Assembly: GCF_000189635.1 (NCBI RefSeq)
Contig: NW_002475972.1
Location: 26,993 to 90,992 of the forward strand
DNA: 64,000 bases
DNA from: Tetrahymena thermophila SB210
Taxonomy: Eukaryota > Ciliophora > Oligohymenophorea > Hymenostomatida > Tetrahymenidae
Reading direction: 5' to 3'
A model generated the notes under the pieces. That model did no database searches. It saw only the letters and a program-made list of their open reading frames with translations, and was not told where the DNA came from. This document shows, piece by piece, positions 1 to 64,000 of this stretch. The translations under genes and the position numbers were made by a program. Within the stretch, counting starts at the first letter, position 1. The number at the start of each line of letters is the position of its first letter.

Positions 1-95
1 TATAACTTAATATTAAATATAACAGATTTTACCTATTTCAAAATTTATAATCAATTATTAAAATTAAAGTTTTATTTGTTATCCAATTTTATTTT

Positions 96-107
96 AAAAA
101 GTAAAAA
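96..107 (-). terminator. RNA polymerase III oligo-T terminator of the 5S gene
   Basis: Directly after the 5S 3' end the minus strand reads CCTTTTTACTTTTTAAAA, two runs of five T (positions 103-107 and 96-100). Runs of four or more T on the non-template strand are the standard pol III stop, and a second run is a common backup. Confidence 0.8.
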
Positions 108-226
108 GGTTGTCGACACTGGGACTTCCCAAGCGGTCCCCCACCTTAGTACTAACCCAGCCTTAAGGCGCTTAACTTCGGAGTTCGAATGGGATCCGGT
201 GTTTTCACCTTAGTATGGCCGACAAC
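107..226 (-). rRNA. 5S ribosomal RNA
   Basis: On the minus strand the RNA would start with GTTGTCGGCCATAC at 226. Its 3' end, ...GTCGACAAC at about 109, pairs with the 5' end to close helix I. The internal GATCCCATTCGAACTCCGAA stretch is the classic 5S loop B/helix III region, and AGTTAAGCGCC corresponds to the internal pol III control region. Taking the RNA to 107 gives 120 nt, the usual 5S length. From memory it closely matches Tetrahymena 5S rRNA. It is the only G+C-rich block in the first kilobase. It is a single copy here, not an array, and lies 723 bp beyond the stop codon of the giant gene P1, in the same orientation. Confidence 0.97.
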
Positions 227-948
227 AAAATAAATATGAATAGGAATCTATTTATTAATAAATTTTTTTGAAATAATAATTAAAAAAATAATAGCAAAAG
301 CTTTTCAAATATAAAGATAACAATTTTATACTTTAAACTAATCTATGTATTTAATAGTCTAAGAGATATTTAACCAATAAATAAAAAATTGATTCAGAAA
401 ACAAATTCAAATAAAAAATTTAAAATATTTCTTTAAATATTAAAACTGCTTTTTTAAATTATTTAAATTAAGATAATGTTTCATTTTATCAAACATTTCT
501 GGAAAATTATATTTTAGTTTGTATATAAAAAAAAGTGAATATAAGAAATAAATGCACTAAAATATTGTAGATAGATAGAAGAGCTAATTATTAAAAGGGA
601 TAAAAAAATATAGTAGAATATAGAAAAAATAGATTTATGATTAATTAATAAATTATTACAAAGAAATTTACATTTAAAACTATTAAATAATAAACATTGT
701 TATTATTAGTGTATGTATCTTTAATAAGGGAGTACCATAAACACATAAATATGATTTATACTTTTTTAAATATATTTATATTTGACATATTAAAAAATTT
801 CCAATAAATTAAAAAAAATTACATGATAAAATTTAGTAGTTATTATTATGTCTAAAAAAGATATTATTAAAAATTTAAATAACATATAATTAAATAACAA
901 AAACAAATATCAAAATAATTAATATTTAAATCAAAATTAATTAAGACA
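227..948. other. Intergenic region between the 5S gene and the 3' end of P1
   Basis: Very AT-rich, with no convincing gene on either strand. About 800-948 resembles the 3' flanks of the other giant-gene copies (for example 23635-23765 behind P3), including a shared block ending about 10-20 bp before the stop codon. It therefore probably contains the P1 3' untranslated region. Nothing else could be supported. Confidence 0.6.
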
Positions 949-3900
949 TCAAAAATTTAAAGACTTCTAATTATCTAACTTGCTTTCAAATTCTAAAGTA
1001 TTTTACATTATGATTTAATTTTCTTGACTTTAAGTATAGTTGTAAGGATTTATTAAATCTAAGTTGCTAGCTGTTTATTCTTTTGATTTGTATAAAAATA
1101 AATAAATAAATAATTAATTTGTATAAATCAAAATAAATTTACGTTATAGATTATTGTAGGTTCTCCTCATTAATTGAGATTAGCAGCTTATTTATTTTAA
1201 TTAATTGAAATTATTGTTCCTCATATCTTACTTTATACTAGAAGTCAAAAAATTATAATTTCTCACCTTTTCTAGTTCTTTTCTTTCTGAAGGGATATTC
1301 ATAAATTAGCTTTCTATATTAAACTAAACCAACAATTACTCTTCATTATAAATATTGTAGTTTTTTAAGAATTTCAGAAGAAGTCTAAATTTTCTTTAAA
1401 CTTCTTTTAACTTAATCAAAGATCTTATTTTTTAGTTACTAATTATTTAAACATTAGTGAATTTTTTAGGATATTTTTATTTTAATTTCAAGAGTAAATT
1501 CTAAACTAAATTATTTTCAGTTTTATTTGCTTTTACTTATATATTTACCATTCCAAATATCAATTATAAGAAGAGATATATGTTTGGTAGTATAATAATT
1601 AAAACAGTGATGACTAAAAAAGCTGTTTATTGTATATATGAAGACGATATCTGTTAAATGTAAAACAGATTCAAAGCTAATATGCAGAGTAAATTTGAAA
1701 AATGCTGTAAATCGTTGTAATTTTATTAAATATAAGGCTTTGATTTTCCTACTAAAAAGATATTTAGCGACATAATAACATTCATTATCAAAACCTATTT
1801 TTTAAATTGTGTAAGCTTTTTTAAAAAAGTAAAATAAAATTTTACTTAAATTGTCTGATTGTTTTCTTTGAGCAAAATAAAAATTATGATTAGTGATGCT
1901 TTGTAAATGATCTTATAGAACTCCCAATAGTACATTTTATCTCTAAATCCTGCAAATATGTATGAATATTACACTTTAATAAAAAAAGACTTCTTTTTTT
2001 TTCTGACAAGGTACACGCTAACAAATAAAATAATAGGTATGATCATTCCATAGATGATCAACAGAGGTAAACAAAATATAAATATATATGGTAAATGATA
2101 TTTTGGATCATAGCATTTAATATTATAGTCTAAATCCATATACTTTTAATCTCCTATCTAAACACAATTCATGGACTTACTTAGCATAGTAATAATTGAA
2201 ACAAAATAATAAAAGTATATAAAAATTAAAGCAGCTCTGGCATGCCTTATGAATAAATTTTATTTGAACCTTAAAAATATATAGCCTATTATAAAATATG
2301 AGGTGATAATAAAAATAGGCTGCAATAAAGACCACAGCAATTAATAAAACCACAAAGGTCGTAAACTTGGATTCTTTGCAAATACGCAGTCTATAGATTT
2401 ACTGATAGCTCCTAATGGATTACCTGATATTTAAATAGGCACTGAAATAGCCATTAAATTATTAAATAAGCTATAAACCAAAGCAAGAATTTGCAAATGA
2501 TCATTTAGAATCTTTGAAAATATTTTTTGTCTATCTGATTTATCTAAAATATAGTTTTAAATTAATATAAATTTATTTTTAAAAATGCTTGATTACATGT
2601 GTTGCTTAAAAAAAGTATCCCTGACTTTTTAACATAATGGCCTAAAAGTTTAATATACAGCTGTTTTTATATGCTTCTTACCATAAAAAAAATATAAGCC
2701 ATGACTACAAAGAATTTTAGAAAGTTATTTAAGAAAATTATCATTGTATTATCTGAGCATTTGTAGCATTATTTTGATGTGATATATTCAGCATACGAAT
2801 CATCCCAAATTTTACCATAAATATCACATGATCCACATATTATACCTATATATCCTCTTGCACAATTGAACTTTTTAATTTAAAATTAAATTAGAAAAAA
2901 ATAATGATTAAAAAATTATTATTTATCTCATTTATCTAATTTAAAATATTAAAAATAGAAAAATTCATCCATGATTCTTTTCTGGGCATTGCGTATTACA
3001 TCATTCAAAAAACAAATTATTTAATATGTTATTTAATTTAGTTTTTTTTATAGAAATAATTATTTTTATATTATTCTAAAAAATTTTTTTTTCTTCAAAT
3101 TTTAATAAGTTTTTCATTTAAAAAATAAGAAAATATTTTTTTTTTTTTTTTCATAATCTTTAATTTAATTATGCTTATATATAAATTTTATTTTAGTATT
3201 ACAAAGTGCTATATGTACAAAAATAATCTTACTTTTGATTAATTGCTTTCAGGTTAACAGACATCGGGATTTTAATTACAATAAATAATCTCATCAGTAA
3301 ATTCATTACTTCTCCAGTAACCATTTTTCAATTAAATTTTTGAACCTTAGCAATATTCAGCAGAGTCTGGACATTTTTTGCACTCGCCATCAAGAATATC
3401 TAATGAGTATTTTCCCTCTGGACAAGACTCACAAATAATAGAATTACTAAATTATTTTTGAATCTACCCTATTTTACATTGATCAAAGTTAAGTATCACT
3501 TAAAGATCTAATTAGCCTTAATTAGTTTAAATATTATTATTAGAATCAACTAATTGTGGAAACACATTTGATTTTATTTTCATAATCATAGTACTGAGTG
3601 GCTTATACATAGGTTATACTGTTAATTAAAACCCTCCATTTTAATAATCGCCGGATTTTAAATTTCCTACACATTATATTTATTATATATTTAATTAATC
3701 ACATGTAATTTCTATATTGATCTATCTAATTATTAGTAAGATATCATCACTTAAGCTATTTTAGTTTTGAATTGATGGAATAAAAACAGGAGTTCCTTCT
3801 TCATCAAGAATCTGTATTTTTGAAAAAATTATTTAATCACCACTTTAAATTCCTTCAACTTCAAGTGAGTTTTATTTGTAATTTATATTATGTGAGCTCT

Positions 3901-6900
3901 AAATAGAAATATCCTTTTGAGAAATATAAATTATTCTTAAAGTTGAACCTAAATTTTTACCATAGATGTTTGCATAATTATTTTATATAGTATTATTTTG
4001 CTTGATACCTTTCTATAATAATAATACAAAGTCAGGAACTATTTATTAATAATAAATTCCACCTCCAATTTGAGCTTTATTAGATTCTATTTGGGAATTC
4101 TTTAATATTAAATTAACTTTGGATAGGTTTATAGCTCCTCCAGTAGATAAAATGGCTTAATTTAGGACAAAAGCAGAAAAGTTAATATCCAAAGTACCCA
4201 AATATTATGCATTTATAAAATTGATTGCACCTCCATTTTTTTAAAGACATTAGTTAGAAATAAAATGTGAGTAATATATATTAACCTTTTATGTCTCTAT
4301 TAGTTATAAAACACCTCCATATCCATTTGAGTTTATATTATCTTAAAATATACATTCAATAAATGTAATATTGTAGCATTAATTAACTTGTATAAATGAT
4401 GAAAATGTGTTTTAATTTAATTTGTTAAGCTTAAGAGTTAAATTATCTAATGTAACTTAATCTAAATTATTCAGTAAAATAAGAGAAGCTTCCAAATTAA
4501 TTTTATTATTAATAAAAGACGATTTAAGTAGCTTTGCCTCCCTTTAATATAGTAGTTAGTTATTTTAAAGTTATTACTCATTAACTGATAAGAACGATAT
4601 AAAGTTATCAAAAAATTAAGTATCTTAAATAATGAAACTTGTAATGTTAATAAAGTTTATTGCAAATTAATGTTTGTTATTATTTGATAAAGGTTATATG
4701 TTATCCATAGACATTTTGTTTATTTATAATACCTGAGCATTTATATCTATAATATTAAGATCTGTAAACACAGAGCTGACAGTAAAATTTTTAACTTAAA
4801 TTGAATCAACTTGTAAAAATATTTAAGTTTAGTTAGAATTAATTATAGTTATGTCTTTTATGAATAAAGACTAACAAATAAATGAAACTGGATTAATTTC
4901 TAAGTTTTACAAGCTAATCAAACTAAGTGAGTTACTATTTTTAACTTAAATTTCTTATATACTCGTAAAAGATGAAAATAAAGCATTAAAAATTGTAGAA
5001 AAATGTAATTTAACGATTTAAATATTTGTAATATTAGTGTTTTAGATTAATTAGACATTAAAGAGTTAAATATTCTATGATTAAGTAATATTAAGATCAG
5101 AAACTTCCAAATAATAAGAATTATTTAAGTAAAATATTTGCAAGTTAGAAGAACTAAACACATTAATACTATTGATAGTCATATTTGTATTATTAACAGC
5201 ACTAAAAATGGTTTGAATATTTTGGCTTAAGGTCATAGATTATTTGATATTAATGTTTGAAAGATAAACATTCTTAATTTGAATTTTTGTGTTATTAGTC
5301 AGACTGAATAAATTATTTGAAATTGTATTTAGGTTGCTTATATTAAGTTTTTCTATAACAACTAATTAGCAATTTTAGATAATTAATTACCCAAAACTTT
5401 AGCTTTCTTGTGCAACTAAATTAATGCTAGTAAGATAGACTTTTTCAAAATTTTACAAAATCAGTGAATTTTATATGTTTAAAGTTATATCTGACATTTA
5501 AAATATTTTCATGATATTATTTTAATTTAGATTTATCAAACCCAAGCTCAATTACATTTATTTTATCTAAAAATTTACAATTTGTTTTGCATAAGGAATA
5601 TTGTCTTACCAACATATATTACTATTTTAAGAAGTTGACTAATTAATCAAAGATAATTATTAACTAACTTAAATTTCGTTAAATAATTAGTGAGATAAAG
5701 ATCTAATACATTATTAATCAAGATATACTATCTCTATCAATTGAAGAGTTGTATCAATATTAAAATTTTATAAATTTGGTAAAATTTAGTAAAGTGTTTC
5801 TTATGTACGAATGTTCTCTTCAGTTCTATCCTATTGATTTATACTAAGGCTGCATTTATCGTTAGGTGATAAAGGTATTACTATTCTTTCTATATCAGAT
5901 TAAGAAGACAAGATAATAAGCAAACTATATTACCCTTCTTAACTTTTTATGAGTTACAAAACCTAGATTTGATAATATTTCTTATTTTTTTAAAAGAGGA
6001 CTTTATAATCAGAGTTATATTATAATTATATTAAGTAAATTTATTCTTTTTATACTATTATGAAATAATTATTAAAATTGACACTAATCATATTTATTGC
6101 TTCTTGTATACCATAATTTATTACAGGAAATTATTATTAAAAGCTCAAACCATTATAGATTATTATATCTGTTGGGCACACAGAATATATGAAATTAGAG
6201 TCAAAAGTTATTATTGCTTGCTTCAAGCATGGATTTAATAAAGAACTTATAAAATTCAAATTCCAATCGTAAATATTTGTTATACCTTTATTTAAGACAG
6301 CATATAGAATTTTTCTAAAAGGATCATTTACAATATTTGTAATTGTAGTTTTTTGAAGTAATAATTGTTAAAATAAATTTGTACTCACATTTAAAATTTA
6401 GATAATAGTGTTTTAAGAATCTGATGAAATGATACACACTAAAGAAGTACTTTAGTTAGATTCAATATAATCATTAGTATTATATCTGTCTTCATATTCA
6501 AAAGGGATTTTCCACCAATTACTTTAATAATTCTTTATATCTTTAGATTAAAGCTTAAACATGAACTAAAATACACTGGTATTTTAAATATTAATATCAT
6601 TTATTTTTTTTGTTAAAATATTGAAGGTATAAATTATATTGACAGAAGGAAGAACTATAAAATCACCAATTATTAAAGCTTAAGAGAAGTCACTCTATGG
6701 AAGACTAGAAAAATTAACTTCATTAATTTGGTCAACTTGTAGGTTTAATTAATTTAATTATAAATTTTGCTAGTATAAAATGAGAATTTACAACCTAGGT
6801 TTATCATAAAAATAGTTGTCTGGATTTTAAGATAATTGTATCTTTTAAATTAATTACAGTTTTTCATTTAATAAATCTACTTCGATTAAATAAAGGTTAT

Positions 6901-9900
6901 CAAACAGTATATAAATAATTTATTTTGTGCTTATTTGTATTAACTCAGTAAAGTATGGATGAATATTGTACTAATCTTGTTGTAATATTAAATAATCTAC
7001 TAACACTGCTTATTTAAACAAGTTAATAGAATAATTTGCTAAACTATAATAAACTTAATATTAATCGTTGAATACTATGTTTTATACGTTTTAGTATTAT
7101 GCTAAATTAGTTTCAGAAGAATAGAGAACTTCAGCCAAATCAAAAGAAATCAGTGCAGTTAAAGTCAGTACATTTAATAAATTAAATTAAGTGTTTAGAT
7201 ATATATTCTATATAGGAGTTTATTCTTATTATTGCAGGGAAAAACTTTCAATAAATTACATTTGAGGATATTAATACATGTGAATAAACTTATCTGAGTA
7301 TAAAAAAATGATTTTTTTATTCTCATCCATTATGATTCCTTTTGTTTGATATACATAAATTTAAAAAAGAGTCACTTCGTTTGTTAAACAATTGCATAAA
7401 TAAATTATTGGAGTATTATCAATAACAATTAAGCTTTTATATTTTTAAAAATAGTATGCTGAGTGATTATCAAATTAGCTAGTAGTTTTATATAAAAAAA
7501 AGGTACTATTAGTAAAAACTTTGATAATAAAGATCTGTTTTTTTGATCCTGTGAGGAGAATGTAAATGTCTTTATCTAAATCATAGATAGATTATGTCAA
7601 TTGATATTAACAAATATCCTTGTAGTTTATGAGTTAGTCATCATCTTTTTTAATTACATGTAATTAATTTTCCAAGGTATACAAAGCAAAAATTTTATTT
7701 ATCACATTTATTATTGGATTAGAACATAAATCCACACCGTAATAATTAGATAATAACTATTTAATAAATAATTAAGTTAAAAATTTAATATATTATATTT
7801 TAATAGGTATATTATATTTGCTTATTTTTAAATTCTATTAAGAAATTTGAAATTATTGAATTTATGAAAAAATATTTACTTAATTTGTTAACAGTTCTCC
7901 GCTTGTATAATCAAAGATTTAAAAACAAGGTTTGCTCAAAATTATTAATTTTTCATTACAATCTAAATCAAATATAACCTAACTCATATCTAAAAAAGAC
8001 AAACATTATAATGAATTCAAGTTTATTTAAATTTAGCTATTATCTAACATCTATGAATAAAATAAATAAAAGTTAATTAATAAATAGAGTTGTATAAAAA
8101 TCTTACGTTTATAGAGTAGATGATATTTTAACTGGTTTATGTAACTATAATATTTTGCTACTAACATACTCTATACTAAATTATCTTAGAATCTAAAGTA
8201 CATATTTGTTTATTTTGTGTATTTGAAAAAGTAGAAAATAAATACAGTGAATTATTTGTTACATAAATAAATTGTAGAGAAATCCAATCTAAAATGTAAA
8301 CGTTAATGTCTGACTCAAGCAAGAAATTCATACTGATAACTTTAAAAACATCTGTAGAATTGTAAATAGTAATTTAATTGGTGCTCTTATCATGAATTGC
8401 AATCCAGTTTTAACCATTATCAAATTATTATGCGAGAAATATCTGGCTCTAAGGATTTAAATTTAAAATACGGTAAGGATTATTAAACAAATTTGTATGC
8501 CAATAGAAGTCATTTTATGATTAGAAGAAGTGAATTTAAGAATCACCATATTTTTCTTACCCAATAAATATATTATCTTCTTATTATGTTTTAATTATTA
8601 TCATATTTTAACTATCTATGATATTTTCTGATTTCTTGTAGTATTGTGTATCATCTAAATGATAATAATTTATTATTTAATCAACTGGTTACATGCTTAT
8701 AGATGTACTTGTTGTTGTTAAATTAAATAATTGTTTTGTAAGGAGATCAAATTTATAAAAAAAGTCAAATTCACAAAAGTATATTTATTTATCATCAGAG
8801 AAAAAATTTGTTATGAAGAATCCAGATAGAATTTTACCAAGATATTATAGGTCAAATGTGTAAGCTGAAATATTATTAAATCCAATAACAAATATCTCTT
8901 TAGTTATTTATGAAGTCAAATAGAAGCTTTAGTAAAATTTACCTACTAGATTAGCTAACTAGTATTCAAGTGTTCTCTTGCTTATTGAAAATGGCTAAAA
9001 TAAATAATCATATGTCTGTAAATAAATAAGATCTCCGTCAAAAATTGCTGGCAGTTTTTTATCGTTATCAATAAACATAAAATCTATAAAATTTTAAGAA
9101 GGAGAAAAGCTAAAAATCTAATTTAAACTAGCTGAAACTAAATCAAACTAATAAAGTGATTAATCCTAATAGCTGAGAATCACTAAAAAACTATCATTTA
9201 CTACAATAAAATTGCCCTATATGTTGGTCAAATTAGCAAATATTCTTTAGTTAGCTAAATCTACTAATAAGAGTATATCTTAAATTATCAAAATTTTTTT
9301 GGATTAGATGTAACATGCATTAGACCTGAAAGAAAAGCTACTTATATTATAATTTAAAATAACCTTTTTATTTGAAATATCAGTAATATACTCTTATAAA
9401 GCTCCAGCAGACGAAAATGATGTTATTAAATACTAATTATCGAATACACGATTAATTATTTATTGATTGCCTTATACTTAAAGAGATTATTAAATTGTTG
9501 TTAAAATTCTTGGATTTTTTTAGAGATAATTTAGTTAATAGATTATATTTTATTTACTTATAAGAATCTACTAAAGGAAATAATTATCATTTATAGTGTA
9601 AAATTAGGGTTTTTAAGTTGATTAATTTACATTCAAAATTAATTAATTCATAGACATAATCTTATATGAAAACTATACTTAGCTCATTATTTGTTTGTAA
9701 AACTAAATATTTTAGCTTAAAGATTAATATGGATTAAGAAATTCAAATACCAAATCATTTTTAATTAAATTGTATTTAATTCGTATGCAATTATTGTAAA
9801 GTCCAAAGTTTTAAGCATATTTAATGTATTTGCTTATTATAATCTATATTTCATCTTACTATAGCATAAATCCAATTACTTAGTATTGTAAGAATTTCTT

Positions 9901-11471
9901 GTTTATTTATTAAAAATTTACTTTGATTTTTGTTTAAGTTTTTTAGTATTAATAGAAAGTGTCAGTTAAATTTGCAAAAACATAAGAATTCTAATTTTCA
10001 AGTAAAATAAAATAGCTGTTTAAAATTTAATTATTACTTGCTGTCATTAAAAAAAAATTATCAGTAGAGATTTCTTAATTTATTAAAACTCCATCGTAAG
10101 TGTCATTAAATTATATTAATAGTAAATATTGTTTATTTTAATCATATTACACTATCAAATTAAGAGATTAATATGAAAATATGAAGTTAGGAAAATATTC
10201 TATCTATAAAACGAGAATCTAGTCAATGAGTTCTCCATCTTCCTGAAATGTTAATTTGTAGAACAAATTTGAATTACTAAAATATACTGATGTTGAAGAT
10301 ATAATATAATTATATTTTTGCAACAATATATTATCAGGAATATCACTGAAACATTTTTTTGACTGTATAAGTGATATAGAAAAGTCCTATTGAAATGTCC
10401 CTATCTAATATGAATTAAAAAATAATTAAATTTAATTTATTAATAAGTATATTAAATAATTACAAATAACATATTAACATCTTTAGACTGAATATAATAT
10501 CTCTTTAATATTTTTAATAGAATAAAATGGTTGATTGATAGTTAGATAGAATTTATTTTTTTCCTTTCTATGTCATACCAAATTAAAGCAGACGCTTAAC
10601 TATCTGTCATGAAAACGAGCTTATAAAAATCATCTACATATTTAATTTTATGCTATTATTCTAAATTTTTTTCATCGAATTCTACTTGCAGAGTCTCAAA
10701 ATTCATAACATTAAACCTTTATCCCTGAAGATATCCGCCATAAACTCCTGATAAAAAATACTATATTTAGGTCTCATCTTATCTATTAAAGAATCCAAAT
10801 GTGTTTATTTCTTGTAAAGTTTATTTAGTTATTATATTCCAGTTTTTATCCACAACAGCGAAGCTACAAGCCGCCACACTTACAGCAATGTATTGATTCT
10901 CTTTAAAGATTGCAATATCATTCACAAAAGTATTCATAACAGAGCTAGATAATTACTGAATTTATGGGCATTACTAAGTAAATTCACAAATTTAGCTACT
11001 GTAATTCTATTAATAAGATTATTGACAGGTATTCGTACATTTTCTACTTTCGAAAGGTGGATTAAGAAATTATAAATCAGATTCGCAAATCCCTTTTTTA
11101 GCATTGCACTAATTTTTATTTTTATCAAGCACTAAATTCTCATCGCAGACCAGACAAATTTATTATGATGTGCACTAAATGCATCCATAGACCTTGCATT
11201 TAATGCATCTATTGCCTTCGCTATCAATAACTTCATTTTTTTGACATTAATTTTAACAAGTAGAAACATCATCATAACTCATGTAAGAGTTTTTTACGCA
11301 GCCAATGCATGATTATTGGCTTAAATTAAAGCAATTTTCACAATCTAGTGAACAACTAAGACAAGCTTTTTATAGAGCATCAAATATTTAAGATTTTTGA
11401 CATGTTTGAGCTAAGCAATATTATATGAATATTAAATTCATTATAATTTTTTTTCCTTTATGTGATATCAT
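949..11471 (-). CDS. P1: giant Cys-rich / beta-helix / multi-pass membrane protein, 3251 aa, 8 exons
   Basis: Exons (5' to 3'): 11471-10464, 10404-8107, 8050-7880, 7756-3233, 2870-2597, 2543-1846, 1794-1143, 1079-949; TGA stop. I read it through with ciliate code without an internal TGA. Residues 1-22 form a signal peptide (basic MISHKGKK, then a hydrophobic stretch ending CLAQ). Residues about 24-125 are Cys-rich (CLSC, CENC, CIGC, CIKC, CIQC, CLVC). Residues about 140-1900 are beta-rich, perhaps propeller-like, with no sure family. Residues about 1950-2400 are a pectin-lyase-like parallel beta-helix with GYGG, GGAI, GGAI and GGGI motifs at about 2305-2395. Residues about 2590-2667 carry CESCPEGKYS and CKKCP (GCC2/GCC3-like), then YWR. 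Residues about 2690-3110 contain eight or nine hydrophobic helices; the tail is basic. The start is the upstream ATG: P5 lacks the inner one but keeps this one. It is probably a surface receptor or adhesin; the ligand is unknown. Confidence 0.9.
2871..3232 (-). other. Intron 4 of P1 (362 bp)
   Basis: The donor GTAAGATT follows the exon end ...NQSK; the acceptor AAAAAG precedes TTC AAT TGT. Both are phase 0. The intron separates the extracellular module from the membrane domain. It contains long T/A runs and one G+C-richer patch (about 2970-3005) homologous to patches in the same intron of P3 and P5. Confidence 0.85.
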
Positions 11472-11764
11472 AATTTACATCCTTTATTAGTTAAACAAAT
11501 TTGATAAATGCATTCAAAAATTATTTACAATTATTATTCTTTCTTATCAAGTAATTCTTATATATCTTAAGCAAAACAAAAATAATATTTGTGGCCATCT
11601 CTTAATTTAAAAATTAAATGATTGAAAAAGTATAAAATTCCTACTATATATAAAACAAAATTATGGTTTTTGTTATTTCTACTTTAAAAATATTAATATT
11701 TTATTTAAAATTAATAATAATTTTTTGGTTCAAGTAAATGTATTTTCTAGCTTATAAAACAAAA

Positions 11765-11860
11765 AAATGAAAAGAATGTAAAGCATAGCATTAATAATTT
11801 AGAAATTTCTTAGAAAATAATCTTTCCAAAATATTTCATTCAATTTATTAATCTGATATT
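11765..11860 (-). promoter_or_regulatory. Conserved upstream element of P1 with AGAAATTTCT palindrome
   Basis: The palindrome is at 11801-11810, about 330 bp before the P1 start. It is preceded by an AAAG/AAAGC-containing A-rich stretch and followed by a tract ending in AAATATTTCATTCAA. The same order of motifs occurs upstream of P2, P3 and P5, which is a phylogenetic footprint between paralogues. The inverted GAA/TTC units resemble a heat-shock element, but this is only a resemblance in AT-rich DNA. Confidence 0.5.
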
Positions 11861-12221
11861 TTTAACAAAATAAAAATTAGATTGAAAACTATAAAAGAAC
11901 TTATATTAAAAAATATGAGATTCAAAATACCATACATTAATTTATATTATTTACCTTAATTTTAATAATAAATATTTTAAATAAATTTACTGTAAAATCT
12001 CCCTAATTAAGTGAAAGTAATAATTACTTAGAAAAATTCTTAAAAAATGAGTTAATGAAAATAGGCAAAAACTTAATAAAATTTAAAAGATTGTATTCAC
12101 AATATTTAAATACAATATATAATATAAAAATTAATTAAATCAATATAATTTTAAGACTTGTAGCTAAACTAATTTTTTTTAGATTTTTAAAAACATTTAT
12201 ATTCATTTAAAATAACATATT

Positions 12222-12260
12222 CTGGTATTGAAATATCCAACAGTGAGAATTCAATACCAG
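12222..12260. repeat. Perfect 11-bp inverted repeat (hairpin)
   Basis: CTGGTATTGAA at 12222-12232 and TTCAATACCAG at 12250-12260 are exact reverse complements around a 17-nt loop. It lies 70-110 bp beyond the P2 stop codon, so it would fall in the P2 3' UTR or terminator region. It could be an RNA stem or a remnant of a small insertion. Confidence 0.7.
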
Positions 12261-12330
12261 GAACAGTTATATAAAGGTAGATAATTAGAAAATTTATGTA
12301 ATATTTAATTAAAAAACAGAAATAAATACA

Positions 12331-15300
12331 TCAAAAATTTAAAGATTTCTATTTATCTATCTTGTTTTCAAATTCTAAAGTATTTAACAGTATATTTAAA
12401 TTTTCTTGATTTTGAGCATAGTTTTAAGGTGTTATTAAATCTATATTACTAGCTGTTTATTCTTTTGATTAGAATAAAAATAAATAAATAATTTGAAAAA
12501 AAGAAAATAAAATTACATTATAAATTATTGAAAGTTCTCCTCATTTATTGAGATTTGTAGCTTATTTATTTTAAATAATTTAAATTATTGTCTATCTCTG
12601 ATTTACTGCTAGAAGTCAAAAAATTCAAATTAGAATTTCTCATCCTTTCTAGCTCTTTTCTCTCTGAAGGGATAGCTATAAATTAGCTTTCTAGATTAAA
12701 CTACACCAACAATTACTCTTCATTGTAAAAATTATAGTTTTTTAAGAATTTGAGAAGAATTTTAAATTTCATTTGAACTGATTTTAATTTAATCAAGGAT
12801 CTTATTTTTTAGTTGCTAATTATCTAAACATTAGTGAATTTATTAGGGTATTTTAATTTTAATTTAAAGAGTAAATTCTAAACTAAATTATTATCAGTCT
12901 TGTTTGCTTTTATTTATATATTTACCATTCCAAATATCAATTGTAAGAAGAGCTATAAGTTTGGTAGTACAATAATTAAAACAGTGATGACTTAAAAAAC
13001 TGTTTATTGGATTTATTAAGAAGATATCTACTATATGTAAAGCAAATTCAAAGCTAATATGCAGAGTAAATTAGAAAAATGCTGTAAATCATTATAATTT
13101 TATAAAGTGTAAGGCTTTGATTTTCCAACTAAAAAGATATTAAGAGACATTATAATATTCATTAATAAAACCTTTATTCAAAAATAGATTAAGTTTTTTT
13201 TAAAATTGAAATGAATTTTTACTTAAATCAAATTGTTTTCTTTGAGCAAAATAAAAATTATGATTAGTGATGCTTTGTAGATGATCTTATAGAACTCCCA
13301 ATAGTACATTTTATCTCTTAATCCTGCAAAAATATATGAATATTATACTTTAATAAAAAAAGATTTCTTTCCTTTTCTTACAAGATACACACTAACAAAT
13401 AAAATAATAGGTATAATAATTCCATAGATGATCAACAGAGGTAAGCAAAATATAAATATATATGGTAAATGATATTTTGGATCATAGCATTAGATATTAT
13501 AGTCCAAATCCATATACTTTTAATCTCCTATCTAAACACAGTTCATTGACTTACTTAGCATAGTAATAATTGAAACAAAATAATAAAAGTAAATAAAAAT
13601 TAAAGCAGCTCTGGCATGCCTTATAAATAAATTTTATTTGAACTTTAAAGAAATATAGCCTATTATAAAATATAAAATGATTATTAAAATAGGTTGCAAT
13701 AAAGACCAAAGCAATTAATAGAACCACAAAGGTTGTAAACTAGGGTCCTTTGCATAAAGGCAGTCTATAGATTTACTGATAGCTCCTAATGGATTACCTG
13801 ATATTTAAACAGGCACTGTAATAGCCATAAAATTGTTAAATAAGCTATAAACCAAAGAAATAATTTGCAAATGATCATTTAGAATCTTTGAAAATATTTT
13901 TTGTCTATCTGATTTATCTAAAATATAATTTTAAATTAATTTAAGTTTATTTAAAAAAATACTTGATTACATGTGTTGCTTAAAAAAAGAATCCCTGACT
14001 TTTTAACATAATGACCTAAAAGTTTAACATATAATTGTTTTTATAGGCTTCTAACCATAAAAAAAATATAAGCCATGACTACAAAGAACTTTAGTAAATT
14101 ATTGAAAAAAATTAGCATAATATTATCTGAGCATTTGTAGCATTATTTTGATGTGATATATTCTGCATAAGAATCATCCCAAATTTTACCATAAATATCA
14201 CAAGATCCACATATTATACCTATATATCCTCTTTTACAATTGAACTTTTTATTTTAAAATTAAATTTTTATAAATTAATGAAATTTTAAAATTAATAAAT
14301 TAATATTTATTTCTAATAATAGTGATTTAAATCAAATAAGGTATTTTTATTTTATTTAAATCATTGAAAAGTCTCTCTTTTTAATTGTGCTATATTTTAT
14401 CTGAAATAAATTCTTATTTTCCCTATGACACCACGTAGGGTACAAGGAGCGCATCTTAATAGCGGATACAAAAATAGATATCACAAATTATTTTAAATTT
14501 GAAAAAAAATTAATTTATAATCTTACTTTTGATTAATTGCTTTCAGGTTAACAGACGTCAGGATTGTCTTTACAATAAATAATCTCATCAGTAAATTCAT
14601 TACTTCTCCAGTAACCGTTTTTCAATTAAATTTTTGAACCTTAGCAATATTCAGCAGAGTCTGGACATTTTTTGCACTCACCATCAAGAATATCTAATGA
14701 GTATTTTCCCTCTGGACAAGACTCACAAATAATAGAATTACTAAATTATTTTTGAATATACCCTATTTTACATTGATCGAAATTAAGTATAACTTAAAGA
14801 TCTAACTAACCTTAATTAAATTAGATATTATTATTAGAATCAACTAATTGTGGAAACACATTTGATCTTATTTTCATAATCATTGTACTTTGTGGCTTAT
14901 ACATAGGCTTTACTGTTAAATAAAAACCTCCATTTTAATAATTGCTTGATTTTAAATTTCCTACACATTGCATTTATATATTTAATTAATCACATGTAAT
15001 TTCTAAATTAATCTATCTAATTATTAGTAGGATATCATCACTCAAGCTAATTTGGTTTTAAGTTGATGGAATATAAACAGGAGTTCCTTCTTCATCAAGA
15101 ATCTGTATTTTTTCAAAAATTATTTAATCACCGCTTTAAATTCCTTCTACTTCAAGTTAGTTATTTTTGGAATTTATAATATGTGAACTTTAAATAGAAA
15201 TATCTTTTTGAGAAATAAAAATTTTTCTTAAAGTTGAACCCAAATTTTTACCATAGATTTTCGCATAATTATTTTAAATAGTATTATTTTACTTAATACC

Positions 15301-18300
15301 TTTCTATAATAATAATACAAAGTCAGGAACTATTGATTGATAATATATTCCACCTCCAATTTGAGCTTTATTAGATTCTATTTGGGAATTCTTTAATATT
15401 AAATTAACTTTGGATAGGTTTATAGCTCCTCCAGTAGATAAAATGGCTTAATTTAGGACAAAAGCAGAAAAGTTAATATCCAAAGTACCCAAATATTATG
15501 CATTTATAAAATTGATTGCTCCTCCATTTTTTTAAAGACATTAGTTAGAAATAAAATGTGAGTATTATATATCAACCTTTTATGTCTCTGTTAGTTATAA
15601 AACACCTCCATATCCATCTGAGTTTATATTATCTTAAAATATACATTCAGTTAATGTAATATTGTAGCATTAATTAACTTGTATAAATGATGAAAATGTG
15701 TTTTAATTTAATTTGTTAAGCTTAAGAGTTAAATTATCTAATATAACTTAATCTAAATTATTTAATAAAATTAAAGGAGCTTCCAAATTAATTTTATTAT
15801 TAATAAAAGAAGATTTAAGCAGCTTTGCCTCCCGTTAGTACAGTAACTAGCTATTTTAAAGTTGCTATTCATTTACTTATAAGAATGATATAAAGTTATC
15901 AAAAAATTAAGAATTTTAAATATTGAAACTTGTAATGTTAATAAAATTTATTGCAAATTGATGCTTGTTATTGTTTGATAAAGGTTATATATTATCCATA
16001 AATATTTCATTTATCTATAATACTTGAGCAGCCATATCAATAATATTAAAATCTGTAAACACAGAGCTGACAGTAAAATTTTTAACTTAAATCGAATCAA
16101 CTTGTAAAAATATTTAAGTTTAGTTAGAATTAATTATAGTTATGTCTTTTATCAATAAAGTCTAGCAAATAAATGATACTGGATTAATTTCTAAGTTTTA
16201 CAAGCTTATCAAATTAAGTGAGTTACTATTTTTAACTTAAATTTCTTAAAAACTTGTATAAGATGAAAATAATGCATTAAAAATTGTAGAAAACTGTAAA
16301 TTAACGATTTAAATATTTGTAATATTAGTGTTTTAGATTTATTAGAAATTAAAGAGTTAAATATCCTATGATTAAGTAATATTAACATCAGACACTTCCA
16401 GATAATAAGAATTATTTAAGTAAAATATTCGCAAGTTAGAAGAACTATACACATTAATACTATTGATAGTTATATTTGTATTATTAACCGCGCTAAAAAT
16501 ACTTTGAAGATTTTGGTTTAATTTCATAGATTATTTGATATTAATGTTAGAAAGATAAACATTCTTAATTTGAATTATTGTGTTATTAATCAGATTGAAT
16601 AAAGTATTTTAAAGTGTACTTAAGTTGCTTATATTAAGTTTTTCTATAACAACTTATTTGCAATTTTAGATAATTAATTGCCCAAAACTTTAGCTTTCTT
16701 GTTCAAATAAATTTATGCTAGTAAAATAAACTTTTTCAAAATTTTACAAAATCAGTGAATTTTAAATATTTAAAGTAATATCTGACATTTAAAATACTTT
16801 CATGAAATTATTTTAATTTAAATTTATCAAACCTAAGCTTAAGGACATTTATTTAATCTAAAAATTTACAATTTGTTTTGCATAAGGAATGTTGTCTTAC
16901 CAACATATATTACTATTTTAAGAAGTTGACTAATTAATCAAAGATAATTATTAACTAACCTAAATTTCGTTAAATAATTATTGAGATAATGATCTAATAC
17001 ATTATTAATCAAGATATACTATCTCTATCAATTGAAGAGTTGTATCAATATTAAAATTTTATAAATTTGGTAAAATTTAGTAAAGTGTTTCTTATGTACG
17101 AATGTTCTCTTCAGCTCGATTTTATTGCTCTATACTAAGACTACATTTATCGTTAGGAGACAATGGAATTACTATTCTTTCTATATCAGAATATGAAGAC
17201 AAGATAATAAGCAAACTATATTACCCTTCTTAGCTTTTTATGAGTTACAAAACCTAGATTTGATAATATTTCTTATTTTTTTAAAAGAGAACTTTATAAT
17301 CAGAGTTATATTACAATTATATTAAGTAAATTTATTCTTTTTATACTACTATGAAATAATTATTAAAATTGACACTAACCATATTTATTGCTTCTTGTAT
17401 ACCATAATTTATAACAGGAAATTATTATTAAAAGCTCAAACCATTATAGATTATTATATCTGTTGGGCACACAGAATATATGAAATTAATGTCAAAAGTT
17501 ATTATTGCTTGCTTCAAGCATGGATTTAACAAAGAACTTATAAAATTCAAATTCCAATCATAAATATTTGTGACACCTTTATTTAAGACAGAATATATTA
17601 TTTTTCTAAAAGGATCATTCACAATATTTGTTATAGTAGTTTTTTGAAGTAATAATTGTTAAAATAAATTTGTACTCACATTTAAAATTTAGATAATAGT
17701 GTTTTAAGAATCTGATGAAATGATACACACTAAAGAAGTAATTTAGTTAGATTCAATATAATCATTAGTATTATATCTGTCTTCATATTCAAAAGGGATC
17801 TTCCACCAATTATTTTGATAATTCTTTATATCTTTCGATTAAAGCTTAAATATGAACTAAAATACACTAGTATTTTAAAGATTAATTTTATTTATTTTTT
17901 TTGTTAAAATATTGAAGGTATTAATTATATTTGTAGAAGGAAGAACTATAAAATCACCAATTATTAAGGCTTAAGAGAAGTCACTCTATGGAAGATTAGC
18001 AAAATTAACTTCATTAATTTGGTCAGCTAAAAGGTTTAATTAGTTTAATTATAAATTTTGCTAGTAAAGAAGGAGAATTTGCTACCTAGGTTTATCATAA
18101 AAATAGTTATCTGGATTTTAAGATAATTGTATCTTTTAAATTAAATACAGTTTTTCATTTAATAAATCTACTTCGATTAAATGAAGGTTATCAAACAGTA
18201 TATAAATAATTTATTTTGTGCTTATTTGTATTAATTCAGTAAAATAGGGATGAATATTGTATTAATCTTGCAATAACATTAAATAATCTACTAGCACTGC

Positions 18301-21300
18301 TTATTTAAACAAGTTAATAGAATAATTTGCTAAACTATAATAAACTTAATATTAATCGTTGAATACTATGTTTTATATGTTTTGGTACTAAGCTAAATTA
18401 GTTTCAGAAGCATAGAGAACTTCAGCCAAATCAAAAGAAATCAGTGCAGTTTAAGTAAGTACATTTAATAAATTAAATTAAGTGTTTAGATATATATTCT
18501 ATATAGGAGTTTATTCTTATTATTGCAGGGAAAAACTTTCAATAAATTACATTTGAGGATATTAATACATGTGAATAAACTTATCTGAGTATACAAAAAT
18601 GATATTTTTTTTCTCATCCATTATGATTCCTTTTGTTTGATATACTTAATTTTAAAAAAGAGTCACTTTGTTTGTTAAGCAATTGCATAAATAAATTATT
18701 GGAGTATTATCAATAACAATTAAGTTTTGATTTTTTTTAAAATAGTATGCTGAGTAATTGTCAAATTTGCTAGTAGTTTTATATAAAAAGAAGGTGTTAT
18801 TAGTAAAAGCATTAATAATAATTATCTATTTTTTTGATCCATTAAGTATAATATAAATGTCTTTATCTAAGTCATAGTAAGCCTATGTTAATTCGTATTA
18901 GCAAGTATCTTAGTAATTTATTGGTTAGTTCTATTCTTTTTTAATTATATGTATTTAATTTTCCAAATTATAAATAGCAAACAATTAATCTTTCACTTTA
19001 ACTATTGGATTACAACATAATTCCACACCATAATATTGAAGTAAAAACTATTAATATAATTAAAATTAAAATATAACTATTAAAATGAAAAATATTTAAC
19101 TTGATTAATGATTATATTGTTGTTTTTAAAAGATTTTATGAAATTTCTAATATTTTAATTTATGAAAAAATACTTACTTAATCTTTTAATAGTTATCCGC
19201 TTGTAGAGTCAAAGACTTAGAAGCAAGGTTTGCTCAAAATTATTAATTTTTCATCACAATCTAATTCAAATAATACATCACTCATATCTAAAAAAGACAG
19301 ACATTATAATGAATTCAAATTTATTTAAATTTAACTTAAATCTAATATCTATTAATAAATAAATTAAAGTTTATTAAGAATTAGAATTTGATTAAAAATT
19401 TTACGTTTATAGAGTAAATGATATTTTAGCTGGTTAATGTAACTATAATATTTTACTACTAGCATACTCTATACTTCATTATTTTAGAATCTAAAATGCA
19501 TATTTGCTTATCTTAAGTGTTTGAAAAAGCAGAAAATAAATACAGTGAATTATTTTTTACATAAATGAATTGTAGAGAAATCCAATTTAAAACATAAACA
19601 CTAAGGTCTGGCAAAAGTAAGAAATTTATATTTATAACTATGTAAATATCTGTAGAATTATAAACAGTAATTTAGTTAAAGCTCTTATCATAAATCGCAA
19701 TCCAATTTTAATCATTATGAAATTATTAAGCAAGAAATATCTAACTCTATGGATTTAAATTTAAAATATGGTAAGGATTATTAAACAAATTTGTATGCCA
19801 ATAGAAGTCGTTTTATGATTAGAAGAAGTGAACTTAAGAATCACCCAATTAAGTTTACCCAATATATATATTATCTTCTTATTTAGTTTTAATTATTATC
19901 ATATTTTAACTATCTATGATATTTTCTGATTTCTTATAGTATTGTGTATCATCTAAACGATAATAATTAATTATTTAATCAATTGGTTACGTGTTTTAAG
20001 ATGTACTTGTTGTTGTTAAATTTAGTAATTGTTTTGTAAGGAGATCAAGTTTATAAAAATAGTCAAATTCACTAAAGTACATTTATTTATCGTCGTAGAA
20101 AAAATTTGTTATGAAGAATCCAGATAGAATTTTACCAAGATATTATAGGTCAAATGTGTAAGCTGAAATATTATTAAATCCAATAACAAATATCTCTTTA
20201 GTGATTTATGAAGTCAAGAAAAAGCTTGTATAAAAATTTCCTAGATTAACTAATTAGTATTCAAGTGTTCTCTTGCTTATTGAAAATGGTTAAAATGAAA
20301 AATCAATTGTCTGTAAATAAATAAGATCTCCATCAAAAATTACAGGCAGTCTTTTATCTTTGTCAATAAGCATAAAATCTGCAAAATGTTAAGAAGGAGA
20401 AAAACTAAAAATCTAATTTAAATTAGCTGAAACTAAATCTAATTAATAAAGTGACTAATCCTGAAAGTTGAGAATCACTAAAAAACTATCCTGTACAACA
20501 ATGAAACTACCCTAGATGTTTGTTAAATTAGCAAATATTCTTTAGTTAGCTAAGTCTACTAATAAGAATATTTCTTATATTATTAAAAGTTTTTTGGATT
20601 AAATGTAACATACATTAGACCTTTCAAAGTAGCTATTTAAATTATAATTCAAAATAAGCTTTTGATTTGAAATATCAACAATGTATTCTTATAAAACTCC
20701 AAATTCAACTGAAAATGATGTTATTAAATATTAATTATCAATTATACGATTAATTATTTGTTGTAGGCCTTATATTTAAAAAGATTGTTAAATAGTTGTT
20801 AAAATTCTTGGGTTTTTTTAGAGATTATTAAGTTAATAAATTATATTTTGCTTGCTTATAAGAACCTACTAAAGAAAATAGCTATTATTTATAGAAAAAA
20901 ATGAGGGCTTTTAACTTGCTTAATTTATATTTAGGATTAGTTAATTCTGAGATATAATCTTGAATTGGTACTAAACTGAATTCATTATTTATTTGTAAAG
21001 CTCAATATTTTAGCTTAAAAATTAATACGGATTAAGAAATTCGAATTAGAAATCGTCATTAATTAAATTGTATTTAATTCTTATGCAATTATTGTAAATT
21101 CCAAACTATTAAGGATCTAAAATGTATTGGCTTAATATTATCTATACTTCATCTTACGATGTCATAAAACCAATTATTTAATATTTTAGGAATTTCTTGT
21201 TTATTTGTTTAAAATCGATGCTAATTTTTGTTTGTGTATTTTAGTACTAATGGAATGTGTCAGTTAAATTTGCAAATACATAAGAATTCTAGTTTTCTAG

Positions 21301-22770
21301 TAAAATAAAAAAGCTGTTTAAAATATTATTATTGCTTGCTGTCATAAAAAAAAAATTATCAGTAGAGATTACCTAATTTATCAAAACTCCATCATAATTG
21401 TCATTAAATTATATTAAGATTAAATTTTGGCTTGTCTAATCATATTATACTACCAAATTAAGAGATTAGCAAGAAAATATGTAATTAGAAAAATAGTCTA
21501 TTTATAAAATTAGTGTCTAGTCTTTAAGTTCTCCATCTTATTGAAATGTTAATTTATAGAACATATTAGAATTGCTAACATATAGAAGTGTGGAAGATAT
21601 AATATAGTTTTATTTTTACAACAGTATTTTATCAGGAATTACACTAAAACATTATTTTGACAATTTAAGTGATATAGAAAAGTCTTATTAAAGTGTTCCT
21701 ACCTAATATGAATAAAAAAAATCATTAAATTGAATAAGTTTATGAACAAATTAAATAATTACAAATAGTTAATTAACATCTCTAGACTGAATATAATATC
21801 TATTTAATACTTTTAATAAAGTATAATAGCTGATCTATAGTTAAATACTATTAATTTTTTTGTTTAATATGTCATACCATATTAAAGAGGATGCTTAACT
21901 ATTTGCCATGAAAACGAGTTTATAATCATCATCTACATAAAAAATTGTAAGCTATTATTCCAAATTCTATTCATCAAATTCTATTTGTAGAGTCTCGAAA
22001 TTCATAACATTAAACCTTTATCCCTGAAGGTATCCACCATAAACTCCTGATAAAAAATACTATATTTAGGTCTCATCTTATCTTCGAAAGAATCCAAACG
22101 TGTTTATCTCTTGTAAAGTTTATTTAGTTATTATATTCCAGTTTTGATCCACAATAGCGAAGCTGCAAGATCCGCCACTTATAATTATGTATTGATTATC
22201 TTTAATTATTCCAATATCATTTACAAATGTTTACATAACAGAACTAGACAATTACTGAATTTATGGACATTGCTAAGTTTATTCACAAATTTAGTTACTA
22301 TAATTCTAAAAATAAGATGATAGACAGGTATTCGTGCATTTTCTACTTTCGAAAGGTGGGTTAAGAAATTATAAATCAGATTCGCAAATCCCTTTTTTAG
22401 TATTACACTGATTATTATTTTTATCAAGCACTAAATTCTCATCACACAACAGACAAATTTATTAAGAGGTACATTAAACGCATCCATTGACCTTACATTT
22501 AATGCATTTTTTGCCTTCGCTGTCAATAACTTCATTTTTTTAACATTAATTTTTACAAGTAGATATATCATCATAAGTCATGTATGAATTTTTTAAGCAA
22601 CTAATGCATGATTACTGGCTTAAATTAAAGCAATTTTCGCATACTGATGAACAACTAAGGCAAGCTTGTGATAGAGCGTCAAATATTTAAGACTTTTAAC
22701 ATGTTTGACCAAAGCAATATTATATGAATATAAGATTCATTATAAATTTTTTTACAAAATGTGATCTCAT
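12331..22770 (-). CDS. P2: second tandem giant membrane protein, 3250 aa, 8 exons
   Basis: Introns: 21703-21762, 19349-19404, 19048-19177, 14245-14526, 13918-13970, 13172-13222, 12462-12516. Exon lengths 1008, 2298, 171, 4521, 274, 695, 655 and 131 sum to 9753 nt, an exact multiple of three. The start ATG AGA TCA CAT gives MRSH...KKFIMNLIFIQYCFGQTC, the same signal-peptide design as P1. Exon 3 reads ILDLSQIQINLNS... to ...SGQLLKDQ before a GTAAGT donor. Exon 6 is one codon shorter than in P1 (KENNLIQ instead of KENNQTIQ) and exon 7 one codon longer. The stretch encoding the beta-helix and second Cys-rich module (about 14550-18600) is nearly identical to P1, whereas 18780-18920 is closer to P4. 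This mosaic suggests gene conversion. The domain plan is otherwise that of P1. Confidence 0.85.
14245..14526 (-). other. Intron 4 of P2 (282 bp)
   Basis: GTAAGATT donor and AAAAAG acceptor, phase 0. It contains a G+C-richer patch at about 14415-14470 (ACCACGTAGGGTAC and GGAGCGCAT on the plus strand). This aligns in position with the CGCG-containing patches in intron 4 of P3 and P5, flanked by a shared AAAAGTCT...AAATAAAT context. Confidence 0.8.
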
Positions 22771-23765
22771 AATTAAATTAATTTGATAAGTAAATTCAAA
22801 ATTCTTTTGCGATTAATTATTCTTGCTAATTAAAAAGTGAATAACTTAAACAAAATCAAAATAATCATTGTGGTGATCTCATAATATTAAAAAATAAATT
22901 TGAACTCTTATGATTTAAAAAGAAAAAAAAATCCTTCTATTTTAAAACTAAATAAAAAAGTTTTGTATTATTTCAACTGAATAGGGAATTAATACTTCCT
23001 TTAAAATAAATAATTAAAGCAAATAATTTTTTAGTTTATTGCTAATAAAAAAGAAGAAAGATCATAAAGCTCAACCTTAGTAATTTAGAAATTTCTTTTA
23101 AAAAGATTTGTTCCAAAATATTTCATTCAATATATTAATCTGAAATTTGTAACAAATATTTTAAATTTACATGAAAATTAAATAATAATTTTTATTAATA
23201 ATTATGAGAATTAAAGAACATGTTTAAATAGATTATTTATCCTGTTTTTATTAAACCTTTTAAATAAATTTACCTTAAAACCTCACTTGAAATGTGCAAA
23301 GTAAACACATTACTTTTATTTTCTTTAATAATGAGAAAACCTCGACAATTACAATATAAAAATAAATAATAATTTTATTAAATATATTATTATGTAAAAA
23401 GAGAATAATTAATTTACATATAATGATAAGCTTTTTTTTTTGGTGATTTCTAAATAAAATTTGTTTTGTATATAATTAAATTTGTTACTGTAAAACCTTT
23501 AGCCTCCTTCTTCCAAGTTCACAAAAAAAGAGAAGCTATGAGAAAAATGTAAACTAAAGAAATAAATTTCAATTACATAAAAAATTTTTTCTCATAAATA
23601 GGAAAAATTATGTTTTTTATTTTAAAATGTACAACTAAAATATAATAAAATTTAGTAGTATTTAATTATGTCTAAAATATACATATTTTAAAAAATATAA
23701 TGATATATAATTAAAAAATATAAATGAATATCAAAATAATTAATATTTAATTCACAATTTATACA
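22771..23765. other. Spacer: promoter of P2 and 3' flank of P3
   Basis: 995 bp of AT-rich DNA without a supported gene. The conserved upstream element lies near 23045-23145. About 23590-23765 matches the 3' flank of P1 (about 790-948), including the TTTAGTAGT and TTATGTCTAAA words. Confidence 0.6.
23045..23145 (-). promoter_or_regulatory. Conserved upstream element of P2
   Basis: AGAAATTTCT at 23087-23096 lies 317 bp before the P2 start. It is followed by TTCCAAAATATTTCATTCAA, essentially the P1 sequence, although the surrounding spacer has diverged much more. Confidence 0.5.
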
Positions 23766-26700
23766 TCAATAATTTAAAGATTTATATTTATCTAATTTGC
23801 TTTCAAACTCTAAAGTTTTTTAAAGTATATTTTAATTTTCTTGATTTTAAGCATAGCTTTAAGGTGTTATTAAATCTATATTGCTAAACATTTATTCTTT
23901 TGATTAGGATATAATTAATTAAATAATTTGAAAAAAAAGAAAATAAATTTACATTATGGATTATTATTAGTTTTCCCTACTTATTCAGATTAGCAGCTTA
24001 TTTATTTTAAATAATTTAAATTATTGTTCACCTCTTCTTATTTTATGCTAGATGTCAAAAAATTCAAATTAGAATTTCTCAATTTTTCTAACTCTTTTCT
24101 CTCTGATGGGATATTTATAAATTAACTTTCTAGATTAAACTACACCAATAGTTACTCTTCATTGTAAAAATTGTAGTTTTTTAAAAATTTGAGAAGAATT
24201 CTAAATTTCCTTTAAACTTCTTTCAACTTAAGTAAAGATCTTATTTTTTAGTTGCTAATTATTTAAACATTAGTGAATTTTTTAGGGTATTTTTATTTTA
24301 ATTTCAAGAGTAAATTCTAAACTAAATTATTATCAGCTTTATTTGCATTTACTTATATATTTATCATTCCAAATATCAATTGTAAGAAGAGATATATGTT
24401 TGGCAATATAATAATTAAAACAGTGATTATTAAAAAAACTGTTTATTGAATTTATTAAGATGATATCTGCTAAATATAAAAGAAATTCAGAGCCAATATG
24501 CAAATCAAATTAGAAAAATGCTGTAAATCATTGTAATTTTATTAAATATAGGGCTTTGCTTTTCCAACTAAAAAGATATTAAGCGACATTATAATGTTCA
24601 TCAAAACCTTTATTCAAAAATAGTTTAAGCTTTTTTTAAAAGTGAAATTAAAATTTACTTAAATTAACTGATTATTTTCTTTGAGCAAAATAAAAATTAT
24701 GATTAGTGATGCTTTGTAGATGATCTTATAGAACTCCCAATAGTACATTTTATCTCTAAATCCTGCAAAAATGTATGAATATTATACTTTAATAAAAAAA
24801 GATTTCTTTCCTTTTCTTACAAGATACACACTAACAAATAAAATAATAGGTATAATCATTCCATAGATGATCAATAGAGGTAAGCAAAATATAAATATAT
24901 AAGGTAAATGATATTTTGGATCATAGCATTTGATATTATAGTCTAAATCCATATACTTTTAATCTCCTATCTAAACACAGTTCATAGACTTACTTAAAAT
25001 AGTAATAATTGAAACAAAATAATAAAAGTAAATAAAAATTAAAGCAGCTCTGGCATGCCTTATAAATAAATTTTATTTGAACTTTAAAAAAATATAGCCT
25101 ATTAAAAAATATAAGGTGATAATTAAAATAGGTTGCAATAAAGACCAAAGCAATTAATAGAACCACAAAGGTTGTAAATTAGGTTTCGTTGTATATAGGC
25201 AGTCTATAGATTTACTGATAGCACCTAATGGATTACCTGTTATTTAAACAGGTACTGAAATTGCCATAAAATTATTAAATAAGCTATAAACCAATGAAAG
25301 AATTTGCAAATGATCATTTAGAATCTTAGAAAATATTTTTTGTCTTTCTGATTTATCTAAAATATAATTTTAAATTAATTTAAATTTATTTAAAAAAATG
25401 ATTAATTACATGTGTTGCTTAAAAAAAGTATCCCTGACTTTTTAACATAATGGCCTAAAAGTTTAATATACAATTACTTTTATAAGCTTCTGACCATAAA
25501 AAAAATATAAGCAATGACTACAAAGAATTTCAGGAAATTATTTAAAAAAATTAGCATAATATTATCTGAGCATTTGTAGCATTATTTTGATGTAATATAT
25601 TCTGCATAAGAATCATCCCAAATTTAACCATAAATATCACAAGATCCACATATTATACCTATATATCCTCTTTCACAATTAAACTTTTTATGATAAAATT
25701 AAATTTTAATAAACAAATGATTATGAAGTATTATTTATCTTATTTATATAATTTAAAATAATTAAAAAAAGATAATTTATTCATAATTATTTTGTAATGC
25801 TAAGTGTGGGCGCGCCATAGCACCAAAAAGCAGATATTAAAAAAAAAAAAAATTATTTATGATATCCTCTAAGTTGGTTTTATATTGTATAAAGGGTTTT
25901 TTCTACCCACTTTTCAACATTATTGTAAATTAAATATGTTTTTAATTTTTATTTTTTTTCTTTTTGAAAATAAAAAAATTTTTTTTAGTTGATCAATAAA
26001 TATTTTTTTCTAATAATTGTAATTTGAATCAAAAAAGGTACGTTTTGCTCTATTAAAATGATTGAAAAAGTCTCATTTTTTAATGTGTTATTTCTTATAT
26101 AAAATAAATAGCCATTTAGATTAAGACGCGCAGTCTTCAAGAATCGTATTTTAATCGTGGGCTCAGAAATATTTATCACAAATTGTTTCAAATTTGAAAA
26201 AAATTAATAATCTTACCTTTGATTGATTGCTTTGAGGCTAACAAACATTAGGATTATAATTACAATAAATAATATCATCTGTAAATTCATTACTTCTCCA
26301 GTAACCGTTTTTCAACTAAATCTTTGAACCTGAACAATACACAGCAGAGTCTGGACACTTTTTGCACTCACCATCAAGAATATCTAATGAGTATTTTCCC
26401 TCTGGACAAGACTCACAAATAATAGAATTACTAAATTATTTTTGAATTTACCCTATCCTACATTAATCAAAATTAAGTAAAACTTAAAGATCTAACTAAC
26501 CTTAATTAATTTAGATATTATTATTAGAATCAACTAATTGTGGAAACACATTTGATCTTATTTTCATACTCATAGTACTGAGTGGCTTATACATAGGCTA
26601 TACTGTTAAATAAAAACCTCCATTTTAATAATCGCTTGATTTTAAATTTCCTACACATTGTACTTCAATATTTAATTAATCACATGTAATTTCTATATTG

Positions 26701-29700
26701 ATCTATCTAATTATTAGTAAGACATCGTCACTTAAGCTACTTTGATTTTGAATTGATGGAATATAAACAGGAGTTCCTTCTTCATCAAGGACCTATATTT
26801 TTTAATAAGTAATTTACTCACCACTTTAAATTCCATCTACTTCAAGTGAGTATTATTTGTAATTTATATTATGTGAGCTTTAAATAGTAATATCTTTTTG
26901 AGAAATGTAAATTTTCCTTAAAGTTGATCCTAAATTTTTACCATAGATGTTGGCATAATTATTTTAAATAGTATTATTTTGCTTAATACCTTTCTATAAT
27001 ATTATTACAAAGTCAGGAACTATTTATTGATAATAAATTCCACCTCCTATTTGAGCTTTATTGGATTCTATTTGGGAATTCTTTAATATTAAATTAACTT
27101 TGGATAGGTTTATAGCTCCTCCAGTAGATAGCACGGCTTAATTCATAACAAAAGCAGAAAAGTTAATATCCAAAGTACCCAAATATTTTGTGTTTATAAA
27201 ATTGATTGCACCTCCATTTTTTTAAAGGCATTTGTTAGAAATAAAATGTGAGTAATATATATTAGCCTTTTATGTCTCTATTAGTTATAAAGCACCTCCA
27301 TATCCATCTGAGTTTATATTATCTTAAAATATACATTCAGTTAATATAATATTGTAGCATTAATTAACTTGTATAAATGATGATAATGTGTTTTAATTTA
27401 ATTTATTAAGCTTAAGAGTTATATTATCTAATGTAACTTAATCTAAATTATTCAGTAAAATTAGAGAAGCTTCCAAATTAATTTTATTATTAATAAAAGA
27501 TGATTTAATCAGCTTAGCCTCTCGTTAATATAGTTCCTAGTTATTTTAAAGCTACTATTCATTAACTAATAAGAAAGATATAAAGTTATCAAAAAATTAA
27601 TTATTTTAAATAGTGAAGTTTGTAATGTTAATAAAATTTATTGCAAATTAATTTTTTTTATTATTTGATAAAGGTTATATATTATTCATAGACATTTTGT
27701 TTATTTATAATACTTGAGCAGTCAAATCTAAGATATTAAAATCTGTAAAAACTGTACTGACAGTTAAATTTTTAACTTAAATTGAATCAACTTGTAAAAA
27801 TATTTAAGTTTAGTTAGAATTAATAATAGATACGTCTTTTAGGAATAAACTCTAACAAATAAATTAAACTTAATTAATTTCTAAGTTTTACAAGTTGATA
27901 AAACTAAGTGAATTACTATTTTTAATTTCTATTTCTTATAAACTGGTATGAGAAGAAAATAATGCATTAAAGATTGTAGAAAACTGTAATTTAACTATTT
28001 AAACATTTGTGATATTAGTGTTTTAGATTATTTAGGCATTAAAGAGTTAAATATCCTATGACTAAGTGATATTTAGATCAGAAACATCCAAATAATATGA
28101 ATTGTTTAAGTAAAATATTTACAAGTTAGAACAGCTAATGACATTAATATTATTGATAGTTAAATTTGTATTATTAACCGCGCTAAAAACAGTTTGAAGG
28201 TTTTGATTTAATTTCATAGATTATTTAATATTAATGTTAGAAAGATAAACATTCTTAATTTGAATTATAGTGTTATTAATCAAATTGAATAAAGTATTTT
28301 AAAGTGTACTTAAGTTGGTTATATTAAGTTTTTCTATAACAACTAATTAGCAATTTTAGATAATTAATTGCCCAAAACTTTAGCTTTCTTGTGCAACTAA
28401 ATGTATGCTAGTAAGATAAACTTTTTCAAAATTTTACAAAATCAGAGAATTTTATATGTTTAAAGTTATATCTGACATTTAAAATATTTTCATGAAATTA
28501 TTTTAATTTATATTTATTAAACCCAAACTCAATGACATTTATTTTATCTAAAAATTTACAATTTATTTTGCATAAGGAATGTTATCTTACCAACAAATAT
28601 TACTATTTTAAGAAGTTGACTAATTAATCAAAGATAATTATTAACTAACCTAAATTTCGTTAAATAATTATTGAGATAGTGATCTAATACATTATTGATC
28701 AACATAAACAATTTCTATCACTTGAAGAGTTGTATCAATATTAAAATTTTATAAATTTGAGAGAGTTTCGAAAAGTGTTTCTTATGTACGAATATTCTCT
28801 TCAGTTCGATTCTATTGCTCTATACTAAGATTACATTTATCGTTAGGTGATAAAGGTATTACTATTCTTTCTATATCAGACTATGACGACAAGATAATAA
28901 GCAAGCTATATTACCCTTCTTAACTTTTTATGAGTTACAAAACCTAGATTTGATAATATTTCTTATTTTTTTAAAAGAGTAGTTTATAATCAGAGTTATA
29001 TTACAATTATATTAAGTAAATTTATTCTTTTTAGATTATTATGAAGTAATTATTAAAATTGATACTAATCATATTTATTGCTTCATGTATACCATAATTT
29101 ATAACAGGAAATTATTATTAAAAGCTCAAACCATTATAGATTATTATATCTGTTGGGCACACAGAATATATGAAATTAGAGTCAAAAGTTATTATCGCTT
29201 GCTTTAAGCATGGATTTAACATAGAACTTATAAAATTCAAATTCCAATCGTAAATATTTGTTGTACCTTTATTTGAGACAGTATATATTATTTTCCTAAA
29301 AGGATCATTCACAGTATTTGTAATTGCAGTTTTTTGAAGTAATAATTGTTAAAATAAATTTGTATTCACATTTAAAATTAAGATAATAGTATTTTAAGAA
29401 TCTGTTGAAACGATACACACTTAAGAAGTAATTGAGCTTGATTCAATATAATCATTAGTATTATATCTATCTTCATATTCAAAAGGGATCTTCCACCAAT
29501 TATTTTGATAATTCTTTATATCTTTAGATTAAAGCTTAAACATGAACTAAAATACACTAGTATTTTAAAGATTAATATCATTTATTTTTTTAGTTAAAAT
29601 ATTGAAGGTATAAATTATATTGACAGAAGGAAGAACTATAAAATCACCAATTATTAAGGCTTAAGAGAAGTCACTCTATGGAAGACTAAAAAAATTAACT

Positions 29701-32700
29701 TCATTAATTTGGTCAGCTTAAAGGTTTAATTAGTTTAATTACAAATTTTGCTAGTATAAAATGAGAATTTGCTACCTAGGTTTATCATAAAAATAGTTGT
29801 CTGGATTTTAAGATAATTGTATCTTTTAAATTAATTACAATTTTTCTTTTATTAAATCTACTTCGATTAAATGAAGGTTATCAAACAGTATATAAATAAT
29901 TTATTTTGTGCTTATTTGTATTAATTCAGTAAAATAGGGATGAATATTGTATTAATCTTGCAATAACATTAAATAATCTACTAGCACAGATTATTTAAAC
30001 AAGTTAATAGAATAATTTGCTAAACTATAATAAACTTAATATTAATCGTTGAATACTATGTTTTATATGTTTTGGTACTAAGCTAAATTAGTTTCAGAAG
30101 AATAGAGAACTTCAGTCAAATCAAAAGAAATCAGTGCAGTTTAAGTCAATACATTTAACAAATTAAACTAAGCATTTAAGTATATATTTTAAATAGGTGT
30201 TTCTTATTGCTATTACAAGGAAAAACTTTCTATAAAAGTCATTTCAGGATATTAATACATGTGAATAAACTTATCTGAATATAAAAAAATGATGTTTTTT
30301 ATCTCATCCATTATGATTCCTTTTGTTTGATATACTTAAATTTAAAAAAGAGTCACATTTTTTGTTAAAAAATCGCATAAATAAATTATTGGAGTATTAT
30401 CAATAACTATAACGCTTTTTTATTTTTAAAAATAGTATCCCAAGTGATTATCAAATTGGCTAGCAGTTTTATATAAAAAGAATGTGCTATTAGCAAAAAC
30501 GTCGATAATGATAATCTATTTTTTTGATCCAGTGAGGATAATGTAAATATCATTATCTATATTATAATAAGATTATGTTAATTGGTATTAACAAATATCC
30601 TTGTAACTTATTAGTTATTCTAAATCTTTTTTAATTACATTTATTGACAATTCTAAGGAATAAATAGCAAACACTTAATTTTTCACTTTTATTATTGGAT
30701 TACAACATAAGTCCACACCATAATAACTAGACAATATCTATTTAATAAATAATTAAGTTCTAAATTTAGCAAATAAAATGAAATATATTTAACTATATTT
30801 TTATGGCTTTATTATATTTGTTTATTTTTAAATGCTATTAAGAAATTTAAGAAAAAATACTTACTTATTATGGATATAATTATCCGCTTGTATAATCAAA
30901 GATTTAGAAACAAGGTTTGCTCAAAATTATTAATTTTTCATTACAATCTAAATCAAATAATACCTAACTCAAATCTAAATAAGATTGACAATATAAAGAA
31001 TTCAAGTTTATTTAAATTTAACTAAAATCTAACATCTATTATAAAATAAATAAAAGTTAATTAAGAATTAGAATTTGATTAAAAATTTTACGTTTATAGA
31101 GTAAATGATATTTTAGCTTGTTAATGTAACTATAATATTTTGCTACTAGCATACTCTATACTAAATTATCTTAGAATCTAAAATACATATTTGCTTAACT
31201 TAAGTATTTGAAAAAGCAGCAAATAAATACAGCGAATTATTTTTTACATAAATGAATTGTGGTTAAATCCAATTTAAAACGTAAATGCTAATGTCTGATT
31301 ATAGCAAAAAATTTATATCGATAATTTTAAAAATGTCTGTTGAATTGTAAATAGTAATTTAATTAGAGCTCTTATCATAAACTGCAATCCAGTTTTAACC
31401 ATCATCAAATTCTTATGCTAGAAATATCTAATTCTAAGAATTTAAATTTAAAATACGGTAAGGATTATTAAATAAATTTATATGCCAATAGAAGTCATTC
31501 TATGATTAGAAGAAGTGAATTTGAGAATCACCCTATTGAGTTTACCCAATATATATGTTATCTTCTTGTTATGTTTTAATTATTATCATATTTTAACTAT
31601 CTATGATATTTTCTGATTTCTTGTAGTATTTTGTTTCATCTAAACGATAATAATTAATTATTTATTCAACTGGTTACGCGTTTATAGATGTACTTGTTGT
31701 TGTTAAATTAAATAATTGTTTTGTAAGGAGATCAAATTTATAAAAAAAATCAAATTCACAAAAGTATATTTATTTATCATCATAGAAATAATTTGTTATG
31801 AAGAATCCAGATAGAATTTTACCAAGATATTATAGGTCAAATGAGTAAGCTGAAATATTATTAAATTCAATTTTAAATATCTCTTTAGTTATTTATGAAG
31901 TCAAAAAAAAGTTTGTCTAAATCTTACCTAGATTTACTAACTAGTATTCAAGTGTTCTCTTGCTTATTGAAAATGGCTAAAATAAATAATCAGCTGTCCG
32001 TAAATAAATAAGATCTCCATCAAAAATTGCAGGGAGTCTTTTATTTTTGTCAATAAACATAAATTCTACAAAATTTTAAGTTGAAGAAAAAGTAAAAATC
32101 TAATTTAAACTAGCTGAAACTAAATCAAACTAATAAAGTGACTAATCCAGATAGTTGAGAATCACTAAAAAACTATCTTGTACAACTATAAAAGTGCCCT
32201 ATATGTTAGTTAAATTAGCAAGTATTCTTTGGTTAGATAAATCTACTAATAAGAATATTTCTTGTATTATCAAAATTTTTTTGGATTAAATGTAACATAC
32301 ATTAGACTTTGAAATAAAGCCAATTAAATTATAGTTTAATATAAGCTTTTTATTAAAAATATCAGTAATATACTCATTGACAACTCCGAACTGAACTGAA
32401 AATGATGTTATTAAATATTAATTATCAAATACACGATTAATTATTTGTAGATTGCCCTACACTTAAAGAGATTATTAAATCGTTGTTAAAATTCTTGGGT
32501 TTTTTTAGAGGTTATTTAGTTAGTAAATTATATTTTACTTGCTAATAAGAACTTACTATTAGAAATAATTATTATTTATAGTATAAAATTAGGGTTTTTA
32601 TGTTACTTAATTTACATTCAAAATTAGTTAATTTATAGATATAATATTAAATGAATACTACATTTAATCCATTACTTCTCTGTAAAGCTAAATATTTTAG

Positions 32701-34448
32701 TTTAAAGATTAATATGGATTAAGAATTTAGAAAAAGGAATCATTTTTAATTAAATTGTATTTAATCCGTAAACAATTATTGTAAATTCCAAAGTATTAAG
32801 CATATTGAATGTATTTTCTTATTATAATCTATATCTCATCTTACTATATCATAAAACTAATTACTTAATATTATAGGAATGTCTTGTTTATTTATTTAAA
32901 ATTTACACTGATTTTTGTTTATGTATTTTAGTACTAATAGAGAGCGTCAGTTAAATTTGCAAATAGATAAGAATTCTAGTTTTCAAGTAAAATGAAATAG
33001 CTATTTAAAATTTGATTATTTGTTACTGTAATATAAAGAAGAGTATCCTGAAAGATTACCTAATTTATCAATACTCCATCATAAGTGTCATTAAATTATA
33101 TTAATAGTAATTGTTGTCTATTATAATCATATTACACTACCAAATTAAAAGATTAGTATGAAAATATGTTAGTAGGAAAATATTCTATTTCTAAAATGAG
33201 GATTTAGTCTATGAGCTCTCCATCTTACTGAAATGTTAATTTGTAGAACCAATTTTAAATATCAAATGTTGAAGATATAATATAATTTTATTTTTGCAAC
33301 AATATATAATCAGGAATAGGACTGAAGCATTATTTTGACTATATAAGTGATATAGAAAAGTCCTATTGAAGTGTTCCTACCTAAAAAGAATTAAAAAAAT
33401 AATTAAATTGAATTTATTTATAAGTAAATTTAATAATTACAAATAGTTAATTAACTTCTTTAGACTGAATATAATATCTGCTAAATATTTTTAATTAAAT
33501 ACTGTATCTGCTTTATAGTTAAACACGATTAATTTTTTTATTTTATATATCATACCATATTAAAGCTTATGCTTAACTATCTATCATGAAAACAAGCTTA
33601 TTAACATGATCTATATAACTAATACCATGTTATGATTCCAAATTTTATTCATCGAATTCTATTTGTAGAGTCTCAAAATTCATAACATTAAACCTTTATC
33701 CCTAAAGACATCCGCCATAAACTCCTGATAAAAAATATTATATTTAAGTCTCATCTTATCTTTGAAAGAATCCAAATGTGTTTATCTCTTGTAAAGTTTA
33801 TTTTGTTATTATATTCCAGTTTTGATCCACTATAGCGAAGCTGCAAGAGCCGCCACTTATAGTAATGTATTGATTCTCTTTAAATATCCCAATGCCATTC
33901 ACATACCTATTAATAACAGAGCTAGATAATTGCTGAATTTATGGGCATTCCTAAGTGTATTCACAAATTTAGCTACTGTAATTCAAATAATAAGATTATT
34001 GACAGGTATTCATACATTTTCTACTTTCGAAAGGTGGATTAAGTAATTATAAATCAGATTCGCAAATCCCTTTTTTAGCATTACACTGATTATTGTTTTT
34101 ATCAAGCACTAAATTTTCATCACAAACCAGACAAATTTATTAAGAGGTGCACTAGACGCATCCACTGACTTTACATTTAATGCATCTTATGCCTTCGCTG
34201 TCAATAACTTCATTTTTTTGGCAAAAATTTTAACAAGTAGAAATATCATCATAACTCATGTAAGAATTATTTACACAACCAATGCATGAGTTTTGGCTTA
34301 TATTAAAGCAATTTTAGCAATTTGGTGAGCAGCTAAGACATGCTTGTGATAGAGTGTCAAATATTTAAGATATTTAACACGTTTGAGCTAAGCAATATTA
34401 TAAGAATATTAAATTCATTATAATTTGTATTCCTTTATGCGATTTCAT
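23766..34448 (-). CDS. P3: third tandem giant membrane protein, 3248 aa, 8 exons
   Basis: Introns: 33381-33440, 31036-31091, 30738-30864, 25684-26216, 25357-25409, 24608-24658, 23897-23952. Exon lengths 1008, 2289, 171, 4521, 274, 698, 655 and 131 total 9747 nt, in frame to TGA at 23766. The N-terminus is MKSHKGIQIIMNLIFLQYCL, a signal peptide followed by AQTC. Exon 2 is nine bases (three codons) shorter than in P1, and one codon is missing in exon 7 (VLMNIIMS against VLIMNVIMS); both changes keep the frame. The donor of intron 4 is AAG|GTAAG, where the others have A before GT. Exon 3 ends in SGQLYPQQ, one of the least conserved junctions. The spliced protein ends ...KSLNY. The domain order and inferred role are as for P1; no independent clue to its ligand or expression. 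Confidence 0.85.
25684..26216 (-). other. Intron 4 of P3 (533 bp) with CG-rich islands and an open reading stretch
   Basis: The ends are canonical (GTAAGATT, AAAAAG). Inside are two G+C-rich islands: GGCGCGCC at 25809-25816, and GACGCGCAG with GTGGGCTC around 26125-26165. On the gene's own strand a frame without TGA runs for about 140 codons from the donor side to about 25790, but it has no ATG near its beginning. The homologous stretches of P2 and P5 contain TGA in that frame. I take this as decayed or non-coding sequence rather than a gene. Confidence 0.75.
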
Positions 34449-35314
34449 AATTTAATTCCCTTAGTTAATCTAATTTGATAAGTATATTCAAAAATTATTT
34501 GCTATTTGTAATTATTTTTAAGCAAATAGTCCAAATCTTAAACAAAATCAAAATAATCTTTGCAATTATCTTTTAATATAAAAACTTGAAATTATATGAT
34601 TGAGAAATTGTAAAAATCATAGTATTTTAAAACAAAATTATAGTTTTGTGTTATTTCAACTTAACAAAATAAAAAACTATATTTAAAATTTATAAAAATA
34701 TTTGCTTCAAGTATTACACTTAAAAATGAAGAAAAAATAAAAAGCATATTTTATTAATTTAGACATTTCTGAGAAAAACTATCTTTCAAAAATATTTCAT
34801 TCAATTTATAAATCTGAGATTTTTAGCAAACAAAAATTAAAAATTCATATGAAAATTATAAAATAAATTTTATTAATATTATGTGATTCAAAATATCATA
34901 CATCAATTTACACTATTCACCTATTTTTATTAGATTTTTGCCAAATAAATTTACTGTAAAATCTCCTTTTGAAATGTATAAGCCAAAAATAAGTGTTAGA
35001 ATTCTTTTTAAAAATTAAGCAAAAAGAGTTTTATAACTAAAAATTTTTACTCTGTCTAATTTTAAAAATAATAGGTATATCTGTAAGATAAATCTTAATT
35101 TAAAAAAGAAAAAAATTCATGTAGATTACCATATAATTATTTTTTATATAAATAATTTAAAACCTAAAACAGCTAATAAATTATAGTTAAAATGAAATCA
35201 TTTTTTACAATATTTTTATGTTTAAAAATAGATATTTTCAAAAATTTAATATTTTAAAATTAAAAAACAAAAATAAATATGAAAATATTTTACATTTAAA
35301 TCATAATTAAACGT
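34449..35314. other. Spacer: promoter of P3 and 3' flank of P4
   Basis: 866 bp, AT-rich, no supported gene. It holds the P3 upstream element near 34720-34820 and, at about 35230-35314, the shared 3'-flank block behind P4. Nothing else stands out. Confidence 0.6.
34720..34820 (-). promoter_or_regulatory. Conserved upstream element of P3
   Basis: AGACATTTCT at 34761-34770 (one substitution from the palindrome of P1) lies 313 bp before the P3 start. It is followed by GAGAAAA and then an AAATATTTCATTCAATTTA tract matching P1 and P2. Confidence 0.45.
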
Positions 35315-38300
35315 TCAAAAATAGAAAAATATCTTTTTATCTAACTTTCTTTCAATTTCTAAAGCATTTCCTTAATCTACTAACAGTATATTTTAATTTT
35401 CTTGAGTTTACTGATTTTAAGCATATTATTAAATTGATGTTGAATCTAAATTAGTAGTTGTTAATTCTTTTGATTATTTTAAAAATGAATAAATAATTTG
35501 AAAAAAAAAAAATTTACATTATAGATTAGTGTAAGTTTTCCTCGTTTATTCAGTTTAGTTATTTACTTATTTTTAATAATTTAAATTATTGTTCTTCTCT
35601 TCTTATTTTATGTTTGATGTCAAATAATTCCAATTAGAATTTCTCTAATTTTCTATTCCTTTTCTCTCTGAAGGGATATTTATAAATTAACTTTCTAGAT
35701 TAAATTACACCAACAACTACTCTTCGTTGTAAAAATTGTAATTTTTTAAGAATTTGAGAAGAATTTTAAATTTTCTTTAAACTGATTTTAGTTTAATCAA
35801 GGATCTTATTTTTGATTTATTAATTATTTAAACATTAGTAAATATACTAGGATATTTTTATTTTAATTTTAAAAGAAAATTCTAAAATAAATTGTTATCT
35901 TTTTTATTTGCATTTATCAACACATCTACCATTCCAAATATCAATTATAAGAAGAGATATAAGTTTAATAGTATTATTATTGAAGCAATAATTGCTTAAA
36001 AAACTATATATTGGGTTTATTAAAATTATATCTGCTAAATATAGAATAAATTCAAAGCCAATATGCAAAGCATAGTAGATAACTGCTATAAATCATTGTA
36101 AATTTATTAAATATAAGGCTTTGATTTTCCAACTAAAAAGATATTAAGCGACATTATTATGTTCATTGTTAAAACCTTTATTCAAAAATATAATAAATAT
36201 TTATTAAATCGAAATTAATATTTACTTAAATAAACTAATAATTTTCTTTGAGCAAAATAAAAGTTATTATTAGGGTTGTTTTGTAGATGATCTTATAGAA
36301 CTCCCAATAATACATTTTATCTCTAAATCCTGCAAATATGTATGAATATTATACTTTAATAAAATAAGACTTCTTTTTTTTTCTGACGAGATATACGCTA
36401 ACAAATAAAATAATAGGTATGATCATTCCATAAATGATCAACAGAGGTAAGCAAAATATAAATATATATGGTAAATGATATTTTGGATCATAGCATTTGA
36501 TATTATAGTCCAAATCCATATACTTTTAATCTCCTATATAAACACAGTTCATAGATTTACTTAGCATAGTTATAATTGAAACAAAATAATAAAAGTAAAT
36601 AAAAATTAAAGCAGCTCTGGCATGCCTTATGAATAAATTTTATTTGAACCTTAAAAAAATATAGCCTATTATAAAATATGAGATTATAATTATAATAGGT
36701 TGCAATAAAGACCAAAGCAATTAATAGAACCACAAAGGTCGTAAACTAGAGTTCTATGCAAATAAGCAATCTATAGATTTACTGATAGCTCCTAATGGAT
36801 TACCAGATATTTAAACAGGTACTGAAATAGCCATAAAATTGTTAAATAAGCTATATATCAAAGAAAGAATTTGCAAATGATCATTTAGAATCTTAGAAAA
36901 TATTTTTGGTCTTTCTGATTTATCTAAAAATATATTTTAAATAAATTTTAAATTATAAAAAAATGCTTGATTAATTACATGTATTGCCTAAAAAAAGTAT
37001 CCCTGACTTTTTTACATAATGTCCTAAGAGTTTAATATATAACTGATTTTATAAGCTTCTGACCATAAAAAAAATATAAGCTATTACTATAAAGAATTTT
37101 AGTAAATTATTTAAAACAATCAGGCTAAGGTTATCTGAGCATTTATAGCATTATTTTGATGTGATTTATTCTGCATACGAATCATCCCAAATTTCACCAT
37201 ATATATCACAAGAAGCACATATTATACCTATATATCCTCTAGCACAATTAAACTTTTTATATAAAAAAGAAATTTAAATATAATTAAAAAAGTATTTACC
37301 ACATTAATATAATTCAATTTAACATAAATCCTAATATATTAACATTATAAAAAAATAAAAATTTTTATATTTTCGACTGAATTTTTTTAAACTGATAAAA
37401 AGTCTAGGAGTGGAGAAAAGAGTGCTTATATATGATGATTTGGAGTAATTAGAAATAGAATTACAAATTCCCAAATTTGAATAAAATTAAAAATGTTACT
37501 TTCGATTGATTGCTTTAAGGTTAACAAACATCTGGATTGTAATTACAATAAATAATATCATCAGTCAACTCATTACTCCTCCAGTAACCATTTTTCAACT
37601 AAATTTTTGAACCTTAGCAATACTCAGCAGAGTCTGGACATTTTTTGCATTCACCATCCAGAATATCTAATGAGTATTTTCCCTCTGGACAAGACTCACA
37701 AATAATAGAATTACTAAATTATTTTTGAATCTAGCCTATTTTACATTGATCAAAATTAAGTATCACTTGAAGATCTAACTAACCTTAATTAAATTAGATA
37801 TTATTATTAGAATCAACTAATTGTGGAAACACATTTGATTTTATTTTCATAATCATTGAATTTAGTGGTTTATACATAGGTTATACAGTTAAATAAAAAC
37901 CTCCATTTTAAAAATAACTTGATTTTAAATTTCCTACACATTGTACTTCAACATTTAATTAATCACATATAATTTCTATATTGATCTATCTAATTATTAG
38001 TAAGACATCATCACTTAAGTAATTTTAATCTTGAATTGATGGGATAAAAACAGGACTTTCTTCTTCATCAAGAACTTGTATTTTTTTAAAAATAATTTAC
38101 TCACCACTTTAAATTCCTTCTACTTCAAGTTAGTTCTATTTGTAATTTATATTATGTGAGCTTTAAATAGTAATATCTTTTTGAGAAATGTAAATTGATC
38201 TTAAGGTTGATCCTAAATTTTTACCATAGATACTTGCATAATTATTTTAAATAGTATTATTTTGCTTGATACCATTTTATAGTAATAATACAAAGTCAGG

Positions 38301-41300
38301 AATTATTTATTAATAATAAATTCCACCTCCTATTTGAGCTCTATTTGATTCTATTTGAGAGTTTTTTAAAATTAAATTAACCTTAGATAGGTTGATAGCT
38401 CCCCCTGTTGATAGAATAGCTTAATTACCAATAAAATAAGATTAGCTAATATCCAATATTCCTAAATATTCTACATTTATAAAATTGATTGCACCACCAT
38501 TTTTTAAAAGGCATTTATTAGAAATAAAGTGTGAGTAATATATATTAACTTATTATGTCTCTATTAATTATAAAGCACCTCCATATCCATCTGAGTTTAT
38601 ATTATCTTAAAACATACATGCAGTTAATGTAATATTGTAGCATTAATTAACCTGTATAAATGATGAGAATGTGTTTTAATTTAATTTGTTAAGCTTAAGA
38701 GTTATATTATCTAAAGTAACTTAATCTAAATTATTCAATAAAATAAGAGAAGCTTCTAAATTAATTTAATTATTAATAAAAGATGAATTAAGTAGCTCTG
38801 CTTCCCTGAATTTAAATTGTTAATTTTTTTAAAGCTATTGTTAATTTACTGATAAGAATGATATAAAATTATTATGAAATTAATTATTCTAAATAGTGAA
38901 ACTTGTAATATTTATTAAATTTATTGCAAATTAATGATTTTTATTATTAGATAAAGGTTATATATTATCCATAAACAATTTATTTATTTATAATTCTTGA
39001 GCTGTAATATCTATGATATTAAAATCTGTATACATTGAGCTTACAGTAAAATTTTTAACTTAAATTGAATCAACTTGCAAAAATATTTTAGTTTAGTTAG
39101 AATTTTCTATTATTATATTTATCATGAACAAATTTTAACAAATATATAAAATGGGATTAATATCTAAATTTTACAAGCTGGCCAAGCTAATTTAGTTACT
39201 ATTTCTAACTTATATTTCTTATATATTGGTATAAGATGAAAATAAAGCATTAAAAATTGTAGCAAATTGTAATTTAATGATTTAAATTTTTGTGATGTTA
39301 GAGTTTTAAATTAATTAGACATTGAAAAGTTAAATATTTTATGATTAAGAAATGTTTAAATCAGATGCTTCTAGATATTAAGAATTATTTAATTAAAATA
39401 TTTGTAAGTTAGAAGAATCAGTAACATTAATATTATTGATAGTTAAATTTGTATTATTATTCGCACTAAAAATACTTTGAAGATTTTAGTCTAATTTCAT
39501 AGATTATTTAATATTTATGTTAGAAAGATAAACATTCTTAATTTGAATTATAGTGTTATTAATCAGATTGAATAAAGTATTCTAAAGTATGCTTAAGTCG
39601 CTTATATTAATTTTTTCTATAACAACTTTTTAACAATTTTAAATAATTATATTTCCAAAACTTGAGTCTTCGTGTGCAACTAAATTTATGCCAGTAAGAT
39701 AAACCTTTTCAAAATTTTATAAAATCAGTGAATTTTAAATGTTTAAAGTTATATCAGACATTTAAAATGTTTTCATTAAATTATTTTAATTTAGATTTAT
39801 TAAACCCAAGCTCAAGGACATTTATTTTATCTAAAAATTTACAATTTGCTTTGCATAAGGAATATTATCTGACCAACATATTTTGCTATTTTAAGAAGTT
39901 GAATAATTAATCAAAGATAATTATTAACTAGCCTCAATTTGTTTAAATATTTATTGAGATAATGATCTAATACATTATTATTCTAGATAAGCTATTTCTA
40001 TAACTTGAAGAGTTGTATCAATATTAAAATTTTATAAATTTGACAGAGTTTGGTATACTGTTTCTTATGTACGTATACTCTCTTCAGTTCGATTCTATTA
40101 TTATATGTTGAGATTACATTTATTGTTAGGAGATAATGGTATTACTATTTTTTCAATATCAGACTAGGAAGATAAGATTATTAATAAACTGTATTCTTCA
40201 TCTTAACTTTTTATGAGTTGCAAAACCTAGACTTGATAATATCTTCCTTACTTTTAAAAGAGAATTTTATAATTAGAATTATATTGCAATTATATTAAGT
40301 AAATTTATTCTTTTTAGATTATTATGAAGTAATTATTAAAATTGATACTAATCATATTTGTCGCTTCTTCTATTCCATAATTTATTACAGGAAATTATTA
40401 TTAAAAGCTCAAACCATTATAGATTATTATATCTGTTGGACAAACAGAATATATGAAATTAGAGTCAAAAGTTATTATTGCTTGCTTTAAGCATGGATTA
40501 AACAAAGAACTTATAAAATTCAAATTCCAATCGTAAATATTTGTTATACCTTTATTTAAAACAGTATAGATTATTTTTCTAAAAGGATCATTCACGATGT
40601 TTGTAATTGTAGTTTCTTGGAGTAATAATTGTTAAAATAAATTTGTATTCACATTTAAAATTTAGATAATAGTGTTTTAAGAATCTAATGAAACAATACA
40701 CACTAAAGAAGTGCTTTAGTTTGATTCAATGTAATCACTAGTATTATATCTGTCTTCATATTCAAAAGGGATCTTCCACCAACTACTTTAATAATTCTTT
40801 ATATCTTTAGATTAAAGCTTAAACATGAACTAAAATGCACTCGTATTTTAAAGATTAACATCATTTATTATTTTAGTTGAAATATTGAAGGTATAAACTA
40901 TATTGACAGAAGGAAGAACAATAAAATCACCAATTATTAAGGCTTAAGAGAAGTCACTCTATGGAAGATTAGCAAAATTAACTTCATTAATTTATTGAGC
41001 CTAAAGGTTTATTTAACTTAATTATAAGTTTTGTTAGTATAAAATGAGAATTTGCTACCTAGGTTTATCATAAAAATAGTTGTCTGGATTTTAAGATAAT
41101 TGTATCTTTTAAATTAATTATAATTTTTCTTTTAATAAATCTACTTCGATTAAGAAAAAGTTATCAAACAGTATATACATAATTTATTTTGTGCTTATTT
41201 GTATTAACTCAGTAAAGTATGGATGAATATTGTACTAATCTTGCAATAGCACTAAATAATCAACTTACACTGCTTATTTAAATAAGTTAATGCAGTAATT

Positions 41301-44300
41301 TGATAAACTATAGTAAACTTAATATGAATCGTTGAGTACTATGTTTTATATGTTTTAGTATTAAGCTAAATTAACTTCAGAAGAATAGAGAACTTCTGTC
41401 AAATCAAAAGAAATCAGTGCTTTTTCAGTCAATACATTTAATAAATTAAATTATGTGTTTAAGTATATATTTTATATAGGTGTTTCTTCTTATAATTTTA
41501 GGGAGAAACTCTCTATAAAAGTCATTGAAGGAAACTTATATATGTGAATAAACTTATCTGAGTATAGAAAAATGATATTTTTTTTCTCATCCATTATAAT
41601 TCCCTTTGTTTGATATACTTGAATTTTAAAAAGAGTTACTTCGTTTGTTAAACAATTGCATAAATAAATTGTTGGAGTATTATCAATAACAATTAAGTTT
41701 TAATTTTCTTTAAAGTAGTACACTGAATTATTATCAAATTAACTAGTAGTTTTATATAAAAATAAGATATTATTAGTAAAAATATTTTTAATAAGGATCT
41801 GCTTTTGTTATCCTGTGATTAGAATGTAGATGTTTTTATCTAGATCATAATAAGCTTATGTTAACTCGTATTAGCAAGCATCCTAGTAATTTATTGGATA
41901 GTACTATTAATTTTTCACTATCTGTATTTAGTCTTCTTAGGTATAAATTGCAAGTAGTTAATTTTACACTTTTAGTATAGGATTACAACACAAACCTTCA
42001 TCATAAAATCGAAATAATATCTATTAATAATATAATAATTACATATTTTAATTACTAAAATGAAATAATCTTAAATTTATTTAAAAGAATAAATATATAT
42101 TTATTTATTATTAAATGGTTTCAAAAAATTAAAATTTTAAACATTTTTAAAAAATATTTACTTTATCTAGCAATAGTTTTCCGGTTGTATAATCAAAGAC
42201 CTCGAAACAAGGTTTGCTGAAAATTATTAATTTAGCATCACAATCTAAATCAAATAATATCTAACTCATATCTGAATAAGACCTACAGAACTATGAACTC
42301 CAATCTATTTAAACTTAGCTATTATTATCTTACATCTATATAAATTAAATATATTAGTTAATTAGTAAATATAATGGAATTTAAAATTTTACGTTAATAG
42401 AGTAGATAGTATTTTAGTTGGTTAATGCAACTATAACACCTTACTTCTAGCACACTTTGTATTAAGTTATCCCAAAACCTAGATTGCATATTTATATGTC
42501 TTGAGTATTTGAAAAAGCAGAAAATAAATTTATTGAATTATATTTTACATAAATAAATTCTAGGGAAATCCAATTTAAAACATAAATATTAAGGTCTAAG
42601 AATAGAAAGGTATTCATATTGATAACTTTAAAAACATCTGTTGAATTGTAAATAATAATTTAATTAGGAATTATATCATAAATTGCAATCCAGTTTTGAT
42701 TGTTATCAAATTATTATGCAAGAAATATCTAAAGGTAAGGCTTTAAATTTAAAATGCGATATGGATTATTAAATAAATTTATATGCCAATAAAAGTCATT
42801 TTATGATTAGAAGAAGTGAATTTAAGAATCATCCTATAGTTTTTACCCTATATATAAGTTATCCTCTTGTTATGTTTTGATTATTATCATATTTTAACTA
42901 TCTATGATATTTTCTGATTTCTTGAAGTATTGAGAATCATCTAAACGATAATAGTTAATTGATTAATCAATTGGTTATGTGTTTATAGATGTACTTGTTG
43001 TTGTTAAATTTAGTAATTATTTTGTAAGGAAATCAAATTTGTAAAAATAATAAAATACACAAAAGTACATTTATTTGTCATCATAGAGAAAGTTTTTTAT
43101 GAAAAATCCAGAATAAATTGTACTAATATATTATAGGTCAAATGTATATGCTTATATATTATTAGTTCCTATTATAAATATCTCTTTAGTTATTTAAGAA
43201 GTCAAAAAAGTATTTGTGTAAAAATGATTTATCTTAACTAATTAGTATTCAAGCGTTCTCTTGCTTATAGAAAATGGCTAAAGTTAAAAATCAGCTGTAT
43301 ATAAATAAATAAGATCTCCATCAAAAATTGCAGGCAAATGTTTATCATAATCAATAAAAATAAAATTAGCAAAATTTTAAGTAGGAGAAAAAGTAAAAAT
43401 CTAAACTAAACTCGCCGATACTAAATCAAGCTAATAAAGTGACTAGTCCTTCAGAATCACTAAAAAACTATCTTGTACTACTATAAAAATCCCCTGCATG
43501 TCAGTTAAGTTAGCAAATATTCTTTAATTAGCTAAGTCTATAAATAAGAATGTCTCCATTATTATCAAAATTTTTTTGGATTAGATGTAACAAAGAATAG
43601 ACCTTTCAAAATAACTATTTAAATTATAATTTATTATAAGCTTTTTATTAACAATATCAGTAATAAACTCTTATAAAACTCCGAATTGCGCTGAAAATGA
43701 TGTTATTAAATATTAATTGTCAATTAAACGATGAGTTGCTTTTTACATACTTGACACTTAAAGAGATTATTAAATAGTTGTTAAAATTCTTGGATTTTTT
43801 TAGAGGTTATTTAGTTAGTATATTAGATTTTACTTGCTTATAACAATCTACTAAAGCAAATAATTATTATTTATTGTATAAAATTAAGGTTTTTAAGTTA
43901 TTTAATTTAGATTCAAAATTAGTTAATTCTAAGATATAATATTGAATCGATACCTGTCTTAGCTCATAGCTTGTTAGTAAAGCTAAGTATTTTAGCTTAA
44001 AAATTAATATGGACTAAGAAATTAGAATGAGAAATCATTTGTAATTAAATTTTATTAAATTCGTATGCAATTATTGTAAATTCCAAAGTTATAAGCATCT
44101 GTAATGTATTTATTTAATATAATTTATATTTAATCTTACCATATGAAAAATCCTATTATCTAATAGTCTAATAAATTCTTTTTTATTTATTTAAAATTAA
44201 TGCTTATTTTTGATTAAGTATTTTAGTATTAATAGATAACGTCAGTTAAATTTGCAAATACATAGGAATTCTAGTTTTCAAGTAAAATAAAAAAGCTATT

Positions 44301-45744
44301 TTAAATTTAATTATTATTTGCTATCATAAAATAAAAAAAATCTGTTGAGATTTCCTAATTTATCAAAACTCCATCATAAGTGTCATTAAATTATATTAAT
44401 AATAAACTTTTTCTATATTAATTATATTGTACTACTAAATTAAGAGATTGGCATGAAAATATGTAAGTAGGAGGAAATATTTATAAAACGAGGATCTAGT
44501 CTAAAAGTTCTCCATCTTATTAAAACGTTGATTTATAGTATACATAATCATTAGTTAAATTTGTAATAAGCGTTGAAGATATAATATAATTTTATTTTTA
44601 CAACAATATTTTATCAGGAGCAACACTGAAGCATTTTTTTGACTATGTAAGTGATATAGAAAAGTCTTATTGAAATTTTCCTATCTAATTTGTATTAAAA
44701 AATAATTAATTTGAATATATTAATTAATTTAAGAGTAAATTAAATAATTACAAATAGTTAAGTAGCATCTTAAGACTGAATATAATATGTACTAAATATC
44801 TTTAATAGAATAAAATGATTGATTTATAGCTAAATACTATTAATTTTTTTATTGTTTATGTCATACCAAATTAAAGCTGATGCTTAATTATCTACCATGA
44901 AAACTAGCTTATAAACATCATCTGTGTAAATAATTTTATACTATTACTCTAAATTTTTTTCATCGAATTCTATTTGTAGAGTCTCAAAATTCATAACACT
45001 AAACCTTTATCCTCGCATACATCCACCATACATTCCAGTAAAGAAAAAATAATTTTTACTTTCATCTTATGTTACATCGATTTCAAATGAATTTTTATCT
45101 AGCAGAGTTTATTTAGTTATTATATTCCAATTTATATCCACAATTGCAAAACTACAAGATACTCCACTTATAACCATGTATTGATTCTCTTTAATGATTG
45201 CAATTTCATCCACAAATGTATCCATAATATAGCTAGATAATTGCTAAATTTATGGGCATTCTTAAGTATATTCACAAATCTAGCTATTATAATTCTAATA
45301 ATAAGATTAAAGACAGCTATTTGTGCATTTTCTACTTTCAAAAGGTGGATTAAGAAATTATTAATCAGATTCGCAAATCCCTTTTTTAGCATTGCACTGA
45401 TTATTATTTTTATCAAGCACTAAATTCTGATCACAGACCAGACAAATTTATGAAGAGGTGCACTAAACGCACCCATTGACCTTGCATTTAATGCATCTTT
45501 TGCTTTCACTATCAACAAATTCGCTTTTTCGACATTAAATTTGACAAGTAGAAATATCATCATAACTCAAATAAGAATTTTTTACACAACCAATGCATGA
45601 TTATTGGCTTATATTAAAACAATTTTCACAAACTGATGAACAACTAAGACAAGCTTGAGATAGAGCATCTAATATTTAAGATTTTTAACATATTTGAGCT
45701 AAGCAATATTATACGAATATTAGACTAATTATAATTTTGTACAT
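35315..45744 (-). CDS. P4: fourth tandem giant membrane protein, 3253 aa, the most divergent copy
   Basis: Introns: 44685-44751, 42336-42392, 42021-42161, 37253-37499, 36924-36978, 36176-36225, 35467-35517. Exon lengths 993, 2292, 174, 4521, 274, 698, 658 and 152 total 9762 nt, an exact multiple of three. Its N-terminus differs: MYKIIISLIFVQYCLAQIC, a shorter signal peptide starting at an ATG that is not the one used by its neighbours. Exon 3 has one extra codon and exon 8 is 21 nt longer, ending ...KKIFFYF. Near 43450 a six-base deletion relative to the other copies is again in frame. The intron 4 donor is GTAACA rather than GTAAGA. It lacks the upstream AGAAATTTCT palindrome. The Cys modules, beta-helix and membrane domain are retained, so it appears functional but may be regulated differently. 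Confidence 0.85.
37253..37499 (-). other. Intron 4 of P4 (247 bp, shortest version)
   Basis: Donor GTAACATT and acceptor AAAAAG, phase 0. It lacks the CGCG island of P3 and P5. A modestly G-rich patch (about 37400-37425, GTCTAGGAGTGGAG on the plus strand) lies where the island would be. Confidence 0.8.
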
Positions 45745-46586
45745 TATATATAATCTGATAGTTTTACTTTTATGCTAATTAATCTAATTAAATGAGTAAA
45801 TTCACAAATTTTCTACAATTTTTTTAGCAAAATGTATATATATTTCTTAATAAAAATCAAACTAAGCATTTTTCTCACCTAATTAAATTAAAAACCAAAT
45901 TTGAAATTTTTTGATTCATGAACTATAAAAATCCTACTACATGCTTGTTTAAATATTTCTTCCATACTTCTTAATAGCAAAAGATATTTGATTTGAACAG
46001 CCATTAAATTTATATAATATTTAGAAGAATTAAAGAAGAAACAGTTACCCTTACTTAGATTTTCCTTTATAACAATTATTATGATATTTGAATATTTAAA
46101 AAGATGGTTATATTAAAACAACATAAAATGACATATATAAACTTCTTAATAATTTCCATACAATAAGATAATTTTAACTTAAAGATAACTATTTATTTTT
46201 TTTAAGGAAAGTGAAAAAAAATTAACTCCATTATGTATTGCCCAAGAAAGGAATTTTATTTAAAAATATAAGAATTACAATTTGCTTGAATTAAAGTACA
46301 AAAAAAATTGTGATTTCAGCTATATTGACTTCATATTAATTGAATATTTTCATATTTAATTTAAAGATTCATCCAATTTTAAAGCTTTTATATATATTTA
46401 TATGTATAGTACCCTAGGGTACAGCCTTTTTCAAGGTTATAAAAACTCTGAAATTTTAGATATTAAAATATTAAAAGAAAAAAATCAGTTTAAAATCATA
46501 TTATATCTTAATTTCAGGATTACCAATATAAATAAAAAATATAAACAAATTTAAAAATATTTCATATTTAAATCACAAATAAGACA
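45745..46586. other. Spacer: promoter of P4 and 3' flank of P5
   Basis: 842 bp, AT-rich, no supported gene. The P1-type upstream element is not recognisable; only a TTTAGAAGAATTAAAG stretch near 46020 lies at the equivalent distance. A 14-bp palindrome is at 46409-46422. The end (about 46500-46586) is the shared 3'-flank block. Confidence 0.55.
46409..46422. repeat. Perfect 14-bp palindrome GTACCCTAGGGTAC
   Basis: The sequence equals its own reverse complement and is more than half G+C inside a spacer that is nearly pure A/T. It is about 165 bp beyond the P5 stop codon. It could be a dimeric protein-binding site or an insertion scar; no second copy was noticed. Confidence 0.75.
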
Positions 46587-49500
46587 TCAATAATTTAAAG
46601 GTTTCTATTAATCTAACTTGCTTTCAAATTCTAAAGTATTTAACATTATATTTTAATTTTCTTGATTTTAAACATCATTTTAAAGTGTTATGAAATCTAT
46701 GTTGGTAACTGTTTATTCTTTTTATAAAAATAAATAAATAATTTGAAAAAAAGAAAATAAATTTTTTTACATTAGAGATTATTGTAGGTTCTCCTCATTT
46801 ATTGAGATTAGTCGCTTATTTAGTTAAAATAATTTAAATTGTAGTTATTCTCTTCTTATTTAATGCTGGAAGTCAAAAAATTCAAATTAAGTTTTCTCAC
46901 CTTTTCTAGCTATTTTCTCTCTGAAGGGATAGGCATAAATTAGCTTTCTAGATTAAACTACACCAGCAATTGCTCTTCGTTATAAAAATTGTAATTTTTT
47001 AAGAATTTCAGAAGAAGTCTAAATTTTCTTTAAACTTCTTTTAACTTAATCAAAGATCTTATTTTTTAGTTGCTAATTATTTAAACATTAGTGAATTTAT
47101 TAGGGAATTTTAATTTTAATTTAAAGAGTAAATTCTTAACTAAATTATTATCAGTTTTATTTGCTTTTACTTATATATTTACCATTCCAAATATCAATTG
47201 TAAGAAGAGATATATGTTTGGTAGTATGATAATTAAAATAGTTATCACTTAAAAAACTATTTGTCGGATTTAGCCAGACGAAATCTGCTAAATATAAAAC
47301 AAATTCAAAGATAATATGCAAAGCAAATTAGAAAAATGCTGTAAATCATTGTAATTTTATTAAATATAGGGTTTTGCTTTTCCAACTAAAAAGATATTAA
47401 GTGACATTATGATGTTCATTATCAAAACCTTTATTCAAAAATAGATTAAGTTTTTTAAAAATGAAATGAATTTTTACTTAAATTAATTGATTTTTTTCTT
47501 TGAGTAAAATAAAAATTATGATTAAGGTTGCTTTGTAGATGATCTTATAGAATTCCCAATAGTACATTGTATCTCTAAATCCTGCAAATATGTATGAATA
47601 TTACACTTTAATAAAAAAAGACTTCTTTCCCTTTCTTACAAGATACACTTTAACAAACAAAATAGCAGGTATGATAATTCCATAGATGATCAATAGAGGT
47701 AAGCAAAATATAAAAATATATGGTAAATGATGTTTTGGATCATAACATTTGATATTATAGTCCAAATCCATATACTTTTAATCTCCCATCTAAACGCAGT
47801 TCATAGACTTACTTAAAATAGTAATAACTGAAACAAAATAGTAAAAGTAAATAAAAATTAAAGCAGCTCTGGCATGCCTTATGAATAAATTTTATTTGAA
47901 CTTTAAAAAAATATAACCTATTAAAAAATAGAGGGTTATTATTAAAATAGGCTGCAATAAAGACCAAAGCAATTAATAGAACCACAAAGGTTGTAAACTA
48001 GGGCTCTTTGCATATAAGCAGTCTATAGATTTACTGATAGCTCCTAATGGATTACCTGATATTTATACAGGTACTGAAATAGCCATAAAATTGCTAAATA
48101 AGCTACAAATCAAAGAAAGAATTTGCAAATGATCATTTAGAATCTTAGAAAATATTTTTTGTCTTTCAGATTTATCTAAAATATAATTTTAAATTAATTT
48201 AAATTTATTTTTAAAAATTCTTGATTACATGTGTTGCTTAAAAAAAGAATTCCTGAATTTTTAACATAATGACCTAAAAGTTTAACATACAACTATTTTA
48301 GCAAGCTTCTGACCATAAAAAAAATATAAGCCATTACTACAAAAAACTTTAGTAAATTATTTAAAATAATTAGCATAATATTATCTGAGCATTTATAGCA
48401 TTATTTTTATGTGATTTATTCTGCATACGAATCTTCCCAAATTTAACCATAAATATCACAAGATCTACATATCATGCCTATATATCCTCTAGCACAATTG
48501 AACTTTTTATTTTAAAATTAAATTAGAATAAAATAATTATTTAAAAGTATTTATCTCATTTATTTAATTTGAAATAATTAGAAATTCGATAATTTATCAA
48601 GGATACTCTTCTTGCGCATAGTGCGCCACATCACATAAAAAGCACATATTTAAATGATATTTTTTGTGTTATTTATCTACATTGCCCGAATTTATTACCC
48701 TACAAAATAAAAATACAACAAATGTAAATTTAAATTCTAGGAATATTTTAATTATATTGAATTTAAGTTAATTCTATCTCTTATTTTTAAGTTTAATTAT
48801 CAATTTAAAAAGTGTTTAAATTTTTGCAAAAGTTAGCATTAATATGAAATAATAACCCATAATTTTAAAATATATCAATTCTTAATTCAAATTTTACTTT
48901 GTTTATTTTCTTTATTAGATTAATTATTTGTCTTTCTTTAAAAATTATTTAAAATGCTAAGTTATTAGTTTCTTGATGAAGATGTACTTAAAAGGTTACA
49001 ATATTCATCAGGATATTCTAAGTTAGTTTAAATGGTAAAATGAATTTTTTTCTACATAAATTTTCAACACATTTTTGTATTATAAAAAATTAAATAGATT
49101 GATAAATGGGTATTGTAATATTTTTTTTAATTACTGATTTTTCTTTTTATTTTTGAAAATAAGAAAAGTTTTATTATCAAAAAATAAATATTTTATTCTA
49201 AAAATGCTAATATGAAACAAAAGAGGTATGTTTTATTCTATAAAATCATTTAAAAAGTCTTTTTTTATTTTGCTTTTTCTTTTTAAAATAAATAACCATT
49301 ATAGCTTTGGTACGCGCACACTTTTTAATATCATATTCAGAAAAAGATACCACAAATTATTTCAAATTTAAACAAAATTAATAATCTTACTTTTGATTTA
49401 TTACTTTAAGGTTAACAAACATCAGGATTGTAATTACAATAAATAATATCATCAGTAAATTCATTACTTCTCCAATAACCATTTTTCAACTATATTTTTG

Positions 49501-52500
49501 AACCTGAGCAATAATCAGCAGAGTCTGGACATTTTTTGCATTCACCATCAAGAATATCTAATGAATATTTTCCCTCTGGACAAGACTCACAAATAATAGA
49601 ATTACTAAATTATTTTTGAATCTGCCCTATTTTACATTGATCAAAATTAAGTAGCACTTAAAGATCTAACTAACCTTAATTAATTTAGATATTATTATTT
49701 GAATCAACTAATTGTGGAAACACATTTGATCTTATTTTCATAATCATTGTACTTAATGGCTTATACATAGGCTATACTGTTAAATAAAACCCTCCATTTT
49801 AATAATCACTTGATTTTAAATTTCCTACACATTATATTTATTACACATTTAATTAATCACATGTAATTTCTATATTGATCTATCTAATTATTAGTAAGAC
49901 ATCATCACTTAAGCTACTTTGGTTTTGAATTGATGGGATAAAAACAGGAGTTCCTTCTTCATCAAGAACTTGTATTTTTTTAAAAATAATTTACTCACCA
50001 CTTTAAATTCCTTCTACCTCAAGTTAATTTTATTTGTAATTTATATTATGTAAGCTTTTAATAGAAATATCTTTCTAAGAAATATAAATTTTCCTTAAAG
50101 TTGATCCTAAATTTTTACCATAGATGCTAGCATAATTATTTTAAATGGTATTATTTTGCTTGATACCTTTCTATATTAATAAAACAAAGTCAGGGACTAT
50201 TTATTGATAATAAATTCCACCTCCTATTTGAGCTTTATTTGATTCTATTTGTGAGTTCTTTAATATTAAATTAACTTTGGATAGATTAATAGCTCCTCCA
50301 GTAGATAGCACGGCTTAATTTACAACAAAAGCAGAAAAATTAATATCCAAAGTACCTAAATATTATGTATTTATAAAATTTATTGCACCTCCATTTTTTT
50401 AAAGACATTTATTAGAAATAAAACTTGAGTAATATATATGAACTTTTTAAGTCTCTATTAGTTATAAAGCACCTCCATATCCATTTGAGTTTATATTATC
50501 TTTAAATATACATTTAGCTAATGTAATATTGTAGCATTAATTAACTTGTATAAATGATGAGAATGTGTTTTAATTTAATTTGTTAAGCTTAAGAGTTATA
50601 TAATCTAATGTTACTTAATCTAAGTTATTTAGTAAAATTAGTGAAGCTTCCAAATTAATTTTATTATTAATATATGATGATTTAAGTAACTTTGCCTCCC
50701 GTTAGTATAGCAGCTAGTTATTTTAAAGCTATTATTCATTAACTGATAAGAATGATATAAAGTTATCAAAAAATTAACTATTTTAAATAGTAAAGCTTGT
50801 AATGTTAATAAAATTTATAGCAAATTGATGTTTTTTATTATTTGATAAAGGTTATATATTATCCATCGACATTTTGTTTATTTATAATACTTGAGCAGTC
50901 ATATCTATGATATTAAAATCTGTAAACACCTAACTTACAGTAAAATTTTTAACTTAAATTGAATCAACTTGTAAAAATATTTAAGTTTAGTTAGAATTAA
51001 TAATAATTACATCTTTTATCAATAAACTCTAACAAATAAATTAAACTAGATTAATTTCTAAGTTTTACAAGCTAATCAAGCTAACAGAGTTACTATTTTT
51101 AACTTCTATTTATTATAAACTGGTATGAGATGAAAATAATGCATTAAAAATTGTAGAAAAATGTAATTTAGCCATTTAAATATTTGTGATGTTAGAATTT
51201 TAGATTAATTAGACATTGAAAAGCTAAATATTCTATGATTAAGTAATATTGAGATCAGACACTTCCAGATTGTAAGAATTGTTTAAGTAAAATATTTGCA
51301 AGTTCGAAGAACTAATCACATTAATATTATTGATAGTTATATTTGTATTATTAGTGGCACTAAAAATGCTTTGTAGATTTTGGTTTAATTTCAATTATTT
51401 AATATTTATGTTAGAAAAATAAACATTCTTAATTTAAACTATTGTGTTATTAATCATATTGAATAAAGTATTTGAGATTATGCTTAAGTCAGTTATATTA
51501 AGTTTTTCTATAACAAGTAATTAACAATTTTAAATAATTAATTGTCCAAAGCTTAAGTTTTCTTGTGCAACTATATTTATATTAGTAAGATAAACTTTTT
51601 CAAAATTTTACAAAATCAGTGAATTTTATATGTTTAAAGTTATATCTGACATTTAAAATATTTTCATGAAATTATTTTAATTTAGATTTATTAAACCCAA
51701 GCTCAATGACATTTATTTTATCTAAAAATTTATAATTTATTTTGCATAAGGAATGTTTTCTTACCAACAAATATTACTATTTTAAGAAGTTGAATAATTA
51801 ATCAAAGATAATTATTAACTTACTTAAATTTTGTTAAATAATTATTGAGATAATGATCTAATACATTATTGATCAAGATAAGCTATTTCAATTACTTGAA
51901 GAGTTGTATCAATATGAAAATTTTATAAATTTGAGAGAGTTTATTAAAGCGTTTCTTAAGTACGAATATTCTCTTCAGTTCGATTCTATTGCTCTATACT
52001 AAGATTACATTTATTGTTAGGAGATAATGGTATTACTATTCTTTCTATATCAGACTAAGAAGACAAGATAATTAATAAACTAAATTACCCTTCTTAACTT
52101 TTTATTAGTTACAAAACTTAGACTTGATAATATTTCTTATTTTTTTAAAATAGGACTTAATAATCAGAGTTATATTACAATTATATTAAGTAAATTTTTT
52201 CTTTTTAGATTATTATAAAGTAATTATTAAAATTGATACTTATCATATTTATTGCTTCTTCTATTCCATAATTTATTACAGGAAATTATTCTTAAAAGCT
52301 CAAACCATTATAGATTATTATATCTGTTGGACAAACAGAATATATGAAATTAGAGTCAAAAGTTATTATTGATTGCTTTAAGCATGGATTGAGCATAGAA
52401 TTTATAAATTTCAAGTTCCAATCATAAATATTTGTTATACCTTTATTTAAGACAGCATATATTATTTTTCTAAAAGGATCATTCACAATGTTTGCAATTG

Positions 52501-55500
52501 TAGTTTTTTGAAGTAATAATTGTTAAAATAAATTTGTATTAACATTTAAAATTTAGATAATTGTGTTTTAAGAATCTAATGAAACAATACACACTAAAGA
52601 AGTACTTTAGTTAGGCTCAATATAATCATTAGTATTAAATCTGTCTTCGTATTCAAAAGGGATTTTCCACCAACTATTTTGATAATTCTTAATATCTTTG
52701 GATTAAAGCTTAAACATGAATTAAAATACACTAGTATTTTAAAGATTAATATTATTTATTTTTTTAGTTAAAATATTGAAGGTATAAATTATATTTATAG
52801 AAGGAAGGACTATAAAATCACCAATTATTAAGGCTTAAGAGAAGTCACTCTATGGAAGATTAGAAAAATTAATTTCACTAATTTGCTCAGCTTAAAGGTT
52901 TAATTAGTTTAATTGCAAATTTTGTTAGTATAAAATGAAAATTTGCTACCTTTGTTAATCATAAAAATAGTTGTCTGGACTTTAAGACAATTATATCTTT
53001 TAAATTAATTACAATTTTTCTTTTAATAAATCTACTTCGATTAAGAAAAGGTTATCAAACAATATATAAATAATTTATTTTGTGCTTATTTGTATTAACT
53101 CAGTAAAATAGGGATGAATATTGTACTAATCTTGCAATAACATTAAATAATCAACTAAAACAGCTTATTTAAACAAGTTAATACAATAATTTGCTAAACT
53201 ATAATAAACTTAATATTAGTCGTTGAGTACTATGTTTTATATATTTTGGTATTAAGCTAAATTAACTTCAGAAGAATAGAGAACTTCTGTCAAATCAAAA
53301 GAGATTAGTGTAGTTTAAGTCAATACGTTTAATAAATTAAACTAAGCATTTAAGTATATATTTTGAATAGGAGTTTCTTCTTATTATTGCAAGGAAAAAC
53401 TCTCTACAAATTTCATTTAAGGATACTAATATATGTGAATAAACTTATCTGAATATAAAAAAATGATGTTTTTTATCTCGTCCATTATGATTCCCTTTGT
53501 TTGATATACTTGAATTTTAAAAAGAGTCATATTTTTTGTTTTACAATCACATAAATAAATTATTGGAGTATTATCAATAACAATTAAACTTTTTTATTTT
53601 TAAAAATAGTATGCTAAGTTATTTTCAAAATGGTTAGTAGTTTTATATAAAAAGAATGTGCTATTAGTAAAAACATTGATAATAAAGATCTATTTTTTTG
53701 ATCCAGTGAGGAGAATATAGATATCTTTTTCTAGATCATAGTGTGATTACGTTAATTCATACTAACAAATATCCTTGTAATTTATTAGTTAATCTTAATT
53801 TTTTTTGATGATATGGATTTAATTTTCTAAGGTATAAACAGCAAACAGTTAATTATCCACTTTTATTATTGGATTAGAACATAAATTCACACCATAATAT
53901 TGAGGCAAAGACTATTTAATAAATAATTAAGTCATAAATTTAACAAGTATAATGAAATAAATTTTAACTATATTTTAATGATAATATTACATTAAGTTTA
54001 TTTTTAAATGCTATTATGAAATTAAAAATATTTGAATTTATGAAAAAATACTTACTTAATATTCATATGGTTATCCACTTGTATAATCAAAGACATAGAA
54101 ACAAGGTTTGCTCAAAATTATTTTTTTTTCATTACAATCTAAATCAAATAATATCTCACTCAAATCTAAGTAAGGCAGACATTATAATTAACTCAAATTT
54201 ATTTAAATTTAACTAAAATCTAACATCTATTTATAAAATAAATAAATAAAATATTAAGAATTAAATTTGATTAACAATTTTACGTTTATAGAGTAGATGG
54301 TATTTTAGCTGGTTAATGTAACTATAATATTTTGCTACTAGCATACTCTATACTTCAATATCTTAGAATCTAAAATGCATATTTGCTTATCTTGAGTATT
54401 TGAAAAAGCAGAAAAAAAATACAGCGAATTATTTTTTACATAAATAAATTATAGAGAAATCCAATTTAAAACATAAACACTTATGTCTGACCAAAGCTAG
54501 AAATTCAAATTGATAACTTTAAAAACATCTGTTGAATTGTAAATAGTAATTTAATTAGAGCTCTTATCATAAATTGCAATCCAGTTTTAATCATTATCAA
54601 ATTATTATGCAAGAAATATCTAACTCTAAGGAATTAAATATAAAATATGATAAGGACTATTAAATAAATTTTTATGCCAATAGAATTCATTTTATGATTA
54701 GAAGAAGTGAATTTAAGAATCATCATATTAAGTTTACCCTATATATATGTTATCAACTTGTTATGTTTTAATTATTATCATATTTTAACTATCTATGACA
54801 TTTTCTGATTTCTTGTAGTATCGCGTATCATCTAAACGATAATAATTAATTTTTTAATCAATTGGTTAATTTTTTATAGATGTACTTGTAGTTGTTAAAT
54901 TTAATAATTGTTTTGTAAGTAGATCAAATTTATAAAAAATGTCAAATTCACAAAAGTATATTGATTTATCATCATAGAAAAAATCTGTTATGAAGAATCC
55001 AGATTAAACTCTATCAAAATTTTATAGGTCAAATGAATAAGCTAAAATATCATTAAATCCAATAGCAAATATCTCTTTAGTTATTTATGAAGTCAAAAAA
55101 AAGTTTGTATAAAATATACCTAAATTAACTAACTAGTATTTAAGTGTTCTACTGCTTATTGAAAATGGTTAAAATAAATTGCCAGCTGATTTCAAATAAA
55201 TAAGATCTCCATCAAAAATTACAGGTAATTTTTTATCTCTATCAATAAACATAAAATTTTCAAAATTTTAAGAAGGAGAAAAGCTAAAAATCTAAGTTAA
55301 ACTAGCTGTTACTAAATCAAGCTAGTAAAGTGACTAATCCTGAAGGTTGAGAATCACTAAAAAATTATCTTGTACAACGATAAAACTGCCCTATATGTTA
55401 GTCAAATTAGCAAATATTCTTTGATTTGCTAAGTCTACTAATAAGAATATTTCTAATATTATCAATATTTATTTGGATTAAATGTAACATACATTAGACC

Positions 55501-57644
55501 TACCATAATAGCTCTATATATTATAATTTATTATAAGCTTTTTATTAACAATATCAGTGATATATTCTTATATAACTTGGAAGTCAGTTGAAAATGATGT
55601 TATTAAATACTAATTATCAATTACACGATTAATTTCCTGTTGTATGCCTTACACTAAAAAAGATTATTAAATCGTTGTCAAAATTCTTGGATTTTTTTAG
55701 AGGTTATTCAGTTAGTAAATTATATTTTACTTGCTTATAAGAACCTACTAAAGGGAATAATTATCATTTATAGTATAAAATTAAGGTTTTTAAGTTGCTT
55801 TATTTACATTCAAAATTAGTTAATTTATAGATAGAGTCTTGAATCGATACTATACTTAGCTCATTACTTGATTATAAAGTATAATACTTTAGCTTAAAGA
55901 TTAATATGGATTAAGAAATTCGAATAAGAAATCATTTTTGATTAAATTGTATTTAACTCGTACACAATCATTATAAATTCCAAAGTTAAAAGCGTATTGT
56001 ATTGATATTCTTAATAAAATCTATATTTCATCTTACTATACCATAAAACCAATTACTTCATATTTTGGGTATTTCTTGTTTATTTATTTAAAATTTACAC
56101 TAATTTCTGTTTATGTATTTTAGTATTAATTGAAAATGTCAGTCAAATTTGCAAATAAATAAGAATTCTAGTTTTCAAGTAAAATAAATTGGCTATTTAA
56201 AATATGATTAATACTATCAGTAATAAATAAAAAATAATCCTGAGAGATTACCTAATTTATCAAAACTCCATCGTAAGTGTCATTAAATTTTATAAAGAGT
56301 AGATTTTGGCTAATTTAATCACATTACACTATCAAGTTAAGTGATTAATATGAAAGTAAAAAACTAGGAAAATAGTCAATTTGTAAAATGAGGATCTAAT
56401 CTATGAGTTCTCCATCTTACTGAAATGTTAATTTGTAGAAAAAATTTTAATTACCATGAATTTTTGATGATATAATATAATTATCTTTTTGCAGCAATAT
56501 ATTTTCAGGAATATCACTGAAAGATTTTTTTGACTATCTAAGTGAAATAGAAAAGTCCTATTGAAGTGTTCCTACCTAATATAAATTAAATATATTCATT
56601 AAATTGAGTTTATTTATAAGTTAATTTAATAATTACAAATAGTTAATTAACTAGCTTAGACTGAAAATAATATCTGCTTAATATTTTTAATTGAATTATT
56701 TCTCTGATTTATAGTTAAATTGTATTAATTTTTTTATTTTATATGTCATACCATTTTAAATCTGATTCTTAAAAATTAGTCATGAAAACGAGCTAAAAAA
56801 CATCATCTACATAACTAATATTATATTCTTATCCCAAATTTTATTCATCGAATTCTATTTGTAGAGTCTCAAAATTCATAACATTAAACCTTTATCCCTG
56901 GAGAATTCCACCATAAATTCCTGAAAAAAAAGTGGATATATAGGTCTCATCTTATCTATCAAAGAATGAATATGCGTTTATCTCTTGTAAAGTTTATATA
57001 GTTATAATATTCCAGTTTTAATCCACAACAGCGAAACTGCAAGAACTTCCACTTATAACTATGTATTAATTCTCTTTAAATATTGCAATACCATTCACAA
57101 ATGTATTCATAACAAAGCTAGATAATTACTGAATTTGTGGGCATTCCTGAGTATATTCACAAATCTAGCTACTATAATTCTAATAATAAGATTATTGACA
57201 GTTATTCGTGCATTTTCTACTTTCGAAAGGTGGATTAAGAAATTATAAATCAGATTCGCAAACACCTTTTTTAGCATTGCACTGATTGTTATATTTATCA
57301 AGCACTAAATTCTGATCACAGGCCAGACAAATTTATTAAGAGGTGCACTAGACGCATCCGTTGACCTTGCATTTGATGCATCTTTTGCCTTCGCTATCAA
57401 TAACTTCATATTTTTGACATTAATTTTAACAAGTAGAAATATCATCATAACTCATGTAAGAGTTTTTTACACAGCCAATACATGCTTTTTGGCTTATATT
57501 AAAGCAATTTTAGCAATCTGATGAGCAGCTAAGACATGCTTGTGATAGAGCGTCAAATATTTAAGATATTTAACACGTTTGAGCTAAACAATATTATAAA
57601 AATATTAAATTCACTATAATTTTTTTTCCTATATGTGATCTCAT
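46587..57644 (-). CDS. P5: fifth (promoter-proximal end of array) giant membrane protein, 3250 aa, 8 exons
   Basis: Introns: 56576-56636, 54227-54283, 53912-54055, 48503-49390, 48176-48228, 47429-47477, 46718-46770. Exon lengths 1008, 2292, 171, 4521, 274, 698, 658 and 131 total 9753 nt, in frame to TGA. The N-terminus is MRSHIGKKIIVNLIFLQYCL, then AQTC. The codon that is an internal ATG in P1-P3 is GTG here, which fixes the start at the upstream ATG for the family. Exon 3 (57 codons) was read completely and is open; sampled parts of exon 1 are too. Intron 4 is 888 bp, the longest in the array. It is the first copy in transcription order and faces the LRR gene across a 544-bp divergent spacer. 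The Cys modules, GGAI beta-helix, CESCPEG-type module and membrane domain are as in P1. Confidence 0.85.
48503..49390 (-). other. Intron 4 of P5 (888 bp, longest version)
   Basis: Canonical GTAAGATT and AAAAAG ends. It shares two G+C-richer islands with P3: TTGCGCATAGTGCGCCAC at about 48612-48629 and GGTACGCGCACA at 49309-49320, plus the AAAAGTCT-context segment at about 49195-49265. An additional stretch of roughly 350 bp (about 48650-49010) has no counterpart in the other copies. No gene is supported inside it. Confidence 0.8.
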
Positions 57645-58188
57645 AATTTATATCCCTTAGTTAATCTAATTTGATAAGTAAATTCAAAAATTATAAGCAA
57701 TTTATTATTATTACTTAGTAAGTAGTGTATATATTAATACAAATCAAAATTATCTTTGCGTTCATCTCTTAATATAAAAAATAAATTTGAAATTACAATA
57801 AAAAAGTATAAAAATTCTACTATTTTAAAGCTAAATTACAGTCTTATGACATTTCAACAAAATAAAATATGAATACTTTATTTCAAATTAATAAATTTTT
57901 TTTTACTTTAAATAAACATATTTTATAGTTTGCTATAAAAAAAATGAAGAAAAAAATATAAAGCTTAGCTTAAGTAATTTAGAAATTTCTAAGAAAAATA
58001 AATTTTCAAAAATATATTTTAATATTAAATAATTAATTTTAAATTAATTTTTTGTGATATCTCCTTATAAAAGCAAATTTATAAATTTACATTTGATAAT
58101 CAATTATTAAATTTTGTTTTTTCTTTTTATCCATTTATAATTAATTAAATTCCATAAATTTCTATTCAATATTTTTGAAAAAAAATAA
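57645..58188. promoter_or_regulatory. Divergent intergenic region between P5 and the LRR gene
   Basis: 544 bp separate the two start codons, which point away from each other, so both promoters must lie here or overlap. The P5 side carries the conserved element at about 57940-58020; no motif could be assigned to the LRR side. Otherwise it is A/T runs only. Confidence 0.6.
57940..58020 (-). promoter_or_regulatory. Conserved upstream element of P5
   Basis: AGAAATTTCT at 57981-57990 lies 337 bp before the P5 start. It is preceded by ATGAAGAAAAAAATATAAAG (compare P3) and followed by AAGAAAAATA. The downstream AAATATTTCATT tract of P1-P3 is only weakly kept. Confidence 0.45.
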
Positions 58189-61100
58189 ATGATATAATAG
58201 ATTAAATCTTACGAAGAATTAGAAGAAGTAATTATTTATTTTTTTATTAATATCCTATAAATTTATTTTAATTAATAAAAAAAGTTTTTAAACTCATCAC
58301 TTTAATCTCATAAGGTTCTCCATATTTATCTATAGTATATTTAATTTTAAAATATTATTAAAATTTTTTTTATATTTAACTTTCAATTTATTTAAAATAT
58401 TAATTTTTCTAATAGAAATTCTTTTCATTATTCTTTCACTGATTTGTATTTATACAAAAAATTTTAATCATTTATTCTTCATTTTTTATAATTTGATATT
58501 TTTTGTTCATTTTTTGCTAATTACACTACACTTAATAAAAACAGTTTATTTATTTTTGATTGTAATATTTTTAATAAAAAAAAATTAATTTAAAACATTA
58601 AAGCTCTTTTAATTTATTTGATTTATTTTTCTTTTTCTTTTCATTGTGCTTGCTTGATTATTTTTGTTTCTTTTTTTTTATTATTTATAAATTAATCTTA
58701 TTTTTTCATATTATTTCTTCATTTTTTCCTTCTCATTAACTAATTAATTAAATATTTTTTCTCCAATATTTAAAAAGGAACAATTAAATTGGTGATGAAG
58801 GTGTATTAGGCTTAGGTTCTGCTTTGGCAAAGTGCACTAATCTCTCAAATCTGACACTTGACCTTAGGTAAAAACAGTTTATTTTTATTGGATTGCGATA
58901 TTTTTAATTATATAAACTAATTTAAAACAATAAGGCTCTTTTTTCTTTTTCTTTTTATTGTGCTTGCTTGCTTTTTTTCTTCCTTCTTTCTTAATTTAAC
59001 TCGTTGTTTTATTTTTAACTTTAACATTTATTAATTAATTATTCTTATTATTTCAAATTATTTCTTCATTTTTTCCTTCTCATTAACTAATTAATAAAAT
59101 ATTTTTTCTTCAATATTTAAAAAGGAACAATTAAATTGGTGATGAAGGTGCATCAGGCTTAGGTTTTGCTTTAGCAAAGTGCATTAATCTCTCAAATTTG
59201 TCACTTTTCCTTAAGTAAAAACAGTTTATTTATTTTGGATTGTTATATTTTTAATTATAAAAACTAATTTAAAACAATCAGGCTCTTTTTTCTTTTTATT
59301 GTTCTTACTTGCTTTTTTTTTTGTTCTTTCTTTGTTAATTTAACTCATCATTTAATTTTAAACTTTTACATTTATTATTAATTAATTAATCTTATTATTT
59401 CATATTTTTTCTTCATTTTTCCTTCTCATTAACCAGTTAATAATATATTTTTTCTTCAATATTTAAAAAGTGGTAATTAAATTGGTAATGAAAGTGCATC
59501 AGGTTTAGGTTCTGCTTTAGCAAAGTGCAATAATCTCATAAATTTGACTCTTGACTTTTAGTAAAAATAGTTTATTTATATTGGTTTGTTATATTTTTAA
59601 TTATAAAAATTAATTAAAAACAATAAGGCACTTTTTTCTTTTTATTCTGCTTGCTTTTTTTTTTGTTCTTTCTTTCTTAATTTAACTCATCATTTTATTT
59701 TCAACTTTTTCTTTTATTATTAATTAAATTTTATTATTTCATATTTTTTCTTCATTTTTTCCTTCTCATTAACTAATTAATTATATATTTTTTCTTCAAT
59801 ATTTAAAAGTGGTAATTAAATTGGTGATGAAGGTGCATCAGGCTTATGTTCTGCTTTAGTATAGTGCACTAATCTCTCAAATTTGAAACTTTTCTTAAGG
59901 TAAAAAAAGTTTATTTAAATTGGATTGTGATATTTTTAATAATAAAAATTAATTTAAAATAATAAGGCTCTTCTTTTTTTTTCTTTTTATTGTGCTTGCT
60001 TGCTTTTTTTTCTTCCTTCTTTCTTAATTAAACTCATCATTTTATTTTCAACTTTTACATTTATTATTAATTAATTAATCTTATTATTTCTTCATTTTTT
60101 CCTTCTCATTAGCTAATTAATTATATATTTTTTCTTCAATATTTAAAAAGTAATAATTAAATTGGTGCAATGGGTGCATCAGGCTTAGGTTCTGCTTTAG
60201 CAAAGTGCATTAATCTCTCAAATTTGACACTTTGCCTTAGGTAAAAACAGTTTATTTATATTGGATTGTGATATTTTTAATTATAAATACTAATTTAAAA
60301 CAATCAGACTCTATTTTCTTTTTCTTTTTATTGTTCTTGCTTGCTTTTTTTCTTCCTACTTTCTTAATTTAACTCATCATTTTATTTTGAACTTTAAGAT
60401 TTATTATTAATTAATTAATCTTATTATTTCATATTTTTTCTTCATTTTTTCCTTCTCATTAAATAATTAATTATATAATTTTTCTTCAATATTTTAAAAG
60501 TGGTAATTAAATTGGTGATGAAGGTATATCAGGCTTAGGTTGTGCTTTAGAAAATTGCATAAATCTCTCAAATTTGACACTTTTCCTTAGGTAAAAACAG
60601 TTTATTTATTTTGGATTGTGATATTTTTTTTTAAAAAACTAATTTAAAACAATAAGGCTCTTTTTTTACTTTTTCTTTTTCTTTTTATTGAGCTTGCTTT
60701 ACTTTTTGTTCTTTCTTTGTAAATTTAACGCATTTATTATTAATTAATTAATCTTATTATTTCATATTTTTTCTTCATTTTTTCCTTCTCATTAACTAAT
60801 TAATTATATATTTTTTCTTCAATATTTAAAAAGTGGTAATTAAATTGGTGCAATGGGTGCATCAGGCATAGGTTCTGCTTTAGCAAATTGCAATAATCTC
60901 TCAAATTTGACACTTGACCTTAGGTAAAAACAGTTTATTTTATTGGATTGTGATATTTTTAATTATAAAAATTAATTTAAAATAATAAGGCTCATCTTTT
61001 TTTTTCTTTTTATTGTGCTTGCTTGCTTTTTTTTCTACTTTCTTAATTTAACTCATCATTTTATTTTCAACTTTAACATGTATTATTAATTAATTAACCT

Positions 61101-63596
61101 TATTATTACTTCATTTTTTCCTTCTCATTAACTAAATTAATTATTTATTTTTTATTCAATATTTAAAAAGTGGCAATTAAATTGGTGCAATTGGCGCATC
61201 AGGCTTATGTTCTGCTTTAGAAAAGTGCATTAATATCTCAAACTTGAAACTTTACCTTCAGTAAAAACAGTTTATTTATTTTTGATTGTGATATTTTTAA
61301 TTAAAAAAACAAACTTAAAACATTAAAGTTTTTTTTTATTTTTCTTGCTTGGTTGCTTATTTTCTTCCTTTTTTTTTAACTTAACTCATCATTTTATTTT
61401 CAACTTTAAAATTTATTATGAGTTGATTAATTTTATTATTTCATATTATTTCTTCATTTTTTCGTTCTCATTAATTAATTAATTATATATTTTTTCTTAA
61501 ATATTTAAAAAGGAAAAACTAAATTGGTGATGAAGGTGCATCAGGCTTAGGTTATGCTTTAGCAAAGTGCATTAATCTCTCAAATTTGACACTTTACCTT
61601 AGGTAAAAACAGTTTATTTATATTGGATTGTGATATTTTTAATAATAAATACTAATTTAAAACAATCAGGCTCTTTTTTCTTTTTATTGTTCTTACTTGC
61701 TTTTTTTCTTCTCCTTTCTTAATTTAACTCATCATTTTAATTTTAACTTTTAAATTTATTTTTCATTAGTTAATTAAGCTTATTTTTTCTTCATTTTTTC
61801 ATTTTCATTTATTAATTAATGATATATTTTTTCTTCAATATTTAAAAAGGAACGACTAAATTGGTGATGAAGGTGCATCAGGCTTAGTCTCTGCTTTAGT
61901 AAAATGCACTAATCTCTCAAATTTGACACTTGGCCTTGAGTAAAAACTGTTTATTTAAATTGAATTGTGATATTTTTAATTATAAAAACTAATTTAAAAC
62001 AATAAGGCTCTTTTTACTTTTTATTGTTCTTGCTTGTTTTTTTTCTTCCTTTTTTCTTAATTTAACACATCATTTTATTTTCAACTTTTATATTTATTAT
62101 TCATTTGTTAATTAATCTTATTTTTTCATATTTTTTCTTCATTTTTTCCTTCTCATTAACTAATTAATTATATATTTTTTCTTCAATATTTAAAAAGTGG
62201 TAATTAAATTGGTGATGAAGGTGTATCATGCTTAGGTTCTGGTTTAGCAAAGTGCATTTATCTCTCAAATTTGACACTTGACCTTAGGTAAAAACAGTTT
62301 ATTTATATTTGATTGTGATATTTATAATTATAAAAATTAATTTAAAACAATAAGGCTCTTTTTTCTTTTTCTTTTTATTTTACTTGCTTACTTTTTTTTC
62401 TTCTTTCTTTCTTAATTTAACTTACCATTTAATTTTCAAATTTTACTTTTATTATTAATTAATTAATCTTATTATTTCATATTATTTCTTCATTTTTTCC
62501 TTCTCATTAACTAATTAATTATATATTTTTTCTTCAATATTTAAAAAGTGGCAATCAAATTGGTGCAATGGGTATATCAGTCTTAGGTTCTGCTTTAGCA
62601 AAGTGCATTAATCTCTCAAATTTGACACTTTACCTTAGGTAAAAACAGTTTATTAATATTGGATTGTGATATTTTTAATTATAAAAATTAATTTAAAACA
62701 ATAAGGCTCTTTTTTCTTTTTATTGTTCTTGCTTGCTTTTTTCTTCCTTCTTTCTTAATTTAACTCATCATTTTATTTTCAACTTTAACATTTATTATTA
62801 ATTAATTAATCTTATTATTTCATATTTTTTCTTCATTTTTTCCTTCTCAATAACTAATTGATTATTTATTTTTTCTTCAATATTTAAAAAGGTAAGACTA
62901 AATTAGTGATGAAGGTGCATCAGGCTTAGGTTCTACTTTAGCAAAGTGCATTAATCTCTCAAATTTGACACTTGACCTTAGGTAAAAACAGTTTATTTAT
63001 ATTAGATTGTGATATTTTTAATTATAAAATTTAATTTAAAACAATAAGTCTCTTTTTCTTTTTATTGTACTTGCTTACTATTTTTTCTTCTGTCTTTCTT
63101 AATTTAACTTACCGTTTCATTTTCAAATTTTACTTTTATTATTAATTAATCTTATAAATTCATATTTTTTCTTCGTATTTTCCTTATAATTAACTAATTA
63201 ATTATAATTTTTTTCTTCAAAATTTAAAAAGTGACAATTAAATTGGTTATGAAGGTGCATCAGACTTATGTTTTTGCCTAGCAAATTGCATTAATCTCTC
63301 AAATTTGACACTTTATTATGAGTAAAAACAGTTTATTATTATTTTGGATTATGATATTTTCAAATATAAAAATATATATATATTACAAAAAAGTTCTTTG
63401 TTAGCTTTTATTTTATTTGTTTTTTTCTCTTTTTTATTCCACTAACTTTATTTTATCATTTAATTTTACTTAATATTTTTAAAAATTTACACAAATTTAT
63501 TATTATAGTTCTTTCTCAAACTATGAATCATATGTAAAAAGCAAGTATCTTAAATTAAAAAGATTAGTTATCTTTGAAATAAGATTTTACGAATGA
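58189..63596 (+). CDS. Leucine-rich-repeat protein, 478 aa, 17 exons with one LRR per 90-nt exon
   Basis: Exons: 58189-58227, 58285-58334, fourteen exons of exactly 90 nt starting at 58778, 59125, 59471, 59810, 60151, 60501, 60834, 61171, 61513, 61850, 62198, 62549, 62892 and 63232, then 63509-63596 with TGA. They total 1437 nt, in frame. The first two exons give MIQQIKSYEELEE and FLNSSLQSHKVLHIYL, which sit in LRR register with the repeats. Each repeat is about NQIGDEGASGLGSALAKC followed by -NLSNLTLDL, a ribonuclease-inhibitor-type LRR; some units have GAMGAS for GDEGAS. The last exon encodes a basic cap, SKYLKLKRLVIFEIRFYE. There is no signal peptide or membrane segment, so it is probably a cytoplasmic binding protein. 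All introns between and flanking the repeats are phase 2. The 5' exons are inferred from frame and motif register and are less certain than the rest. Confidence 0.82.
58335..58777 (+). other. Long intron 2 of the LRR gene containing a decayed repeat unit
   Basis: Donor TA|GTATAT, acceptor TTTAAAAAG, phase 2. From about 58525 the sequence matches the start of the cassette introns (AAAAACAGTTTATTT, then GATTGTAATATTTTTAAT), but the donor is AT instead of GT. The position where a 90-nt exon should be has no readable LRR. This is best explained as a lost repeat exon whose flanking introns fused. Confidence 0.65.
58778..63508 (+). repeat. Fourteen tandem exon-intron cassettes, period 333-351 bp
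   Basis: Each cassette is a 90-nt LRR exon plus an intron of 243-261 bp (187 bp after the last exon). All the introns start GTAAAAA, then resemble each other throughout: GATTGTGATATTTTTAAT, AATAAGGCTC, long CTTTTT tracts, AACTCATCATTTTATTTTCAA, CCTTCTCATTAACTAATTAA (branch-point-like CTAAT) and TTCTTCAATATTTAAAAAG. Unit starts are spaced 347, 346, 339, 341, 350, 333, 337, 342, 337, 348, 351, 343 and 340 bp. The last intron (63322-63508) shares only the donor end and has its own TATTATAG acceptor. Confidence 0.95.
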
Positions 63597-64000
63597 TAAA
63601 CATGTAGCGAAAAAAGGATGAATAAATATTAAATGTTTGAATAATTGAATATTATGTGTTTTATTTTACAATATTTTGAAAAAGTTTTTTTAACCTAAAA
63701 AATAGATAGATACATTTTGTTATTGTTTTTTTTGTTTATAAATATCATATTTTTATAAAGTAATATATAATTTATAAAAAATCAAAAAATTTAAAAATTA
63801 AATTTACTGAAATAAATTAATTGCTCTATGAAAGTACTCCGGTTATATAGAGGAAAAAGTATCATCTAGTGCAATTTTTTCAATAATTTTTAAAATAATA
63901 AGGCTTAATTAAACCATATTAAAAGGTTTTAAAAACCGGCCTTAATATATGAAACTTTACTGTATATAAATAAATAAATAAATAAATAAATAATGAAGTG
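63597..64000. other. 3' flank of the LRR gene
   Basis: AT-rich sequence with no supported gene. It includes the LRR 3' untranslated region, a G+C-richer word near 63935 (AAACCGGCC), and the terminal microsatellite. Confidence 0.6.
63967..63994. repeat. TAAA microsatellite
   Basis: About seven uninterrupted copies of the tetranucleotide TAAA near the window edge, about 370 bp after the LRR stop codon. Confidence 0.9.

Follow-up and report, generated by a model that had tools for sequence, protein, structure and literature searches.

A Tetrahymena leucine-rich repeat gene of 90-nt exon cassettes with probable diversifying selection on its predicted ligand-facing residues

The window, that is, the whole 64,000-nt stretch of Tetrahymena thermophila SB210 DNA that was analyzed, contains a gene (58189-63596) probably made of recombining 90-nt leucine-rich repeat (LRR) exon cassettes that encode a ribonuclease inhibitor (RI)-type solenoid with ligand-facing residues under diversifying selection. 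Jointly with that reading, the gene probably belongs to the Tetrahymena family of LRR genes with 90-bp exons. At the level of sequence, the evidence consists of a cassette structure, an intact frame, many paralogues, and a few codons whose diversity far exceeds that of synonymous sites and introns. The most informative feature is that the introns are more conserved than the exons. In the window array, the mean p-distance is 0.105 for introns vs. 0.175 for exons, which overturns the claim of an earlier sequence-only reading that the introns are about as alike as the exons. Against diversifying selection, the whole-exon dN/dS in the window is only 1.07.

The gene, which lies on the + strand, has a spliced model of 1437 nt that encodes 478 residues in an intact frame under the ciliate code. 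It is preceded by a leader or promoter region (58004..58188, +) common to paralogous LRR genes, identified by blastn and leader alignment. When the 1500 nt upstream were used as a blastn query, leader homology was found to begin near 58004, with 71-82% identity, and to run for several hundred nt in the longest of the matches listed. An alignment of 13 leaders, including the window's own, supports a 39-nt start exon (58189..58227, +), which reads MIQQIKSYEELEE and is followed by a GT in phase 0. Its ATG and donor line up across the 13 leaders, with a 3-nt deletion in one of them. Next comes a 50-nt half-repeat cap exon (58285..58334, +), reading FLNSSLQSHKVLHIYL plus 2 nt, with a 3' end in phase 2. 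Both exons are supported by this alignment and by the full model, which is open. The first phase-2 intron (58335..58777, +), 443 nt long, is a composite of ~201 nt of leader intron and a repeat-type intron starting at the latter's second base: in a blastn comparison with the window's repeat units, its positions 202-443 match unit positions from 92 onward. A decayed exon within this intron was considered and rejected, since the stretch preceding the intron copy scores no better than shuffles when aligned to the exon consensus (-5.0 vs. -3.9 ± 2.8) and the copy begins at the intron's second base.

The repeat array (58778-63321) consists of 14 exons of 90 nt, located on the + strand at 58778..58867, 59125..59214, 59471..59560, 59810..59899, 60151..60240, 60501..60590, 60834..60923, 61171..61260, 61513..61602, 61850..61939, 62198..62287, 62549..62638, 62892..62981, and 63232..63321 (repeat exons 1 to 14, respectively). 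They are separated by 13 introns of 243-261 nt, and Tandem Repeats Finder assigns the array a score of 6230, with a period of 337, 13.7 copies, and 84% matches. The claim of 14 exact 90-nt exons is thus borne out, since 14/14 lie between AG and GT, without any in-frame TGA. The open frame, with 2+1 junction codons throughout, also points to phase 2 at both exon ends, as had been proposed. The terminal exon (63509..63596, +), placed by its acceptor, the frame, and tail alignment, contributes one junction-codon base, then reads SFSNYESYVKSKYLKLKRLVIFEIRFYE and ends with TGA. Sixteen other array runs have tails that align with it, and their readings close with a similar K(S/L)K(R/S)LV motif. Consequently, the range previously put forward (58778..63508) captures the array but not the extent of the gene, because the start, half-repeat, and terminal exons lie outside or beyond it. 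The array is interior to contig C419 (193,871 nt), and no telomere-like repeat was seen by eye in the outermost 180 bases of either contig end.

This architecture is published, and the structural finding is therefore not new. Xiong et al. (2019, PLoS Biol; PMC6564038) reported 90-bp-exon LRR genes in Tetrahymena, including a young "group III," and proposed unequal crossing over as their origin. Like group III genes, the window gene displays tandem exact 90-nt exons (at least three consecutive ones are required; 14/14 here), phase-2 introns on both sides, as judged from the open frame, and long near-copy introns (243-261 nt vs. a published T. thermophila peak at ~257 nt). It also shows leucines at six fixed codons (12, 16, 22, 25, 27, and 29 here; leucine codons centered at exon positions 36, 48, 66, 75, 81, and 87 in PMC6564038), the ciliate code, in which TAA and TAG encode Gln, and very many paralogues for which an identical mechanism is proposed. 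Group III genes are further characterized as species-specific, lacking orthologues in sister species, and as located in the germline close to centromeres or telomeres, with IESs and the REP retrotransposon. No architectural difference from group III genes was found. What is new here is the codon-level hypervariability measured against introns. In PMC6564038, Ka/Ks was taken as purifying selection, and the main text, sequence-logo figures aside, does not mention positive selection or the terms diversifying, hypervariable, or concave.

A 31-nt exon motif has 2,075 matches in the genome with three mismatches at most, while a reversed-pattern control has none. In the main set of 21 loci, 265 of 277 profile hits are 90 nt long to the nucleotide and have both splice sites in place, with no TGA in their full codons. 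The acceptor is missing from its place in five hits (one each in L014r, L018r, and L021, two in L025r). Spliceable repeat exons of other lengths are all off by multiples of 3: the lengths found are 81, 87, and 93 nt for the main set and 81 nt for the hold-out. The commonest intron length is 258 nt (26/196 introns). Paralogue arrays run from ~4 to 20 units within the stretches examined, and 45/51 of the closest pairs, at ≤4% intron difference, share one array. Both observations lend indirect support to the earlier suggestion that array length changes by unequal crossing over. For diversity measurements we used 222 young units from 21 loci, with within-locus tests on the 20 loci that have at least four aligned units; all comparisons are between paralogues of one genome. 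Leucine occupies the six fixed codons in 204-220 of the 222 units, 154 of them have TAA at codon 3, and the window frame terminates at TGA. The exons indeed appear interchangeable without frameshift, since a TGA arises at the junction in only 48 of the 49,284 possible joins (0.1%) between the 222 exons.

A search for intronless copies of the young arrays (E ≤ 1e-15, 150 of 6,904 candidates scored) returned at least six places. Five are distant (45-49% identity), and the stretches around these distant matches (L035-L037) contain long unbroken LRR frames. The sixth, with 75% identity, lies in locus L034, which has introns elsewhere, and looks like a fused exon of 165 nt. These matches were rejected as recent spliced copies of the young arrays.

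The excess diversity in the 222 units is concentrated at codons 28, 30, and 1, hereafter the core, and at loop codons 6-7. When sites are ranked individually, codons 30, 1, 7, and 28 come top, with values of 0.45-0.65 at first and second positions; in pooled pairs, fourfold sites reach ~0.07 and introns 0.09. Within the 20 loci, values are 0.478 for the core, 0.052 for fourfold sites, and 0.059 for introns, giving a core/fourfold ratio of 9.2 (95% 6.9-13.4), with an excess in 20/20 loci. The corresponding core/intron ratio of 8.1 (95% 6.0-11.3), also in 20/20 loci, overstates the excess because the diversity of A/T columns in introns is surpassed ~4-fold by G columns and ~2.6-fold by C columns. 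With a G/C-matched intron baseline in its place, that is, the most mutable intron sites (0.135), the ratio is 3.6 (2.7-4.9), again in 20/20 loci. Relative to these G/C columns the excess is small in two loci (0.104 vs. 0.062 in L016 and 0.612 vs. 0.465 in L013). In the five units of L009, the difference is 55% in the core, compared with 0.3% in introns and 0 at fourfold sites. The hypervariable codons were initially chosen on the main data set; in a hold-out of 39 units added after the site classes were fixed, values are 0.597 for the core, 0.086 for fourfold sites, and 0.092 for introns. Some findings weigh against the proposed selection. Outside the patch, variation of at least 0.45 is seen at exon nucleotides 8, 45, and 55 (codons 3, 15, and 18) and in 4/231 intron columns. 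Association among variable codons is not wholly absent, as several of the 28 variable codon/site pairs are associated with z > 3 in pooled loci, the largest value (7.5) being for codons 1 and 18.

Among independent pairs whose introns differ by ≤2% (n = 24), differences amount to 46/6114 in introns, 13/336 at fourfold sites, and 71/192 in the core. Since fourfold exon sites exceed introns in these closest pairs, entire exons would seem to have a greater age or to undergo more exchange than introns, which site selection alone does not account for. The six closest pairs with identical introns show 0 to 10 exon differences, with 10 in L009_9/L009_11 and in L026r_8/L026r_10. Introns are locus specific (Fst 0.35), and the nearest neighbor comes from the same locus for the introns of 139/179 units vs. 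the exons of 95/179. However, much of this gap is a matter of length, because it shrinks to 0.66 vs. 0.54 when intron pieces are trimmed to 90 columns. Moreover, the 15 hypervariable nucleotides retain a locus signal (0.41 vs. 0.19 for 15 intron columns). Fully separate genealogies for exons and introns, which we had considered, are weakened by both the length effect and this signal.

As for the fold, a Pfam search with the 14 repeats and terminal exon (the preceding 30 residues being outside the query) identified LRR_6 (E 6e-33) and LRR families only, with no NB-ARC or kinase domain. An AlphaFold2 model, predicted without an alignment for the intronless paralogue L035 rather than for the spliced window protein, has a pLDDT of 73.8 and a pTM of 0.74. 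Its β-strand corresponds to the equivalents of positions 24-30 in 8/12 repeats (shorter in three, longer in one), with positions 25, 27, and 29 occupied by Leu or a Leu-like residue. The best structural neighbors of this model are of the RI/NLR-type LRR fold, with moderate TM-scores. The top Foldseek match is ribonuclease inhibitor (E 4.5e-12, TM 0.51), and the nearest structures are 3tsr, NLRP14 (9ln6), and 1a4y (TM 0.48-0.65 by query length). By sequence, the spliced window repeats best match, in the PDB, 9y6s, a Leishmania LRR protein, and 5irl/5irm, the latter being rabbit NOD2. RI-type features, namely the β-strand/helix solenoid and the LxLxxN strand-turn motif, are present according to Pfam for the window protein and to the model for L035. 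The repeat consists here of 30 residues, unlike that of RI, which has 28-29. Mapping of the motif onto the paralogue model places the start of each exon just past one β-strand and its stop at the end of the next. The notion that each exon equals one LRR is therefore right in length but not in register, which is shifted relative to the β-strand. Codons 28, 30, and 1 are predicted to encode exposed residues where the LRR β-strand ends. The phase-2 intron sits between position 30, two bases of which are upstream, and position 1, so that the shifted register leaves the predicted exposed patch of each strand cut by an intron.

We propose that unequal crossing over and gene conversion in the germline would alter repeat number and content, equal phase-2 cassettes of the same locus and of other loci being the exchange partners. 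Selection would hold the buried framework constant and favor change at the exposed residues of the β-strand end and in the following loop, which would make the array a modular ligand-binding surface. Because the intron cuts the patch, recombination in the long, well-matched introns could re-pair half-patches with the frame untouched. Bacteria, digestion products, or self would be our guess for the putative ligand; recognition roles involving the first two were already suggested in PMC6564038. A broader reading, which we offer tentatively, is that this single-celled predator carries in its thousands of 90-nt LRR exons a germline repertoire for recognition, with hypervariable contacts and a homogenized framework and introns. 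The location of the phase-2 intron within the contact patch would then perhaps serve to recombine half-patches into new surfaces. In the most extreme form of that idea, very short-tract templated exchange would actively supply the hypervariable codons.

Neutral concerted evolution only, with no selected binding role and with relaxed constraint producing the exon variation, would be in keeping with variable array lengths, the displaced or missing acceptors, and the locus specificity of introns. Relaxed constraint, however, caps diversity at the neutral level, above which the three core codons stand 3.6-fold even when compared with the most mutable intron columns. The fixed leucines and the 265 intact hits also argue against this explanation, which we consider unlikely. 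A local mutation hotspot, or targeted diversification by templated micro-conversion or hypermutation, at exon-end codons would fit other observations: r2 between two-state common variable sites is at background beyond 6 nt, pairs with identical introns can differ markedly in their exons, and diversity is also high at the synonymous third position of codon 28 (0.366). But codon 29, with hypervariable codons on either side, is Leu in 204/222 units and has a fourfold-site diversity of 0.044, a constancy that counts against a plain hotspot. Fourfold diversity is also low at codon 2 (~0.04), exon-adjacent intron bases are not elevated (0.05 within loci over the first ten columns, splice site counted), and codons 6-7 sit 16 nt into the exon. 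A hotspot would thus require single-codon precision or added selection, which makes it quite improbable.

Cassette-skipping isoforms are possible from sequence, since 14/14 exons are symmetric, splice sites are near-identical, and hardly any join creates a TGA. Nevertheless, isoform production is very unlikely to be the main role of the locus: repeated duplication of a single phase-2 exon would yield the same symmetry, the main text of PMC6564038 mentions neither alternative splicing nor exon skipping, and a literature search on exon skipping in Tetrahymena LRR genes gave, among the matches listed, only a Paramecium transcriptome paper. Several contigs start or stop inside such arrays, so assembly is disturbed there, possibly including the precise repeat count. 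Yet an assembly artefact or a pseudogene is scarcely credible for the window gene, as the 13 window exons compared show at least six differences per pair, the array is interior to its contig, the start, cap, and terminal exons can be aligned to those of paralogues, and the 1437-nt frame is intact.

The codon-level result bears on the question raised by PMC6564038 of the role of thousands of such genes. Should diversifying selection act on the exposed residues, the genes would encode recognition proteins whose target changes, and every gene would contain its own yardstick in the form of introns, so that a common laboratory ciliate would suffice to address the question. The gene resembles plant LRR immune receptors in how it might work, not by membership: in both, variation falls on the usual ligand-binding face, with the excess here at what would be the exposed xxLxLxx residues. 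Positive selection at xxLxLxx is known from other plant genes. Plant LRR immune receptors are not known to have one exon per repeat with near-copy introns. Unlike in plant-type NLRs, the nucleotide-binding domain is absent here by Pfam from the 14 repeats and terminal exon. In the excerpted part of PMC3138743, EFR paralogues have a highly divergent concave face, and EFR and FLS2 orthologues show few positively selected residues, with none on the concave face for EFR. For RPP8, paralogue exchange together with balancing selection is argued in the excerpted part of PMC6771003. In the family to which the window gene is assigned, the likely binding residues vary far above the introns and the remainder of the exon, much as in recognition receptors. 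Lamprey variable lymphocyte receptors are also built from LRR modules with variable concave residues, through somatic assembly. In contrast to these, change in the Tetrahymena arrays would occur in the germline.

The array of 14 leucine-rich repeat (LRR) exons, each exactly 90 nt long and in phase 2 at both ends, was confirmed: every exon is flanked by AG and GT and keeps a frame free of TGA under the ciliate code. The introns of the array measure 243-261 nt. In this window of ~21-22% GC, the array has a Tandem Repeats Finder score of 6230. With its splicing predicted, the array is part of a complete gene model. A leader common to the paralogues, with 71-82% identity in the longer matches among those listed, runs from near 58004. 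Aligned with 12 other leaders (13 in all), it shows a start exon of 39 nt (58189-58227) and, at 58285-58334, a half-repeat exon of 50 nt whose 3' end is in phase 2. The 14 cassettes of exon plus intron are followed by a terminal exon (63509-63596) with similar counterparts in the tails of 16 other array runs; with the predicted joins, the spliced coding sequence reads without interruption from its ATG to its TGA over 1437 nt. The intron 5' of the first cassette is chimeric, with leader intron sequence passing into repeat intron sequence at the exon/intron border, as would fit cassettes having recombined into a leader gene.

This architecture is already published and not new. Passages in Xiong et al. 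2019 (PMC6564038), the only work on this gene type that our literature search turned up, describe exactly such genes, with 1 to 51 90-bp exons each in T. thermophila, and propose unequal crossing over, possibly plus retrotransposition. Every testable defining feature in those passages is found in the window gene, including the six leucine codon positions. The Ka/Ks below 1 reported there, taken as purifying selection, does not conflict with hypervariable codons because most codons are constrained. Codon-level hypervariability in these genes was absent from the titles and abstract openings searched in the accessible, non-subscription literature and, by main-text terms, from PMC6564038; variable positions may be visible in that paper's sequence-logo figures. 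What we add is a codon-resolved diversity signal, repeated in held-out units.

All measurements come from one genome (101 Mb, 445 contigs). The survey took in the window and 20 fetched loci, 21 in all; of its 277 profile hits, 265 were units of exactly 90 nt in which both splice sites are present. The 12 excluded were four weak hits in locus L009 (scores 15-26), hits whose acceptor is not in place (one each in L014r, L018r and L021, two in L025r), and spliceable exons of other length (L015r, 87 nt; L019r, 81 nt; L020r, 93 nt). In the main set of 222 units scoring at least 85, diversity at first and second positions was highest at codon 30, which is split by the intron (0.65), then at codons 1 (0.62), 7 (0.48) and 28 (0.45), followed by codons 15, 6, 3 and 26 (0.30-0.21). 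Diversity is 0.02-0.09 at the leucine codons, of which there are six, ~0.07 at fourfold-degenerate sites and ~0.09 in introns. The top four codons are unchanged in all 265 units; in the 43 low-scoring units codons 30 and 1 again come first and codon 28 only ninth. This codon-resolved signal indicates that the residues likely to face a ligand are kept diverse. Codons 6-7 occur in 38 distinct forms among the 222 units, and the two most frequent, GATGAA (DE, 91 units) and GCAATG (AM, 31 units), share just one of their six bases.

The sequence-only reading had introns about as alike as exons, which did not hold: mean differences in the window are 10.5% for the 13 introns and 17.5% for the 14 exons. 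The Nei-Gojobori dN/dS of these exons is 1.07, an average near 1 that conceals two opposing codon classes. In within-locus comparisons of the 20 loci that have four or more aligned units, the eight nucleotides of codons 28, 30 and 1 (the core) exceed fourfold sites 9.2-fold and introns 8.1-fold, in 20/20 loci (bootstrap over loci). Within introns, variability relative to A/T columns is ~4-fold at G columns and ~2.6-fold at C columns, so we repeated the comparison with G/C columns alone; the core still exceeds them 3.6-fold (2.7-4.9) in all 20 loci, narrowly in L016 (0.104 vs 0.062) and L013 (0.612 vs 0.465). Three or four common bases are found at 8/8 core sites vs 5/40 G/C intron columns. Because the codons had been chosen on the main data, four later-fetched regions served as a hold-out (48 hits, 42 of exactly 90 nt with both sites, 39 of these scoring at least 85), giving 0.597 for the core, 0.086 for fourfold sites, 0.092 for introns, and 0.322 for codons 6-7, a value depressed by the choice of two regions for dense matches to a motif spanning those codons. 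A plain mutation hotspot is an unlikely source of such diversity: codon 29, flanked by hypervariable codons 28 and 30, has a fourfold-site diversity of 0.044, and intron bases adjoining the exon are not raised. Two findings speak against the selection reading, since selection on sites alone does not predict them: in the closest pairs fourfold sites (13/336) differ more than introns (46/6114), and codon 28 is diverse at its synonymous third base (0.366). Old exon alleles shifted by very short conversions might explain both.

To place the variable codons, we used an AlphaFold2 model, built without an alignment, of the intronless paralogue L035 with its 30-residue repeats (pLDDT 73.8, pTM 0.74). 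The model is a regular strand-helix solenoid whose strands, mapped by motif, are equivalent to positions 24 to 30 in 8/12 repeats, with Leu or similar at positions 25, 27 and 29. Positions 28 and 30 would thus alternate with residues generally buried in LRR folds, and position 1 would follow the strand. The intron lies between residues 30 and 1, so the patch of each strand is built from two exons. The top Foldseek matches are ribonuclease inhibitor and NLR receptors, with moderate TM-scores. The L035 frame itself (L035:645-1982) has a C-terminal ending similar to that of the cassette genes, KAKRLIKYTLVYK, and is possibly an older relative of them.

Unequal crossing over, as the sequence-only reading envisaged, gains indirect support; the isoforms by cassette skipping that it also envisaged are a possibility. 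Six of the closest pairs share identical introns, and their exons differ at 0 to 10 sites (10 in L009_9/L009_11). For the 24 closest pairs that are independent, the differing sites number 46/6114 in introns and 71/192 in the core. The r2 between common two-state sites drops to the permuted level past 6 nt; in pooled whole-codon tests, several of the 28 pairs are still associated with a z above 3, and hypervariable sites retain some locus signal. Fst is 0.35 for introns, which are locus-specific, and 0.16 for exons. The window leader differs by 14-22% from 12 paralogue leaders and its repeat introns by 12.8% on average from those of other loci, as would be expected if cassette exchange between loci postdates the gene split, though the rates of the two sequences may differ. 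Function and timing of the cassette genes are inferred from the sequence of one genome. At L034:959-1123 two cassettes are apparently fused in frame into a 165-nt exon, with the intron absent and the repeat spacing shortened, apparently by a crossover within coding sequence. Contigs C5, C154, C299, C142, C414 and C427 start or end in or near such arrays, and C301 has one from base 106; assembled unit numbers there may therefore be incomplete.

Most of what remains of the window is occupied, at 823-58045, by about five tandem units, 11.3-11.9 kb long and with blocks 83-90% identical, each holding the motif TTTTAACTATCTATGA (at 8606, 19904, 31591, 42892 and 54783). The last unit contains an open frame of 2480 residues on the minus strand (49337-56779) and a cysteine-rich piece (56514-57683). 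The similarity of this unit stops at 58015-58045 and the LRR-paralogue leader starts at 58004, so that two duplicated gene families meet sharply at 58004-58045.
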